Assembly: GCF_014251795.1 (NCBI RefSeq)
Contig: NZ_CP059201.1
Coordinates: 186,001 to 250,000 of the forward strand
DNA length: 64,000 bases
DNA from: Blattabacterium cuenoti
Lineage (GTDB): Bacteria > Bacteroidota > Bacteroidia > Flavobacteriales > Blattabacteriaceae
Direction: 5' to 3'
Of this stretch, positions 1 to 64,000 are shown one piece after another. The notes under the pieces were generated by a model. The model was not told where the DNA came from and did no database searches. It worked only from the letters and a program-made list of their open reading frames with translations. Within the stretch, counting starts at the first letter, position 1. Each line of letters opens with the position of its first letter. Position numbers and translations under genes: made by a program.

Positions 1-147
1 AAAAAAGCTTTAAAAGGGCTATGTGCGAGAGTCATTTTACATGAATATGATCATATTGAAGGAAAACTTTTTATTGATTATTTCTCTTCTATGGAAAAAA
101 AAATAATAGAAAAAAAATTAATAAGTTTATCAAAAAAGAATTTATAA
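1..147 (+). CDS. def: Peptide deformylase, C-terminal fragment (cut by window edge)
   Basis: The first 48 codons, read in frame 1 to a TAA stop, contain HEYDHIEGKLFIDY, which matches conserved motif 3 of peptide deformylases (HExxH, with two metal-binding histidines and the catalytic glutamate). The enzyme removes the formyl group from the N-terminal methionine of new proteins. The 5' part, with the GxGxAAxQ and EGCLS motifs, lies outside the window. It converges on rplT with a one-base gap. Frame, motif and stop all agree; only the start is missing. Confidence 0.88.
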   Translation, partial: KKALKGLCARVILHEYDHIEGKLFIDYFSSMEKKIIEKKLISLSKKNL

Positions 148-148
148 T

Positions 149-499
149 TTATTTTGAGTAAACATCATCTATTATTTTTTTGAAGGTGTTAGGATCATTC
201 ATAGATATGAATGATAAAATTTTTCGATTTATTTTAATCTTTTTTTCTGATAATTTACTCATAAATTCAGAATATGATTTTCCATATTGACGGACTCCTG
301 CATTTATACGTTGAATCCAAAGAGATCTAAAATCTCTTTTCTTTTTTTTTCTCCCTGAAAAGGCGTAAGACAAAGACTTTTCTACAGCATTTTTAGCAAC
401 TGTATAAATTTTACTTCTGGAACCATAAAATCCTTTTGCTAATTTCAGTATTTTTTTACGTTTTCGTCTAGATGAAACGGAATTAGTAGATCTAGGCAT
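149..499 (-). CDS. rplT: 50S ribosomal protein L20
   Basis: A 116-residue, strongly basic protein whose N-terminal half ([20 protein letters not shown], then [12 protein letters not shown]) is the typical L20 pattern; normal length is about 115-118. L20 binds 23S rRNA early in assembly of the large subunit. It is last in the conserved thrS-infC-rpmI-rplT order. Its ATG overlaps the end of rpmI by 8 nt, suggesting translational coupling. In other bacteria L20 represses this operon; no operator structure was recognised here. Confidence 0.97.
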
Positions 500-686
500 A
501 GATTTGTTTTTTTATATTTTTTTGATCTGATTTTTTCAACAAAGTAAATACAGAAAGATTACGTTTTCTTCTTTTTGATTTTTTATTTAACAGATGATTC
601 TTGAATGCATGTTTTCTTTTCACATATCCATTTGCTGTTATTTTAAATCTTTTTTTAGATCCTGATTTCGTTTTTAATTTAGGCAT
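492..686 (-). CDS. rpmI: 50S ribosomal protein L35
   Basis: A 64-residue basic protein beginning [20 protein letters not shown], the hallmark N-terminus of L35, with the usual [12 protein letters not shown] stretch. Length is normal. It lies one base after the infC stop and overlaps rplT by 8 nt, the standard infC-rpmI-rplT arrangement. Confidence 0.97.
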
Positions 687-687
687 A

Positions 688-1302
688 TCAAAATTTTTTT
701 GGAGCTAATATCATATACATTCTTTTCCCTTCCATAACCGGCATTTGTTCAACTTTTCCATATTCTTCAATTTCTTCTGCAAATTTTAACAATTTTATTT
801 TTCCTTGATCTTTATATACTATAGAACGTCCTTTAAAAAAAACAAATACTTTCACTTTATCTCCACGCATTAAAAATTTTTCAGCACTTCTAATTTTAAC
901 TTTTCCATCATGATCTCCAATTTGTGGTCCAAATCTAATTTCTTTAGTATTTACTTTAACTTGTTTTGCTTTAAATTGCTTTTTTCTTTTTTTTTGTTCA
1001 TATAGAAATTTCTTATAATCCAATATTTTACATACTGGAGGACTTAATTTAGGATTAATTTCGACTAAATCCAATTCCCTTTTTATTGCAAATTGAAGTG
1101 CTTCTTGTATAGAATAAATCCCATTCTTTAGTAAAGAATCACCGACTAAACGAACTTTTTGTATATCAATACTTTCATTGATACGATATTCTTCTTTTTT
1201 TTGGGGTAATGGTCGGTACATTTTGTTTTTTCTATTCCCTCTTGAAAATTTCTTTTTTATAATAGTAGTTTTAGTTTTGATTTTTGAATTTATTTGTTTC
1301 AT
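688..1302 (-). CDS. infC: Translation initiation factor IF-3
   Basis: A 204-residue protein. The IF-3 N-domain starts near residue 42 ([15 protein letters not shown]), a lysine-rich linker follows, and the C-domain contains [17 protein letters not shown] and ends in [10 protein letters not shown]-3 binds the 30S subunit and proofreads start-codon and initiator-tRNA choice. The ATG at 1302 overlaps the thrS 3' end by 32 nt and adds a basic 27-residue extension. Met28 (start at 1221) would remove the overlap and still keep the whole conserved region, so the start is uncertain. No upstream Shine-Dalgarno helps decide. Confidence 0.93.
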
Positions 1303-2524
1303 TTAAAATATGTTCTATCCCATCGGAAATAGAAAATATTCCCATATGTCCTAATCCATGACGTCGCAATGATATCATTTGATCTTTTTCCTCTTTTTTT
1401 CCTAAAATAATCATATAAGGAATTTTATTTTCTTCAGAATCCCTTATTTTTTTGTTAATTTTCTCATTTCTATTATCAATAAACGCACGAATATTGTAAT
1501 TCGACATTAAATTTAAAATTTTTTTTGCATAGATTATATATTTTTCACTTATAGGAAGTATGACAGCTTGATTCGGAACCAACCACAATGGAATATTTCC
1601 TTTTGTATGTTCTATCATAATAGCAATAATACGTTCTAATGAACCAAAAGGAGCTCTATGGATCATTACTGGACGACATTTTTCATTATTTTTTCCTTTA
1701 TAATATAAATCAAATCTTTCAGGTAAATTATAATCTACTTGAATTGTTCCAAGTTGCCAACTTCTACCTAAAGAATCTTTTATTAAAAAATCTAGTTTTG
1801 GTCCATAAAAAGCGGCTTCTCCATAATTAACATATGATTCGATTTTTTCTTCTTTGACTATTTGTAATATAGCCTTTTCAGCTTTTTCCCAATTTATTTC
1901 TGATCCTATATAATCACCTATTTTTTTAGGATCTCTAAGAGAGATACGAACTGTATATGTAAAAAAACTTAATGAACGAAAAACATAAAAAATTAAATTA
2001 ATAACTTTCTTAAATTCTTCTAATAATTGATCATAAGTACAAAAAATATGTGCATCATCTTGAGTAAAACATCTTACTCTGGTTAATCCATGAAGCTCTC
2101 CACTTTGTTCATAGCGATATACTGTTCCAAATTCAGCAAAACGTTTAGGAAGATCACGATAAGACCATTCTTGAGAACGATAAATCTCACAATGATGAGG
2201 ACAATTCATAGGTTTTAAAAGAAATTCTTCTTCTTTACGAGGAGTATGAATAGTTCGAAAATGATCTTTTCCATATTTATTCCAATGTCCACTTCTAACA
2301 TATAATTTTTTATGGCCAATATGTGGAGTAACGACCATTTCATATCCTGATTTTTTTTGAACGTCAATTAAAAATTCTTCCAAATTTTTTCTTAAAACTG
2401 TTCCTCTAGGTAACCATAAAGGTAATCCGGTTCCTACTCTATCAGAAAAAATAAAAAATTTAAGTTTTCTACCTATTTTTCTATGATCATAATCTTTTTG
2501 ATAAGATGATTTATTTTTATTCAT
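1271..2524 (-). CDS. thrS: Threonyl-tRNA synthetase, editing-less short form
   Basis: A 417-residue class II synthetase that charges tRNA-Thr. It begins directly at the catalytic core (DYDHRKIGRKLKFF); motif 2 is near VRCFTQDDAHIF, motif 3 near HRAPFGSLERII, and a C-terminal anticodon-binding domain follows. The zinc ligands are present (Cys in KPMNCPHHC, His in FTQDDAH, His in MIHRAP). Bacterial ThrRS is usually about 640 residues. The missing 220 or so N-terminal residues would hold the TGS (N1) and editing (N2) domains that clear Ser-tRNA-Thr. Only 33 nt separate this start from glpF, so these domains are not encoded upstream. The operon position thrS-infC-rpmI-rplT is normal. Confidence 0.93.
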   Translation of the reverse strand: MNKNKSSYQKDYDHRKIGRKLKFFIFSDRVGTGLPLWLPRGTVLRKNLEEFLIDVQKKSGYEMVVTPHIGHKKLYVRSGHWNKYGKDHFRTIHTPRKEEEFLLKPMNCPHHCEIYRSQEWSYRDLPKRFAEFGTVYRYEQSGELHGLTRVRCFTQDDAHIFCTYDQLLEEFKKVINLIFYVFRSLSFFTYTVRISLRDPKKIGDYIGSEINWEKAEKAILQIVKEEKIESYVNYGEAAFYGPKLDFLIKDSLGRSWQLGTIQVDYNLPERFDLYYKGKNNEKCRPVMIHRAPFGSLERIIAIMIEHTKGNIPLWLVPNQAVILPISEKYIIYAKKILNLMSNYNIRAFIDNRNEKINKKIRDSEENKIPYMIILGKKEEKDQMISLRRHGLGHMGIFSISDGIEHILNETNKFKNQN

Positions 2525-2557
2525 AAAAATAAGTTACAAGTTTTTTTATTTTATGAT

Positions 2558-3304
2558 TTATGATGATAAAAATAAATATAATGTAGATGCTATTATCCCC
2601 CCTACAATAGGACCAATTATAGGAACCCAAGCATAATTCCAATGATTTTTTACTTTTCCCGTAATAGGAATAATAGAATATATAATTCTTGGACCTAAAT
2701 CACGAGCAGGATTTATAGCAGCACCTGTAGCCCCTCCTAAAGATAGAACAACGCCTAACACGACTAAAGCATAAGGAATAGCCCCTAAAGACCCTAACCC
2801 TATAGGATATTTTCTTTCTCCAAAAAAAAGAATTCCTTCTGTAGAAAGATATAAAGAAATAAATATAAAAATGAAAGTTGCTAATACTTCACTTAAAAAA
2901 TTAGAAAATAAATTTTTTATAGAAGGGATAGTCACAAAAACAGATAATTTTTCTTGTTCGTCTTGAGTTTCCAAAAAATGATCCTTGTATAAAACCCATA
3001 CAAATAAAGATCCTAACATAGCTCCAACGAATTGAGAAAAAATATAAAAAGGAACCATTTCCCACCTAAATTTTCCAATTATGGCAAAACTGATTGTTAC
3101 ACATGGATTTAAATGAGCTCCACTATAAGGAGCAGAAACTATTATTGCCATAAAAACAGCTAATGCCCATCCTAGAGTAATAGGAACCCATCCTCCATAT
3201 TTGCTATGCCCTTTAGTTTTTGATAAAATCACATTTGCAACTACTCCATTTCCTAAAAATACTAGAATCATTGTTCCTATGATTTCTGCATATATTTTTG
3301 TCAT
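2558..3304 (-). CDS. glpF: Glycerol uptake facilitator (aquaglyceroporin)
   Basis: A 248-residue MIP-family channel with six predicted membrane helices. Both half-helix motifs are present: NPC at residues 66-68 (HLNPCVTISF) and NPARDLGPR at 198-206. The Asp directly after NPAR is typical of glycerol-conducting members rather than strict water channels. It lies 8 nt after glpK in the order glpD-glpK-glpF, so its substrate is very probably glycerol entering the cell by facilitated diffusion. Confidence 0.95.
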   Translation of the reverse strand: MTKIYAEIIGTMILVFLGNGVVANVILSKTKGHSKYGGWVPITLGWALAVFMAIIVSAPYSGAHLNPCVTISFAIIGKFRWEMVPFYIFSQFVGAMLGSLFVWVLYKDHFLETQDEQEKLSVFVTIPSIKNLFSNFLSEVLATFIFIFISLYLSTEGILFFGERKYPIGLGSLGAIPYALVVLGVVLSLGGATGAAINPARDLGPRIIYSIIPITGKVKNHWNYAWVPIIGPIVGGIIASTLYLFLSS

Positions 3305-3312
3305 TATATTAC

Positions 3313-4809
3313 TTATTTTATTTTTCTAGACCAAGAACGAGTTGTTTTAATAGCTCTTTTCCAACCTTGAATTCTTTTCAATCTACTAGACATTTCTTTT
3401 GGTTCAAAAACTTGTTCTAATTGCCATTTATCTTGAATTTCTTCAAGACTACTCCAATAATTTACAGCTAATCCAGCTAAATAAGCAGCTCCTGCCGCTG
3501 TTAATTCAGAAATTTTTGATTTGACAACTTTGACATTTAAAATATCAGATTGAAATTGCATTAATAATTTATTTACTGTTGCTCCTCCATCTACACGAAG
3601 TTCTTTTATAGAAATACCAGAATCTGCTTCCATCGCTTTAAGTACGTCCATATTTTGGAAAGCAATGCTTTCTAAAGCAGCTCTAACAAAATGTGCAGAA
3701 GAAGTTCCTCTCGTAATTCCTACAATAGTACCTCTAGCTTTTTGATCCCAATAAGGAGCTCCTAAACCTGAAAAAGCTGGAACCATATATAAACCTTCTG
3801 TATTGTCCACTGAAGAAGCTAATTTTTCCGCTTCGTTAGAAGATAAAAGTAACCCAAGTCCGTCTCTTAACCATTGAATCACAGCTCCTGCAATAAAAAC
3901 ACTTCCTTCCAATGCATATTGGACTTGATTTTTAATCTTCCAAGCAATAGTAGTAATTAAATTATTTTGAGAAAAAACAGGATGATTACCCACATTCATT
4001 AACATAAAACATCCCGTTCCATAAGTATTTTTTACCATACCAATTTTAGTACACATTTGACCAAAAAGAGCGGCTTGTTGATCTCCTGCAATACCAGATA
4101 TAGGAATTTTATGTGATAAAATATGTCCTGTCGTATAACCAAAAATTTCGCTAGATGACTTTACTTCTGGAAGCATGTTTACTGGAATATTAAATAGATC
4201 TATCAGTTCTTGATCCCAACTTAATGTATGAATATTAAATAACATAGTACGCGAAGCATTAGTTACATCTGTAACATGAATTTCTTTTCCAGTTAAATTC
4301 CATATTAACCATGAATCTATTGTTCCAAATGCTAAGGATCCAGAGTCAGCTTTTTTTTGAGCTCCTGGAATATTTTCCAGAATCCATCTAATTTTTGTAG
4401 CGGAAAAATATGGATCTATAATTAAACCTGTTTTTTTTCGAATCATTTCGGTTAATCCTTCTTTTTTAATTTGATCACAATATTTGAATGTTCGTCGATC
4501 TTGCCATACTATAGCATTAAAAATAGGTTCTCCTGTTTTTTTATCCCAAACAACAGTAGTTTCTCTTTGATTTGTGATTCCTATTGATACAATATTTTCA
4601 CCTTCTAAGTTAGCTTTTAAAATAGCTTCCAAAGCAACTGAAGCTTGTGTAGACCATATTTCTTCTGCATTGTGTTCTACCCATCCCGGATGAGGATAAA
4701 TTTGTGTAAATTCTCTTTGAGCTACGGAAACAATATTCCCAACTTGATCAAAAATAATAGCTCTAGAACTGGTAGTTCCCTGGTCTAATGACAGCACATA
4801 TTTTTTCAT
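3313..4809 (-). CDS. glpK: Glycerol kinase
   Basis: FGGY-family kinase making glycerol 3-phosphate from glycerol and ATP. The N-terminal phosphate loop is [15 protein letters not shown], the family [13 protein letters not shown] segment carries the catalytic Asp, and VDGGATVN lies in the C-terminal lobe. The open frame extends up to 4905, but the extra 32 residues overlap the glpD end and resemble nothing. The ATG at 4807-4809 ([11 protein letters not shown]) gives 498 residues, the usual family length, and a 29-nt gap to glpD. The product feeds GlpD. Confidence 0.96.
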
Positions 4810-4838
4810 AAACATATAATAACTTTTCGACCCTACTA

Positions 4839-6440
4839 TTAAGCCACTGGATAATAGTATTGCATAGCTAGCTTTTTGAAAGCAGCTACTTGTGATTTTT
4901 CCCATTTTTCATCTCTAGAAAGTTCTTTAGCCATTAATGTAGCTATTCTTGGTGCTATATCTATAGCTTTTTTAGCATTCAAAAATAACAAACGAAATCT
5001 TCTAGCCAAAACATCTTCAATTGTTCTCGCCATTTCATAACGAACCATCCAAATTACTTCTGCTTCAGTATAAGAAGAAGAATTTTTTGATATTAAAGAA
5101 ACACCTAATAATGGATTTTTATCAATTAATTTTTTGATATGATATTCATCTTCTCCATATTTATTCCAATGATAATTTTTACTTTTATATGAAGAATAAG
5201 ATCCATAAATTTTAAGATTTTTTGTTACAGAAGGCTTTTTATTTAGATTACCTATATTAATAGCTTTATTGACTGTATCTTCTGCCATTTTTCTGTATGT
5301 AGTCCATTTTCCACCTATAATACTAATCAATCCAGATGGACTAATTATAAGTTTATGAGATCTAGAAATATCTTTCGTTTTAGTATCCGTAGAACAAAAA
5401 TTATTAGGGAGAAAAAGAGGACGTAATCCGGAAAATGCACTTAGTATATCACTTTTTTTTGTATGAATTACAAAATATTTATTGAAAGTTTGTAATATAA
5501 AATCAATTTCTTCTTCCAAAGGTTTTGGTTCAAGAACACTTTTTTCTAAAAAAGTATCTGTGGTTCCAACCAAAACATGATCATACCATGGAACACAAAA
5601 TAAGACTCTTCCATCTTGAGTTTTTGGAATCACTATCGCATTTGAACTACTAAAAAAAGATTTATCTAATACAACATGTGTTCCTTGACTTGGTTTGATT
5701 ACAATAGGACATGTCGACTCATCCATTTTTGAAATAGAATCATAGAAAACACCAGTAGCGTTTATAACTACTTTTGAATAAATAGAATATTTTTTTTTAG
5801 TTTCGACATCACAGGCTAGAACTCCAGAAATTTTATTTCCAACTTTTTTTAGTAAACTTATTACCTGAAAATAATTTAACAAAATTCCACCTTTCTTAAC
5901 ACAAGTTTGTGCTAAATTTATAGCTAAACGTGAATCATCAAACTGTCCATCATAATATAAAATACCTCCTTTTAACTCTTTACTTTTAATTTCTGGAAAA
6001 CTTTTGATTATTTCACTTTTAGATAAAAATTTAGATTTTCCAAAACTTAGAGAGCCAGATAACCATTCATACAATTTTAATCCAGTCCAATACATAATAC
6101 CCATTTTCCAATTGAAAATTGGAATAATAAATTTTTGTTTTTTGACTAAATGAGGAGCATTTTTTAATAAAAAACCTCTTTCTCGTAATGCTTCATAAAC
6201 TAATCTTATATTTCCTTGAGCTAAATATCGTATCCCTCCATGAACTAATTTCGTGCTTCTACTAGAAGTAGCTTTAGAAAAGTCAGATTGTTCTAGTAAA
6301 AGAGTTTTATATCCTCTAGAAGAAGAATCTAAAGCTATTCCTAATCCTGTAGCTCCACCTCCTATTATGATGATATCCCAAATATCTACATTATCTAAGA
6401 TCTCCAAAAACTTATCTCTATTTAAAAAACCTTTCATCAT
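4839..6440 (-). CDS. glpD: FAD-dependent glycerol-3-phosphate dehydrogenase (aerobic)
   Basis: A 533-residue flavoprotein. The dinucleotide-binding segment [20 protein letters not shown] is near residue 25 and is followed by the GlpD/GlpO signature [16 protein letters not shown]. The C-terminal helical domain ([20 protein letters not shown]) is typical. It oxidises glycerol 3-phosphate to dihydroxyacetone phosphate at the membrane, passing electrons to quinone, which fits the cbb3 oxidase elsewhere in the window. It is the first gene of glpDKF. Met1 and Met2 are both possible starts. ccoG or glpR-like regulators were not seen nearby. Confidence 0.95.
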
Positions 6441-6509
6441 GTTTCAATGTTTCACTCATATCAAATTCCAAACGGAACATTTTATCGTATTTTTGAAATG
6501 TTAAATGAA

Positions 6510-6517
6510 CAAAATTA
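6510..6517 (-). promoter_or_regulatory. Candidate -7 box for the glpDKF operon
   Basis: The minus strand reads TAATTTTG, a match to the Bacteroidetes TAnnTTTG element, about 70 nt before the glpD start in the 112-nt ffh-glpD gap. No convincing TTG -33 element at the right distance was found. Such a box is expected by chance roughly once per kilobase at this base composition, so support is moderate. Confidence 0.35.
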
Positions 6518-6552
6518 AAAATATTTTCAATAAAAGAAAATTTTAATTAAAA

Positions 6553-7902
6553 TCATACATTCCTTTCTTTATTAATCATTTGATATATAAAATCTTTTAC
6601 AATTTTTTTTCCTGAATGAGCATGAATTTTTTTCATAATTTGACTCATGTCATGAAATTGCTTCAAAAAAATATCTATATCATTCAATTTTATACCAGAT
6701 CCTTTAGATATTCTTTGTCTTCTTCTTATATCCGAAAGGATTTTCGGATGATTTCTTTCATAAGGAGTCATAGAATGAATAATTGCTTCTACTTTTTTGA
6801 AAGAATTTGTTTGATTTCCAGAAAAAGAAAAATATCTATCGATTCCGGGAATCATTGAAATCAGATTTTTTATATTTCCTATTTTTTTAATTTGTTGAAT
6901 TTGTTCTAATAAATCACTAAAACCAAAACGATTTTTTGAAATTTTTTTATAAATTTTTTGAGTTCTTTTTTCATCAAATTTATCTTGTACTTTTTCAACT
7001 AAAGAAACTATATCACCCATACCTAATATTCTATTAGCTATTCTATCTGGATGAAAAACTTCCAAATCTTCTATTTTTTCACCATTACTAATAAATTTTA
7101 TAGGTTTTTTCACTACACTAGATATGGTTATAGCAACGCCCCCTCTACTATCTCCATCTAATTTCGTTATTACAATACCATCAAAGTTTAACACTTTTGA
7201 AAAAGATTGAGCCGTATTTATAGCATCTTGTCCTGTCATCGTATCTACAACAAATAAAATTTCATCTGGGTTAGAATATTGATTTATTTTTTTGATTTCT
7301 TCCATCATGATCGCATCTATTGCTAACCTTCCAGCTGTATCAATGATAATTACGTTTTTCTTTTTTTTAGAAGCATAAATAATAGATTGAGACACAATCT
7401 CAATAACGTTTTTACATTCTTTTAAAGAAAAAACAGGAATGTTTATTTTTTCAGCTATCAATTTCAGTTGATCTATAGCTGCAGGACGATGAATATCTGC
7501 AGCAACTAATAAAGGAAATTTGTTTTTTTTTCTTAGAAAGAAAGCAAGTTTAGAGGAAAAAGAAGTTTTTCCGCTTCCTTGTAATCCACAAATTAAAATA
7601 ATAGTAGGATCTTTAGAAAGATTCATTTCTCCACTTTTTTCTCCCATTATTGAAACTAATTCGTCATATACTATTTTAATAATTAATTGTCTTGGATTTA
7701 AGGAAGTTAATACTTTTTTTCCAAGTGACTTCTTTTGAACTCTTTGAATAAAATTTTTAACTATTTTATAATTAACGTCTGCATCAATAAGTGATTTTGC
7801 GATTTCTTTTAAAGAAGATGCAATATTAACTTCTGTAATTGTATTATGTCCCTTCAAAATATGAAGAGCTTGAGATAATTTATTTTGTAAACGTTCAAAC
7901 AT
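6553..7902 (-). CDS. ffh: Signal recognition particle GTPase Ffh
   Basis: A 449-residue SRP54 protein: N-terminal helical domain, P-loop GLQGSGKT at residues 106-113, DTAGR near 190, TKLDGDSRGG near 250, and an M domain with the SMTPYERNHP and RRRQRISKGSG signatures that bind SRP RNA and signal sequences. It targets membrane proteins to the translocon with FtsY. The M domain keeps the RNA-binding segment, so SRP RNA should exist, but I found no ffs gene in this window. Confidence 0.96.
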   Translation of the reverse strand: MFERLQNKLSQALHILKGHNTITEVNIASSLKEIAKSLIDADVNYKIVKNFIQRVQKKSLGKKVLTSLNPRQLIIKIVYDELVSIMGEKSGEMNLSKDPTIILICGLQGSGKTSFSSKLAFFLRKKNKFPLLVAADIHRPAAIDQLKLIAEKINIPVFSLKECKNVIEIVSQSIIYASKKKKNVIIIDTAGRLAIDAIMMEEIKKINQYSNPDEILFVVDTMTGQDAINTAQSFSKVLNFDGIVITKLDGDSRGGVAITISSVVKKPIKFISNGEKIEDLEVFHPDRIANRILGMGDIVSLVEKVQDKFDEKRTQKIYKKISKNRFGFSDLLEQIQQIKKIGNIKNLISMIPGIDRYFSFSGNQTNSFKKVEAIIHSMTPYERNHPKILSDIRRRQRISKGSGIKLNDIDIFLKQFHDMSQIMKKIHAHSGKKIVKDFIYQMINKERNV

Positions 7903-7946
7903 AAAGTATACATTTTATTTACTAATATATTACTTATTACTACTTA

Positions 7947-9728
7947 CTACATACGATCAAGCATTTTAATGCCTAATAAATTCATTCCAGATTTTAAAAC
8001 ATTTCCTGTGATATGGATAATATTCATACAAATGTTGCTATGAATCATGTTTAAGGGATCTATTAATTTCTTATTTTGATAAAGATGATTAAAAGTTTTA
8101 GATACTTCATAAATATAATTTGCTATTAAAGAAGGATTTAAATGCATTGCTGCTTTTTTTAAAACAAATGGATATTTTTGAAGAATTTTGATCATGTTTT
8201 TTTCATGTATGTCAAATTTTATATTTGACCAATAATAATTAATTAATGAACAAAAATTGAAAAACTTTCGTTCTAAAGAACGAAGTCTTGAATAAGTATA
8301 TTGAATATATGTTCCTGTTTTTCCTTTAAAATCTATAGATTTTTCAGGATGAAAAATTATTTTTTTTCTCGGGTCTATTTTAAGAAAATAATATTTCAAA
8401 GCTCCTAATCCTATTATTTCAGCATCTTGATCTTCTTTTCTATCTTGATATTCAGATTCATGAAATTTTTTTAAAAAATTCTTTTTTGCAATAGAAGACA
8501 TTTTTAAAATTAAACTATCTGCATCTATAATATTTCCTTCCCTTGATTTCATTTTTCCACTTGGCAAATATACCATTTCATAAGATAAATGGGATAATTT
8601 ATTGACCCATATATATCCTAAACGTTTTAATACATTAAAAAGAACTTGAAAATGATAATCTTGTTCTTTTCCTACGATATAAATAATTTGATCTACATTG
8701 TATTTTTTGAAACGTTCCACAGCCGTTCCAATATCTTGAGTTATGTATACAGAGGTTTGATCAGATCGTAATAAAAGTTTTTGATCAAAACCTTCCTTTA
8801 TTAAATCGATCCAAATCGATCCATCTTTTTTTTGGAAAAAAATACCTTTCTTAAGACCTTTTTTCACAATTTTTTTTCCAATATCATAAACATCACTCTC
8901 GTATTCTGTTTGATCAAAAGTAATTTCCAATTTTTTATAAGTCTCTTTAAACCCTTTATAAACCCATTGATTCATTTCTTTCCAAGTTTCTCTAATAACA
9001 GGATCTCCTAATTCCCATTTTTTCAAAATTTCTCTAGCCTCATTCATAATTGTATTTTGAATGGGTCTTTGACTGTTACAAGACTCTTCTTGAATTTCTT
9101 TACGATAAATTTTATCAAATAAACTATAATATTTTCCTACAAAATGATCTCCTTTCATTTTAACATTATCAGGCGTTTTTCCTTTTCCAAATCTCTTCCA
9201 AGCTATCATAGATTTACATATATGTATTCCTCTATCATTAATAATTTGAGTTTTGATTATTTCATGCCCAACCGTTTTTAATATTTCAGCTATAGATGAT
9301 CCAATAAGACTATTTCTAATATGGCCTAAATGAAGAGGTTTATTTGTATTAGGGGAAGAGTATTCTATCATGATTTTTTTAGAATGATGTTTTAAATCAT
9401 AAAAATTTGTGTTTAACATGTTTTTCAAGAGATAAATATAATAACCATCTTCGAAAATAAAGTTTAAAAATCCTTTAACAACAGAAAAATGAATCAGTTC
9501 TTTTAACTTATTTTGAACATAATTTCCTATATTGATTCCTATTTCATCAACAGACTTTTTTAATTTTTTTGATAAAGGAAATAAAATTAAAGTAATATCT
9601 CCTGGATATTCCTTTTTAGTATATTGAAAATCTAATTCAGTAGAATCATATAATTTATATAAAACAAACACAGATTCTTTTACTATTTTTTCTATGGATT
9701 GAAAATGATCATTCATAAACGATATCAA
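7947..9728 (-). CDS. argS: Arginyl-tRNA synthetase
   Basis: A 593-residue class I synthetase. The HIGH-type motif is HLGH at residues 133-136, after SSPNTNKP. The KMSKS region reads KMKSREGN, a common ArgRS form. The C-terminal DALR anticodon domain ends in GMNLLGIKMLDRM. It is followed 9 nt upstream by ilvE on the same strand. Met5 (9716) is an alternative start. Length is normal. Confidence 0.96.
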   Translation of the reverse strand: MISFMNDHFQSIEKIVKESVFVLYKLYDSTELDFQYTKKEYPGDITLILFPLSKKLKKSVDEIGINIGNYVQNKLKELIHFSVVKGFLNFIFEDGYYIYLLKNMLNTNFYDLKHHSKKIMIEYSSPNTNKPLHLGHIRNSLIGSSIAEILKTVGHEIIKTQIINDRGIHICKSMIAWKRFGKGKTPDNVKMKGDHFVGKYYSLFDKIYRKEIQEESCNSQRPIQNTIMNEAREILKKWELGDPVIRETWKEMNQWVYKGFKETYKKLEITFDQTEYESDVYDIGKKIVKKGLKKGIFFQKKDGSIWIDLIKEGFDQKLLLRSDQTSVYITQDIGTAVERFKKYNVDQIIYIVGKEQDYHFQVLFNVLKRLGYIWVNKLSHLSYEMVYLPSGKMKSREGNIIDADSLILKMSSIAKKNFLKKFHESEYQDRKEDQDAEIIGLGALKYYFLKIDPRKKIIFHPEKSIDFKGKTGTYIQYTYSRLRSLERKFFNFCSLINYYWSNIKFDIHEKNMIKILQKYPFVLKKAAMHLNPSLIANYIYEVSKTFNHLYQNKKLIDPLNMIHSNICMNIIHITGNVLKSGMNLLGIKMLDRM

Positions 9729-9737
9729 ATGATTTTT

Positions 9738-10799
9738 TTACAAATCTCTTTTTAATAAAACTCTCCATCCAAAAGGATCTTCAGATCGATTGTGTTGTAT
9801 ATCCAATAATTTTTTCTTTAAATAAAAAGATATTCTTTTTTTCTCTGCAATATTTGGTAATAAAAAATTATTTCCTTTATAACTAATTGTTTGAAAATCA
9901 TTAACAACAACAGCGGTCCCACAACCAAAAGCTTCTTTTAATTCACCGGTATGAAATCCTTTGATAATTTCTGAAACGTTTAAACTTCGTTCTTCAACGA
10001 AAAAGCCTTCTTTTTTAGCTAAAGAAAGAATACTTTTACAAGTAATTCCACTTAATATGTTATCATTGGCTTTTGGGGTTATAAGTTTATTATTTAAATA
10101 GAAAAAAACATTCATAGTTCCGGATTCTTCAATCATTGTGTGAGTAGAAGAATCTGTCCACAATATTTGATCAAATCCTTCTTCATGAGCAAGTCTAGTA
10201 GGATAAAAAGAAGAAGCATAATTACCAGCAGCTTTAGTAAATCCAACACCTCCTGATGCAGAACGACTATATTTTTCCTCTATTTTAATTTTTAAAGGAT
10301 GTTTATAATAAGTATCTGCGGGAGTAGATATAATCATAAACATGTAATCCTTAGAAGGCTTAGCAGACAAAACTCCATCAGTTGCAATTAGAAAAGGACG
10401 AATATATAGAGATTGTCCATAATTTTTTGGAATCCAATCCCTGTCTAAATCTATTAATTTTTTTAATCCATTTAAAAAAATATTTTTTGGAATATTTGGC
10501 ATTTCTAAACGGGTAGCAGATCTATTGATTCTTTTTAAATTTTCTTCCGGACGAAATAAAAAAACATTTTCATTCTCATCTTTATAAGCTTTCATACCTT
10601 CAAAAACAGCTTGTCCATAATGGAATACTAAAGATATAGGGGAAAACATTATATTTCCAAAAGGTTTTATAATAGAATTTTTCCATTCTCCATTCTTGAA
10701 TTCAGAACAAAACATATGATCAGAATACTGATTTCCAAAAACAATATTGTTAAAATCCATTTCTTCAATCCTAGAACGTAAAGTTTTTTCTATTTTCAT
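9738..10799 (-). CDS. ilvE: Branched-chain amino acid aminotransferase
   Basis: Fold-type IV PLP enzyme interconverting Leu/Ile/Val and their 2-oxoacids. FHYGQAVFEGMKAY is the typical N-terminal signature, the Schiff-base Lys lies in GFTKAAGNYASS, and EESGTMNVFF and FGCGTAVVV follow. The frame opens at 10814, but MKIEKTLRSRIEE at 10799 matches the usual start (353 residues). It is 64-80 nt downstream of the fused E1 gene, a sensible pairing because E1 of the branched-chain type uses the 2-oxoacids made here. Either start is possible. Confidence 0.93.
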   Translation of the reverse strand: MKIEKTLRSRIEEMDFNNIVFGNQYSDHMFCSEFKNGEWKNSIIKPFGNIMFSPISLVFHYGQAVFEGMKAYKDENENVFLFRPEENLKRINRSATRLEMPNIPKNIFLNGLKKLIDLDRDWIPKNYGQSLYIRPFLIATDGVLSAKPSKDYMFMIISTPADTYYKHPLKIKIEEKYSRSASGGVGFTKAAGNYASSFYPTRLAHEEGFDQILWTDSSTHTMIEESGTMNVFFYLNNKLITPKANDNILSGITCKSILSLAKKEGFFVEERSLNVSEIIKGFHTGELKEAFGCGTAVVVNDFQTISYKGNNFLLPNIAEKKRISFYLKKKLLDIQHNRSEDPFGWRVLLKRDL

Positions 10800-10878
10800 A
10801 AAATTAAAAAACATTAATCGAAATCAAACAAAACAAGACACTACAATACAAAACAAATATAATAAATAATAAAATTTA

Positions 10879-13308
10879 TTAACTATCATGCATTATTTCT
10901 AATACTTTTTCTACAATATTTTCCACAGAAGGCTTGGAAAAATAATCTCCATCTGATCCATAGGGAGGACGATGTTCTTTAGCTGTGATCGTAACAGGTG
11001 GACTATCTAAATAATAATATCCATTTTGTTCTTCTAATATTTTTTGTAAAATATAAGCGGAAGCTCCTCCTGGAACATCTTCATCTATGATCAATAATCT
11101 ATTAGTTTTTTGTAAACTTTTTACAATATCTTTTTGTAAATCAAATGGAATTAACGATTGAATATCAATAACTTCAGAATTTATATTCATCTTATATAAT
11201 TCTTCTGCTGCTTCGCTAACAATTCTCCAAGTAGAACCGTAAGTGACCATAGTAATATCTTTTCCTTTTCTTGTTTTTTCTACTACTCCAATAGGAGTTC
11301 TAAATAAACCTAAATTATTTGGTAATTTTTCTTTAATTCTATATCCATTAAGACATTCGACGACTAAAGCAGGATCATCTCCAGATAATAAAGTATTATA
11401 AAATCCAGCCGCTTTAACCATATTTCTGGGAACGAGAACTAAAATTCCTCTCAAATAATTAATCATTCCACCCATTGGAGACCCAGAATGCCATATTCCT
11501 TCTAAACGATGTCCTCTAGTTCTAATAATAACAGGAGCTTTTTGTCCTCCTTTTGTTCGATATTGCAAACAAGCTAAATCATCACTCATAATTTGTAGGG
11601 CATATAAAATATAATCTATGTATTGAATTTCGACTATAGGACGAAGCCCTCGCATTGCAAGACCTATTCCTTGACCAATAATGGTAGACTCACGTATTCC
11701 TGTATCACAAACACGAATTTTTCCATATTTTTTTTGCAATCCTTCCAAACCTTGATTCACATCTCCTATTTTTCCGACATCTTCTCCAAATATTAAAAGA
11801 TCAGGATGTATTTCTAATAATTTATCAAAATTTTCTCTTAATACAATCCTACCATCTACTTCAAGATTAGTATATATAGGAAAAACTTCTGTTTTCTTCA
11901 TAGATGCTTTTTCAGAAATGCTATACAAATGTGAAGAATAATTTTCTTGTTCTTCATGGTATTTTTTTCTAATCCACTTTATCAAAGAATCTTTTTGATC
12001 AGACTTCACTTCTTTTAAAAAATATAATATTTTTCTAGCAATGCGAAAGATTGATTTTTTTGTAGGATAATTTTTAGTTGTATTATGTAATTCTTGAATA
12101 TATTTTTGAATCCATTTTTTTTCTTTATAAGTATTTTGTATTTTATATAAGATGCTTGCTACTTCATTTTTAATTTTAATAATAGGTTTTTGAAACGCTT
12201 TCCAAGCTTTTTCTTTTTCATTTTCAACATATTTTTTAGCTTCTCCATCTATTTGATCTAAAAAACTAACATTAGCTATTTTACAACAATCTTTTTCATT
12301 GATTCGAAAATTAAGAATCCAATCTCGAAATTTTTTTATTCCATCATTATTCACTTCCCATTCTAAACGTTCTTTAGACTTGTATCTTTCATGTGAAGAA
12401 GAAGTAGAATGTCCTTGAGGTTGAGTTAAATTTGTTACATGTATGACAACGGGAACATGTTCATAACGAGCAATTTTATCTGCTGTAACATATGTTTTCG
12501 TAAGATCTATGTAATTCGATCCATTTACACGAATAATTTCTATTCCTTTTTCTTTTTTATTCCTATGAAAACCAGATAAAAGATCACTAATATTTTTTTT
12601 TGAAAATTGATATTTATTCGGAACAGATATTCCATATTCATCATCCCAAATAGAAAGGATTATTGGTATTTGTAATACTGAAGCAGCATTTAATGTTTCC
12701 CAAAATAATCCTTCAGAAATCCCAGCATTCCCAATAGTTCCAAATGCTACTTCATTTCCATTATGAGAAAATATTTTATGAGTTTCCTTTAAATTTTTTA
12801 ATTTTTTATAAACTTTAGAAGCTTGAGCTAGGCCTAATAATTTAGGCATTTGAGCCGCAGTAGAGGAAATATCAGCACTGGAATTTTTTTTTTTAATAAG
12901 ATTTTTCCAATTTCCATCCTCATTTAAAAAACGTGTACCAAAATGAGCGGTCATCATTCTTCCAGATGAAACAGGTTCTGCCTCCAAATCTGAGTGTGCA
13001 TATAATTGCGAAAAAAAATTTTTTACAGTTAAAACTCCAATGGCCATCATAAACGTTTGATCACGATAATATCCAGATCGATAATCTCCATTTTGAAAAA
13101 CTTTTGCCATAGCTAACTGAGGAATTTCTTTCCCATCTCCAAATATTCCAAATTTAGCTCTTCCATTTAAAACTTCTCTACGCCCTAATATGCTAGTTTC
13201 ACGACTAATTCTTGCTAATTTATAATCATTTAAAACCATTTTTCTAAATGAATCAAAATCAAAAAAGTTTTCCTCCTCATCACTCAATTTTTTATTATTT
13301 TTTTTCAT
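10879..13308 (-). CDS. Fused 2-oxoacid dehydrogenase E1 (alpha-beta), branched-chain type
   Basis: An 809-residue fusion of both subunits of a thiamine-diphosphate-dependent E1. Residues about 1-450 are alpha-like, with GRAKFGIFGDGKE, a YYRDQTFMMAIG segment and the TPP-type IGNAGISEGLFWETLNAAS. Residues about 475-809 are beta-like, with FGEDVGKIGDVNQGLEGLQ and VDIQSLIPFD-type signatures. Such fusions are common in Bacteroidetes and are usually taken as branched-chain 2-oxoacid dehydrogenase E1, but pyruvate use cannot be excluded from sequence. It contains an intact T11 (A11 on the coding strand) at 12884-12894. The E2 and E3 partners are not in the window. Confidence 0.88.
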   Translation of the reverse strand: MKKNNKKLSDEEENFFDFDSFRKMVLNDYKLARISRETSILGRREVLNGRAKFGIFGDGKEIPQLAMAKVFQNGDYRSGYYRDQTFMMAIGVLTVKNFFSQLYAHSDLEAEPVSSGRMMTAHFGTRFLNEDGNWKNLIKKKNSSADISSTAAQMPKLLGLAQASKVYKKLKNLKETHKIFSHNGNEVAFGTIGNAGISEGLFWETLNAASVLQIPIILSIWDDEYGISVPNKYQFSKKNISDLLSGFHRNKKEKGIEIIRVNGSNYIDLTKTYVTADKIARYEHVPVVIHVTNLTQPQGHSTSSSHERYKSKERLEWEVNNDGIKKFRDWILNFRINEKDCCKIANVSFLDQIDGEAKKYVENEKEKAWKAFQKPIIKIKNEVASILYKIQNTYKEKKWIQKYIQELHNTTKNYPTKKSIFRIARKILYFLKEVKSDQKDSLIKWIRKKYHEEQENYSSHLYSISEKASMKKTEVFPIYTNLEVDGRIVLRENFDKLLEIHPDLLIFGEDVGKIGDVNQGLEGLQKKYGKIRVCDTGIRESTIIGQGIGLAMRGLRPIVEIQYIDYILYALQIMSDDLACLQYRTKGGQKAPVIIRTRGHRLEGIWHSGSPMGGMINYLRGILVLVPRNMVKAAGFYNTLLSGDDPALVVECLNGYRIKEKLPNNLGLFRTPIGVVEKTRKGKDITMVTYGSTWRIVSEAAEELYKMNINSEVIDIQSLIPFDLQKDIVKSLQKTNRLLIIDEDVPGGASAYILQKILEEQNGYYYLDSPPVTITAKEHRPPYGSDGDYFSKPSVENIVEKVLEIMHDS

Positions 13309-13404
13309 AAAACTATATATTTTTATAATGAAAATACAGCAATTTTCATTTATGAATTTCTTTATTTAATTTTAAGTATTTTTAAGTTTAAAAAAATAGA
13401 AACT

Positions 13405-13845
13405 ATGATTGATCACATGTTTGGAAAAATCACTCTTTCTATTATCAAACCAGATGCTGTAAAAAAAGGATATGTTGTTCCTATTTTATCTCAAATAGTT
13501 CAATCCGGTTTTCACATTTTAGCGATAAAAATGACAGAATTATCTAAACAATCTGCTAAAAAATTTTATTCAGAACATAAAAAAAAATCATTTTTTGAAT
13601 CTTTAATAACATTTATGTCTTCTGGACCAATTGTGTCTATAATATTAGAAAAAGAAAATGCTGTAAAAGATTTTAGAATTTTAATAGGAGACACTAATCC
13701 AATCCACGCAAAAAAAGGAACTATACGAAATTTATATGCCTCCTCTTTAGAAAAAAATGCTATACATGGATCTGACAGTAATCAGAATGCTTTTAAAGAA
13801 TGTTTTTTTTACTTTTCTAACAGAGAAATTTTTTTAAAATCATAA
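13405..13845 (+). CDS. ndk: Nucleoside diphosphate kinase
   Basis: A 146-residue NDK that balances nucleoside triphosphates. ITLSIIKPDAVKKG is the nucleotide-binding N-terminus and the phosphoryl-accepting His is His121 in NAIHGSDS. Usual length is 135-150. The first Met (13405) and Met5 (13417, MFGKITLS) are both possible; the family homology begins near Met5. It is divergent from the fused E1 gene and 21 nt upstream of lemA. Confidence 0.96.
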   Translation: MIDHMFGKITLSIIKPDAVKKGYVVPILSQIVQSGFHILAIKMTELSKQSAKKFYSEHKKKSFFESLITFMSSGPIVSIILEKENAVKDFRILIGDTNPIHAKKGTIRNLYASSLEKNAIHGSDSNQNAFKECFFYFSNREIFLKS

Positions 13846-13866
13846 AAATAAAATTTTTTTTTTACC

Positions 13867-14469
13867 ATGAAACAAAATTTTCTTATAGCTATTTTTTCCA
13901 TATTAGTTTTAATATTAATAATTGTATTGTGGATATCTAATACATACAATCAATTAGTCAAATTAAATGAAAATATTAAAACCCAATGGGGACAAGTAGA
14001 AAATGTTTATCAACGTAGAATTGATTTAATTCCAAATTTAGTCAATACAGTAAAAGGATCTGCTAATTTCGAAAAAAATACACTAAAACAAATCGTAGAA
14101 GCTCGAGCAAAAGCAACTTCTTTTTCTATAAACAGAAATGATTTAAATCAAGATCAAGTAAATAAATTTCAAAAAGTACAAGATCACTTAAATAATTCTG
14201 TCAGTCGATTACTATTAATTGTGGAAAATTATCCTAATATTCAATCAACTAAAAATTTTTTTGAATTACAAAATCAGTTAGAAGGAACAGAAAATCGTAT
14301 TAATGTGGAAAGAAATCGTTTTAATGATAAAGTGAACAGTTTCAATACTTATAGAAACCAATTTCCAAAAATTATAATTGCGAACTTTTTTTCTCAATTT
14401 CAAGAAAAAGGATATTTTCAATCTCAAGTAGGATCAAAAAAATCTCCTATTATAGATTTTTCTAATTAA
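13867..14469 (+). CDS. lemA: LemA family membrane protein
   Basis: A 200-residue protein with an N-terminal membrane helix (residues about 5-25) and the LemA core: YNQLVKLNENIKTQWGQVENVYQRR, then DLIPNLVNTVKG and LEGTENRINVERNRFND. LemA proteins sit in the inner membrane with most of the chain outside; their function is not well defined. The gene stands before a TPM-domain gene, a pairing common in Bacteroidetes. Confidence 0.92.
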   Translation: MKQNFLIAIFSILVLILIIVLWISNTYNQLVKLNENIKTQWGQVENVYQRRIDLIPNLVNTVKGSANFEKNTLKQIVEARAKATSFSINRNDLNQDQVNKFQKVQDHLNNSVSRLLLIVENYPNIQSTKNFFELQNQLEGTENRINVERNRFNDKVNSFNTYRNQFPKIIIANFFSQFQEKGYFQSQVGSKKSPIIDFSN

Positions 14470-14480
14470 GTTGATTTTAG

Positions 14481-14561
14481 ATGAAAAATGGTTATTTCGT
14501 TTATGGAATATCGGATATGGAATATCAGATTCGGATATATCTAGATCATATTATGAATTGA
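14481..14561 (+). other. Possible 26-codon ORF in the lemA-TPM spacer
   Basis: The 115-nt spacer holds an ATG-to-TGA frame of 26 codons (starting MKNGYFVYGIS) that runs into a hairpin. The DNA contains short near-repeats of GGAATATC/GGATAT. Nothing resembles a known protein. It may be a chance frame or a relic of an additional gene; many Bacteroidetes have a second TPM gene at this place. Low confidence that it is translated. Confidence 0.15.
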
Positions 14562-14575
14562 AATAAAATCAATTC
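14555..14575 (+). promoter_or_regulatory. Hairpin just before the TPM gene
   Basis: GAATTGA, a 7-nt loop, then TCAATTC form a perfect 7-bp inverted repeat ending 9 nt before the ATG at 14585. There is no T-tract, so it is not a clear terminator; it could limit or stabilise the mRNA between lemA and the TPM gene. Confidence 0.3.
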
Positions 14576-14584
14576 AAAAAAATC

Positions 14585-15322
14585 ATGAAAAAAATTGTTC
14601 GATCTATTTTAATTTTTTTAGTTTTTTTTTGTACAAATTTAGTACAAGGACAGTTTGATATACCTGAAGCTCCAAAAAGAATATATCCTGTACAGGATTA
14701 TGCAGGAGTTTTATCAAGAAAACAAATAGAAAAATTAAATCAAAAACTTATTACATATTGTAAAATTACATCAACAGAGATTTTGGTAATTATCATTAAT
14801 AATCTTAACGGAGAAGATCCAAATTTATTAGCATCTCGATGGGGAGAAAAATGGAAAATTGGAAAATTTTATAAAAATAATGGCATAATTATATTATTAT
14901 CCATTTATGATAGAAAAATATCTATCCAAAACGGATATGGAATAGAACCTTACATGACCGATATTTTAACTATGAAGATTATAAAAAAAATCAAACCTAT
15001 ATTAAAAAATAATCTTTATTATCAAGCTATAAATTATGGAACTCAAGAAATATTTCAAATTCTGAAAAATAAATTTCAAAAAAAACAGAGTAAGAGTAAT
15101 CAAATATTTTCCACATGGAATTTATTAATTAGCATTTTTTTGATTATATTCTTTTGTTTTTTAACAAAAAACACTTCATTATTAAATACATTACTTTTCA
15201 CGAATATCTTATTCAGAAATTCAAATTTTGATAAAGACCATGATGATAACCATGATGATAACTTTGATGGATTTGGAGGAGGAGGAAATTTCGGAGGAGG
15301 AGGAGGTAGCAGCAGTTGGTAA
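14585..15322 (+). CDS. TPM-domain (YgcG-like) protein
   Basis: A 245-residue protein with a signal peptide (hydrophobic residues 7-20, then LVQGQ). The TPM domain covers about residues 35-155, with VQDYAGVLSRKQIEKLNQKL, STEILVIIINNL and ISIQNGYGIEPYMTD. A membrane helix lies near 180-200, and the C-terminus is a His/Asp stretch followed by a Gly/Ser tail ending SSSW, typical of YgcG proteins. The TPM family has been linked to membrane-protein quality control, but its role in this group is unclear. It follows lemA and converges on valS with a 2-nt gap. Confidence 0.9.
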   Translation: MKKIVRSILIFLVFFCTNLVQGQFDIPEAPKRIYPVQDYAGVLSRKQIEKLNQKLITYCKITSTEILVIIINNLNGEDPNLLASRWGEKWKIGKFYKNNGIIILLSIYDRKISIQNGYGIEPYMTDILTMKIIKKIKPILKNNLYYQAINYGTQEIFQILKNKFQKKQSKSNQIFSTWNLLISIFLIIFFCFLTKNTSLLNTLLFTNILFRNSNFDKDHDDNHDDNFDGFGGGGNFGGGGGSSSW

Positions 15323-15324
15323 TT

Positions 15325-17973
15325 TTATTTTTTTAAAAAATCCAAGTATTCCTTAAGTTTTTTTATTTTATTTAATGTATCATTTTCTTTTTTTTTCTCT
15401 TTCAAAAGCAAACTTTTTGTAACAGAAGTTACATATTTATTATTACATAAATTTTTTCTAATAACGGATAATAAGTTATAAAAATATTGAATTTGATTTT
15501 CAATTTTAACAATATCATCCCTATAATTTTTAGAATATTTTTCATGATTTAAGGATAGAAAAAACTGATCTGTATCTAAAAAAAAAGAAAAAAAAGACAC
15601 AGATTCCGGTTTCTTTAAAACCGGAATGATTTTATCTAAATTAGCTAATTTTAATATAATGGAATCATATTTTTCTTCTTTTTTTCTCATAGAAAATAAA
15701 ATAAGACTTTTTTTATGAGAAATATGATTTTGATTTCTAATATTGCGTATTTTAGATATTATTTCAGTAGCTCTTTCGAAAGAAACTAAAATATCATAAT
15801 CATAATTTTTTTTTTCAGGCCAATAAGAACTCATTAAAGTTTCTTGACGTGATCTTTTTTTAATAAGATTCCAAATTTCTTCTGAAATGAAAGGCATATA
15901 TGGATGTAATAATTTTAATATATTCTCAAAAAAATTAATCGTATTTAAATATACGATTTCTGGTACACATTTATTACCATAAATTGGTTTGATAATTTCA
16001 AGAAAATAAGAACAAAAATCAGACCAAATAAATTTATATAAAATCATTAATGATTCATCTAATTTATACTCTTTAAAAAATTTTTCAAAAGTCTCCAAAA
16101 CATAATAAAAACGATTCTCAAACCATTTTATAGCAAGTAAAGAATAATCAGGAACATTCTGATTATTTCTTAGTATTTTCCAACTTTTAATTAAACGAAA
16201 AGCATTCCATATTTTATTAGAGAAATTTCTTCCTTGTAAACATATTTTTTCTTCAAAATGAAAATCTTTTCCTGCACTACTTTTTAACATAAGTCCCATA
16301 CGAACAGCATCAGCTCCATATTGATGAATCAAATTTATAGGATTTGGAGAATTATTTAACGATTTTGATATTTTATGATTTTTATCATCTCTAACAATTC
16401 CAGTAAAATATACTCTTTTAAAGGGTTTTTGATTTTTAAATAAAAAACCGGATATAATCATACGTGCAATCCAAAAAAATAATATATCTGAACCTGTCAC
16501 TATTTCTTCAGTGGGATAATAATAACAAATTTCATGATTATGAGGATGATGAATTCCATCAAAGACAGATAAAGGTAATAACCAAGACGAAAACCAAGTA
16601 TCTAAAACATCTGGATCTTGCCACATTTCATTATAATTTAAATATGGATTTTTACTTTTACTTCTTGCTTTTTCTAATGCTTTTTCTAAATTTTCTGCTA
16701 CAACAAAATCATTAATTTTTTTTCCATAATAATAAGCAGGAATCCGATGTCCCCACCATAATTGTCTAGATATATTCCAATCACGGATTTCTTTCATCCA
16801 TTTAAAATAAGTTTTACCAAATTTTTTTGGGTAAAATCTAATATCTCCATTTTTTACAGCTTTTATAGCAGAAATAGACATTTTCTTCATTTTTAAAAAC
16901 CATTGGATGGATAATCTTTGTTCGACTAATGATAAAGTTCGTTCTGAAAAACCTACTTTATGATTATATTTTTCTATATTTTTTAAAACTTTTAACTTAT
17001 TAAGTTCTTCTATAATTTTTTCTCTTACTTTCAAACGATCCATTCCTTCATAGTGAAGACCTTTTTCATTTAAAGTTGCATCTTCATTGAAAATGTCAAT
17101 TACATCTAAATCATGTCTATCTGCTATATTTTTATCATTTCTATCATGAGCCGGAGTAATTTTTAAACACCCAGTTCCAAAATTTGGATCTACGTATGAA
17201 TCTTGTATAATTGGAATATATCTATTAATTATTGGAATTCTAGCATATTGTCCTATCAAATGAGAATAACGGACATCATTTGGATGAAAACAAATGGCTG
17301 TATCCCCAAATATGGTTTCAGGACGAGTTGTTGCTACAGTTACATAATTTTCTTCTCCTTTTATTTTATATTTTAAATAATATAATTTTCCAATATGTTC
17401 TTTATAAATTACTTCTTCATCAGAAAGAGTAGTTTTAGCTTCTGGATCCCAATTAATAACATGATAACCTCTATATATGTATCCCTGATTATATAAATCA
17501 ATGAAAACTTTCGTAACAGATTGAGATAATTTTGAACTCATTGTAAATTGAGTTCTATTCCAATCACATGAACAACCTAATTTCTTTATCTGATCAAAAA
17601 TAATATTTTGATGACTTTTAGACCATTTCATGACATAATACAAAAACTTTTCTCTTCCTAAAGAAATTTTTGATAATCCTCTTTTTTTTAATTTATGAAC
17701 AACTTTTGCCTCCGTAGCAATGGATGCATGATCCGTTCCAGGAATCCAACAAGTATTATATCCTCTCATTCTCGCATACCGAATCAATACATCTTGTATT
17801 GTATTATTTAATATGTGTCCTATATGAAGAACTCCAGTAACATTTGGAGGAGGCATAATTATAGTATAAGGAATTCTATCATCTGGGTAAGATGAAAAAT
17901 GATTTCCTTTCATCCAATAATGATATATTTTTTTTTCTACGGATTTTGGATCGTATTTAATTGGAATCTCCAT
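15325..17973 (-). CDS. valS: Valyl-tRNA synthetase
   Basis: Class I synthetase of 882 residues. The HIGH motif reads HIGH in PPPNVTGVLHIGHILNN, the CP1 editing domain includes TTRPETIFGDTA, the KMSKS region reads KISKS in DDKNHKISKSLNN, and a C-terminal coiled-coil tail ends at the stop. The frame extends to 18066, but ATG at 17971-17973 (MEIPIKYDPKSVEKK) matches the family start; the upstream part overlaps folA. The catalytic core and editing domain both look complete, in contrast to thrS. Confidence 0.96.
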   Translation of the reverse strand: MEIPIKYDPKSVEKKIYHYWMKGNHFSSYPDDRIPYTIIMPPPNVTGVLHIGHILNNTIQDVLIRYARMRGYNTCWIPGTDHASIATEAKVVHKLKKRGLSKISLGREKFLYYVMKWSKSHQNIIFDQIKKLGCSCDWNRTQFTMSSKLSQSVTKVFIDLYNQGYIYRGYHVINWDPEAKTTLSDEEVIYKEHIGKLYYLKYKIKGEENYVTVATTRPETIFGDTAICFHPNDVRYSHLIGQYARIPIINRYIPIIQDSYVDPNFGTGCLKITPAHDRNDKNIADRHDLDVIDIFNEDATLNEKGLHYEGMDRLKVREKIIEELNKLKVLKNIEKYNHKVGFSERTLSLVEQRLSIQWFLKMKKMSISAIKAVKNGDIRFYPKKFGKTYFKWMKEIRDWNISRQLWWGHRIPAYYYGKKINDFVVAENLEKALEKARSKSKNPYLNYNEMWQDPDVLDTWFSSWLLPLSVFDGIHHPHNHEICYYYPTEEIVTGSDILFFWIARMIISGFLFKNQKPFKRVYFTGIVRDDKNHKISKSLNNSPNPINLIHQYGADAVRMGLMLKSSAGKDFHFEEKICLQGRNFSNKIWNAFRLIKSWKILRNNQNVPDYSLLAIKWFENRFYYVLETFEKFFKEYKLDESLMILYKFIWSDFCSYFLEIIKPIYGNKCVPEIVYLNTINFFENILKLLHPYMPFISEEIWNLIKKRSRQETLMSSYWPEKKNYDYDILVSFERATEIISKIRNIRNQNHISHKKSLILFSMRKKEEKYDSIILKLANLDKIIPVLKKPESVSFFSFFLDTDQFFLSLNHEKYSKNYRDDIVKIENQIQYFYNLLSVIRKNLCNNKYVTSVTKSLLLKEKKKENDTLNKIKKLKEYLDFLKK

Positions 17974-18006
17974 AAATTTAAAAATATAAAAAAAATTGAA
18001 ATAATC

Positions 18007-18495
18007 ATGAAAATAGTTTTGATTGCTGCTGTTTCCATAAATGGATTTATAGGAAAAAACAATCAATTAATGTGGCATTTACCTAATGATTTAAAACGTT
18101 TTAAAAATTTAACTACAGGAGAATCAGTTCTGATGGGAAGAAAAACATTCGAATCCATTGGAAAAATACTTCCGAAAAGGAAAAATATTATATTAACAAA
18201 AAATAAAAAGAATTTTCAATTCAAAAATAAAATAAATGTTCAAATTGTTTCCTCTATCAAACAAATAGAAAATTTAAAAAATTTATTTGTTATAGGAGGA
18301 GAAAAAACATATGCATACACAATTGAAAAAGCACATTCTATAGAACTCACTCTAATTCATAAAAAATTTTATGGAGATGCTAAATTTCCAAAAATAGATC
18401 CAAAAAAATGGAAAAAAATACATGAATTGATTTATGAAAAAGATAAAAATCATTTATTTAATTACAGTTTTATTAGATTTGAAAAAAATAAATAA
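18007..18495 (+). CDS. folA: Dihydrofolate reductase
   Basis: A 162-residue DHFR starting MKIVLIAAVSINGFIGKNNQ, then LMWHLPNDLKRFKNLT (substrate site), MGRKTFESIG (NADPH site) and FVIGGEKTY. It reduces dihydrofolate to tetrahydrofolate with NADPH and so supplies FolD, MetF and GcvH in this window. The start at 18007 was chosen because the 36 codons further upstream are antisense to valS and resemble nothing. It is divergent from valS by 33 nt and converges on the next gene with no gap. Confidence 0.95.
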   Translation: MKIVLIAAVSINGFIGKNNQLMWHLPNDLKRFKNLTTGESVLMGRKTFESIGKILPKRKNIILTKNKKNFQFKNKINVQIVSSIKQIENLKNLFVIGGEKTYAYTIEKAHSIELTLIHKKFYGDAKFPKIDPKKWKKIHELIYEKDKNHLFNYSFIRFEKNK

Positions 18496-19146
18496 TTATT
18501 CTCTTCTATCCAATTCTTTTTTGATTCGTGCTGCAAGTTCATAACATTCGTTAACTACTGCATGATTTAACAAAGCATTCAAATCTTTTTCTGTCATATT
18601 TTCTAAATCTTGTTGACTTTTTTCTTTTGAAAAAAAAAGACTACTATTTTTCATTTCTGCTTCAGAAACATCATTTTCTTTATCAATAGGAAATCCATTC
18701 TCAAAATAAATACCAGCTTTATCAAAAATTTCCTTTGTCGTATAAATAGGAGCTTGAAAACGTACGGCTAAAGCAACAGCATCTGATGTTTTTGAATCTA
18801 TTTTATATTCTTTTTTCTTAATTTCTTTTCTTTCTTCTTCTGTTTCTATAAAATCCCCCTCCAACAATATATAAGAAAAAAATATTCCATTGACCAATTT
18901 ATATATCACCACGGCTTTGAATCTAATATGAAATACTTTTGCAATGGAAAGAAATAAATCATGTGTAAAAGATCTTGATGGATCCCTTTTCCCTAAAGCA
19001 TAAGCAATAGACTGAGCTTGCAAACTCTCTATAATAATCGGAAGTTTGATTCTTCCAGATTCTTCCTCGAGCAACAAAACATATATACCAGATTGTATTT
19101 GACTTAAGGATATTCCCCTTATAGCTAATCTAATGAATTGATCCAT
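18496..19146 (-). CDS. Bifunctional nuclease (BFN/DUF151) family protein with UVR-like tail
   Basis: A 216-residue protein. The BFN domain fills residues about 1-140 (LPIIIESLQAQSIAYAL, DAVALAVRFQAPIYTT). A C-terminal UVR-like segment includes LNALLNHAVVNECYELAARIKKELD. BFN proteins occur in most Bacteroidetes; nuclease activity has been reported for plant members, but the bacterial role is not settled. The frame opens at 19167, but a TAGATTTG box at 19165-19172 would put the transcript start near 19159, so Met8 (19146) is the better start. Confidence 0.88.
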   Translation of the reverse strand: MDQFIRLAIRGISLSQIQSGIYVLLLEEESGRIKLPIIIESLQAQSIAYALGKRDPSRSFTHDLFLSIAKVFHIRFKAVVIYKLVNGIFFSYILLEGDFIETEEERKEIKKKEYKIDSKTSDAVALAVRFQAPIYTTKEIFDKAGIYFENGFPIDKENDVSEAEMKNSSLFFSKEKSQQDLENMTEKDLNALLNHAVVNECYELAARIKKELDRRE

Positions 19147-19164
19147 AATAACATATAAATTATA

Positions 19165-19172
19165 CAAATCTA
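19165..19172 (-). promoter_or_regulatory. Candidate -7 box for the BFN-family gene
   Basis: The minus strand reads TAGATTTG, matching TAnnTTTG, 18 nt before the ATG at 19146. It lies on top of the longer alternative start (19167), which it argues against. No clear TTG at -33. Confidence 0.45.
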
Positions 19173-19184
19173 ATTACCGTTCCC

Positions 19185-19208
19185 AAATATCCTAAATAAA
19201 GGATATTT
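19185..19208. promoter_or_regulatory. 8-bp inverted repeat upstream of the BFN-gene promoter
   Basis: AAATATCC, 8-nt loop TAAATAAA, GGATATTT. It lies just upstream of the -7 box at 19165-19172 on the minus strand, where a -33 element or an operator would sit. Function unknown; AT-rich repeats of this size also arise by chance. Confidence 0.3.
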
Positions 19209-19230
19209 TATCATTCACAATCAATATAAT

Positions 19231-19258
19231 AAAATTATTATTATTATGTAATAATTTT
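19231..19258 (+). promoter_or_regulatory. AT-only hairpin in the leader of the lipoprotein gene
   Basis: AAAATTATTA, loop TTATTATG, TAATAATTTT, followed by more T residues, about 40 nt before the ATG at 19297. It has terminator shape but no G or C in the stem, so it is weak. It could be a leader structure or simply low-complexity sequence. Confidence 0.25.
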
Positions 19259-19296
19259 TTTTATATATTTAATAATAATATTAAAAATTTTTTATT

Positions 19297-19911
19297 ATGA
19301 ATACTTCTTTGAGATTTTTGATTCCAACGATTTTAATTGCGTTGGGATTTATTCTATCTTGTAATGATGGAATAACATCTGCAGATGAAGAAGAACCTGG
19401 CGTGAAAAAAAATACTTCTGTAGGTGTTCCTGATTCTCCTAACGGTATAGCTTCAACCCCTAATCCTACTCCAAAAGAACCTGAACCAGAACCAGAGCCC
19501 CCTTACAACATAGATGATATTGATCCAGAAGAATTATCCAAACAAATAAAAGAAGTAGGAGAAAAAGTAAAAGAATTAGAACAAGAAAATACAAAACATT
19601 ATGATGAATATCATGAAATGGTGAAAATTCAAAAACAAATTCTGGAAGAGATCAAAAGAAGAAAGATGATAATGAGATTTAAACCTGTAGGGACAGAAGA
19701 ACAAAAAAAAGCTCAAAAAGATTTTGAAGATGAAAAAAAATATGGAAAAGAAAAATTAAAAATACTTAAAGAAAAAAACATTCTTTTACATAAAATATCA
19801 AAATCACTAGCAAAAGCTAGAGAAGAACAAATGGATTTACAAAAAAAACAAGAATACTTTTTAAAAAAACAAAAAGAGAAAAAAGAAAAAGAAAATAAAA
19901 AACAAAATTAA
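19297..19911 (+). CDS. Predicted lipoprotein with long coiled coil, function unknown
   Basis: A 204-residue protein I do not recognise. The N-terminal hydrophobic segment (residues 5-20) ends in ILSC with Cys22, an acceptable lipobox. Next is an acidic, proline-rich linker (residues about 25-70, repeated Pro-Glu), then a highly charged Lys/Glu-rich helix with heptad character from about 75 to the end. This suggests a lipid anchor with a long alpha-helical rod in the periplasm or on the cell surface. It stands alone between a divergent gene and a strong terminator, so it is probably monocistronic. Codon use is like its neighbours. Confidence 0.7.
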   Translation: MNTSLRFLIPTILIALGFILSCNDGITSADEEEPGVKKNTSVGVPDSPNGIASTPNPTPKEPEPEPEPPYNIDDIDPEELSKQIKEVGEKVKELEQENTKHYDEYHEMVKIQKQILEEIKRRKMIMRFKPVGTEEQKKAQKDFEDEKKYGKEKLKILKEKNILLHKISKSLAKAREEQMDLQKKQEYFLKKQKEKKEKENKKQN

Positions 19912-19926
19912 ATTAGTTACCCGATT

Positions 19927-19967
19927 AACGGAAAAGAAAGATTTTTCTTTCTTTTCCGTTATTTTTT
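19927..19967 (+). terminator. Strong intrinsic terminator after the lipoprotein gene
   Basis: A perfect 14-bp stem (AACGGAAAAGAAAG / CTTTCTTTTCCGTT) with a 6-nt loop is followed by ATTTTTT. It lies 15 nt after the stop at 19911 and separates the lipoprotein gene from pdhB. It is one of the clearest terminators in the window. Confidence 0.85.
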
Positions 19968-20004
19968 ATATTATATATTATGAAAAATTGATACCTCATA
20001 TGTT

Positions 20005-20988
20005 ATGAAAAAAAAGAGTTTTCGTGAAGTTATAGCAGAAGCTATGAGTGAAGAAATGAGAAGAGATCATACTGTGTATTTGATGGGAGAAGAAGTCGCC
20101 CAATATAATGGGGCTTATAAAGCTTCTAAGGGAATGTTAGAAGAATTTGGACCAAAAAGAATTATTGATACTCCTATATCGGAATTAGGTTTTTCTGGAA
20201 TAGGTGTAGGATCTGCTATGAATGGATGTAGACCTATTATTGAGTTCATGACTTTTAATTTTTCCTTAGTTGCGATGGATCAAATTATTAATAATGCAGC
20301 AAAAATACGTTATATGAGTGGAGGACAATGGAATATTCCCATTGTTTTTAGAGGGCCCACAGGTTCTGCAGGACAATTAGGCGCTACACATTCTCAATCT
20401 TTTGAAAGTTGGTATGCTAGTTGTCCTGGATTAAAAGTGGTTATTCCATGTAATCCTTATGATGCAAAAGGTCTTTTAAAATCTTCAATAAGAGATAATA
20501 ATCCAGTAATTTTTATGGAATCTGAACAAATGTACGGAGATCAGATGATGATTCCAGATGAAGAATATCTCATACCCATTGGAAAAGCAGATGTAAAAAA
20601 AAAAGGAACTGATATCAGTTTAGTATCTTTTGGAAAGATTATGAAAATAGCTTTAAATGTCGCATATAAGTTGGATAAAGAAAATATTAGTGTGGAAGTA
20701 ATAGATATTAGAACCATACGTCCATTGGACTATGAGTCTATTGTTTTTTCTGTCCAGAAAACCAATCGTTTAGTAATTTTGGAAGAATCATGGCCTTTCT
20801 CATCTATTGCTTCTGAGATTTCATATTTTATACAAAAAAAAGCATTTGATTATCTTGATGCTCCTATTCATAGAATAACTTTATTAGATACTCCTGCACC
20901 TTATGCTTCTAATTTGATAAAAAATTGGTTTCCTGATGAAAAAAAAATAATCAACGCTATAAAAAAAACCCTTTATTTAAATGTTTAA
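20005..20988 (+). CDS. pdhB: Pyruvate dehydrogenase E1 component, beta subunit
   Basis: A 327-residue transketolase-fold protein. MGEEVAQYNGAYKASKGMLEEFG, RIIDTPISELGFSGIGVGSAM and FRGPTGSAGQLGATHSQSFE are typical of the E1-beta of pyruvate dehydrogenase, which makes acetyl-CoA precursors with TPP. It carries an in-frame A10 near 20595. No alpha subunit or E2 is adjacent, so these must be elsewhere. It is separate from the fused E1 at 10879-13308. Confidence 0.93.
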   Translation: MKKKSFREVIAEAMSEEMRRDHTVYLMGEEVAQYNGAYKASKGMLEEFGPKRIIDTPISELGFSGIGVGSAMNGCRPIIEFMTFNFSLVAMDQIINNAAKIRYMSGGQWNIPIVFRGPTGSAGQLGATHSQSFESWYASCPGLKVVIPCNPYDAKGLLKSSIRDNNPVIFMESEQMYGDQMMIPDEEYLIPIGKADVKKKGTDISLVSFGKIMKIALNVAYKLDKENISVEVIDIRTIRPLDYESIVFSVQKTNRLVILEESWPFSSIASEISYFIQKKAFDYLDAPIHRITLLDTPAPYASNLIKNWFPDEKKIINAIKKTLYLNV

Positions 20989-20999
20989 ATATTGATGCA

Positions 21000-21962
21000 T
21001 CAATAAATTGCTTGAACTATTTTATAAATATTTTCTGGTCTATCCATTGTATAATAATGAATAACTTTTACTCCAGAATTCTTTAATTCTTTAGATTGAT
21101 GAATAGCCCATTCAATTCCAATATGAGATACATTTTTTTTATCTTTCGTTTTTTCTATTTCTTTTACTAATTCATTAGGAATATTTAAATAAAAACGAGA
21201 TGGAAGAATATTTAATTGCTTTTTAGAAGAAATAGGCTTGATTCCAGGTATAATAGGAACAGAAATCCCTTCCGATCTACATTTTTTTACAAAAGAAAAG
21301 AATTTTTTGTTGTCAAAAAACATTTGAGTCACAATATAATTAGCTCCTGCTTCTATTTTTTTTTTTAAAAAAAATAAATCGCTCTCTATATTTGGAGCTT
21401 CTAAATGTTTTTCTGGATATCCTGCTACTCCAATACAAAAATCAAATAATGGAGCTTCTTTTTTTTCCACAAAAGTTTTATCGAGATATTTTCCTATATT
21501 CAAATCTTGAACTTGTTTCACTAGTTCTAGGGCATATTTGTGTCCATCTTTTTGCGCAAAAAAATTTCTTTCATATTTCATAGGATCTCCTCTAAGAACC
21601 AAAACGTTGTCTATCCCTAAAAAATTGAGATCGATTAAAGCATTTTCTGTCATTTGTTTATTAAAACCTCCACAAATTAAATGAGGAACTGCATCTATTC
21701 CATATTTATTCATAATAGCAGCACAAATACCTACGGTACCTGGCCGTCTCGAAATTTTCCTTCTCTGTAAAAGGCCATTATCTTTTTCTACATAAATAAA
21801 TTCTTCACGATGATAAGTCACATCAATAAAAGGAGGACGAAACTCCATTAATGGATCTAAAGTAGAAAAAATATCTTTAATATCACGTCCTCTTAAAGGA
21901 GGTAAGATCTCAAAAGAAAATAAACTTTTCTTTGATTTAGCTATATGCTCAGTGACTTTCAT
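21000..21962 (-). CDS. metF: 5,10-methylenetetrahydrofolate reductase
   Basis: A 320-residue TIM-barrel flavoprotein with SFEILPPLRG, FIDVTYHRE, LICGGFNKQMTENALIDL, VLRGDP and GANYIVTQMFFDN signatures. It reduces methylene-THF to methyl-THF for methionine synthesis. It is 11 nt downstream of serS on the same strand and converges on pdhB. Length is close to the usual 290-320. Confidence 0.95.
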   Translation of the reverse strand: MKVTEHIAKSKKSLFSFEILPPLRGRDIKDIFSTLDPLMEFRPPFIDVTYHREEFIYVEKDNGLLQRRKISRRPGTVGICAAIMNKYGIDAVPHLICGGFNKQMTENALIDLNFLGIDNVLVLRGDPMKYERNFFAQKDGHKYALELVKQVQDLNIGKYLDKTFVEKKEAPLFDFCIGVAGYPEKHLEAPNIESDLFFLKKKIEAGANYIVTQMFFDNKKFFSFVKKCRSEGISVPIIPGIKPISSKKQLNILPSRFYLNIPNELVKEIEKTKDKKNVSHIGIEWAIHQSKELKNSGVKVIHYYTMDRPENIYKIVQAIY

Positions 21963-21973
21963 AAAAAATTATT

Positions 21974-23242
21974 TTACTTAATATGATCAAATTCTGTGTA
22001 AGGAATTAAAACTTTAGGAATATTAATTTGATTTTCAGTCTGATTATTTTCTAACAAAGCTGCCATTATTCGTGGCAAAGCTAAAGCACTACCATTAAGA
22101 GTATGACATAATTCTATTTTACCTGCAACTGTTTTATATCTAAGACGTAATCTATTAGATTGAAAATTAGTACAATTTGATACAGAACTCACTTCTAACC
22201 ATTTTTTTTGTGCCATAGAATAAACTTCCAAATCATAAGTTATAGCAGAAGAAAAGCCAAGATCTGGCCCATTCAAACAAATGATACGAAAAGGTAAGTT
22301 TAATGATTGTAAAATATTTTTTACATGTAAAACCATTTCTTTTAATGAAGAAAAAGAAGAATATGGTGTAGTTATTTGAATAATTTCTACTTTTTCAAAT
22401 TGGTGTAATCTATTTAATCCTCTAACTTTTGATCCATAAGATCCTGCTTCTCTTCTAAAACAAGAAGTATAAGTAGTCGCTTTTATAGGAAGATCTATGT
22501 ATGTTAATATTCTGTCTCTATAACAGTTCATGATAGGAATTTCTCCAGTAGGAATTAAATAAAAGTTATCTTTTTCTATAAAATACATTTGGTTTTCTTT
22601 ATCTGGAACTTGTCCCGTAGCATATCCAGACTTCTCATTAACAAGATAAGGTAAACTGTATTCTTTATATGAAGCTTGTATGTTTCGATCTAGAAAATAT
22701 TGAATTAAACTTCTTTGTAATTTAGCTCCTTTTCCCATATAAACTAAAAAACCTGATCCAGATATTTTTGTTCCCAAATTTGAATCAAATAAACAAAATT
22801 TTTTTGATAATTCCCAATGAGGCAAAGGATTGACAACAGAAGAATGAATGTCTCCTTCCTGAAGGATAACATCTTTTTTTATAGAATTCTTTTTTACTTT
22901 TTCATCAGGTATATTAGGAATTTGATTTAATTTTTTTTCTAAATCTTTTGAAATTTTTTTTAATTGAACAGAAATATTTATTTTTTTTTCTTCTAAGGAA
23001 GAAGATTTTTCCTTCAAATATTTGATTTGATGATCATCATTATTTAAACTTAAAATTTGACCTATTTTTTTTGATATCAAATTTTCTTTTTCCAATATTT
23101 TGTTTAAAATATTTTGAATTATTTTTTTTTTTTCGTCTAAAATTAATATTTCATTGACAAGATGTAATTTTGTAAAATTACGTTTTTCTAATCCCAATAA
23201 AACTTTTTCTTTGTTCTTTCGTATAAAAGAGATTTTAAGCAT
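21974..23242 (-). CDS. serS: Seryl-tRNA synthetase
   Basis: A 422-residue class II synthetase: N-terminal coiled-coil arm (residues about 25-105), motif 2 CFRREAGSYGSKVRGLNRLHQFEK, and motif 3 ELCHTLNGSALALPRIMAALLEN. The frame opens at 23272, but MLKISFIRKNKEKV at 23242 is the normal start and length. The arm region has a T12 tract (A12 in the mRNA, 23122-23133) that stays in frame. It is divergent from rsmA. Confidence 0.96.
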   Translation of the reverse strand: MLKISFIRKNKEKVLLGLEKRNFTKLHLVNEILILDEKKKIIQNILNKILEKENLISKKIGQILSLNNDDHQIKYLKEKSSSLEEKKINISVQLKKISKDLEKKLNQIPNIPDEKVKKNSIKKDVILQEGDIHSSVVNPLPHWELSKKFCLFDSNLGTKISGSGFLVYMGKGAKLQRSLIQYFLDRNIQASYKEYSLPYLVNEKSGYATGQVPDKENQMYFIEKDNFYLIPTGEIPIMNCYRDRILTYIDLPIKATTYTSCFRREAGSYGSKVRGLNRLHQFEKVEIIQITTPYSSFSSLKEMVLHVKNILQSLNLPFRIICLNGPDLGFSSAITYDLEVYSMAQKKWLEVSSVSNCTNFQSNRLRLRYKTVAGKIELCHTLNGSALALPRIMAALLENNQTENQINIPKVLIPYTEFDHIK

Positions 23243-23309
23243 ATCATGTGAAAAACTAAATGTTTGATGCAACTCGTTTTGTAAGATACAAATAATATAT
23301 TATTTTCAC

Positions 23310-23317
23310 TATATTTG
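23310..23317 (+). promoter_or_regulatory. Candidate -7 box for rsmA-folD-queE
   Basis: The plus strand reads TATATTTG. A transcript would begin near 23323, only a few bases before the ATGs at 23327 and 23333. This argues against the TTG start at 23315. A TTG at 23279-23281 is too far away for a standard -33 element. Confidence 0.4.
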
Positions 23318-23332
23318 CATGGTGTAATGTAC

Positions 23333-24121
23333 ATGCATAAATTTTATTTTAAAAAAAAATTTGATCAATATTTTTTAAAAGATCATAATATAGCCAAAAA
23401 AATTGTAAACTATCTTTCTTTCGAAGGTTACAATACAGTAGTGGAAGTTGGGCCTGGATTAGGAATCCTAACTAAATATTTGTTAAAGTTAAATAATAAA
23501 ACCGATTCATGCAATCATATCTTTCTAATAGAAATCGATGAGAAATTAATTTGCTTTTTAAGAAAAATTTTTCCAAGTTATAGAGATAAAATTATTCATA
23601 GAGATTTTTTAAAATGGAATCCTGAAGAAATTCATTTACAAAATTTTGCAGTGATTGGTAATTTTCCTTACAAAATTTCTTCTCAAATATTATTTCATAT
23701 ATTAAAATATAATCAATATATACCAGAATGCATTGGCATGTTTCAAAAAGAAGTTGCAAAACGAATTACATCTCGAAAAGGAAAAAAAACTTATGGAATT
23801 TTATCAGTTTTAGTTCAAACATTTTATAATGTAAAATATCTTTTTACTGTAAAAAAAAAGGTCTTTTTCCCCACTCCAAATGTACAATCTGGAGTAATCT
23901 CCTTAAAAAGGAAAAATGAAATGATTCACTGTAACAAAAATATGTTATTTCAATGCGTTAAAATTGCTTTTAATCAAAGAAGAAAAAAATTGAGAAATTC
24001 TCTACAACTATTTAACTATATTCAAAATTTTCACGAAATACCTTTTTTAAACAAAAGAGCAGAAGAATTATCTGTAAATGAATTTCTTCAATTAACAAAA
24101 GAAATAGAAATTAGGAAATGA
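23333..24121 (+). CDS. rsmA: 16S rRNA dimethyladenosine transferase (KsgA)
   Basis: SAM-dependent methyltransferase that dimethylates two adenines near the 3' end of 16S rRNA. FKKKFDQYFLKDHNIAKKIV matches the usual N-terminus, the SAM motif is VEVGPGLGILTKYLL, the catalytic NxPY motif is NFPY in VIGNFPYKISSQI, and FNQRRKKLRNSL lies in the C-domain. Start at 23333 (262 residues) or two codons earlier at 23327. It overlaps folD by ATGA (4 nt). Confidence 0.95.
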   Translation: MHKFYFKKKFDQYFLKDHNIAKKIVNYLSFEGYNTVVEVGPGLGILTKYLLKLNNKTDSCNHIFLIEIDEKLICFLRKIFPSYRDKIIHRDFLKWNPEEIHLQNFAVIGNFPYKISSQILFHILKYNQYIPECIGMFQKEVAKRITSRKGKKTYGILSVLVQTFYNVKYLFTVKKKVFFPTPNVQSGVISLKRKNEMIHCNKNMLFQCVKIAFNQRRKKLRNSLQLFNYIQNFHEIPFLNKRAEELSVNEFLQLTKEIEIRK

Positions 24122-24990
24122 CTACTCAATTATTAGATGGGAATCTATTAGCTATAGAAATAAGAAACGAAATATCCAATATCATAGAGGAAAAAATAGT
24201 AAATAAAAATAAACGTATTCCTCATCTTGGAATTATTTTAACAGGAAATAATAGTTCTAGCATAACATATGTCAATAATAAAATTAAAGAATGCAAAAAA
24301 ATCGGAATCAAGTATTCTTTGGTCCATTTGCCTATAAATAGTTTAGAAGAAGAATTATTGGTAGAAATAAATAAAATGAATCAAAATCCATGTATTGATG
24401 GTTTTATTGTCCAACTTCCTCTAGAAAAACACATAAATCAAGATAAAATTATCTTATCTATCAACCCTAAAAAAGATGTGGATGGATTTCATCCTGAAAA
24501 TTTTGGTAAAATGACTTTTGGAATAGAAACTTTTTTTCCTGCTACAGCATTAGGAATATTGACGATTTTAGATAAATACAAAATTCAAATATCAGGTAAA
24601 TATACTGTGATAATTGGGAGAAGTAGAATAGTGGGAAGACCAATAAGCATACTCATGAGTAGAAAAAATAATCTTGGAAATAGTACGGTAACACTTACTC
24701 ATAGTAAAACTAAAAATATAGAATATTACACAAAACAAGCTGATATTATAATAGTAGCTGTAGGAATTCCAAAATTCCTTAAAGGAAAAATGATCAAAAA
24801 AGGAGCTGTTATTATAGATGTTGGTATACATAATCATGATAAAAAAATATTAGGAGATGTAGATTTTTATAGTGTTTATGGAAAAGCCTCTTATTTAACT
24901 CCAGTTCCAGGAGGAATAGGACCTATGACCCGTGTTATGTTATTAAAAAATACTTTATTTGCAGCATTAAATAATAGAATAGATAAATGA
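24118..24990 (+). CDS. folD: Bifunctional methylene-THF dehydrogenase / cyclohydrolase
   Basis: A 290-residue FolD. The catalytic Lys lies in SITYVNNKIKEC, KDVDGFHPENFGKM and GRSRIVGRPISILM (NADP site) follow, and TPVPGGIGPMTRVMLLKNT is near the end. It converts 5,10-methylene-THF to 10-formyl-THF. Start and stop codons overlap with both neighbours (rsmA and queE) by 4 nt, indicating one coupled operon. Confidence 0.96.
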   Translation: MTTQLLDGNLLAIEIRNEISNIIEEKIVNKNKRIPHLGIILTGNNSSSITYVNNKIKECKKIGIKYSLVHLPINSLEEELLVEINKMNQNPCIDGFIVQLPLEKHINQDKIILSINPKKDVDGFHPENFGKMTFGIETFFPATALGILTILDKYKIQISGKYTVIIGRSRIVGRPISILMSRKNNLGNSTVTLTHSKTKNIEYYTKQADIIIVAVGIPKFLKGKMIKKGAVIIDVGIHNHDKKILGDVDFYSVYGKASYLTPVPGGIGPMTRVMLLKNTLFAALNNRIDK

Positions 24991-25597
24991 AAAAAATCAG
25001 TTATCCTGTAAAAGAATTGTTTTATTCTATTCAAGGAGAAGGACATTATTGTGGAATAGCTGCATATTTTATTCGTTTTGAAGGATGTAATATAAAATGT
25101 GATTGGTGTGATACTAAAGAAAGTTGGAATATAAAAAAACAGGATTTTATTACAATTGATAAAATTATTGAAAATGTTAATAATTATAAAGTCAAAACTG
25201 TTATAATCACTGGAGGTGAACCTATGATGTGGAATTTACATCCTTTAATTGAAAAATTAAAAAAAAAAGGATATTATATTCATATTGAAACTTCAGGATC
25301 TTATCCTATCAAAGAAAAATATGTAGACTGGATTACAATTTCTCCTAAAAAAAAAAACTTCCTTTACAAGAAAATTATAAAAAAATTAATGAATTAAAAA
25401 TTATTATTGAAAATGAAAATGATTTTTTATTTGCTGAAGAACAAGCTACTTATATTCAATCTACTAATTGTTTCTTATTTTTACAACCTGAATGGACTAA
25501 TATTTTCAGAATAATTCCAAAAATCATTTCTTATATTAAAGAAAATCCTAAATGGAGAATATCTTTTCAAATTCATAAAATGTTAAATATTCCTTAG
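24987..25597 (+). pseudogene. queE: 7-carboxy-7-deazaguanine synthase, frameshifted at an A11 tract
   Basis: Radical-SAM enzyme of queuosine (7-deazaguanine) synthesis. Residues 1-125 are good QueE: YPVKELFYSIQGEGHYCG, the cluster motif FEGCNIKCDWCDTKESW (CX3CX2C), VIITGGEPMMW and HIETSGSYPIKEKYVDWITISPKK. The frame then leaves at an 11-A run (25347-25357) and stops at 25397. The next frame continues the family sequence without a break (LPLQENYKKINELKIIIENE to HKMLNIP) and stops at 25597. Total length is 611 nt, one base short of 204 codons. The downstream part has no other stop or damage, so the lesion is recent, is rescued by slippage, or is a sequencing error. Confidence 0.85.
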
Positions 25598-25598
25598 A

Positions 25599-26183
25599 TT
25601 AAGAATTTGAATGCCTATTTTCCAGAATATTAATTACGTCTTGTATTTTGAATCCCTTTTTTTTCAAAAGAATAAGATAATGAAAAAGTAAGTCTGCAGA
25701 TTCATTTAAAAATAAATTTTTATTATCATCTTTAGATTCAATAATAAGTTCTACTGCTTCTTCTCCTAATTTTTGAGAGATTCTATTAATTCCTTTTTTC
25801 GATAATTGATATATATAAGAATTTTCTTGTTTTTTTTTTATTTTATTTGATATTATATTTTCCAAATGAAATAAAAAATTATTATGATTTATTTCATTCC
25901 AACACGTATCTGATCCTTTATGACAAATAGGACCTGCTGGTTCTGCTTTAATTAATAATGTATCTTGATCACAATCAATTAATATTTTTTTAATAAAAAG
26001 GTAATTTTTACTAATTTCTCCTTTAGTCCATAATCTTTTTTTCGATCTACTATAAAAAGTTACTTTTTTTTCATCAATGCTTTTTTGATAAGCTTCTTGA
26101 TTCATATAGCCTAACATTAATACCTTATCTGTTTTTGAATCCTGAACAATCACGGGGATCAAATTTTTTTTAAAATCTATCAT
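25599..26183 (-). CDS. hisIE: Phosphoribosyl-AMP cyclohydrolase / phosphoribosyl-ATP pyrophosphatase
   Basis: A 194-residue fusion for steps 2 and 3 of His synthesis. The HisI part (residues 1 to about 105) has MLGYMNQEAYQKS, WTKGEISKNYL and the metal-binding DCDQDTLLIKAEPAGPICHKG. The HisE part (about 110-194) has KLGEEAVELIIESK and NESADLLFHYLILL. It is the last gene of the his operon and converges on queE with a one-base gap. Confidence 0.97.
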   Translation of the reverse strand: MIDFKKNLIPVIVQDSKTDKVLMLGYMNQEAYQKSIDEKKVTFYSRSKKRLWTKGEISKNYLFIKKILIDCDQDTLLIKAEPAGPICHKGSDTCWNEINHNNFLFHLENIISNKIKKKQENSYIYQLSKKGINRISQKLGEEAVELIIESKDDNKNLFLNESADLLFHYLILLKKKGFKIQDVINILENRHSNS

Positions 26184-26197
26184 ATTACATTTATATT

Positions 26198-26953
26198 TTA
26201 TACCCTAACAGGTATGTGAAGACGATTTAAATAATATTTTAATTTTGAAATTTTTATTTCTCTATAGTGAAATATACTGGCAGCTAAAGCTGCATCAGCT
26301 TTTCCTTTTTTAAATATATGATAAAAATCTTCTAATTTACCAGCTCCACCTGAAGCAATAACCGGAGTGGAAATATTTTCAGATATTTTTCTAGTGATAT
26401 CCAATGCGAATCCATTTTTTGTTCCGTCATGATTCATTGAAGTTAATAATATTTCTCCAGCTCCTCTATTTATTCCTTCCTTAGCCCAATCTAAGGTTTT
26501 AGTATCAGTCGATATTCTTCCTCCATTTAAATATACCCACCATTCATCTTCTTCATATTTTGTATCAATAGCCAATACGATACATTGACTTCCAAATCTT
26601 CTAGAAAGTATTTCTAAAAGATCTGGATTTTTAAAAGCAGCTGTATTTATAGAAATTTTATCTGCTCCCGCATTTAACAAATCTTCAACATCTTTTTCTT
26701 CCTGAATTCCTCCACCAACTGTAAAAGGAATATTAATATGACGTGAAATATCTTTTACTAAGTCAATTAATGTTTTACGTCTTTCATTTGTTGCTGTAAT
26801 ATCCAGAAATATTAATTCATCTGCTCCTTGCTTGGTATACCAAAATCCCAATTCTACTGGATCTCCAGCATCTTTTAAATGTTTAAAATTTACTCCCTTT
26901 ACTGTCCTTCCGTTTTTTATATCTAAACAAGGAATGATCCGTTTAACTAACAT
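26198..26953 (-). CDS. hisF: Imidazole glycerol phosphate synthase, cyclase subunit
   Basis: A 251-residue TIM barrel with the catalytic Asp in [14 protein letters not shown] and the second in [32 protein letters not shown] and [12 protein letters not shown] bind phosphate. With HisH it makes imidazole glycerol phosphate and AICAR. It overlaps hisA by 7 nt. Confidence 0.97.
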
Positions 26954-27699
26954 ATTTGATTGTTATTATTTCTCTTTTTTGTCCAATTTTTAAGATGTGA
27001 TAATGATATTTTATTTTCATATATAGCTTTTCCAACAATAACTCCACTACAACCTAATTCAAATAATTGATCTATATCATTTATATTACTAATTCCTCCA
27101 CTTGCTATCAATTTAATATTTGGAAATTTTTCAATAATTTTCTTATATAAAAAAAAAGAAGGACCTGATAAAACTCCATCTTTAGATATATCTGTACAAA
27201 AAATTTTTTGAATTCCATGATTGCTTTTTTCTTCTAAAAAATCAAAAAGTGGAAAATCAATAAATTTAGTCCATCCATTGGTCGCTATTTTATTATTTTT
27301 CACATCTACTCCTAATAAAATTTTGTCTCCCCCATAAATATCAATCCATTTTTTTAAAAGAAAAGGTTTTTTCACAGCAATGCTACCGACAGTTGCCATA
27401 TGACCTCCATTTTCAAATACAAGACGGATATCCTCTTCAGAATGAAGACCTCCTCCAAAATCTATAATTAAATGTGTGTGTTTCGCTATTTTTTCCAATA
27501 TTTTCCAATGAACAACTTTTCCTTTTTTCGCTCCGTCCAAATCAACTAAATGAAGTCTAGATATTCCATGATCTTCCAATAAAAAAGCAACCTCTAATGG
27601 ATCTTTATTGTAAATTTTTTTTCTTTTAAAATCACCTTGTATTAATCGAACACATTTTCCATCAATTAAATCTATAGCTACTATAATATCCATTTTCAT
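26947..27699 (-). CDS. hisA: ProFAR isomerase
   Basis: A 250-residue TIM barrel starting near [20 protein letters not shown] (catalytic Asp). It has [33 protein letters not shown] (second catalytic Asp) and [15 protein letters not shown]. It isomerises ProFAR to PRFAR. Met1 and Met3 are alternative starts. It lies between hisH and hisF as in other Bacteroidetes. Confidence 0.97.
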
Positions 27700-27703
27700 A
27701 AAT

Positions 27704-28294
27704 TTATAATCGAATAAAATTTTCCAATATTTTATGTCCTACATAAGAAGATTTTTCAGGATGAAATTGGACTGCATAAAAATTATTTTTTTGTAAGGCC
27801 GCACTATAATTTAGTATATATTCTGTTTTTGCTATGGTATATTTTCCTAAAGGAACATAATAACTATGAACAAAATATTGATAACTACCATTTGGTACAT
27901 TTTCAAATAAAGGACCTTTCAACTTATTAATTGTATTCCAACCTATTTGAGGAATCTTATCATTCTTATCACAAGATTGAAATTTTTTTACTAATAAATC
28001 AAAAACTCCCAAACATGTAGTATTGCTTTCTTCTGAATGTTTACAAAGTAGTTGCATACCTAAACAGATACCCAATATAGGTTGTTTTAATTCTGATAAA
28101 AGTAAATTCAATTTTTTTTCTTTTAAATATTTCATTGCAAAATTAGCTTCTCCAACCCCAGGTAAAATAATTTTTTCTGCATTTTGAATGGATTCTTTAG
28201 AATCTGTAACTGTAGCTTGTACTCCTATCCTTTCTAAAGAAAAAAGAACTGATTGAACATTTCCTGCAGGATATTTTATGATAATCGTTTTCAT
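27704..28294 (-). CDS. hisH: Imidazole glycerol phosphate synthase, glutaminase subunit
   Basis: A class I amidotransferase that supplies ammonia to HisF. It begins MKTIIIKYPAGNVQSV; the nucleophile is Cys77 in GICLGMQLLC, and His-Glu of the triad are in AVQFHPEKSS. The frame opens at 28387, but that extension is antisense-free overlap with hisB and unlike HisH. ATG at 28294 gives 196 residues, the normal size; 28300 (two codons earlier) is also possible. Confidence 0.96.
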   Translation of the reverse strand: MKTIIIKYPAGNVQSVLFSLERIGVQATVTDSKESIQNAEKIILPGVGEANFAMKYLKEKKLNLLLSELKQPILGICLGMQLLCKHSEESNTTCLGVFDLLVKKFQSCDKNDKIPQIGWNTINKLKGPLFENVPNGSYQYFVHSYYVPLGKYTIAKTEYILNYSAALQKNNFYAVQFHPEKSSYVGHKILENFIRL

Positions 28295-28313
28295 ATTCAT
28301 TATTATAAGATAT

Positions 28314-29483
28314 TTACAATATACCTTTTGTACTAGGTATTTGATTATAAGAATTCTTTTGTATTGCCATTTTAATAGCTCTTCCAAAACATTTAAAAAT
28401 AGATTCTATTTTATGATGATCATTTTTTCCTGTAGCATAAATATGTAAATTACATTTGGCTGATGCGGAAAAAGATTTAAAAAAATGGATAAACATTTCA
28501 GTGGAAATTTTTCCTATTCTTTCCCTGAAAAATTTTGCTTTCCAAAATAATTGACTTCTTCCTCCAATATCTAATGCAATTGTAGATAGACTATCATCCA
28601 TAGGAAGAGAATAGAATCCATAACGTTCTATTCCTTTTTTGTTTCCTAAAGCCCGATAAAAAATTTCACCTAAAGTAATACCAGTATCTTCTATAGTATG
28701 ATGGTCATCTACATCAAGATCTCCTTTTGTTTGAATATTTAAATCTATAGAACTATGAAATGCTATTTGTTGCAACAGATGATCAAAAAATCTAAGTCCT
28801 GTTTGAATATAGGCTCTTCCTTTTCCATAAAGAGAAATAGTAATTTGAACATTTGTTTCTAATGTATTTCGTTGATGAGTCAATTTTTTAGTTGAAACTG
28901 ATGATAGATATTCATAAATATTTTCCCAGCTATCAGTTGTGAAGGATATTGTTTTTTTGAGATCTTTTTCATCTATACTTGAATAATAATTTTTTTCTTT
29001 TTGTGTCAAATTTTTATGATTATGATGATGATTATCTTTAATCCATATGGATTGACATCCTAAATTTTTAGCCAACAAAATATCTGTTAATCTATCTCCA
29101 ATTACAAAAGATTTAGAAATATTGTAACAATCAGATTTTAAATAATTTTTTAACATTCCTACTCCAGGTTTTCTATTTGGAGACTTTTCTTCTGGAAAAG
29201 TTTTATCTATATGTACAGAAAGAAAATTAATACCTTCATTTTTTAAAACATTTAAGATATGATTATGTATAGGCCAAAAAATATGATCAGGAAATTGATC
29301 TGTTCCTAACCCATCTTGATTAGTGATCATAACCAAATCGTAATCCAATTCTTGAACAATTTTTGACAAGAAAAATATAACTTTTGGATAAAAATTGATT
29401 TTATCAATAGAATCAATTTGATAAGTAGGTGGGTTTTCTCGTATGAGAGTCCCATCTCTATCTAGAAACAATATTTTTTTCAT
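28314..29483 (-). CDS. hisB: Histidinol-phosphatase / imidazoleglycerol-phosphate dehydratase
   Basis: A 389-residue bifunctional HisB. The N-terminal HAD phosphatase (residues 1 to about 175) has FLDRDGT with Asp8 and Asp10, VMITNQDGLGT and FVIGDRLTD. The dehydratase (about 190-389) has LRFFDHLLQQIAFH, DDHHTIEDTGITLGE and GKNDHHKIES, which bind the paired Mn. The two activities are steps 8 and 6 of the pathway. Its ATG overlaps the hisC stop by 1 nt. Confidence 0.97.
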   Translation of the reverse strand: MKKILFLDRDGTLIRENPPTYQIDSIDKINFYPKVIFFLSKIVQELDYDLVMITNQDGLGTDQFPDHIFWPIHNHILNVLKNEGINFLSVHIDKTFPEEKSPNRKPGVGMLKNYLKSDCYNISKSFVIGDRLTDILLAKNLGCQSIWIKDNHHHNHKNLTQKEKNYYSSIDEKDLKKTISFTTDSWENIYEYLSSVSTKKLTHQRNTLETNVQITISLYGKGRAYIQTGLRFFDHLLQQIAFHSSIDLNIQTKGDLDVDDHHTIEDTGITLGEIFYRALGNKKGIERYGFYSLPMDDSLSTIALDIGGRSQLFWKAKFFRERIGKISTEMFIHFFKSFSASAKCNLHIYATGKNDHHKIESIFKCFGRAIKMAIQKNSYNQIPSTKGIL

Positions 29484-30562
29484 TACATTTTTATTTTAGA
29501 GTATTTTTGAATCTGATCTATTAAATACTCATTTTCTTCATGAGTTCCTACTGTAATTCTTAAACAATTATTACATAAAATAATTTTTGAACGATCTCTA
29601 ACAACTATTTTTTTTTTCATTAAATATTGATAAAGATTTTTAGATGAAAAATTTATTTTTGCTAATAAAAAATTAGCAGAACTAGGATATACTTTTTCTA
29701 TGATAGGAATTTGATTTAAAGATTTTTGCATATATTCCTTTTCCGCAATAATATTTTTTAAATGAAAAAAAAATAAATCTCTATTATCCAATGCTTGGAT
29801 AGCTATTTTTTGAGAAATGAGACTAATATTATATGGATATTTTACTTTGTTCATCCATTGAATAATCGATTGAGATGTAATAGCGATTCCTATTCTTAAT
29901 CCTGCTAATCCCCAAGATTTAGACAGTGTTTGTAGAACAATTAAATTCGGATATTTATCAATTTCTACAGAAAAAGATTTTTGATTTGAAAAATCTATAT
30001 ATGCTTCATCTAAAACGACAATACCTGTAAATTTTTTTATTATAATTTCAATATCTTCTCTTTTGATATCATTTCCAGTAGGATTATTTGGAGAACAAAT
30101 AAAAATAATTTTACTATGTGGATTTATATTTTTTTCTATTTCATCCAAATTTAATTGATAATTTTCTTCTTTTAGAAAAATTTTTTTTATATCCACTCCA
30201 TGAATTTTTCCACATACTTCATACATCCCATAAGTAGGGGGAAAAATAATAGCATGATCTATTCCTGGTTGAGAAAAAATACGATAAACTAAATCAATAA
30301 TTTCGTCACTTCCATTTCCAATAAATATTTGAGATGAAGAAATATTTTTAAATTCGGATATTTTTTTTTTCAATTTTTTTTGCAAAGGATCCGGATATCT
30401 ATTATAAGAATTAAAAAAAGATAAAGGGGAACCAAAAGAATTTTCATTAGCATCTAAAAAAATATAGTTTTTTTCTTGATTATGTTCTATTCTAGCAGAA
30501 ATATAAGGGTCCAGATTTAAAATATTATCTCTGATTAGAGAATTCAAATTAAACTTATTCAT
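29483..30562 (-). CDS. hisC: Histidinol-phosphate aminotransferase
   Basis: Fold-type I PLP enzyme. LDANENSFGSP lies near the start, IFICSPNNPTGNDI and VVLDEAYIDFS follow, and the PLP Lys is in QTLSKSWGLAGLRIG. The frame opens at 30583, overlapping hisD by 11 nt. Met8 at 30562 (MNKFNLNSLIRDNIL) gives 359 residues and covers all homology. Either start is possible in such a tightly packed operon. Confidence 0.95.
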   Translation of the reverse strand: MNKFNLNSLIRDNILNLDPYISARIEHNQEKNYIFLDANENSFGSPLSFFNSYNRYPDPLQKKLKKKISEFKNISSSQIFIGNGSDEIIDLVYRIFSQPGIDHAIIFPPTYGMYEVCGKIHGVDIKKIFLKEENYQLNLDEIEKNINPHSKIIFICSPNNPTGNDIKREDIEIIIKKFTGIVVLDEAYIDFSNQKSFSVEIDKYPNLIVLQTLSKSWGLAGLRIGIAITSQSIIQWMNKVKYPYNISLISQKIAIQALDNRDLFFFHLKNIIAEKEYMQKSLNQIPIIEKVYPSSANFLLAKINFSSKNLYQYLMKKKIVVRDRSKIILCNNCLRITVGTHEENEYLIDQIQKYSKIKM

Positions 30563-30572
30563 GCATATACAT

Positions 30573-31874
30573 TTAAAACTCATTTTTTAATCGAATATTG
30601 ATAGATTTTTTATGTGCTAGTAGTCCTTCCTCAGAAGATAAAATACTGATACATTTTGATAAACTTTTCAATCCTTTTTTAGATATTTTTTGAAAAGTAA
30701 TCTTTTTTACAAAACTATCTATAGATACTCCACTGTAAAATTTAGCATATCCATATGTAGGAAGGACATGATTCGTTCCAGAAGCATAATCTCCTGCACT
30801 GACTGGAGAATAATTTCCTAAAAAAACAGATCCAGCATTAATTACTTTATCCCCCCAATAAGAAGCATTTTTACAATTAATAATCAAATGTTCTGGAGCT
30901 ATTTTATTAATTAAATTTAAACATTCATTTAAAGAAGAAAAAACGACAATTTTACTTTTTCTCAAAGATTTTTCAACAATATTTTTTTTATTATAAATAT
31001 CTAAAAATTGTTTTTTTAATTCGTTTTTCACTTCTTTGATCCAAGATTGATTATTTGTAGTAACTACAATAATATAACTTTCTGGATCATGTTCAGATTG
31101 GGATAATAAATCAGCTGCAACATATTTAGGGGTAGCATTATTATCAGCCATAATTGCCACTTCTGAAGGACCAGCCGGCATATCTATAGATACCATTCCT
31201 TTTTGAGATACAATCTGTTTAGCTATCGTTACATAAGAATTCCCTGGCCCAAATATTTTATATACAGAAGGAATACTTTCTGTTCCATAAGCCATAGCAG
31301 CAATAGCTTGAGCTCCTCCTACTTTATAGATTTGTGAAATTCCTACATATTTAGCTGCATATAAAATAGACGGATGAATTTCTCCATTTTTATTTGGCGG
31401 AGTACATAAAATAATATTTTTGCATCCTGATAATTTCCCAGGAATTCCTAACATTAGGACAGTAGATAATAAAGGTGCAGATCCTCCTGGTACATAAAAA
31501 CCAATTTTTTCGATTGGAGTAATTTTTCTCCAACAAGAAACTCCTTTTGATATCTCTATTATAGGCTCCTCATGTATTTGTTCTTGATGAAAATGCTTAA
31601 TATTATGATATGCAATTTCAATAGATTTTTTTAAACAATTTGAAATTTTGATATCAGCTTGATCAAAATCTTCTTTTGTCACTTGAATAGATTGGACGTC
31701 TGTATGATCATACTTTCTTGTATAAGCTTTTAAAGCTACATCTCCATAATTTTTCACGTTTTCAATAATAGGAATTACTAAATTCTTTAATTTAGAAATA
31801 TCTTGATAATTTCTATTCGAAATAGATTTCCATGTTTCATATGTAGGATGAGTATATACTTGAATCATGTCCAT
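30573..31874 (-). CDS. hisD: Histidinol dehydrogenase
   Basis: A 433-residue NAD-dependent enzyme for the last two oxidations to histidine. [75 protein letters not shown] (zinc and catalytic residues) and [17 protein letters not shown] are all present. Met1 and Met3 (31868) are alternative starts. It is 4 nt after hisG. Confidence 0.97.
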
Positions 31875-31878
31875 ATTT

Positions 31879-32736
31879 TTATAGTATAATTTTTTCTATG
31901 GGAAGTACTAATATATCTTGAGCTCCAAGCGCTTTTAAGTTTTCTATTATTCCCCAAAAATCGTTTTCATTGACCACAGAATGTACAGAACTACATTCTG
32001 AATTTGCTAGAGGGAGAATAACTGGACTTTTAATTCCCGGAAGATAAGATATGATTTTTTCTAATTTTTCATTTGGAACGTTTAATAGAATATATTTATT
32101 ATTTTTGGCTTTTTTTACAGCTCTAATTCGGAATAATAATTTTTCCATAATAATATTTTGTGGAGAACCTAAATTTAGATGTGAAGCTAATACAGCTTCA
32201 GATTGAAGAACAGTTTCGACTTCTTTTAATCCATTCATAAAAAGTGTAGATCCACTACTCACTAAATCACAAATACAATCCGCTAATCCTATTCCAGGAG
32301 CAATTTCAACTGCTCCAGATATTTCATGAATTTCTGCATTTATATATCTTTTTTTAAAAAATTCCTTAACTAAAAAAGGATAACTTGTTGCAATACGTTT
32401 TCCATCTAGATCATTGATTTTGTTGTAATATAAAGACTTAGGAACTGCTATAGAAAGTCTGCATTTTCCAAATCCTAAAGTTTCTTTAATTATTATTCTT
32501 TTTCTTTTTTCTAGAAGAACATTTTTTCCTACAATTCCTATATCAGCTACTCCATCTTCTAAATATTGAGGAATATCATCATCTCTAAGGAAAAGTACTT
32601 CTAATGGGAAATTAAGAGCTGTTGTTTTTAATTTATCTATTCCAATATTAACTTCAATGCTGCAATCTTTCAGTAATTTTATAGAATCGTCATAAAGACG
32701 GCCCGATTTTTGAATAGCTATTTTCAGTTTATCCAT
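31879..32736 (-). CDS. hisG: ATP phosphoribosyltransferase, long form
   Basis: A 285-residue HisG, first enzyme of the pathway. LKIAIQKSGRLYDDS, DIGIVGKNVLLE and DLVSSGSTLFMNGLKEV are catalytic-domain signatures. The C-terminal regulatory domain (about residues 210-285, with LPGIKSPVILPLAN) is present, so histidine feedback binding may be kept; long forms do not need HisZ. It is the first gene of hisGDCBHAF(IE). A leader with hairpin and -7 box lies upstream. Confidence 0.97.
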   Translation of the reverse strand: MDKLKIAIQKSGRLYDDSIKLLKDCSIEVNIGIDKLKTTALNFPLEVLFLRDDDIPQYLEDGVADIGIVGKNVLLEKRKRIIIKETLGFGKCRLSIAVPKSLYYNKINDLDGKRIATSYPFLVKEFFKKRYINAEIHEISGAVEIAPGIGLADCICDLVSSGSTLFMNGLKEVETVLQSEAVLASHLNLGSPQNIIMEKLLFRIRAVKKAKNNKYILLNVPNEKLEKIISYLPGIKSPVILPLANSECSSVHSVVNENDFWGIIENLKALGAQDILVLPIEKIIL

Positions 32737-32759
32737 AATCCAACACAGGAAAAAATAAT

Positions 32760-32783
32760 AAAAGCTTACTGTTGTAAGCTTTT
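32760..32783 (-). promoter_or_regulatory. Terminator-like hairpin in the hisG leader
   Basis: On the minus strand a perfect 10-bp stem (AAAAGCTTAC / GTAAGCTTTT) with loop AACA is followed by ATTATTTTTT, ending about 24 nt before the hisG ATG. It lies between the candidate promoter (32838-32845) and the gene, so it could act as an attenuator. No histidine-rich leader peptide and no competing fold were found. It could equally be a weak terminator for the plus strand. Confidence 0.45.
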
Positions 32784-32837
32784 TAAATTTTAGTGAATCA
32801 AAAATTAATATTCATTTTAATGCATAACGCATAACAG

Positions 32838-32845
32838 CAAATATA
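32838..32845 (-). promoter_or_regulatory. Candidate -7 box for the his operon
   Basis: The minus strand reads TATATTTG, identical to the boxes before trpE, ompA and tRNA-Lys. The predicted transcript start is near 32832, giving a leader of about 95 nt before hisG. Confidence 0.5.
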
Positions 32846-32893
32846 AAAACTATTTTGAATATTTTATTAATTACTTTTAAAAATTTGAAAAGA

Positions 32894-33661
32894 ATGAAAA
32901 TCATCAGTTATAATATAAATGGAATTCGATCTGGAATTCGTAAAGGATTATCTGATTGGATTAAAAAAAATAAACCAGATATTTTATGTTTACAGGAAAT
33001 AAAAGCTTTTCCAGAACAAATAAATACAAGTATTTTTGATTGTTTGGGTTATAATCATTACTGGTTCCCTGCAAAAAAAAAAGGATATAGTGGCGTAGCT
33101 ATTTTATGTAAAAAAAAACCGATTCATGTAGAATATGGAATAGGATTAAATTCTGTTGATGAAGAAGGAAGAGTATTACGTATAGATCTAAAAAATATGT
33201 CAGTAATTAGTCTTTATATTCCTTCAGGAAATAATATGATGAAAAGATTGAATTTTAAATTTTTTTTTATGAAAAAATTTTTTTTACATATCAAAAAAAT
33301 AAAAAAAAAATTAAACAATCTCATCATTTGTGGAGATTATAATATTTGTCATCATGAAATAGATATATACGATCCTATTCGAAATCAAAAATTGTCAGGT
33401 TTTTTACCTCAAGAAAGAAAATGGATGACTCATTTTATCAATTTAGGATTTATAGATAGTTTTAGAAGTTTAGTGAAAGAACCTCATCATTATAGCTGGT
33501 GGAATTATCGTTATAATGCTAAAAAAAATAATAAGGGATGGAGAATTGATTATGCAATGGTAAGTAATTCATTAAAAAAAGAGATCAAAAATGCTTATCT
33601 TATGCCTGAAATTCAGTATTCTGATCATTGTCCGGTTGCATTGGAAATTTTCACCATATAA
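32894..33661 (+). CDS. xthA: Exodeoxyribonuclease III / AP endonuclease
   Basis: A 255-residue member of the EEP nuclease family that cuts at abasic sites in base-excision repair. MKIISYNINGIRSGIRKG, CLQEIKAF (metal Glu), SLYIPSG, ICGDYNICHHEIDIYDP, WRIDYAMVS and the C-terminal SDHCPV are all present. The frame opens at 32855, but Met14 (32894) matches the family start. It carries an in-frame A10 tract near 33073. Confidence 0.95.
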   Translation: MKIISYNINGIRSGIRKGLSDWIKKNKPDILCLQEIKAFPEQINTSIFDCLGYNHYWFPAKKKGYSGVAILCKKKPIHVEYGIGLNSVDEEGRVLRIDLKNMSVISLYIPSGNNMMKRLNFKFFFMKKFFLHIKKIKKKLNNLIICGDYNICHHEIDIYDPIRNQKLSGFLPQERKWMTHFINLGFIDSFRSLVKEPHHYSWWNYRYNAKKNNKGWRIDYAMVSNSLKKEIKNAYLMPEIQYSDHCPVALEIFTI

Positions 33662-33671
33662 AGAAACGAAA

Positions 33672-33744
33672 TGACCTGACTGGGATTCGAACCCAGGACC
33701 CTTACATTAAAAGTGTAATGCTCTACCAGCTGAGCTACCAGGTC
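33672..33744 (-). tRNA. tRNA-Lys (anticodon UUU)
   Basis: The minus strand folds as a 73-nt tRNA: 7-bp acceptor GACCTGG/TCAGGTC... with discriminator A, D arm GTAGCTCAGCTGGTAGAGC, anticodon loop with TTT, and T arm CTGGG TTCGAAT CCCAG. The 3' CCA is not encoded. It lies between xthA and aroK. Confidence 0.97.
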
Positions 33745-33771
33745 TAATATAATAGTTGTTATGAATTTGAA

Positions 33772-33779
33772 CAAATATA
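33772..33779 (-). promoter_or_regulatory. Candidate -7 box for tRNA-Lys
   Basis: The minus strand reads TATATTTG 28 nt before the tRNA 5' end. It is back-to-back with a plus-strand TAATTTTG at 33783-33790, a compact divergent promoter pair. Confidence 0.5.
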
Positions 33780-33782
33780 CTA

Positions 33783-33790
33783 TAATTTTG
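33783..33790 (+). promoter_or_regulatory. Candidate -7 box for aroK, very close to the ATG
   Basis: The plus strand reads TAATTTTG, and the aroK ATG follows after only 4 nt, so a transcript from this box would be leaderless or nearly so. It may be a chance match. Confidence 0.25.
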
Positions 33791-33794
33791 ATTT

Positions 33795-34304
33795 ATGAAA
33801 ATCAGTTTAATTGGATATATGGGAAGTGGAAAAACAACTATAGGAAAAATGCTATCTAAAAAGTTAAATTTAGAATTTTATGATTTGGATTCCATTCTTG
33901 TTGAAAAAAAAAATGATTCTATTTGTAACATTTTTAAGAAAAAGGGAGAATTTTTTTTTAGAAAAAAAGAACATTTTATGTTAAAAAAATTTTTGAAAAA
34001 AAAAAATAAATATGTTTTATCAGTTGGAGGAGGAACTCCTTGTTTTTACAAAAACATTTATTTGTTAAATAAATATTCAAATACATTCTATTTAAAAACT
34101 GAAAGTTACACTTTATTTAGAAGACTATTTACAGAAAAAAAAACGAGACCTTTAATATCTCATCTATCTAAAAATGAATTATTTCAATTTATCATCAAAC
34201 ATTTATTTAAAAGAGCATATTTTTATGAAAAATCTTTAAACAAAATAAATGTATACAAAAAATCAAAAAATGATATAGTTCAAGAAATCATGAAATCTAT
34301 TTAA
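33795..34304 (+). CDS. aroK: Shikimate kinase
   Basis: A 169-residue P-loop kinase that phosphorylates shikimate on the way to chorismate. Walker A is GYMGSGKT (residues 7-14), FYDLDS binds shikimate, RKKEHFMLKK follows, SVGGGTPCF is typical and RRLFTEKKTRPL is the lid. An in-frame A11 tract lies at 33996-34006. The product feeds AroA (57385-58638) and then the trp operon. Confidence 0.95.
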   Translation: MKISLIGYMGSGKTTIGKMLSKKLNLEFYDLDSILVEKKNDSICNIFKKKGEFFFRKKEHFMLKKFLKKKNKYVLSVGGGTPCFYKNIYLLNKYSNTFYLKTESYTLFRRLFTEKKTRPLISHLSKNELFQFIIKHLFKRAYFYEKSLNKINVYKKSKNDIVQEIMKSI

Positions 34305-34313
34305 TAATTATTT

Positions 34314-35678
34314 ATGAAAATAAAATTATATCATCATTTTTTTTTAGATAAAATTAAAAAATATTTTTTCTCTAATTTAATTAAAAATAAAAAAAGAAAA
34401 AAAGTATGTGTAGCTGTAAGCGGTGGATTAGATAGTATGGTTCTTATTAATTTACTACTTGATATTCCTGAAATTGAACCAGAAGTAGCACATTGTAATT
34501 TTTCATTAAGAAATAAAGAATCCAATGAGGACGAAATTTTTATAAAAAATTTTTGTGTTCAAAAAAATATAGTATGTCATGTCAAAAAATTTGATACTTT
34601 ATATTTTTCTAAAAAACATAAATTATCCATACAAATGTCCGCTAGAAAGCTAAGATATGATTGGTTTAAAAAATTGGTAAAAATAAATTCATATGAATAT
34701 ATAGTATTAGGGCATCATTTTGATGATTCTATAGAAACTTTTTTTCTAAATGCTTTTAGGGGGACAGGGATCAAAGGATTGTTAGGAATACCTAAAAAAA
34801 ATGAAAAATTTATTCGACCTCTTTCTAATTTTACTAAAAAAGAAATTTTACATTATGCAAAAATAAAAAATATTAAATGGAGGTCTGACAGTAGTAATCA
34901 AGAAATGAAATATTTAAGAAATAAAATTCGTTCAATTTTATCTACTTTTGATACATTTTATTCGTTTTCTATTCATAATGGATTACAAAAAACTATTAAT
35001 CATCTTTATGATGAAAATTTTTTAATAGAAAAAAAAATAGAAGAAGTTCGTAAAGAACTTACAATAGAAAAAAAATATGATCCATTTTTTTGGAAAATAA
35101 AATGTAAAAATTTTAAAAATTTACAACCTCTGTCTTTTTATTTATTTAAATTATTTTCTCCATATGGATTTAATGATATTAAAAGTATGGAAAATCTTAT
35201 TGATGCACAATCAGGTAAACAACTTATATCCAAAAACTATCGTATCATTAAAAATAGAAATGATTGGATTTTAATTTCTCATCAATTATTATTAGAAAAT
35301 AAAAAAAAAACTTATATGATAACGGATTTAAAAGTAGCCAATCAAATATCATTTCCTATTAATATGAAATTTTTTTACAATCCAGAAAAAAAAAATAAAA
35401 AAGATCTATTTCTTATAGATTTTAAAAAAATTCAATTTCCATTATTATTAAGAACATGGAGAAAAGGAGATTTTTTTTATCCTTTTAACATGAAAGGAAA
35501 AGGAAGAAAAAAATTAAGTAAATATTATAAGGATAAAAAATTTTCTCTTTTAGAAAAAGAAAATACGTGGTTGTTAATTAATGGAAACGGATATATTATT
35601 TTAATCATAAAAAATTGTTTAGATAATAGATTCAAAGTGACAGAAAAAACAAAAAAAATATTAGGAATACAAATATAG
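34314..35678 (+). CDS. tilS: tRNA(Ile)-lysidine synthetase
   Basis: A 454-residue PP-loop ATPase that converts the wobble C of tRNA-Ile(CAU) to lysidine. SGGLDS is at residues 36-41, VLGHHFDDSIETFFLNAFRGTGIKGL and FIRPLSNFTKKEIL are signatures, and the C-terminal domain (RTWRKGDFFYPFNMKGKGRKKLSKY) is present. It is essential for reading AUA codons, which should be frequent in this AT-rich genome. It follows aroK by 9 nt. Confidence 0.96.
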   Translation: MKIKLYHHFFLDKIKKYFFSNLIKNKKRKKVCVAVSGGLDSMVLINLLLDIPEIEPEVAHCNFSLRNKESNEDEIFIKNFCVQKNIVCHVKKFDTLYFSKKHKLSIQMSARKLRYDWFKKLVKINSYEYIVLGHHFDDSIETFFLNAFRGTGIKGLLGIPKKNEKFIRPLSNFTKKEILHYAKIKNIKWRSDSSNQEMKYLRNKIRSILSTFDTFYSFSIHNGLQKTINHLYDENFLIEKKIEEVRKELTIEKKYDPFFWKIKCKNFKNLQPLSFYLFKLFSPYGFNDIKSMENLIDAQSGKQLISKNYRIIKNRNDWILISHQLLLENKKKTYMITDLKVANQISFPINMKFFYNPEKKNKKDLFLIDFKKIQFPLLLRTWRKGDFFYPFNMKGKGRKKLSKYYKDKKFSLLEKENTWLLINGNGYIILIIKNCLDNRFKVTEKTKKILGIQI

Positions 35679-35730
35679 TTGAGTTATTATCTGTTTCTTT
35701 TCAAGATATCAATATCATAGTATTTTTTTT

Positions 35731-35738
35731 TAATTTTG
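35731..35738 (+). promoter_or_regulatory. Candidate -7 box for serC
   Basis: The plus strand reads TAATTTTG, 22 nt before the serC ATG, in the 82-nt gap after tilS. No clear -33 element. Confidence 0.35.
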
Positions 35739-35760
35739 AAAAGAATTAGTTGTTCTATTT

Positions 35761-36831
35761 ATGAAAGTACATAATTTCAATGCAGGGCCTTCTGTTTTAC
35801 CAAAAGAAGTTCTTAAAAAATCAGCTCAATCTGTAATAAATTTTAATGATTCCGGATTATCGTTGCTTGAGATTTCTCATAGAAGTATAGATTTTTTAGA
35901 AATAATTGAAAAAACTACTCTTTTAGTTAAACGTATTATGAATTTAAATGATGATTATGCTATCTTGTTTCTTCAAGGAGGTGCTACATTACAATTTTCA
36001 ATGGTTCCATATAATTTAATGAATCAAAAAGCCGCTTATTTAGATACAGGGTTTTGGGCTCATAACGCGATTAAGGAAGCCAAAAAGTTTGGAGAAGTAA
36101 TAGTGTTATTTTCCGGTAAAAATAAAAATTATACATATATTTCAAAAAATTACCATATTCCATGTGATATGGATTATTTTCATTGTACATCTAATAATAC
36201 AATCATTGGAACACAAATGAAAATTTTTCCTCAAACATCTACTCCAGTCGTTTGTGATATGTCTTCCGATATTTTGAGTAGAAAATTAGATTTTAGTCAA
36301 TTCAGTTTAATTTATGCTTCTGCACAAAAAAATATAAGTTCTGCAGGAATGACCATTGTTATAGTAAAAAAGGATATTTTGGGAAAGTTCAAAAAAACTA
36401 TTCCTTCTTATATGGATTATAAAATTCATATACAAAACAATAGTATTTTAAACACTCCAAATGTTTTTTCTATTTATACTTCTATGTTGACTTTAGAATG
36501 GATAGAAAATCAAGGAGGCCTTTCTATTTTAGAAGAACAAAATCAGTATAAAGCTAAACTATTATATGATGAAATAGATAAAAATCATTTATTTGAAAAT
36601 AAAATACATAAAGAAAATCGTTCTAATATGAATGTTTCTTTTTTTTTAAAAGAAAAAAACTTAGAATTAGAAAAAGAATTTAATAAAATATGTAAAAAAG
36701 AGAATATTGTAGGATTAGATGGGCATAGATATCTAGGGGGATATCGTGCGAGTATATATAATGCACTTCCATTAGAAAGTGTTCAATTTCTCATTGAGAT
36801 TATGAAAAAATTCGAAAAAAAATTTTCGTAA
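35761..36831 (+). CDS. serC: Phosphoserine aminotransferase
   Basis: A 356-residue PLP enzyme starting HNFNAGPSVLPKEVL, the standard SerC N-terminus. SLLEISHRS, LFLQGGATLQFSMVPYN and IYASAQKNISSAG (PLP Lys) follow, and EGIVGLDGH-like GLDGHRYLGGYRASIYNALP is near the end. It makes 3-phosphoserine (and can act in PLP synthesis). No serA or serB is adjacent. It is followed by yggS after 2 nt. Confidence 0.96.
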   Translation: MKVHNFNAGPSVLPKEVLKKSAQSVINFNDSGLSLLEISHRSIDFLEIIEKTTLLVKRIMNLNDDYAILFLQGGATLQFSMVPYNLMNQKAAYLDTGFWAHNAIKEAKKFGEVIVLFSGKNKNYTYISKNYHIPCDMDYFHCTSNNTIIGTQMKIFPQTSTPVVCDMSSDILSRKLDFSQFSLIYASAQKNISSAGMTIVIVKKDILGKFKKTIPSYMDYKIHIQNNSILNTPNVFSIYTSMLTLEWIENQGGLSILEEQNQYKAKLLYDEIDKNHLFENKIHKENRSNMNVSFFLKEKNLELEKEFNKICKKENIVGLDGHRYLGGYRASIYNALPLESVQFLIEIMKKFEKKFS

Positions 36832-36833
36832 GT

Positions 36834-37505
36834 ATGATGATGAATCACATAATAGAAAATAAATTTTTTGACATAAAAAAACTAATACCAAAGAATACAC
36901 AAATATTAGTAGTTTCTAAAAATCAAAATTTTTCTAATATAGAGAAATTGTATAGAGTAGGGCATAGAGATTTTGGTGAAAATTATATTCAAGAAATGGT
37001 AGAAAAATATAAAAAATTGCCGAAAGACATTCGATGGCATATGATTGGAAGAATTCAAAGTAACAAATTAAAATATATAATACCTTTTATTCATTTAATT
37101 CATAGTGTTCAAAATATAAAACAAATTGATATAATCAATAAAATTGCATTAAAATATCAGAAAATCATAAACTGTCTTTTACAGATAAAAATTTGTGATG
37201 ATAAAAATAAATCAGGAATCACTTATCAAGAAGCTTCTAAAATATTGGAAAATGAAACTTATAAAAAAATGAAAAATGTAAAAATCATAGGGATAATGGG
37301 AATGGCCTCTTTTCAAGAAAAATTAACAAAAGTACATGATGAATTCTCATATTTACGTAAAATATATAATGAGTATAAAAATAAATATGGACATTATATT
37401 CTTTCTATGGGAATGAGCAGAGATTATAATATAGCTATAAAATATGGAACAACAATTGTTCGATTAGGTACTATGATTTTCGGAAATCGTAAAAAAACTA
37501 TCTAA
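36834..37505 (+). CDS. yggS: PLP homeostasis protein (YggS/PROSC family)
   Basis: A 223-residue alanine-racemase-fold protein with no known catalysis; it binds and buffers PLP. LVVSKNQNFSNIEKLY (PLP Lys), DFGENYIQEM, WHMIGRIQSNK and SMGMSRDYNIAIKYGTTIVRLGT are diagnostic. Three Mets in a row of codons give alternative starts (36834, 36837, 36840). Its end overlaps convergent trpA by 8 nt. Confidence 0.93.
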   Translation: MMMNHIIENKFFDIKKLIPKNTQILVVSKNQNFSNIEKLYRVGHRDFGENYIQEMVEKYKKLPKDIRWHMIGRIQSNKLKYIIPFIHLIHSVQNIKQIDIINKIALKYQKIINCLLQIKICDDKNKSGITYQEASKILENETYKKMKNVKIIGIMGMASFQEKLTKVHDEFSYLRKIYNEYKNKYGHYILSMGMSRDYNIAIKYGTTIVRLGTMIFGNRKKTI

Positions 37506-38271
37506 TAGATTTTATATATTTTGTTACACTTTGATCTAATTTATTTTTATCTAATGATAATGATTGAATAAAAGAACTTCCAATGATTCCTCCATTAGCA
37601 TACTGACATGATAAATCAAAAGTTTTTTTATCTTTTATGCCAAATCCAATTAATTTTGGAGTATCAATAGATAATTCTTTAATACGTTCGAAAAACGATA
37701 TTTGTTCCTGTCCAAAAAAATTCATACTACCTGTAGTAGAAACAGAAGAAACTATATATAAAAAACCATCACTAATTTTACTTAACATCAGTATTCTAGA
37801 TGAATGAGTTTTTGGAGTGATCAAAAATATCATAGACAAAGAATATTTATGAAATATGTTTTGATATTTATTCAAATAAATATCAATAGGAAGATCAGGT
37901 AAAATTAGTCCGGAAACACCTGATTCTTTACATCTTTTTAAAAATTTCTTTTGTCCAAATTGATAAAATTGATTATAATATCCCATAAGAATAATAGGAA
38001 TTTTTATTTCATTTTTAAATTTTTCTATTTGATCAAATAATAAAGAAATATTCATTCCATTATTCAACGAAATTTGATTACTATTTTGTATAATTATTCC
38101 ATCTGCTAAAGGATCAGAATAAGGGATTCCTATTTCAATTAAATCAACAGAAAGATTTTGCAAAATTTTTACAATTTCCATTGTACTGTTAATATAAGGA
38201 AATCCTGCTGTAAAATAAATGCATAATATACTTTTATTTTTATTTTTAAATAAATTATGAATTTGATTCAT
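37498..38271 (-). CDS. trpA: Tryptophan synthase alpha chain
   Basis: A 257-residue TIM barrel. The catalytic Glu is in LIEIGIPYSDPLADG and the Asp in GLILPDLPID; ILMGYYNQFYQFG and VSSVSTTGS bind substrate. It cleaves indole-3-glycerol phosphate and passes indole to TrpB. It overlaps trpB by 17 nt and yggS by 8 nt at the opposite end. Last gene of trpEGDCFBA. Confidence 0.97.
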   Translation of the reverse strand: MNQIHNLFKNKNKSILCIYFTAGFPYINSTMEIVKILQNLSVDLIEIGIPYSDPLADGIIIQNSNQISLNNGMNISLLFDQIEKFKNEIKIPIILMGYYNQFYQFGQKKFLKRCKESGVSGLILPDLPIDIYLNKYQNIFHKYSLSMIFLITPKTHSSRILMLSKISDGFLYIVSSVSTTGSMNFFGQEQISFFERIKELSIDTPKLIGFGIKDKKTFDLSCQYANGGIIGSSFIQSLSLDKNKLDQSVTKYIKSIR

Positions 38272-39460
38272 TATTTTTTAATAATTTAACAAAATATTTA
38301 TCGTAAATATTAATATCTTTATCCCCTCTTCCAGATAATGTCACAATTACTACATCTTTTTTTTGAATAGGTATTTTTTTTAATGCAGCTAATGCATGTG
38401 CACTTTCTAAAGAAGGAATTATACCTTCTGATTGAGTTAACTCATATCCTGCCTGTAAAGCTTCCTCATCTGTAGAAAATAAAAATTTTACACGTTCTTT
38501 TACAAATAGATTGGCAAACATAGGTCCAATTCCTGGATAATCTAGACCAGGAGATATAGAATGAGTAGGAAGAACTTGACCATATTGGTCTTGTAAAATC
38601 AATGTCATACTTCCATGTAATATTCCTTTAGATCCACAGTGAATAGAAGCAGCTGTTTTTTTTGTTTCAATACCTAATCCAGCTGCTTCTACAGCGATTA
38701 GATATACAGAATCGTTGTCAAGAAAATGATAAAATGATCCTGCAGCATTGCTTCCTCCTCCTATACAGGACACTACATAATTAGGAAAAGAAAATCCTTC
38801 TACCTCTTTTAATTGTATTTTAATTTCTTCACTAATAATAGATTGAATATCTGCTACCATTTGAGGATAAGGATGAGGACCTACTGTGGAACCTATTAAA
38901 TAATAACTTTCTGGATGATTGATCCAATAACGAATAGCTTCATTGACAGCATCTTTTAACGTTTTACTTCCACTATAAACTGGACTAACTTCAGCTCCAA
39001 GAGATTTCATTCTGATGACGTTACTATATTGACGTTGCATATCTATTTCTCCCATAAAAATTATGCATTTTAAATCCATTAATGCACAAATAGTAGCAGT
39101 CGCTACTCCATGTTGTCCAGCCCCTGTTTCTGCAACTATCCTTTTTTTTCCCAATTTTCTAGCTAATAAAGCTTGACCTATAGCATTATTTATTTTATGA
39201 GATCCTGTATGATTTAAATCTTCTCTTTTAAGATAAATTTTAGCATTGTATTGATTAGAATACTTTTTACTAAAAAATAAAGGAGAAGGTCTCCCTACAT
39301 AATTTTTTAATAATTCTTTATACATTTTTTGATATTCATAGCTTGTAATCAGTTTTTTGTATTTACATTGTAATTCTTTTATATGATGATATAACATTTC
39401 AGGTATAAAAGCCCCTCCAAATTCTCCATAATATCCATTTTTATCTACAAAAAATTTCAT
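38255..39460 (-). CDS. trpB: Tryptophan synthase beta chain
   Basis: A 401-residue PLP enzyme joining indole and serine. GEFGGAFIPEML is the standard start, the PLP Lys is Lys89 in HTGSHKINNAIGQALLA, ETGAGQHGVATAT and the phosphate loop CIGGGSNAAGSF follow. Its start overlaps the trpF stop by 4 nt. Confidence 0.98.
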   Translation of the reverse strand: MKFFVDKNGYYGEFGGAFIPEMLYHHIKELQCKYKKLITSYEYQKMYKELLKNYVGRPSPLFFSKKYSNQYNAKIYLKREDLNHTGSHKINNAIGQALLARKLGKKRIVAETGAGQHGVATATICALMDLKCIIFMGEIDMQRQYSNVIRMKSLGAEVSPVYSGSKTLKDAVNEAIRYWINHPESYYLIGSTVGPHPYPQMVADIQSIISEEIKIQLKEVEGFSFPNYVVSCIGGGSNAAGSFYHFLDNDSVYLIAVEAAGLGIETKKTAASIHCGSKGILHGSMTLILQDQYGQVLPTHSISPGLDYPGIGPMFANLFVKERVKFLFSTDEEALQAGYELTQSEGIIPSLESAHALAALKKIPIQKKDVVIVTLSGRGDKDINIYDKYFVKLLKNNESNS

Positions 39461-40080
39461 AAACTTCTTATTTTTTTCATAAATATATTTAACTTGATAC
39501 TGTTCTTTTTTCCTGGAAAAATTTCAAATCTACTATTAACATCTATTCCAAACATTTTAGGATGAAAAAAATTTTTGATTTGATCAAAATCTTCCATTCC
39601 AATACCTCCACTTAAGAAAAATGGAACATGAAAAGTGTATTCATCAAGTTTTTTCCAGCAAAATTTTTTCCCACTTCCTCCATAATGAATTGTATGACTA
39701 TCAAATAAAAAATAAGTACAAAAAGGAATATAATCTATAGTTTCTTGATTAAAAGAAAATAGATTATCTATCCTAAAACTTTTAATTAATTTTAACCCTT
39801 TTTGAAATAATTTTTCACAATAAGAAGGACTTTCTGTCCCATGTAATTGAACAATATCTAATTTATGTTTCTTTACTATTTTCAATATATTTTCTTCTGA
39901 TTCATTCACAAAAACACCTACTTTTAATATTTTTTGTTTAAATTTTGGCATAATAAAATTGAAACCTACAAACCTTGGAGAATGAGGATAAAATATAAAA
40001 CCTATAAAATCAGGTAACAAATCAGATATTTTTTGTATTTTGAATTTTATTCCGCATATTTTCATTTTTATAGATCTCAT
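39457..40080 (-). CDS. trpF: Phosphoribosylanthranilate isomerase
   Basis: A 207-residue TIM barrel with the catalytic Cys in KICGIK, DFIGFIFYPHSPRFV, VQLHGTESPSYC, the Asp in YFLFDSHTIHYGGSGKKF, and FFLSGGIGMEDF. Met1 (40080) or Met6 may be the start. It lies one base after trpC. Confidence 0.95.
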   Translation of the reverse strand: MRSIKMKICGIKFKIQKISDLLPDFIGFIFYPHSPRFVGFNFIMPKFKQKILKVGVFVNESEENILKIVKKHKLDIVQLHGTESPSYCEKLFQKGLKLIKSFRIDNLFSFNQETIDYIPFCTYFLFDSHTIHYGGSGKKFCWKKLDEYTFHVPFFLSGGIGMEDFDQIKNFFHPKMFGIDVNSRFEIFPGKKNSIKLNIFMKKIRSL

Positions 40081-40081
40081 A

Positions 40082-40876
40082 TCATATTTTTTCCTTCCCT
40101 TCCAAGGAATCTATAAGGTTCTTACAGGTTTTTCCAGGATCTTTTTCTTTCATAAAATATTCTCCAATTAAAAAACCTTTGAATCCTTGTTTTTTTAATT
40201 CTAATATATGATTCACGTTATTGATTCCACTTTCTGCAATCTTCACATAATCATTAGGGATTTTTGAAGATAATTTGAAACAATTATTATAATCTACAAT
40301 AAAAGTTTGCAAATTTCTGTTATTAATTCCTATAATATCAAAATTATCTGTTATCTTATCTATTTCAAATTCATTATGAATTTCAATCAAAACTTCTAAA
40401 CCAATACTTTTTGAAAGTTGATAAAAATTAAATATCTGATTTTTAGAAAGAATTCCCGCTATTAATAAAATAATATCAGCTCCGATAGATTTAGATTCTA
40501 TAATTTGGTATTCATCGATAATAAAATCTTTTCTTAATATAGGAATAGAAACTATAGAACGTGATTTTTTTAAATCTTCGTTTTTTCCAGAGAAAAAGTG
40601 TTCATCTGTAAGAATAGATATTCCACTAACTCCTGATAATTCATAATCCTTAACTACTTTTTCTACAAATATTGTATTATTAATAATTCCTTTAGATGGA
40701 GATTTACATTTAAATTCTGCAATGATACCCGTATGACTTTGATTTATATTTTTTACCAGAGAAAAAGTTTTTTCTTGAAAAAAAGAACTAGATTCTAATT
40801 TTTTTATAGGAGATACAATTTTCTTGTTATAGACCTCTTTTCTTTTTATAGATATAATTTGGTCAAGAATATTCAT
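40082..40876 (-). CDS. trpC: Indole-3-glycerol phosphate synthase
   Basis: A 264-residue TIM barrel. IIAEFKCKSPSKGII carries two catalytic Lys and the phosphate site; GVSGISILTDEHFFSG, ILRKDFIIDEYQI, DIIGINNRNLQTF and KIAESGINN follow. It overlaps trpD by 4 nt. TrpC and TrpF are separate here, as in most Bacteroidetes. Confidence 0.97.
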   Translation of the reverse strand: MNILDQIISIKRKEVYNKKIVSPIKKLESSSFFQEKTFSLVKNINQSHTGIIAEFKCKSPSKGIINNTIFVEKVVKDYELSGVSGISILTDEHFFSGKNEDLKKSRSIVSIPILRKDFIIDEYQIIESKSIGADIILLIAGILSKNQIFNFYQLSKSIGLEVLIEIHNEFEIDKITDNFDIIGINNRNLQTFIVDYNNCFKLSSKIPNDYVKIAESGINNVNHILELKKQGFKGFLIGEYFMKEKDPGKTCKNLIDSLEGKEKI

Positions 40877-41871
40877 AAGCTTAATAATTTTTTTAGAATA
40901 TTCTTTGCTTTTCCACTTTTTAGTGAACGTTTTGCTTTATCATAATTATTTTCAAGACTATCTTGATTTAATAAACTTAATGCAAATGTAGCGTTTGTTA
41001 AAACAACTTCATTTTGAGAGAAAGTCCCCTCTCCAGATAAAACATTGATAAATATACGGATATTTTCTTCTGTATTTTTTCCTCCTTTTAATTCTTTTGG
41101 ATTAATTATAATTTTTTTCTTTCCCATTTCTAATTCTTCTATAGAATAAAATTGTTCACCTTTTTGCGTATAACATTTGAATCCACTAGTAAGTGTGATT
41201 TCATCATATCCATCTAAACTATGAACAATAGCATAATTTTTATTTGTATTTTGGTACATATAATAATATATTCTTGCTAATTCTAAATTATTGACACCTA
41301 ATAATTGATTTTTTGGTTTTCCTGGATTTAATAATGGACCAAGCGTATTAAAAATAGTTCTGACTCCTAATTCTTTTCTGACTACAGATATAGTCCCTAA
41401 TATAGGGTGAAATATCGGAGCATGTAAATAACAAATTCCTACTTTATCTAATTGGTTTTTTAAATTTTCTTCTTTGTTAGTAAAATGATATCCCAATCCT
41501 CTTAATATATTTGAAGAACCAGTAATAGAAGAAGAACTAAAACTGCCATGTTTTATTACTTTTTCTCCTGCTCCTGCTACAATAAAACATGCTAAAGTAG
41601 AAATATTAAAAGTATTTTTTTCATCCCCGCCTGTTCCTACAATGTCAATTGCATTAAATTCTGTAAGATTAACTTTTATGGATAGTTCCATTATAGCTTG
41701 TTTAAATCCTATTATTTCTTCTAAAGTAGGAGATCTCATATTATATATAGTGATTATAGCTATAATTTGTGTTGGACTCATTTTTCCTTTTGATAATTCT
41801 AAAAATAGATTCTTTGCTTCTTGTTTTTTCAGTGTTTTTTCTAAAAAAAGATTTTTTAGTATTTGTTTCAT
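40873..41871 (-). CDS. trpD: Anthranilate phosphoribosyltransferase
   Basis: A 332-residue enzyme with the PRPP motif GTGGDEKNTFNIST, KHGSFSSSSITGSSNILRGLG, and FNTLGPLLNPGKPKNQLLGV. It is not fused to TrpG. It lies 3 nt after trpG and overlaps trpC by 4 nt. Confidence 0.97.
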   Translation of the reverse strand: MKQILKNLFLEKTLKKQEAKNLFLELSKGKMSPTQIIAIITIYNMRSPTLEEIIGFKQAIMELSIKVNLTEFNAIDIVGTGGDEKNTFNISTLACFIVAGAGEKVIKHGSFSSSSITGSSNILRGLGYHFTNKEENLKNQLDKVGICYLHAPIFHPILGTISVVRKELGVRTIFNTLGPLLNPGKPKNQLLGVNNLELARIYYYMYQNTNKNYAIVHSLDGYDEITLTSGFKCYTQKGEQFYSIEELEMGKKKIIINPKELKGGKNTEENIRIFINVLSGEGTFSQNEVVLTNATFALSLLNQDSLENNYDKAKRSLKSGKAKNILKKLLSL

Positions 41872-41874
41872 AAT

Positions 41875-42453
41875 TTAACTTAAATTCAACCAATTATCTA
41901 TAATTTTTTCTCCATATGGAGTTAAAATAGATTCTGGATGAAATTGGACCCCACGTACATCGTAAAATTTATGACGTAATGCCATAATTTCTCCTTTATT
42001 TCCAATAGCTGTGATCTGAAGTTCGTCAGGAAAATTTTTTTGAGATATAATCCAAGAATGATAACGTCCAACTTTAATTTTTTTAGGTAATTTTTGAAAT
42101 AAAATTTCTTTTGGATCTACTATTTGAATCAAACTAGATATTCCATGATAAACTTTTTTTGTATTGATAAGAGTAGCTCCAAATACTTCTCCTATTGCTT
42201 GCTGTCCTAAACAAACTCCAAAAATACTTTTAGTAGATGCAAAAGTTTTCACTAAAGATTTTAAAATATGTGCTTCATCAGGAATTCCAGGTCCTGGAGA
42301 AAGAATAATTTTATTATATTTTTCTATATCTGAAAGTTGAATCTCATTATTTCTAGATACTTGTATAGAATTTTTTGTCGATTTTTTGACAGCATGAACA
42401 AGATTATAAGTAAAGGAATCATAATTATCCAAAATCAGTATTTTTTTTTTCAT
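41875..42453 (-). CDS. trpG: Anthranilate synthase component II (glutaminase)
   Basis: A 192-residue amidotransferase. LDNYDSFTYNLVH, LSPGPGIPDE, nucleophile Cys81 in FGVCLGQQAIGE, and GVQFHPESILTPYG are diagnostic. In some bacteria the same subunit also serves PabB for folate; no pabB is seen here. It follows trpE by 7 nt. Confidence 0.97.
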   Translation of the reverse strand: MKKKILILDNYDSFTYNLVHAVKKSTKNSIQVSRNNEIQLSDIEKYNKIILSPGPGIPDEAHILKSLVKTFASTKSIFGVCLGQQAIGEVFGATLINTKKVYHGISSLIQIVDPKEILFQKLPKKIKVGRYHSWIISQKNFPDELQITAIGNKGEIMALRHKFYDVRGVQFHPESILTPYGEKIIDNWLNLS

Positions 42454-42460
42454 AATACTT

Positions 42461-43870
42461 TCATATGTTTTTAGCTAATTCGATAGACTTCAATAAGGCC
42501 ATAAGTTTGTTATTTACTTCTTCCAATTCTTTTTCTTCTTTAGAATTGGATACAATACCTGCGCCAGCTTGAAAAAATAGGATATTATTTTTACTTACAA
42601 AAGAACGAATAATTATCGCCGTGTTAATACAAGAATTATTTAATCCAAAAAAACCAATTGCTCCTCCATATACTCCTCTATTTTGATTTTCAATTTGATC
42701 GATTAATTCCATAGCTTTATACTTAGGTGCACCAGAAAGAGTTCCTGCAGGAAAAGAATCTCCAAATACTTTTATAATTGATATATTCTTTTCTATTTTT
42801 CCAGACACTTTAGACACCATGTGTAATACATGAGAAAAAATTTGAATTTCTTTAAATTCTTCTACTTTTACATTATAAGAATTTTTACTAAGATCATTTC
42901 TTGCTAAATCTACTAACATAACATGTTCTGCATTTTCTTTCGGATCATTTTCTAGGGTTTCTGAAAGTTTTTTATCCTGTTCTTTATTTCCTGATCTTCG
43001 TATTGTTCCTGCTATCGGATTAATATAAGCTATTTGATTATGAATAATAAGTTGTGATTCTGGAGAAGATCCAAACAATTTATAATTTCCATAATCAAAA
43101 TAAAAGAGATACGGAGAAGGATTTATAAATCGTAAAGCACGATATACATTAAATTCATCTCCTTTAAACTTTTGTTGAAACTGACGAGATAACACAATTT
43201 GAAAAACATCTCCACGTAAACAGGCTTTGATTCCTAAAGATACCATTTTTTTATACTCCATATCTGTTACATTTGAATGACGATTTCCAACAGATTTAAA
43301 TGAGAAAGATGTAAAATTTTTCTTTTTGATTAATTCAATTAATTGATTGATATAAGTTTTTTTTTCAAAATCATGGAATTGATGTTCTATTAAATAGATT
43401 TCATGATGAAAATGATGAAATACGATTAAATTTTTATAAAAACCGAACCGTATTTGTGGAAGATTATATATTTCTTTAATTGTAGAATTAAATTGAATAT
43501 TTTCAAAATGTTGAATGCTATCATAAGATATATATCCATATAATCCTGAATAATCAATAGTTATATTTTTATTTTCAAATTTTGAAAAAAAATCCTCAAT
43601 TAAAATTTTTATATCTAATTTTTCATTTATAAAAATGTGTTTGTGAACACTGTTAGGATATGATATTCTCAATACATTTTTATCTAAAATAAGTTCAGAA
43701 ATAGGATTAAGACAAAGAATAGAGAAATTTTTTTTTGAAAATTGATAATCAGAAGATTCTAATAATAACGGATTAGGAAAAACATCTCTTAATTTTAAAT
43801 ATAATTCTATTGGTGTAGTACTATCAGCTAAAATTTTTTTCTGAATAGTTCTAAAATTAAATTTGAACAT
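42461..43870 (-). CDS. trpE: Anthranilate synthase component I
   Basis: A 469-residue chorismate-utilising enzyme. The core has PSPYLFYFDYGNYKLFGSSPE, PIAGTIRRSGN, DLARNDLSKN, FPAGTLSGAPKYKAMELI and QAGAGIVSNS. The N-terminal part contains LLESSDY, in line with the LLES element that binds feedback tryptophan, so inhibition by Trp may be kept. It is the first gene of the operon, with a 120-nt structured leader. Confidence 0.97.
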   Translation of the reverse strand: MFKFNFRTIQKKILADSTTPIELYLKLRDVFPNPLLLESSDYQFSKKNFSILCLNPISELILDKNVLRISYPNSVHKHIFINEKLDIKILIEDFFSKFENKNITIDYSGLYGYISYDSIQHFENIQFNSTIKEIYNLPQIRFGFYKNLIVFHHFHHEIYLIEHQFHDFEKKTYINQLIELIKKKNFTSFSFKSVGNRHSNVTDMEYKKMVSLGIKACLRGDVFQIVLSRQFQQKFKGDEFNVYRALRFINPSPYLFYFDYGNYKLFGSSPESQLIIHNQIAYINPIAGTIRRSGNKEQDKKLSETLENDPKENAEHVMLVDLARNDLSKNSYNVKVEEFKEIQIFSHVLHMVSKVSGKIEKNISIIKVFGDSFPAGTLSGAPKYKAMELIDQIENQNRGVYGGAIGFFGLNNSCINTAIIIRSFVSKNNILFFQAGAGIVSNSKEEKELEEVNNKLMALLKSIELAKNI

Positions 43871-43893
43871 GATTTATGGTATTTTGACATTAT

Positions 43894-43921
43894 AAAAAAA
43901 GGCCGTCACAAAGACAAGCCT
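43894..43921 (-). terminator. Intrinsic terminator in the trp leader (attenuator candidate)
   Basis: On the minus strand AGGCTTGTC, loop TTTGT and GACGGCCT form an 8-bp stem with one bulged T and one G-T pair, followed by TTTTTT. It ends 24 nt before the trpE ATG, downstream of the candidate promoter, so it must be passed to express the operon. Confidence 0.65.
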
Positions 43922-43925
43922 CAAA

Positions 43926-43945
43926 AATATTGTCAACACAATACT
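43926..43945 (-). promoter_or_regulatory. Upstream leader hairpin competing with the trp terminator
   Basis: On the minus strand AGTATTGT, loop GTTG, ACAATATT form an 8-bp stem (one G-T pair). Its 3' arm holds GACAA (43930-43934), which can pair instead with TTGTC (43913-43917), the 5' arm of the terminator. That gives a 1:2 / 2:3 / 3:4 arrangement as in classic attenuators. No Trp-rich leader peptide is visible. Confidence 0.5.
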
Positions 43946-43994
43946 TTAATTGAAGAATACCATTTACTACTTGAGAAATGACATTTACATCATG

Positions 43995-44002
43995 CAAATA
44001 TA
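43995..44002 (-). promoter_or_regulatory. Candidate -7 box for the trp operon
   Basis: The minus strand reads TATATTTG. The predicted start is near 43989, giving a leader of about 120 nt. A perfect 9+9 palindrome (CTATTTATT/AATAAATAG, 44016-44035) lies just upstream, where the -33 region would be; it may be an operator but AT-rich palindromes of this size occur by chance. Confidence 0.5.
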
Positions 44003-44051
44003 AATAAATTTTTTTCTATTTATTTTAATAAATAGTGCATAATTCGATTAT

Positions 44052-45797
44052 ATGAAAATATTTATTTTTACTTTCTTTATTTTTTTTATCTATAATTCAT
44101 GCATCTATACATGCATCTGTAACAGTATAGATGAAAAAAAAATAAATCAAATGCATATTGACGAAAAAGAAAATGATAAATTTTATCATCCTACTTTTCA
44201 AGATTATAAATATTGGACAGAAGAAATGAATATAAAAAAAACTTTTTTAGAAAAATCTTTTTCTATAAAAAAATATTATTCTCAAAATTTTTTAAAAAAT
44301 GATGATATAAGTTTTTTTTCCAGAAATGGAAAAGACTTTCTTATTATTAGAGATGAAAAATTTATGAAAGGAAATTTTAATCAAAATATGCAAAAAAATA
44401 TCTTTTTTTTTCAAGATCCTTTTTTTTATCGAGAAAAAATTCAATATTATGATGTAAAAACTCCTATTTCAGAAATTTTTTATATAAATAATTCTTTTAA
44501 TGGAGAAAAAATATTAAGTGCTTTTTTTTCTAAAAATTTTAATGAAAAAATTAACTATTCTATAGAATATAGAAATTCTAATTTAAAAAATAAAATAAAA
44601 AAAAGTAAAGATTTAATATTAACTACCTTGAATTATCAAGATCATGATAATTATAAATTGTGGGGACATTATATTTATCAAAAATTTGAAACAAAAGAAA
44701 AAGAAAAAATCCCAAAATGGGATATAATGAATTACAAAAATGTTTTTTTTAATTATAAAAAATTAGTTCATAGCAGATTTTATATAAATTTCATTCAAAA
44801 AATATTTTCTTTTAAAGAAAGATCGATATGTTTAAAAAATTATGTGGAATATGAAAAATATTTTATAAACTATTCATTTTATGATTCTTATATATTTCAT
44901 AATTTTGAAAAAAAAACAATGAATCATTTTTATTTGAGAAATGGTTTATTTTTAATTTTCAATCAAAAAAAAATAAATATAGAAGTAGGATCTATTTTTG
45001 ATAAAATACATTATCAATTATTGAGTGCAAATGATTTTAAAAATAAATATATCAATAATTTATCCATACAAACTAAAGTAAATTATCCTATTAGTAATGT
45101 TTTGAATTTCTATTCAAATGGAAAATGGATTATCGGAAATGGAAATAAAAACATTAATTATCAAACTGATATTATGTTAAATACTTTTTTATTTTCAAAA
45201 TTTTTGTTTTTAACTCGATTGAATATTGATAACATCAAAAATGATCAAAATATCAATCAAAAAAAAACAATAGATTTTTCTTTAAGTTCTGAACATGGAG
45301 ATAAATATTCTATTTTTATATCTAGATTAAATCATTTTTCAATGAAAAAAATTTATTCATATGGATTTAAAATTCAAACCACACATGAAATATCAAAATT
45401 TGAATTAAATAATATTTTTTTCTATCACAAGTGTAATGATAATCCATTAATTTTTTCTATTCCAAATTTTTTATCTAAAAATACAATTTTTTATAAAAAT
45501 AATTATTTTAATCAAGCTTTATTTATACAAACAGGTTTTTCTTTTCATTATTTTAGTAATCCTAAAAAAATTTCTTATCCTTTTGATTTTCAAAGTTTTT
45601 TTTTAGAAAAAGAGTATCTTCCTATTGAAGGGAAAATTTCAAAAACTTATTTTTTAGATTATTTTTTCAATTTTAAAATATATAGAACTATATTTTACTT
45701 TAATATTCACAATATAGATACAGAATTTATTTCTAATCCTCATAATCCTCATAGGATATTTATTAAAACTGGTTTCGTTTGGAATCTTTTTACTTAA
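44052..45797 (+). CDS. Putative outer membrane porin (Porin_10-like)
   Basis: A 581-residue protein with a signal peptide (hydrophobic residues 3-20). The part near residues 130-180, reading YYDVKTPISEIFYIN then FSKNFNEKINYSIEYRNS, resembles the start of the barrel in Bacteroidetes putative porins of the Porin_10 type. The remainder is rich in alternating aromatic and polar residues, and it ends in FIKTGFVWNLF with an aromatic last residue but one, as expected for an outer-membrane barrel. The base composition is extremely AT-rich and the sequence much diverged, so the family call is by pattern only. Substrate is unknown. It is divergent from trpE. Confidence 0.6.
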   Translation: MKIFIFTFFIFFIYNSCIYTCICNSIDEKKINQMHIDEKENDKFYHPTFQDYKYWTEEMNIKKTFLEKSFSIKKYYSQNFLKNDDISFFSRNGKDFLIIRDEKFMKGNFNQNMQKNIFFFQDPFFYREKIQYYDVKTPISEIFYINNSFNGEKILSAFFSKNFNEKINYSIEYRNSNLKNKIKKSKDLILTTLNYQDHDNYKLWGHYIYQKFETKEKEKIPKWDIMNYKNVFFNYKKLVHSRFYINFIQKIFSFKERSICLKNYVEYEKYFINYSFYDSYIFHNFEKKTMNHFYLRNGLFLIFNQKKINIEVGSIFDKIHYQLLSANDFKNKYINNLSIQTKVNYPISNVLNFYSNGKWIIGNGNKNINYQTDIMLNTFLFSKFLFLTRLNIDNIKNDQNINQKKTIDFSLSSEHGDKYSIFISRLNHFSMKKIYSYGFKIQTTHEISKFELNNIFFYHKCNDNPLIFSIPNFLSKNTIFYKNNYFNQALFIQTGFSFHYFSNPKKISYPFDFQSFFLEKEYLPIEGKISKTYFLDYFFNFKIYRTIFYFNIHNIDTEFISNPHNPHRIFIKTGFVWNLFT

Positions 45798-45851
45798 ATT
45801 ATAAAAATATATCTGTAAAAAACGTAATTTTATTTATCGAAAGTTAATAAA

Positions 45852-46517
45852 ATGAATAAATTTTTTTATTTTGTATTATTATTTTTGATGTCATCATTTT
45901 ACTTTTTACAAAAAGTACAAGGAAAAAATAAAAAAGAAATAGAAAATGTCATTGAATATGTGAAGAAATATGCTGTTTTTGCTATTGAAGAAATGGAAAA
46001 ATTTGGAATTCCAGCTAGTATTAAATTAGGTCAAGGTATTTTAGAATCTTCTGTTGGAAACAGTTCTTTATCAAAAGCTACAAATAATCATTTTGGAATT
46101 AAATGCGGTAAAAATTGGATGGGTGACATTTATTATCATGATGACGATCTTCCAAAAGAATGTTTTCGAAAATATAATTCTGTGGAGGAATCTTTTCATG
46201 ATCACTCTAAATTTTTACAACAACCACGTTACTCAAAACTGTTTGATCTTAAAAAAAATGACTATCAAGCTTGGGCAGAGGAATTAAAAAAAGCAGGTTA
46301 TGCTACATCCTTAAATTATGCGAATTTATTAATTGATCAGATTGAGAAATACTATTTATGGAAATTTGATCAAAATGCTACTTGTAGCATGGAAAAGAGA
46401 ATTAACCAATATTTAAATTATATACAAAAACAGAAAAATCAGAATTTTTTTTTCAAAATATTTAATGATAAAATACGTTTTTTTATAAAATTTTTTTCAA
46501 AAAAAAAAGTTACATGA
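45852..46517 (+). CDS. Glucosaminidase-domain peptidoglycan hydrolase
   Basis: A 221-residue exported protein (signal peptide, residues about 1-22). The glucosaminidase/GH73 domain covers about 35-175, with KFGIPASIKLGQGILESSVGNS (catalytic Glu), ATNNHFGIKCGKNW, FRKYNSVEESFHDHSKFL and LKKAGYATSLNYANLLIDQIEKY. It should cut the glycan strands of peptidoglycan. Flavobacterial relatives often carry a C-terminal LysM domain; here only a short basic tail remains. MurI in this window also points to a retained cell wall. Confidence 0.88.
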   Translation: MNKFFYFVLLFLMSSFYFLQKVQGKNKKEIENVIEYVKKYAVFAIEEMEKFGIPASIKLGQGILESSVGNSSLSKATNNHFGIKCGKNWMGDIYYHDDDLPKECFRKYNSVEESFHDHSKFLQQPRYSKLFDLKKNDYQAWAEELKKAGYATSLNYANLLIDQIEKYYLWKFDQNATCSMEKRINQYLNYIQKQKNQNFFFKIFNDKIRFFIKFFSKKKVT

Positions 46518-46549
46518 TCTAATTATGCTTAGAATTAAAATTTTTTAAT

Positions 46550-46951
46550 ATGAACCTGAACCCTAGTAATTTAAGATATAGTAAAAACCATGAGTGGATA
46601 GGAATCCAGAACGAAAAAAATGAAGCTTATATAGGGATTACACACTTTGCCCAAAATGAGTTAGGAGATATTGTTTATTTAGATGTTGAAAATTCAATAA
46701 TAGGAAAAAAAATCAAATCAAATAATTCATTTGGAACAATAGAAGCGGTTAAAACTGTTTCAGATTTATTCATGCCTGTTTCAGGTTTTATTATTGAAAT
46801 TAATAAAAAATTGTTATCTCATCCAGAATTGATTAACGAAAGTTCTTATCATGAAGGATGGATTATACGAATAAAAATTATAGATATCGAAGAATACAGA
46901 AAATTAATGTCTTTGAATGAATACGAAAAATATATACAAAAATCAAAATAA
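46550..46951 (+). CDS. gcvH: Glycine cleavage system H protein
   Basis: A 133-residue lipoyl carrier. NLRYSKNHEWIGIQ, THFAQNELGDIVYLDV and FGTIEAVKTVSDLFMPVSG are standard, with Lys68 as the lipoylated residue. It shuttles the aminomethyl group between GcvP, GcvT and GcvL; none of these is in the window. It sits 14 nt before ccoI, a common arrangement near small Bacteroidetes operons but with no known functional link. Confidence 0.96.
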   Translation: MNLNPSNLRYSKNHEWIGIQNEKNEAYIGITHFAQNELGDIVYLDVENSIIGKKIKSNNSFGTIEAVKTVSDLFMPVSGFIIEINKKLLSHPELINESSYHEGWIIRIKIIDIEEYRKLMSLNEYEKYIQKSK

Positions 46952-46965
46952 TCAAGAAATAAAAT

Positions 46966-49218
46966 ATGAAAAGAAAGAAAATTTTTGATTTTCTTGATGA
47001 TGAAAAGATTGCAGATCAAATAATTGATTTTAATCATAAAAATATTACCACAGTTCGTTTTTTAATTCCTGCTATTCACTGTAATTCTTGTGTTTTAATT
47101 TTAGAAAAATTACCTCAAACACATAAATACATTTATGATTCTATTGTTGATTTTTCCAGTAAACAAGTTTGGATTACATTCAATAATATTGAATATAAAT
47201 TAAGTGATATAGCTAAATTGCTTCATAATATGGGATATCATCCATCTATTAATTGTGAATCAATAGATAAAAGAAAAAATCATACCAATTTATTTGATAG
47301 AAAATTAATAGGAAAATTGGCTATTTCTTTTTTCTGTTTTGGAAATATTATGCTTTTAGCAATACCAGAATATGTAGGTGCTCAACAAGAAGATCTATGG
47401 TTTGTGGAAAACCGTAATTTTTTTCGTTATTTAATGGTGATTTTATCTTTACCTGTAGTAATATTCTCTTTTTATGATCATATCAGATATGCTGTATTAG
47501 GATTAAAAAAACATATTTTAAATATGGATGTTCCAATTTCTATTGGAATATTAGTTCTTTTTTTATGGAGTTGTTATGAAATATTCTGTGATTTAGGTTC
47601 AGGATATTTTGATAGTCTTTCTAGTTTTTCATTGTTTTTACTTTTGAGTAAAATATTTCAAATACATACTCATAATGAAATTTTATCTTTTGATAAAAAT
47701 TATAAATCTTTTTATCCAATTCTAATTACAAAAATACATAATGAAAAAGAAGAGAAAATTTTACTTTCTTCTTTAAAAAAAGGAGATTTAATTTTAATCA
47801 GAAATGAAGAAATTATTCCCGCTGACTCTGTATTAATGAAAGGAAATGCTATACTAGATAATAGTTTTATAACAGGAGAGTCTTATTTAATTAATAAAAA
47901 AATAGGAGAAAAAATTTACGCTGGTTCTAAACAAAAAGGAGAAGCGATTCTTGTTAAAGTGATCAAAAATATAGATCATAGTTATTTAAGTTTGTTATGG
48001 AATAAGAGTAAATCTAATCAACTTTTTCAAAAAAAATTATTTTATTTGAATTCCATATCTGCTAAATTTAGTCAGTATTTCACTCCTATAATATTAATAA
48101 TAACTTTGTTAACTGGAATATACTGGTCTTTCAGTAAAGATGTTTTAAAAATTTTTCATACAGTTTTTTCCGTTTTGATTATTACTTGTCCTTGTTCTTT
48201 AGTACTTTCTACTCCACTCATTTTTGGAAATATCATACGTTTTTTTTCAAAAAAAGGTTTTTATATCAAAGATATTTATACAATGGAAAGAATTTCTTTA
48301 GTGAAAACCTTGATTTTTGATAAAACTGGGACTATAACTGATCCAAATAAAGAAAAAATATATTTTATAGGGAAAATAAAAGATGAAGAAAAAAAAATTA
48401 TAGCTTCTTTACTAAGAAATTCAAGTCATCCTTTAAGCCAAAAAATATTATTAGAATTATCTGTAAACATAAAAGATCTTTATCCTTTAAAAAATTTTAA
48501 AGAAATCATAGGTAAAGGATTAGAAGGTATTATAAAAAATATACCAGTTAAAATTGGTTCTTCAAAGTATTTAGGCATTAAAAGACAAATAATTAATGAA
48601 AATGAAATCAATCAAACAACAGTTTATGTTTCTATAAATAATAAATTTTTAGGTTATTTTGTATTCAGAAATTACTATCGAAAGGGAATAAAAAAAATGT
48701 TCAAAAATTTAAAAGAATATAAAATTTTTATTCTTTCTGGAGATCATAATGATTTAGAAAAAAAATACTTAGAATCAATTTTACCAAAATCAAGTAAAGT
48801 TTTTTTCAATCAAAGTCCAGAAGACAAATTAAATTATGTTAAAAAATTGCAAAAAAAAGGAGAAAAAATTCTTATGTTTGGAGATGGGATCAATGATTGT
48901 TCCGCATTAAATCAAAGTGAAGTAGGAATTGCTGTATCAGAAAATCCAAGTAGTTTTTTTCCAAGTTGTGACGCTTTTATACAATCTAATTGTTTGAATA
49001 AAATTTTTTTATTTTTGAAAATATCTAGAATATCTACAAAATTAGTATTTATCAATTTTATGATTAGTTTATTTTACAATAGTATAGGAATTTTGTTTGC
49101 AACTACCGGAAATTTAAAACCTTTTATAGCTGCTATTTTAATGCCTTTAAGTTCTTTTTCTGTTATTTTTTTTTCTATTATATCTACTTGGATTGTTTCA
49201 CGAAAATTAACATTTTAG
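46966..49218 (+). CDS. ccoI: Copper-transporting P1B-type ATPase for cbb3 oxidase (CcoI/FixI), short N-terminus
   Basis: A 750-residue P-type ATPase. A heavy-metal domain has CNSC (Cys39, Cys42). The membrane metal site is CPC (Cys408-Cys410, in ITCPCSLVLSTP), the phosphorylated Asp is Asp452 in DKTGT, and GDGIND is in the hinge near residue 645. It delivers copper for the CuB centre of the oxidase genes just downstream. Flavobacterial relatives carry an extra N-terminal Cys-rich, about 60-80-residue domain before the FDFLDDEKI segment. Here the protein starts at that segment, and only 14 nt separate it from gcvH. Confidence 0.92.
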   Translation: MKRKKIFDFLDDEKIADQIIDFNHKNITTVRFLIPAIHCNSCVLILEKLPQTHKYIYDSIVDFSSKQVWITFNNIEYKLSDIAKLLHNMGYHPSINCESIDKRKNHTNLFDRKLIGKLAISFFCFGNIMLLAIPEYVGAQQEDLWFVENRNFFRYLMVILSLPVVIFSFYDHIRYAVLGLKKHILNMDVPISIGILVLFLWSCYEIFCDLGSGYFDSLSSFSLFLLLSKIFQIHTHNEILSFDKNYKSFYPILITKIHNEKEEKILLSSLKKGDLILIRNEEIIPADSVLMKGNAILDNSFITGESYLINKKIGEKIYAGSKQKGEAILVKVIKNIDHSYLSLLWNKSKSNQLFQKKLFYLNSISAKFSQYFTPIILIITLLTGIYWSFSKDVLKIFHTVFSVLIITCPCSLVLSTPLIFGNIIRFFSKKGFYIKDIYTMERISLVKTLIFDKTGTITDPNKEKIYFIGKIKDEEKKIIASLLRNSSHPLSQKILLELSVNIKDLYPLKNFKEIIGKGLEGIIKNIPVKIGSSKYLGIKRQIINENEINQTTVYVSINNKFLGYFVFRNYYRKGIKKMFKNLKEYKIFILSGDHNDLEKKYLESILPKSSKVFFNQSPEDKLNYVKKLQKKGEKILMFGDGINDCSALNQSEVGIAVSENPSSFFPSCDAFIQSNCLNKIFLFLKISRISTKLVFINFMISLFYNSIGILFATTGNLKPFIAAILMPLSSFSVIFFSIISTWIVSRKLTF

Positions 49219-49222
49219 TTTT

Positions 49223-49372
49223 ATGGATATATTAATTATTATGATATTGTCTAGTATTTCTTTAGGAGCTCTCTTTCTTATATTTTTTTTAATCAGTCTT
49301 TTTTACGGACAATTTGATGATTATGAATCTTCTTCTATTAGAATTTTCATTGATGATATTGAAAAAAATTAA
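49223..49372 (+). CDS. ccoS: cbb3 oxidase assembly protein CcoS
   Basis: A 49-residue reading frame (ATG 49223, TAA 49370-49372) in the gap between ccoI and ccoNO. It has one membrane helix (residues about 3-27) followed by SLFYGQFDDYESSSIRIFIDD, the CcoS pattern in which a helix is followed by FxGQFDD. CcoS is needed for cofactor insertion in cbb3 oxidases. The order ccoI-ccoS-ccoNO supports the call. Confidence 0.9.
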   Translation: MDILIIMILSSISLGALFLIFFLISLFYGQFDDYESSSIRIFIDDIEKN

Positions 49373-49380
49373 ATTTTCTC

Positions 49381-51573
49381 ATGAAACTAAAAACATATTA
49401 TTACAATAACAGGATTGTAAAAGCTTTTTTATATGCTACAATATTTTGGGCTTTTGTTGGATTTTTAGCTGGATTATTTGTAGCTATATTATTATTTCTT
49501 CCTGAAGTTCCTGAATTGTTTTTTGGTCATAGACTCAAGGATTCTCAAGGTATGATGGGTTTTGGAAGATGGAGGATGTTACATACTAGTACTGCTATTT
49601 TTGCTTTTGTAGGGAATATTATTTTTACGGGTTATTATTATGCTTTACAACGTTTGTTAAAAACAAGGATTTTTAGTGATATCCTCAGTTGGATTCATTT
49701 TTGGGGATGGCAAATATTTATCGTTTCTACTTGGATCACTTTTTTATTGGGAATTAATACTAGCAAGGAATATGCTGAACATGAATGGCCTATAGATATA
49801 GGAATACTGATTATTTGGATTATTTATGGTGTTAATATGATTGGAAGCATTTTAAAAAGAAAAATTCAACATTTATATGTAAGTATTTGGTTTTTATTAG
49901 GAACATGGGTAGCTGTCGGGATGTTACATGTATTTAATAATCTTGAACTTCCTATATCTCTTTTATCTTTTAAAAGTTATTCGATATATGCTGGAGTACA
50001 AGATGCTTTAATGCAATGGTGGTATGGGCACAATGCCGTTGCTTTTATTTTAACTACACCTATATTGGGTTTAATGTATTACTTTGTTCCAAAAGCATCT
50101 CATCAACCTATTTTTTCTTACAAACTTTCCATTATACATTTTTGGTCATTGATATTTATATACATTTGGGCAGGCCCTCATCATTTAATGTACACCTCTC
50201 TTCCTAATTGGGCTCAAATGTTAGGAACTATTTTTTCAATTATGTTAATTGCTCCTTCTTGGGGAGGGATGTTAAATGGATTGCTTACTTTAAGAGGGGC
50301 TTGGGATAAAATGAAAACTAATCCTATTTTGAAATTTTTTGTAGTAGGAATTACTTGTTATGGAATGGCGACTTTTGAAGGACCAATGTTAGCGACTAAA
50401 ACTTTAAATTCTATAGGACATTTTACAGATTGGGTTATAGCACATGTTCACTTAGGGACTTTAGGATGGAATGGTTTTATGGCTTTTGGAATCATATATT
50501 GGTTAACTCAAAAAATATGGAATACAAAGTTATATTCTACATCATTGGCTAATGTTCATTTTTGGTTAGGTTGTATTGGTATCATTTTATACATATTTCC
50601 TATGTATTTTGGATCTATTTTACAATCTATGATGTGGAAAAAATTTAATCCTGATGGAACTTTAGCTTATAAAAATTTTTTAGATTCTGTTTTATACATC
50701 ATTCCATTTTATAAAATACGATTTTTAGGTGGAATAATTTACTTTTTAGGTTTTATTTTAATGATTTTTAATATTTTTAAAACAATTAGAAAAGGTTATT
50801 CATTCGATAATGAAAAATTTCAATTTTATCCATTAAATTATACGAAAAATAAAGAAAAAAAGGAGACATTTCATGCATGGTTAGAAAAAAAACCAATACA
50901 ACTAACGATTCTTTCCTTTATAGCAATAGCTATTGGAGGATTTATAGAAATTATACCTACTTTAGTCATTAAATCTAATGTTCCTACGATTCATAATGTA
51001 AAACCTTATAAAGCTCTAGAATTAGAAGGTAGAGATTTATTTGTAAGAGAAGGATGTAATGCTTGTCACAGTGCACAAGTTCGTCCATTTAGAGATGAAG
51101 TAGTACGTTATGGAGAGTATTCCAAAGCTGGAGAATTTGTATATGATCATCCATTTCTTTGGGGATCTAAACGAACAGGTCCAGATTTAGCTAGAGAAGG
51201 AGGAAAAAATCCAAATTCTTGGCATTTTAATCATATGTATAATCCTCGTTCTACTTCTCACGGATCAATTATGCCAAGATATCCTTGGTTAATTTATAAT
51301 AAATTAGATAGATCTAATACGGAAAAAAAAATGCAAGCAATGGTAAAATTAGGAGTTCCATACACTTTAAAGTATATTAAAAATGTTCATAAAGATATGG
51401 ATCTTCAGGCGAATAAAATTGTATCTGACATTTATAAAGAATATCCAAATTTAAAAAAGGAAATAGATAAACAAAAAAAAGTAGAAAAAGAAAGATTTGT
51501 TCCATTAGAAAAAAGAGAAATTATAGCTATTATTGCTTATTTACAACGATTAGGTACAGATATAAAATCTTAA
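49381..51573 (+). CDS. ccoNO: Cytochrome cbb3 oxidase, fused subunits I and II (CcoN-CcoO)
   Basis: A 730-residue fusion. The CcoN part (about residues 1-480) has 12 or so membrane helices with haem and CuB ligands in RWRMLHTSTAIFAFVGN, WWYGHNAVAF, GPHHLMYTSLPNWAQ and THVHLG-like AHVHLGTLGWNG. The CcoO part (from about 505) has one helix and a haem c site CNACH (residues 559-563), followed by VRPFRDEVVRYGEYSKAGE and RTGPDLAREGGK. It is the core of a high-affinity terminal oxidase. The fusion is typical of Bacteroidetes. Confidence 0.96.
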   Translation: MKLKTYYYNNRIVKAFLYATIFWAFVGFLAGLFVAILLFLPEVPELFFGHRLKDSQGMMGFGRWRMLHTSTAIFAFVGNIIFTGYYYALQRLLKTRIFSDILSWIHFWGWQIFIVSTWITFLLGINTSKEYAEHEWPIDIGILIIWIIYGVNMIGSILKRKIQHLYVSIWFLLGTWVAVGMLHVFNNLELPISLLSFKSYSIYAGVQDALMQWWYGHNAVAFILTTPILGLMYYFVPKASHQPIFSYKLSIIHFWSLIFIYIWAGPHHLMYTSLPNWAQMLGTIFSIMLIAPSWGGMLNGLLTLRGAWDKMKTNPILKFFVVGITCYGMATFEGPMLATKTLNSIGHFTDWVIAHVHLGTLGWNGFMAFGIIYWLTQKIWNTKLYSTSLANVHFWLGCIGIILYIFPMYFGSILQSMMWKKFNPDGTLAYKNFLDSVLYIIPFYKIRFLGGIIYFLGFILMIFNIFKTIRKGYSFDNEKFQFYPLNYTKNKEKKETFHAWLEKKPIQLTILSFIAIAIGGFIEIIPTLVIKSNVPTIHNVKPYKALELEGRDLFVREGCNACHSAQVRPFRDEVVRYGEYSKAGEFVYDHPFLWGSKRTGPDLAREGGKNPNSWHFNHMYNPRSTSHGSIMPRYPWLIYNKLDRSNTEKKMQAMVKLGVPYTLKYIKNVHKDMDLQANKIVSDIYKEYPNLKKEIDKQKKVEKERFVPLEKREIIAIIAYLQRLGTDIKS

Positions 51574-51598
51574 TCTTAACATATAATAAAAAAAGTTT

Positions 51599-51796
51599 AT
51601 GATAAGTTTTTTTAAACAATATTTTACAGGAGAGAAAAATATAGGAATATTTCAATCCATTATGTTAATTTTGTTTTTATTGATATTTTTTTTTGTAATA
51701 TTTTTTGTTTTTTCAAAATCTAAAGAATATTATAATAAAATAAGTTTAATTCCTTTAGAAGAATTAGAAGAAGAAGAAAAAAATAAAAGATCATGA
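51599..51796 (+). CDS. ccoQ: CcoQ-like small oxidase subunit
   Basis: A 65-residue protein with one membrane helix (about 18-40) and an acidic tail (LEELEEEEKNKRS). The place between ccoNO and ccoP and the shape fit CcoQ/FixQ. It overlaps ccoP by ATGA (4 nt). Sequence alone is too short to be decisive. Confidence 0.75.
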   Translation: MISFFKQYFTGEKNIGIFQSIMLILFLLIFFFVIFFVFSKSKEYYNKISLIPLEELEEEEKNKRS

Positions 51797-52680
51797 GATC
51801 TAAAATTTCTTCTTTTATTATGATACCTTCTCTTTTATCTGTTATAATATTCATGTTTTATGTATTTTTTATAAGTTATAATCACATATCTTATTTAGTA
51901 CATCCTATCACCATATTTTTTTTTATTGTAATTACAGTGTTATTGTATATTTTAGAGTCGATTAATCGTTTGATTTTTAAAAAAAAATTACAATTTATTT
52001 CAAAAGAAGAAAGGGAAAAACTTTTTGAAGAAAATGAAGGAAATTATTTTTATAGGCTTTATAAATTTATATTTTACGATTATAGAAAAATCCATCATAA
52101 TGGAGTGAAAAAAATAGATCACGGATTTGATGGAATTATAGAATTAGATAACAAATTACCTATGTGGTGGGTTCATCTTTTTTATCTTACCATAGCTTTT
52201 TCTGCAATTTATTTTTTTTCTTATTTATTAATAGATTTTTCTAATCCTTATAAGGAGTATGATAGAGCTTATCAAAATCAATTAAAAGAAATTCAAATTT
52301 TTGAAAAAAATACTCCACAAGCAACTATAGAAAATGCACATTTTAAGGAAAACTTAATTCATAATGGAAAAGTTCTTTTTGATGAAAATTGTGCAACTTG
52401 TCATCAATCTGATGGTAGTGGGAATATAGGACCTAATTTAACAGATAATTATTGGATTAATATAAAAGACAAAGATTTGTTTAAGAACATATTTTATATA
52501 ATATGGAATGGGAGTGAGAATAATCCAACTATGCGTGCTTTTGGTCAATCAGGAGAAATTAAAGGAAACGACATTGAAAAAATATCTAGTTATGTTTATT
52601 TTATCAATCAAAAATCTAAAAAACCTTTAAAAGGGAAAATTCATCAAGGAACAGAAATAAAAGAATGGAGAAAAATGTAA
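51793..52680 (+). CDS. ccoP: Cytochrome cbb3 oxidase, haem c subunit (CcoP)
   Basis: A 295-residue protein with two N-terminal helices near residues 10-50, a CcoP N-terminal domain (GFDGIIELDNKLPMWWVHLFYLTIAF), and a cytochrome c domain with CATCH (residues 200-204) then GSGNIGPNLTDNYW and MRAFGQ. One CXXCH is visible, whereas proteobacterial CcoP has two. It accepts electrons from donors and passes them to CcoO. It completes ccoNOQP. Confidence 0.94.
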   Translation: MRSKISSFIMIPSLLSVIIFMFYVFFISYNHISYLVHPITIFFFIVITVLLYILESINRLIFKKKLQFISKEEREKLFEENEGNYFYRLYKFIFYDYRKIHHNGVKKIDHGFDGIIELDNKLPMWWVHLFYLTIAFSAIYFFSYLLIDFSNPYKEYDRAYQNQLKEIQIFEKNTPQATIENAHFKENLIHNGKVLFDENCATCHQSDGSGNIGPNLTDNYWINIKDKDLFKNIFYIIWNGSENNPTMRAFGQSGEIKGNDIEKISSYVYFINQKSKKPLKGKIHQGTEIKEWRKM

Positions 52681-52734
52681 TTATAATTACATTTTTTAGA
52701 TTTTTTCTCGAAAAAATTTAAAGTTTTAATTATT

Positions 52735-53214
52735 ATGAAAATAAAATTCAATTGGGATATTGGAATTGTGTTATCTTTAGTTTTTTTTATAATCTTTATT
52801 ATTTACATTGCTTTCTTTTTTCCACATGTAGGAAGTGAACTTGTTTCAGATAAATATTATGAAGAAGAAATAAAATATCAAGAAATTATAGATGAAAAAA
52901 AAAATGTATTGAAACTTCCTGTAAAAATAAAAGTTTTTATTTTGTCTTCTGGAATTAAGATAATGTTTCCTTCTATTAATAATGATATTAATGGTTTTTT
53001 TACTTTATTCAGATCTTCTTCAAAAAATTTAGATTTTACACAACCTTTTAAAATATTGAAATCTGAAAAAAAAATATTATTGATTCCTAATAAATTTTTA
53101 AAAAAAGGACATTATAAACTTATAATAAGATGGAAAACAAATAAAAAATATTTTTTTGAAAAAGATATTTTTTGGAATCAATTAAATGTTTTTTACCTGT
53201 TTTCAAAATTTTAA
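52735..53214 (+). CDS. ccoH: FixH-like cbb3 assembly protein (CcoH)
   Basis: A 159-residue protein with an N-terminal membrane helix (about 10-32) and the FixH feature FPHVGSELVSDKYYEEEIKYQEIID. The rest is a beta-rich domain outside the membrane. FixH/CcoH assists oxidase assembly. In relatives ccoG lies between ccoP and this gene; here only 54 nt separate them and ccoG is absent. Fairly diverged but well placed. Confidence 0.85.
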   Translation: MKIKFNWDIGIVLSLVFFIIFIIYIAFFFPHVGSELVSDKYYEEEIKYQEIIDEKKNVLKLPVKIKVFILSSGIKIMFPSINNDINGFFTLFRSSSKNLDFTQPFKILKSEKKILLIPNKFLKKGHYKLIIRWKTNKKYFFEKDIFWNQLNVFYLFSKF

Positions 53215-53232
53215 TATTTTAAACATAAAATC

Positions 53233-55506
53233 ATGAGAAAAAACATAGGTAATTTTCGTGAAGAATCTTTAAATTATCATAGTAAATTCCCTTCTGGAAA
53301 GATACAAATAACCCCAACAAAAAAATATAGTAGTCAAAGAGATTTATCTCTTGCTTATTCACCAGGAGTAGCTGAACCTTGCAAAGAAATAGCTCGTTGT
53401 TCTACAGAAGTATATAAATATACTTCTAAAGGTAATCTTGTAGCAGTAATTACTAATGGATCGGCCGTATTAGGTCTTGGTGATATTGGAGCATTAGCTT
53501 CTAAACCGGTGATGGAAGGTAAAGCTCTTTTATTTAAAATATTTTCCGGTATTGATGTTTTCGATATAGAGATTAATGAATCTGATCCAGAAAAATTTAT
53601 AGAAACAGTCAAAGCAATTGCTCCTACTTTTGGAGGAATTAATTTAGAAGATATCAAAGCACCAGAAGCTTTTGAAATAGAAAAAAGGCTTAAAAAAGAA
53701 CTTAACATTCCTGTTATGCATGATGATCAACATGGTACTGCTATTATTTCTGGAGCAGCGTTGTTGAATGCTATTACTTATGTAGGTAAAAAAATTAATG
53801 AAATTAAGATGGTTGTTAATGGAGCTGGAGCTGCAGCCATTTCTTGTGCAAGAATATATAAACAACTTGGAGTTCTACCTGAAAATATTTTAATGTTTGA
53901 TAGTAAGGGTTTATTACATACTTCAAGAAAAGATTTGAATGAAGAAAAAAAAGAATTTTCTGTCAATACTTATCCAATTCAAAAATTGGAACAAGCTATT
54001 AATAATTCTGATATTTTTATAGGGTTATCAATAGGAGGAGTATTAACTCCTAACATGTTAAAAAGTATGGCTAAAGATCCAATTGTATTTGCTATGGCAA
54101 ATCCTGATCCAGAAATAGACTATAATTTAGCTGTTAAAATCCGTCCAGATGTTATTATGGCGACAGGAAGAAGTGATTATCCAAATCAAGTGAATAATGT
54201 GTTAGGATTTCCTTATATATTCAGAGGGGCACTAGATGTTCATGCTAATGTTATCAATGATGAAATGAAACTTGCAGCAGTATATGCTATCGCTTCTTTA
54301 GCAAAAGAACCTGTTCCAGAACAGGTAAATATTGTTTATAATAAAAAAAATATTTCTTTCGGAAAAGAATATATTATTCCAAAACCATTTGATAATCGTT
54401 TGATTATTCGTGTAGCTCCTGCTGTAGCAAAAGCTGCAATGGATTCTGGAGTTGCAAAAAATCCTATTTTAGATTGGAGAATCTATCAGGAAAAATTACT
54501 TGATAGAATGGGATATGAAAGTAAAATGCTTAGAATGATTCAAAATAGAGCACGTACAAATCCTAAAAAAGTTGTTTTTTGTAATGGAGAAGAATATGAT
54601 ATTTTAAAATCTATTCAAATTCTTCAAGAAGAAGGAATTGTTTCTATTCCCATAGTTCTAGGAAATGAAGATCGTATTAAACGTTTAATTGATGAAAATA
54701 ATTTAGATATTGAGTTAAAAATTATAGATCCAGAAAAAAATAAAAAAGAAGTGGAGAATTTTTCTAAAATACTTTGGGGAAGAAGGAATAGAAAAGGTTT
54801 AACTTTATATGATTCCAAAATTCGCATGCGTACGAATGATCATTTCGGAGCTATGATGGTTGATCAAGGAAAAGCAGATGCTGTTATTACAGGATATTCT
54901 AGAAGTTTTTCATTAAGCTTACGTCCTATGTTAGAAGTTATAGGAAAAGCTGATTTTGTTCACAAAACGGCAGGAATGATGATTTTATTAACAAAACGTG
55001 GTCCTTTATTTTTAGCAGATACAGCCGTGATTTTAGATCCAACAAGTGAAGAATTGGCTAGAATAGCTTTAATGGCTTCTCATGTAGTTCAATATTTTGA
55101 TATTGAACCTCGTATAGCTATGTTATCTTTTCAAAATTTTTCTTCTCATTCAAAAACTTCTTCTAAAGTCTCTCAAACAGTAGCCTTTTTACACAAAAAA
55201 TATCCAGATTTAATAGTAGATGGAGAAGTTCAACCTGATTTTGCATTAAATGAATTTTTATTATCTAAAAAATTTCCTTTCTCAAAGCTTGTTAAAAAAA
55301 GGGCAAATATTTTTATTTTTCCAAATTTAGAATCAGGAAATTTGACTTATAAATTCATTAGAGGATTAGGAGAAGTTCAAACTATTGGTCCTGTTATGTT
55401 AGGAATGCGAAAACCTGCACATGTTATGCAAATGCAATCTAGTATAGAAGAAATAGTGAATCTAACTACTTTAGCTGTAATAGATGCACAAATTAGACAA
55501 AATTAA
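53233..55506 (+). CDS. maeB: NADP-dependent malic enzyme with phosphotransacetylase-like domain
   Basis: A 757-residue two-domain protein. The malic enzyme part (residues 1 to about 425) has [47 protein letters not shown] and [17 protein letters not shown] (NADP site). A PTA-like C-terminal domain (about 430-757) has [20 protein letters not shown] and ends [11 protein letters not shown]; in such proteins it is usually regulatory. It turns malate to pyruvate plus NADPH. Its end overlaps convergent murI by 14 nt. Confidence 0.95.
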
Positions 55507-56311
55507 AAATATGTGTTTTAAAAAAAACTTTTTTACCAAAAAGAATTTGGACTTTTTTTTCAAAAAAAATAGGAATTGAACTAGATGTATAAAAAATAGG
55601 AAATCTATTATAAGTAGAATTTAAACATAATAGTTTTTTTTCATTTAACTTTTTCTTTATTTCTTGCACCACTATTTTTTGTATATCGATTAAATGAACT
55701 TTTCCATGATAAAAATTGTCTATTTCTTGTTTTAAGAATAAATAATGAGTGCAAGCTAATAATATTGCATCTATTGATTTTAAGTGATTTAAATAATTGC
55801 TTATAATAGGATTTATTTTTTTGATTTCCCAACCATTTTCTATAATAGTGGCTAATAAAGGTGCAGATATTTGAACTACATCTAAATGATGATAGTATTT
55901 TTTTATTTGATTTATATAAAAATTTGAATGAATAGTAGCAGGTGTTGCAATGATTCCTATTCTTTTATAAGAAAGAAAAATTGTATTTTTTATTACAGGA
56001 TCTATGACATTAAATATTAATATTTTTTTATAAAATTTTTTATGAATAATATTTAAAGCATTCGATGCTATCGAATTACATGCTATGACTAAAGCTTTGC
56101 ATTTTTTTTTATAAAGAAAAGATGCAATTTTCATAGAATTTTTGATAATAAATTCTTTAGATTTTTCTCCATAAGGCATATTTTTTGTATCACCAAAATA
56201 AATAAAATCTTCATGAGGCATCTGAATTTGAATTTCTTTAGCTATAAGAAGTCCGCCAATTCCAGAATCAAATATTCCTATTGGAGATAATGCATTTATT
56301 TTCATATTCAA
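55493..56311 (-). CDS. murI: Glutamate racemase
   Basis: A 272-residue racemase providing D-glutamate for peptidoglycan. GIFDSGIGGLLIAKEI is the N-terminal signature, the two catalytic Cys lie in VIACNSIASN and LLACTHYLFL, and YFGDTKNMPYGEKS is typical. Met1 or Met3 may be the start. It overlaps the upstream membrane-protein gene by 4 nt and maeB by 14 nt in opposite orientation. Confidence 0.95.
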   Translation of the reverse strand: MNMKINALSPIGIFDSGIGGLLIAKEIQIQMPHEDFIYFGDTKNMPYGEKSKEFIIKNSMKIASFLYKKKCKALVIACNSIASNALNIIHKKFYKKILIFNVIDPVIKNTIFLSYKRIGIIATPATIHSNFYINQIKKYYHHLDVVQISAPLLATIIENGWEIKKINPIISNYLNHLKSIDAILLACTHYLFLKQEIDNFYHGKVHLIDIQKIVVQEIKKKLNEKKLLCLNSTYNRFPIFYTSSSIPIFFEKKVQILFGKKVFFKTHIFNFV

Positions 56312-56730
56312 ATTAAATTAAAAGGAAAACGAATTAAAAAAAATAATACAGATAAAAAAAATAAAAATAAAACTGTATGAGTAATTTGATGATTTTGATA
56401 TAATTTTTGATAGAAAAGAATAAATATTAAAAATCCAACAATCATTGTAATTGGATGTTCAATTAATTTAAAGCGAATTTTTTTTTGTTTAAAAATTTCA
56501 AAAATTCCAATTTTATTTTTATATAAATGAAAAAATATTAACATAAAACCAATCAATATCTGAACAAGTATAATGAGTACTGTCAAATTCAACATAACTT
56601 GAAAAAAAAACCCAATTTTTATTTTTGAATATCTTTTACTACATAAAATGTAGATCATTTCCATAATCAAAAAAATCATCAAAAAAAAAGCTATGTAACG
56701 ATGAAATTTTGATAAAAATTTGATTAACAA
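56308..56730 (-). CDS. Small four-helix membrane protein, function unknown
   Basis: A 140-residue hydrophobic protein with four predicted helices (about 10-27, 42-66, 92-108, 115-135). It begins LIKFLSKFHRYIAFF and has a conserved-looking LIEHPITMIVGF segment before helix 3. This resembles short membrane proteins of Bacteroidetes that are sometimes labelled cytochrome b-like because of paired His residues; I cannot confirm haem binding. It is tightly linked between rpsT and murI (0-nt gap and 4-nt overlap). Confidence 0.65.
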   Translation of the reverse strand: MLIKFLSKFHRYIAFFLMIFLIMEMIYILCSKRYSKIKIGFFFQVMLNLTVLIILVQILIGFMLIFFHLYKNKIGIFEIFKQKKIRFKLIEHPITMIVGFLIFILFYQKLYQNHQITHTVLFLFFLSVLFFLIRFPFNLI

Positions 56731-56967
56731 TTAATCAAATAATTTTTGACTCAGTTTTTTTTTTAATCTATCAGCTTTATTCATATGTATAATATTTTTC
56801 TTAGATAATTTATCTATCATGGAGATAACAACAGAATATTCTTTCTTGTTTTTATTCATTAATAATTTTTTTATAGCAGTCTTAGTACTTTTATATACAT
56901 ATTTGTTACGTAAACGTCTAGTATGATTTTGTTTGATTCTTTTGAAAGAAGATAAATGATTTGCCAT
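56731..56967 (-). CDS. rpsT: 30S ribosomal protein S20
   Basis: A 78-residue basic helical protein starting MANHLSSFKRIKQNHTRRLRN, the S20 N-terminus. It binds 16S rRNA in the body of the 30S subunit. The open frame reaches 57036 but that part is the tRNA-Glu gene; ATG at 56965-56967 is the normal start. It is 11 nt downstream of the tRNA, so probably co-transcribed. Confidence 0.94.
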   Translation of the reverse strand: MANHLSSFKRIKQNHTRRLRNKYVYKSTKTAIKKLLMNKNKKEYSVVISMIDKLSKKNIIHMNKADRLKKKLSQKLFD

Positions 56968-56978
56968 AACAATTATTA

Positions 56979-57050
56979 TAGCCCATAGGGGAATCGAACC
57001 CCTCTTTCCAGGATGAAAACCTGACGTCCTAACCAATAGACGAATGGGCC
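56979..57050 (-). tRNA. tRNA-Glu (anticodon UUC)
   Basis: The minus strand folds as a 72-nt tRNA: acceptor GGCCCAT/ATGGGCT with a G-T first pair and discriminator A, D arm TCGTCTATTGGTTAGGA, anticodon loop TTTTCAT (UUC), and T arm AGGGG TTCGATT CCCCT. No encoded CCA. It lies just upstream of rpsT. Confidence 0.97.
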
Positions 57051-57384
57051 TCTGATATTTTATTGTAATTAGTAATACTAAGATAAATTAAATTTTTTTT
57101 ATATATTTTGTTTTATGTAGATAAATCTATCAGATTTTTTTGAAAAAAAGTTTATCATAAAATAATTTTTATTTTCAGAATAGAGGAAGTCATGAGACTG
57201 AAAGACTAGAATAAAGAAATGTTTTTTCTTTTTATCAACCTAAAAAAGGTTTTTTTATTTCGAAAAAAAAAAAAAAGGAGATTTATAATTTTTTGTTGTG
57301 ACATACTAAAAATCAAATTAATAATAGCCATCACATACAATTAGATCAAAATACTGGAATCATGGACTCTGGATCATCCATTTA
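57051..57384. other. 334-bp gene-free region between aroA and tRNA-Glu
   Basis: The longest gap without a gene in the window. It has no credible ORF. It contains a 14-A run (57263-57276) followed by GGAG, and a short hairpin AACCT/AGGTT (57237-57251) followed by T residues. A purine-rich stretch at 57182-57216 slightly resembles the start of RNase P RNA, but no other conserved element follows. It may be a decayed gene or an unrecognised small RNA. Confidence 0.5.
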
Positions 57385-58638
57385 TTATTCACAATAATTA
57401 ATTAAAAAACCTAAAGATTCTAAATCTCTCCAAAAATTAGGATATGATTTTTCTACAACATTTGGATTCTCTATTTTTATAAAATCAGAACATAATCCAA
57501 ATGTAGAAAAAGACATTGCCATTCTATGATCTTGATAAGTTTGAATTTTGATAAAAGAATCAATTTTTTTTTCTCTACAAAAATCTATTATTCTTAAACA
57601 AGAATTCGTAATTTTTATTATCACTCCAAATTTTAAAAGCTCATTTTTTAATGCTTGTAATCTATCTGTTTCTTTAATTTTTAATGTTTCTAAACCTTTT
57701 AAATCACATTTTATACCAATAGCAGCACAAGTCACTACAATAGTCTGAGTAAGATCTGGTGTTTTGTTTAAATTTAATTCAATAAATTTTGGGAATGAAA
57801 AATTCAATTTTTTATTTAATATTATTACATCTTTATCAAAGATTGTATGAACGCCAAAGTATTTATCATATATAGATGAAACTTCTTTATCTCCTTGTAA
57901 ACTTGTATTTTTATACGAACGTAAAATAATATGACTTTTTTTTGCAATAGCAGCCATAGAATAATAATAAGATGCAGAACTCCAATCTGATTCTACATGA
58001 AAATATTTTTTTTCCTTACTTTTTATTGGATAAATATGAATCATTCTGTCTTTCCAATCCGCTTTGATTCCAGCTAGAGTCAGTAAATCAAAAGTCATTT
58101 TGATATAGGGAATAGATGTAATCTTTTCCTGAAGATATATTTGTAACCCCATTTTAAATTTACTTGCTATTAACATAAGAGAACTTATATACTGACTACT
58201 CATTCTTGCATCAATATCTATTTTTCCTCCTAAAATTTTTTGACCCAAAATTTTGATTGGTGGAAATCCTTCTTTTTCCAAATAATAAATTTCAGATCCT
58301 AATTCTCTTAAAGCTTTCACTAATATAAAAATAGGTCTTTCTTTCATTCTATCTGATCCTGTTAATATCACTTCTTTTCCTTCTTGTATTGAGAAATAAG
58401 AGGTTAAAAAACGCATAGCAGTTCCAGCATGGTGAATATCTAATACATTAGAATTACTGACTAAACTTTTTTTTAGAATTACTGTATCTTCAGAATTAGA
58501 AATATTTTCAATATGAATATCATCTTTATAAATAGCTTTTAAAATTAAAAGACGGTTAGATATACTTTTAGATCCCGTAATTAATATAGAACCACATAAG
58601 TCATTGCTATTTTTGCAAACATTAATGTAAGAATACAT
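57385..58638 (-). CDS. aroA: EPSP synthase (3-phosphoshikimate 1-carboxyvinyltransferase)
   Basis: A 417-residue enzyme. GSKSISNRLLILKA binds PEP and shikimate 3-phosphate, LDIHHAGTAMRFLTSYF is the second signature, RMSSQYISSLML binds substrate, LNKTPDLTQTI carries the catalytic Asp, and KETDRLQAL and DHRMAMSF follow. It makes EPSP for chorismate, upstream of TrpE/TrpG. It follows a MazG-like gene by 4 nt in a minus-strand unit with the transketolase genes. Confidence 0.96.
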   Translation of the reverse strand: MYSYINVCKNSNDLCGSILITGSKSISNRLLILKAIYKDDIHIENISNSEDTVILKKSLVSNSNVLDIHHAGTAMRFLTSYFSIQEGKEVILTGSDRMKERPIFILVKALRELGSEIYYLEKEGFPPIKILGQKILGGKIDIDARMSSQYISSLMLIASKFKMGLQIYLQEKITSIPYIKMTFDLLTLAGIKADWKDRMIHIYPIKSKEKKYFHVESDWSSASYYYSMAAIAKKSHIILRSYKNTSLQGDKEVSSIYDKYFGVHTIFDKDVIILNKKLNFSFPKFIELNLNKTPDLTQTIVVTCAAIGIKCDLKGLETLKIKETDRLQALKNELLKFGVIIKITNSCLRIIDFCREKKIDSFIKIQTYQDHRMAMSFSTFGLCSDFIKIENPNVVEKSYPNFWRDLESLGFLINYCE

Positions 58639-58642
58639 ACTT

Positions 58643-58972
58643 TTATTTTAATTTTTTATTGTCATGATGTCTATCATGGTCCCTAATTTTCTTTTTATTT
58701 AATTTTCTATGAAAGGATTTTTCTAAATCAATCCCAGTTTGATTTGCTAAACAAATTATAACGAATAATACGTCTGATAATTCTTCTCCAAGATCTTCGT
58801 TATTTTTACAATTTTTTTTATTTGATTGTTCTCCATAATTTCTAGCAACAATTCTAGAAACTTCTCCTACTTCTTCAGATAAAAGAATAGTGTTAGTTAA
58901 TATATCAAAATAACGAATTCCATGATGAATTATCCAATTATGAACTAGTTTTTGTAAACTATGAATTTCCAA
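58643..58972 (-). CDS. MazG-like nucleotide pyrophosphohydrolase
   Basis: A 109-residue all-alpha NTP pyrophosphatase-like protein. LLSEEVGEVSRIVARN (EExxE) and LGEELSDVLFVIICLAN (ExxD) supply the Mg ligands. It probably removes unwanted (d)NTPs by pyrophosphate release. A His/Asp/Lys-rich tail (RDHDRHHDNKK) follows. It lies between aroA and the transketolase gene, 4 and 6 nt away. Substrate is not predictable. Confidence 0.85.
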   Translation of the reverse strand: MEIHSLQKLVHNWIIHHGIRYFDILTNTILLSEEVGEVSRIVARNYGEQSNKKNCKNNEDLGEELSDVLFVIICLANQTGIDLEKSFHRKLNKKKIRDHDRHHDNKKLK

Positions 58973-58978
58973 AATTTA

Positions 58979-59944
58979 TTAGTTTTTTTTATGTTTTAAA
59001 ACAAAATCTACTTTTTTTATAATAGATTGACGATCAATTTTATATTTTTTTAAAAGTTCCATAGGTTTTCCACTTTCCCCAAAAGTATCATTAACAGATA
59101 CGAAACTTTGAATAACTGACGATTTTCTAGTAGTCAGTACTCTAGCTATACTTTCTCCTAATCCTCCCCAATAATTGTGCTCTTCTGCAGTAACAATACA
59201 TTTTGTTTTATGAATAGATTTCAAAATGGTTTTTTCATCTAATGGTTTAATTGTATGAATATTAATCACTTCACATTCTATTCCTTTGTTTTCATATAAA
59301 ATTTTAGACGCTTCCAAAGATTCCCATACCAAATGTCCTGTACTCACAATTGTTACATCTTTTCCCTCTGTTAATATGACTGCTTTTCCTATTTCAAATA
59401 TTTTATTTTTATCTGTAAAATTAGCTACAGAAGGACGACCAAAACGTAAATATACTGGACCGAAGTAGTTTGATATAGCTATAGTAGCTGCATAAGTTTG
59501 ATTATAATCACAAGTATTAATAACGGTCATTCCAGGAAGCATTTTCATCATTCCTATATCTTCTAAACTTTGATGAGTCGCTCCATCTTCTCCTAATGTT
59601 AACCCAGAATGTGAAGCACATATTTTTACATTTTTTGAAGAATAAGCAACAGATTGACGTATTTGATCATAAACACGAGATGTTGCAAAATTAGCAAATG
59701 TTCCAGCAAATGGAATATATTGACCAATACTAAGTCCAGCTGCGATCCCGATCATATTAGCTTCAGCTATTCCTATTTGAAAAAATCTTTCAGGAAATTT
59801 TTTAGAAAACTCATCCATAAATAAAGAAGTGGTAAGATCCGCACATAATGCGACTACTTTATTATTTTTTTTACCCAAAAAAGTTAAAGCTTCTCCAAAA
59901 CCAGCTCTAGTTTCTTTAAGTCCCTTATTTTCATATTTTTTCAT
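58979..59944 (-). CDS. Transketolase, C-terminal subunit
   Basis: A 321-residue protein corresponding to the pyrimidine-binding and C-terminal domains. FLGKKNNKVVALCADLTTS, ERFFQIGIAEANMIGIAAGLS (catalytic Glu), SHSGLTLGEDGATHQSLEDIGMM and VYLRFGRP are diagnostic. It must pair with the N-terminal subunit encoded 13 nt upstream. The split form is common in Bacteroidetes and other groups and is not a recent break. Confidence 0.93.
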   Translation of the reverse strand: MKKYENKGLKETRAGFGEALTFLGKKNNKVVALCADLTTSLFMDEFSKKFPERFFQIGIAEANMIGIAAGLSIGQYIPFAGTFANFATSRVYDQIRQSVAYSSKNVKICASHSGLTLGEDGATHQSLEDIGMMKMLPGMTVINTCDYNQTYAATIAISNYFGPVYLRFGRPSVANFTDKNKIFEIGKAVILTEGKDVTIVSTGHLVWESLEASKILYENKGIECEVINIHTIKPLDEKTILKSIHKTKCIVTAEEHNYWGGLGESIARVLTTRKSSVIQSFVSVNDTFGESGKPMELLKKYKIDRQSIIKKVDFVLKHKKN

Positions 59945-59957
59945 AAAAATTTTCTTA

Positions 59958-60803
59958 TTAATAATCTCCTAAAGAAGTTTCAGGAAGTTGACGTAATGCT
60001 TTTTTTAATTCTTTTTCACTAGGATATTTTCCATGCCATGCATTATTTCCGACCATAAAATCAACACCGTATCCCATTTGAGTATATAACATGATTAAAA
60101 TAGGTTTTTTTTTACCAGTTTCATTTTTAGCTTTTTTTAAAACACTTATTACTTTTTCAATATGATTCCCTTCTAATTCTTCGATAACTTTCCAATCGAA
60201 AGATTCAAATTTTTTTTTTAAATTCCCTAGAGGTAACACTTCATCTGTAGTTCCATCTATTTGCTGTCCATTATAATCTACAGTAGCTATATAATTATCT
60301 ATTTTTTTTGCTCCCGCATATAAAGCAGCTTCCCAAATTTGTCCTTCGTTTAACTCTCCGTCTCCGTGTAAACTGTAAATTATACTATGATCTTCTCCGT
60401 TCAGCTTTTTTGATAAAGCGGCACCAATGGATACAGACATTCCTTGTCCTAAAGAACCGGAAGAAATCCGTATTCCAGGTAAATGAGTACTAGGATGTCC
60501 TTGTAAACGAGAATTTAATTTTCTAAAAGTAGATAATTCTTGAATAGAAAAAAAACCAGAACGAGCTAAAACACTATAATAAACAGGAGATATATGACCA
60601 TTAGATAAGAAAAAAAGATCTTCACCCTTCCCATCCATAGTAAATTGATTTGGATTATAATGCATAATTTTTTTATATAAAGCCACAAAATATTCTGTAC
60701 ATCCTAGAGATCCTCCAGGATGGCCAGATTTTGCCTCATTTACCATGCGTAAAATATCTCTTCTTACTTGAATACACAAATCTTTTAAATAACGTACATT
60801 CAT
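59958..60803 (-). CDS. Transketolase, N-terminal subunit
   Basis: A 281-residue TPP-binding half. NEAKSGHPGGSLGCTEYFVALY, FLSNGHISPVYYSVLA, GSLGQGMSVSIGAAL and the TPP motif LHGDGELNEGQIWEAALYA then DNYIATVDYNGQQIDG are typical. With the C-terminal subunit it exchanges two-carbon units between pentose and other sugar phosphates, giving erythrose 4-phosphate for the shikimate pathway. It is first in a unit that ends with aroA, so both serve aromatic synthesis. Confidence 0.93.
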   Translation of the reverse strand: MNVRYLKDLCIQVRRDILRMVNEAKSGHPGGSLGCTEYFVALYKKIMHYNPNQFTMDGKGEDLFFLSNGHISPVYYSVLARSGFFSIQELSTFRKLNSRLQGHPSTHLPGIRISSGSLGQGMSVSIGAALSKKLNGEDHSIIYSLHGDGELNEGQIWEAALYAGAKKIDNYIATVDYNGQQIDGTTDEVLPLGNLKKKFESFDWKVIEELEGNHIEKVISVLKKAKNETGKKKPILIMLYTQMGYGVDFMVGNNAWHGKYPSEKELKKALRQLPETSLGDY

Positions 60804-60843
60804 TTTTTCAATTTTTGTTTGTATATTTTTCTCAAAACTTTCA

Positions 60844-60851
60844 CAAAAATA
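60844..60851 (-). promoter_or_regulatory. Candidate -7 box for the transketolase-aroA unit
   Basis: The minus strand reads TATTTTTG, 41 nt before the tkt ATG at 60803, in the 58-nt gap that is divergent with smpB. A plain TAnnTTTG match without a clear -33 element. Confidence 0.35.
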
Positions 60852-60861
60852 ACAATTAATT

Positions 60862-61305
60862 ATGAGTATTCTAAATCGGAGGGCAAGATTTTTATATCAT
60901 TTTATAGAATATTATATAGCTGGAATACAGTTACTTGGAACAGAAGTAAAATCAATCAGACAAAATAAAGTCAATATTATGGAAAGCTTTTGTCAAATGA
61001 AACATGGAGAGTTGTATTCTATAAATATGTATATAGATGAATACAAATTTGGAACAAATTGTAATCATTCAAGTAAAAGAGAAAGAAAATTATTATTAAA
61101 AAAACAAGAATTAATAAGAATTAATAAAAAATTAAAAAATCCAGGTCTTACTTTAATTCCTATCGAATTATTCATTAAGGGATATATAAAAATGAGGATA
61201 GTTTTAGCTAAAGGAAAAAAAACACATGACAAACGTGAATCTTTACGAAAGAAAGATTTTTTTAGAGAAATTAAACAATCTTTCAAATTAAAAAATCGTA
61301 TTTAA
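60862..61305 (+). CDS. smpB: SsrA-binding protein SmpB
   Basis: A 147-residue protein that binds tmRNA for rescue of stalled ribosomes. LNRRARFLYHF, YIAGIQLLGTEVKSIRQNKVN, YIDEYKFGTNCNHSSKRERKLLL and LAKGKKTHDKRESLRKKD are signatures; the basic C-terminal tail (KQSFKLKN) is present. The matching ssrA gene was not seen in this window. Confidence 0.96.
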   Translation: MSILNRRARFLYHFIEYYIAGIQLLGTEVKSIRQNKVNIMESFCQMKHGELYSINMYIDEYKFGTNCNHSSKRERKLLLKKQELIRINKKLKNPGLTLIPIELFIKGYIKMRIVLAKGKKTHDKRESLRKKDFFREIKQSFKLKNRI

Positions 61306-61319
61306 TGAAATCAAATATT

Positions 61320-61327
61320 TATATTTG
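61320..61327 (+). promoter_or_regulatory. Candidate -7 box for the OmpA-family gene
   Basis: The plus strand reads TATATTTG, 26 nt before the ATG at 61354 and after the smpB stop at 61305. Confidence 0.5.
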
Positions 61328-61353
61328 TTTAGATTTAAAGAAATTATAGTTTT

Positions 61354-62907
61354 ATGAAAAACGTCAATTTTTTTATTGTTATTTTATTTGCTTTTTTTTC
61401 ATCTGTTTTTTCACAAGATTCGAAAGAAAAATGGTTCATTCGTGTAGGAGCACATGATATTAATTATTATCCTATAAGGTCTCCTTTGAAAGGTTTTTTT
61501 CTTAAAAGGAATAATAGTTTTAATCCCATTATTTCTAGTATAGAATTAGAACACAATATAAAGAAACATATAGGTTTATATTTAGATGCTTCATTAGGTA
61601 TGGTAGATAATACAAGATGGAGAATAGGAAATAATTTTTTTATCAAATTCAGCAATGGGATAAATTTATACATGTTACCTCATAAAAAATTTGATCCTTA
61701 CTTAAGGTTAGGCATAGGTTATCATAAATTCAATAATTATCTAAACAGAGAATTGAGAATTTCAGATACAAAATATTTTAAAACAAATAGAAAGAATTTT
61801 TTTCTATTAGACGGTGGATTAGGTTTAAATTTTTGGCTGGTATCAAATTTTGGATTGAATGCTCAAAGTACTTATAATCAAGTATTTGCAAAACAATGTG
61901 GAGATTATTTGAATTTTTGGAAACATAATGTGGGACTGATTTTTCGTTTTGGGAATTTAAAAATAAATCATGATCATAAAATTGTAATAAATCATATAGA
62001 TCAAGTAGATCAAGATCTGTCTGAAAAAAATGATAAAAATGAATCTGAAAAAAATAATAAAAATGAAGAGGAAGAAAAAGAGAAAAAAATTTATTGTCAA
62101 GATATAGATCAAGATCATGATCATGATGGAATTTGGGATAAAGAAGATTTATGCCCTAATCAATTTGGATTGAAAAAATTTAAAGGTTGTCCTGATACAG
62201 ATTTAGATAATATTCCTGATCATGAAGATCAGTGTCCAAATCAATTTGGATTGAAAAAATTTAAAGGTTGTCCTGATACAGATTTAGATAATATTCCTGA
62301 TCATGAAGATCAGTGTCCAAATCAATTTGGATTGAAAAAATTTAAAGGTTGTCCTGATACAGATTTAGATAATATTCCTGATCATGAAGATCAGTGTCCA
62401 AATCAATTTGGATTGAAAAAATTTAAAGGTTGTCCTGATACAGATTTAGATAATATTCCTGATCATGAAGATCAGTGTCCAAATCAATTTGGATTGAAAA
62501 AATTTAAAGGTTGTCCTGATACAGATTTAGATAATATTCCTGATCATGAAGATCAGTGTCCAAATCAATTTGGATTGAAAAAATTTAAAGGTTGTCCTGA
62601 TATAGTTTTTCGTCCTATTCTATTTGGTTTAGGTAAATTTTCATTATCTACTCGTTCTTTAAAAATTATTAATAATGTTGCTAATATTATGATTAATAAT
62701 TTTCCTAATTCGAAATTTTACATTAATGGATATACAGATGCTAATGGAAAATCCCGTTATAATCAATTTTTATCTCTAAAAAGAGCTCGTTCTGTATTTG
62801 AAGCTTTAGTTTCAAAAGGAGTGGATTCTTCTAGAATAGAAGTTAGGGGATTAGGAGTCGGAAAGAAAAAGAAAAGATGTGTTGAAATTGTAATACGTAA
62901 GTCGTAA
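61354..62907 (+). CDS. OmpA-family outer membrane protein with TSP type 3 repeats
   Basis: A 517-residue protein: signal peptide (1-20, cut near VFSQD), a beta-barrel of about 180 residues (aromatic strands such as NGINLYMLPHKKFDPYLRLG), a charged Lys/Glu/Asp linker (about 205-262), calcium-binding thrombospondin type 3-like repeats (about 263-416; each with CPDTDLDNIPDHEDQ), and an OmpA C-terminal peptidoglycan-binding domain (GYTDANGKSRYNQFLSLKRARSV then SRIEVRGLG). It likely anchors the outer membrane to the wall. The repeat array is remarkable (see repeat entry). Confidence 0.92.
   Translation: MKNVNFFIVILFAFFSSVFSQDSKEKWFIRVGAHDINYYPIRSPLKGFFLKRNNSFNPIISSIELEHNIKKHIGLYLDASLGMVDNTRWRIGNNFFIKFSNGINLYMLPHKKFDPYLRLGIGYHKFNNYLNRELRISDTKYFKTNRKNFFLLDGGLGLNFWLVSNFGLNAQSTYNQVFAKQCGDYLNFWKHNVGLIFRFGNLKINHDHKIVINHIDQVDQDLSEKNDKNESEKNNKNEEEEKEKKIYCQDIDQDHDHDGIWDKEDLCPNQFGLKKFKGCPDTDLDNIPDHEDQCPNQFGLKKFKGCPDTDLDNIPDHEDQCPNQFGLKKFKGCPDTDLDNIPDHEDQCPNQFGLKKFKGCPDTDLDNIPDHEDQCPNQFGLKKFKGCPDTDLDNIPDHEDQCPNQFGLKKFKGCPDIVFRPILFGLGKFSLSTRSLKIINNVANIMINNFPNSKFYINGYTDANGKSRYNQFLSLKRARSVFEALVSKGVDSSRIEVRGLGVGKKKKRCVEIVIRKS
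62161..62602 (+). repeat. Tandem array of 81-bp units inside the OmpA-family gene
   Basis: Five full units start at 62161, 62242, 62323, 62404 and 62485, and a sixth partial unit runs from 62566 to about 62602. By reading, the copies are identical at DNA level, including synonymous sites; only the codons before unit 1 differ (CCTAAT against CCAAAT). Each encodes 27 residues with the Asp-rich calcium motif. The period keeps the frame, so copy number can change without breaking the protein. Confidence 0.95.
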
Positions 62908-62935
62908 GTAATAAGCATAAACATAAATAAGAAAT

Positions 62936-62966
62936 AAAAAGTCTCTTTGATTGAGGCTTTTTATTT
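62936..62966. terminator. Bidirectional intrinsic terminator between ompA and tatC
   Basis: AAAAAGTCTC, loop TTTGATT, GAGGCTTTTT form a 10-bp stem with one G-T pair and T residues on both sides. It stops plus-strand transcripts of the OmpA-family gene and minus-strand transcripts of tatC, whose stop codon lies at its edge (62965-62967). Confidence 0.75.
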
Positions 62967-63759
62967 ATTTGCATAAAAAAGATATATATACACTTATTTG
63001 ATAAAGTATTAATAAGGGTATTAAGACTATGATTGTACTTAAAATATCTCCTGGGGTTATAGCAGATGCTATAACTAGCATAATCAAGAAAGCATGTTTT
63101 CTATATTTTTTCAAAAATGAAGAAGATATTAATTCTATTTTAGTAAGAAAAAATATAAAAAATGGAAATAAGAAAATAATTCCCATAGAAAGTACTGAAT
63201 GAATGATCAAAGAAATATAATCTGATAAATCAAATATATTTTTAGGAATCGAACTGATTCGAAAAGAATATCCAAAATGAATCAAAAATGGACATAATAT
63301 AAAATAACCAAAAAAAATCCCCAATAGAAACATAAAAGAGACCAGAATTAATATACATATAGAATATTTTTTTTCTTTATACGAAAGAGCCGGTTTGATA
63401 AATTTCCAAAATTCATAAAAAACATAAGGGATAGATAAAATTACCCCTCCTATAAAGCAAGTCCATACATAAATATTAAATTGTCCAAATATTTGTCTAT
63501 TTTGTATTTCTAAATTATTATACAAAAAATAAACGGAATTTAAATGAATACCTAAACCAGAAAAAGAATTCACTAATTTGTAAAATATACGGTAAGTGAT
63601 AAAATCTTTTTTTGCTGGAGCAAAAATAATACAATCGAATATAAAATTTTTATTATTCATTAAAATAATCATTGAAATAATTATTGCACAAATGCAATGA
63701 ATTACATGTTTTCTTAGTTCTTCAATATGTTTCCAAAACGGCATTTTATTTTCGTTCAT
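62965..63759 (-). CDS. tatC: Sec-independent translocase subunit TatC
   Basis: A 264-residue membrane protein with six predicted helices. MPFWKHIEELRKHVIH is the conserved start (ELR motif) and the FYEFWKFIKPALSYKEKK loop with Phe/Glu residues matches the twin-arginine signal site. GYF and LITPGD-like SAITPGDILSTI near the last helices are typical. It is the receptor for folded proteins with twin-Arg signals. tatA is not nearby. Confidence 0.94.
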   Translation of the reverse strand: MNENKMPFWKHIEELRKHVIHCICAIIISMIILMNNKNFIFDCIIFAPAKKDFITYRIFYKLVNSFSGLGIHLNSVYFLYNNLEIQNRQIFGQFNIYVWTCFIGGVILSIPYVFYEFWKFIKPALSYKEKKYSICILILVSFMFLLGIFFGYFILCPFLIHFGYSFRISSIPKNIFDLSDYISLIIHSVLSMGIIFLFPFFIFFLTKIELISSSFLKKYRKHAFLIMLVIASAITPGDILSTIIVLIPLLILYQISVYISFLCK

Positions 63760-63839
63760 TCAAAAAAAAAATTAAATTTTTATAAAATAATATTTCTTTT
63801 TCATAAAAAATTGTAATTTTCATGTTAAACTTCATATAA

Positions 63840-64000
63840 ATGAAATGTGGAATTATAGGTCTACCAAATACAGGAAAATCGACATTCTTTAACAGAATTT
63901 CTAATTCTAAAGCTTTATCAGAAAATTTTCCTTTTTGTACCATAGAACCAAATTATGGAATCACAAAAGTTCCAGATCAAAGATTATACGAACTCAAAAG
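63840..64000 (+). CDS. ychF: Redox-regulated ATPase YchF (Obg family), 5' part
   Basis: The frame from ATG 63840 runs off the window end. It reads [20 protein letters not shown], then [20 protein letters not shown], diagnostic of YchF (G1 GLPNTGKST with the YchF-specific FPFCTIEPN). It is divergent from tatC by 80 nt. Only the first 53 codons are visible. Confidence 0.95.

Follow-up and report, generated by a model that had tools for sequence, protein, structure and literature searches.

The Bacteroid-trp leader RNA (Rfam RF01692; Weinberg et al. 2010, PMC2864571) is found upstream of trpE in Bacteroidota, where it follows a TAnnTTTG-type promoter and ends, shortly before the start codon, in a terminator with a GGCTTGTC (GGCUUGUC) 5' arm and a T-tract. 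The last 14 positions of its consensus read AAAAAAGGCUUGUC. A premature terminator between promoter and trpE is likewise part of the proteobacterial leader-peptide attenuator of the E. coli trpL type. Loss of transcriptional control is the general expectation for reduced endosymbionts. Since the amino-acid operons of Buchnera, a reduced endosymbiont supplying amino acids as Blattabacterium is, reportedly lack leader sequences as well as attenuation (PMC3091783), the keeping of half an attenuator would be unusual among such symbionts. In Karelsulcia and Walczuchella, two more amino-acid suppliers, trpE is retained but lacks a leader of this kind, whereas Blattabacterium has the terminator. A literature search found no paper on trp attenuation in Blattabacterium.

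The window, a stretch of 64,000 nucleotides from the genome of the cockroach endosymbiont Blattabacterium cuenoti, carries the trpEGDCFBA operon on the minus strand (37498-43870). Its first gene, trpE (42461-43870, minus strand), encodes anthranilate synthase component I of 469 aa. The gene on the other side of the leader (44052-45797, plus strand) is divergent, so the leader terminator cannot serve it. The original prediction had placed an attenuator-like leader at 43871-44002, with a promoter box, a first hairpin and a terminator ahead of trpE, and the sequence confirmed both the coordinates and the description. Read 5' to 3', the leader consists of TATATTTG, the short frames MSFLK and MVFFN, hairpin 1, the terminator, seven T, AAAATACCATAAATC and the trpE ATG. 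In what follows L-numbers denote trpE leaders and G-numbers genomes, L001 being the leader of the window's genome. The features are:

43995-44002, minus strand: TATATTTG, a Bacteroidota -7 promoter box of the type TAnnTTTG
43967-43984, minus strand: putative uORF1, ATG TCA TTT CTC AAG TAG (MSFLK), which is also block A (AAATGTCATTT); identity 0.754
43946-43963, minus strand: putative uORF2, ATG GTA TTC TTC AAT TAA (MVFFN), with no in-frame Trp codon
43956-43963, minus strand: ATGGTATT, complement of AATACCAT beside the trpE start codon
43926-43945, minus strand: hairpin 1, AGTATTGT-GTTG-ACAATATT, moderately supported and in the L001 clade only
43894-43922, minus strand: intrinsic terminator with stem GAGGCTTGTC/GACGGCCTT, loop TTTGT and a 7-T tract (stem and loop 43922-43899, T-tract 43900-43894)
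43876-43883, minus strand: conserved AATACCAT within the region where trpE translation starts; the surrounding block AAAATACCATAAATC has an identity of 0.865

The whole leader folded better than its dinucleotide shuffles (z -2.9, 2/200). Mean pairwise identity among the compared leaders reached 0.895 in the block AAAAATTTATTTATATTTG around the promoter box. A sigma-70 promoter scan was uninformative, Bacteroidota promoters being of another type.

Almost every free-living member of the Bacteroidota examined had a WW or WWW leader peptide ahead of trpE. In free-living Flavobacteriales these peptides, for example MNTILNNTWWWNSRNSNS and MNTITNNTWWWNNLRQTS, are followed by a terminator of the form AAGGCTTGTC-n-GACAAGCCTTTTTTT or GACAGGCC, that is, the same GGCTTGTC hairpin stands before trpE after a WWW-run leader peptide. 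G051, whose TrpE is the most similar among free-living relatives (59% identity), encodes MNFWWNTY, and GGCTTGTC follows. RF01692 scored 88.5, 58.7 and 61.4 bits in the free-living leaders L051, L054 and L140, respectively. A covariance model of the terminator stem, R1, was built from 18 distinct Blattabacterium sequences only; its best-scoring matches, at 29 to 23 bits (E 0.0008-0.014), fell on the attenuator terminators ahead of trpE in free-living Flavobacteriales. Because R1 finds the free-living terminators and both GGCTTGTC and the end of the RF01692 consensus are shared, the Blattabacterium terminator can be taken to descend from the attenuator terminator; as judged by sequence comparison, the two are homologous. 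The label attenuator-like is upheld by this descent from a flavobacterial Trp-codon attenuator. The 3' arms differ, being GACGGCC in Blattabacterium and GACAAGCC or GACAGGCC in Bacteroid-trp RNAs.

The sensing part of such an attenuator was not recovered. WW occurred in no leader ORF of any Blattabacterium leader examined, and a single in-frame W from an ATG was seen in L004, L008 and L037 only. The L001 leader holds just MSFLK (43984-43967) and MVFFN (43963-43946), in agreement with the original prediction that no leader ORF with Trp codons is present, and the Trp-codon run of RF01692 is thus missing. RF01692 gave no match above its gathering cut-off (49 bits) in any of the 49 genus genomes; there was none at trpE and scattered matches were at chance level. 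The window's leader matched Rfam by chance only, with no T-box up to E=10 and no other credible family. Unlike Bacteroid-trp RNAs, the leader lacks a Trp-codon leader peptide and a detectable ribosome-controlled antiterminator, and remains below cut-off in 49/49 genomes; as it falls short in Trp codons and in model score, it is a degenerate variant of RF01692 rather than a member. It differs from the E. coli trpL type in having no Trp codons, no supported 2:3 antiterminator and no Rfam match. The sensor, which had been described as unknown, can be named for the ancestor, where comparison identifies it as a WWW leader peptide; no sensor was found in Blattabacterium.

Two candidate peptides were considered and set aside. 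A leader peptide in the TGG frame of AAATGGTATTC has no upstream start codon in that frame in L001. A switch of specificity from W to F in MVFFN is not favoured, given that the codons vary non-synonymously (MKYFN, MRFFN, MIIFQN) and that control of trp by Phe would act in the wrong direction. The ATG of uORF2 is retained in most leaders and its codons show no synonymous conservation. For uORF1, ATG-TCA-TT(T/A)-CTN is kept in most leaders, CTN occurs with all four third bases, and the forms MSFLK, MSLLK, MSFLILK and MSFLELKERK are found; it might be a translated micro-ORF.

Switching was examined in silico by folding partially made transcripts with the ribosome footprint masked, and a free-living set of 36 leader entries, a few genomes being entered twice, served as control of the mechanism. 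In the free-living leaders a ribosome on WWW made the terminator 5' arm pair more with the RNA upstream of it (0.69 instead of 0.41, +0.29), and a ribosome at the stop codon gave 0.44, which is what classical attenuation requires. In Blattabacterium no switch was seen, as masks on uORF1 or uORF2 shifted 5'-arm sequestration by only -0.01 to -0.14 on average; no ribosome position on the remaining uORFs raised it. In equilibrium folding the terminator had a probability near 1 in every leader tested. The original prediction had further proposed that GACAA in the first hairpin (43934-43930) pairs alternatively with TTGTC in the terminator (43917-43913). The two are exact complements in this genome, but 1923 of 2000 partner swaps were as good as the leaders' own partners and GACAA is not conserved, most relatives having CACAA, TACAA, AGCAA, ATCAA or others at this place. 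This antiterminator was accordingly abandoned. Hairpin 1 itself had a mean z of -1.4 over 30 leaders and about -2.4 in several members of the L001 clade, and in other clades its arms are swapped for other short hairpins. Conservation of both helices, on which the prediction had depended, was strong for the terminator and moderate, within the L001 clade only, for hairpin 1.

The terminator has the G+C-rich stem and following T-tract of an intrinsic terminator, and it lies roughly 30 nt ahead of the trpE start in most leaders. Relative to L001, 67-77% of hairpin G/C positions were retained against 10-13% at trpE fourfold G/C sites (77% against 13% in L002-L030). The T-tract held 7.6 T per 9 bases where 3.6 were expected and directly followed the stem in 34/34 hairpin-bearing leaders, even in those with replaced arms; in L034, L036 and L038 the inner arms are rewritten and hairpin and T-tract are still present. 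Swapping 3' arms between species weakened the pairing of the terminator 5' arms: none of 2000 permutations was as good as the arms' own partners, in a test that is inflated by relatedness. Column covariation within the stem was weak and not significant because the stem sequence is nearly invariant. This retention indicates that the terminator is kept by selection in most of the genus and is not decaying.

Orthologues of trpE are present in 44 of the 49 Blattabacterium genomes, and Trp synthesis has been lost repeatedly in the genus. Full trpE is absent from G001, G026, G041 and G043, and in G014 the gene is riddled with stops. On the trpE tree the terminator is found on both sides of the root, with independent losses in L015, L027, L031, L040 and L043/L044 and a few degenerate forms. 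In about ten lineages the terminator is missing or degenerate, which makes it dispensable for some of them. L007 and L024, which belong to separate lineages, both carry, immediately ahead of trpE, a tandem duplication of the TTTTT(A/C)ATCATG that follows the terminator.

The stem pattern occurred once each in 25/49 genus genomes, always just upstream of trpE and nowhere else in those 25. In the 626-kb genome of the window R1 scored 48 bits at 43894-43922 and 18.6 bits at the second-best site, and across the genus it matched at trpE in 32/49 genomes with a single extra site. One match in the genome and matches at trpE in 32 of 49 argue against a chance origin of the terminator. The extra site, G010:C1:65484-65512, scored 27.6 bits and lies away from trpE. 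A scan of the window's genome for T-tract hairpins, with a threshold of six T and at most -7 kcal/mol that weaker leaders could escape, returned 13 intergenic hairpins, three of which precede a gene of the same strand and have a divergent neighbour on the other side. Only that of trpE is clean; one of the others overlaps the start of a folK-like gene and one is inside a small open frame. Of leader terminators in this genome, the scan gave a single clean one, that of trpE.

Taken together, the leader is probably the selected, sensor-less terminator half of an ancestral Bacteroid-trp attenuator, which now would act as a fixed partial terminator. The half that sensed Trp, comprising a leader peptide with Trp codons in a row and its antiterminator, would have been lost along the lineage to Blattabacterium. 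RNA polymerase would start at TATATTTG, and the conserved stem and T-tract suggest that, independently of the Trp supply, a fixed fraction of polymerases halts at the T-tract while the rest make trp mRNA. The hairpin would set a constant, reduced transcription of the trp operon and would be kept by selection because its loss would over-express the operon. Constitutive partial termination, originally offered as a product of decay, thus fits best, but the decay part fails for a terminator under selection in most of the genus. An attenuator would here have lost its sensor and kept its actuator, which selection maintains in the greater part of a genus. This would provide a test case for regulation that becomes a fixed set-point as genomes are reduced, and the hairpin-less lineages would be natural knockouts for comparison.

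The conservation of the upstream leader counts against a purely fixed terminator, which would not require those blocks. Identities in AAATGTCATTT, AAATGGTATTC and ACAATATT were 0.75-0.81 against 0.67 at fourfold sites, and block A (AAATGTCATTT), block B (AAATGGTATTC) and the start-adjacent AATACCAT were all conserved above fourfold sites. On this ground the leader could still respond to something other than Trp codons, through a two-state RNA or through translation of its short uORFs, and couple readthrough to general translation, a reading that we consider doubtful. In the two-state version AGGTAAATGTCAT paired with the terminator 3' half would be the ON state, and ATGGTATT/AATACCAT over the trpE start together with the terminator the OFF state. 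The AGGTAAATGTCAT/ATGACGGCCTT duplex reaches -9 to -10 kcal/mol in L012, L014, L017, L020, L022, L028 and L029 and -7.6 in L032, so that AGGTAAATGTCAT could take the place of the terminator 5' arm in one large clade. A ATGGTATT/AATACCAT helix over the trpE translation start is possible: it is part of the MFE fold and own partners beat swapped ones (p=0.048), and it is broken in L006, L010, L011, L025 and L027. However, block A could pair only weakly with the terminator 3' half in the window's clade, at about -5.5 kcal/mol, the partner-swap test gave p=0.17, uORF masking had no consistent effect and the terminator was fully formed at equilibrium in every leader tested. It also survives without uORFs and block A: L041 consists of the promoter box, ~30 A-rich bases and the terminator, L038 keeps the terminator, and neither has an ATG uORF or block A. 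Outright replacement of the Trp-codon sensor, by the two tiny Trp-free uORFs or by a two-state RNA linking the terminator to the trpE start, is rather less to be expected; if true, the old terminator would answer a new signal, for example general translation or the nitrogen state of the host.

A 5' UTR hairpin can protect its mRNA, and the position of this one ~30 nt ahead of trpE would suit a 5' stabiliser or processing site of the mRNA in place of a transcription terminator. Such a role is improbable, since a stabiliser would need no T-tract, which all 34 hairpin-bearing leaders possess, and the free-living homologue is an attenuator terminator. That the terminator is a neutral leftover which has simply not yet decayed draws on its loss in several lineages, by which loss is evidently possible; the almost complete turnover of neutral G/C in trpE, set against the retained hairpin G/C, contradicts it, however, and makes it very unlikely. 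A terminator-bearing leader is also the usual output of systems in which Trp is sensed by a TRAP-like or TrpR-like protein or through uncharged tRNA-Trp in the manner of a T-box. The TRAP domain (mtrB) is absent from the window's genome, nothing over cut-off was found there for TrpR, and the leader contains no T-box, which leaves sensing of this kind barely credible. A fixed partial terminator remains the reading we favour.

Two observations concern other terminators and leaders. The strongest hairpin of the genome scan lies at 19926-19961 (plus strand) of the window, where a perfect 16-bp hairpin TAACGGAAAAGAAAG/CTTTCTTTTCCGTTA with a T-tract separates two genes of like strand. A gene resembling a pyruvate-dehydrogenase beta-type subunit begins 44 nt further on; the hairpin is probably an ordinary intergenic terminator. 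Among the free-living leaders, L055 carries two successive WWW leader ORFs (MQKINTIWWWQSKL, MLNNKINNWWWPV...) from ~310 to 150 bases before trpE and L057 is similar, apparently representing tandem Trp attenuators before one trpE.
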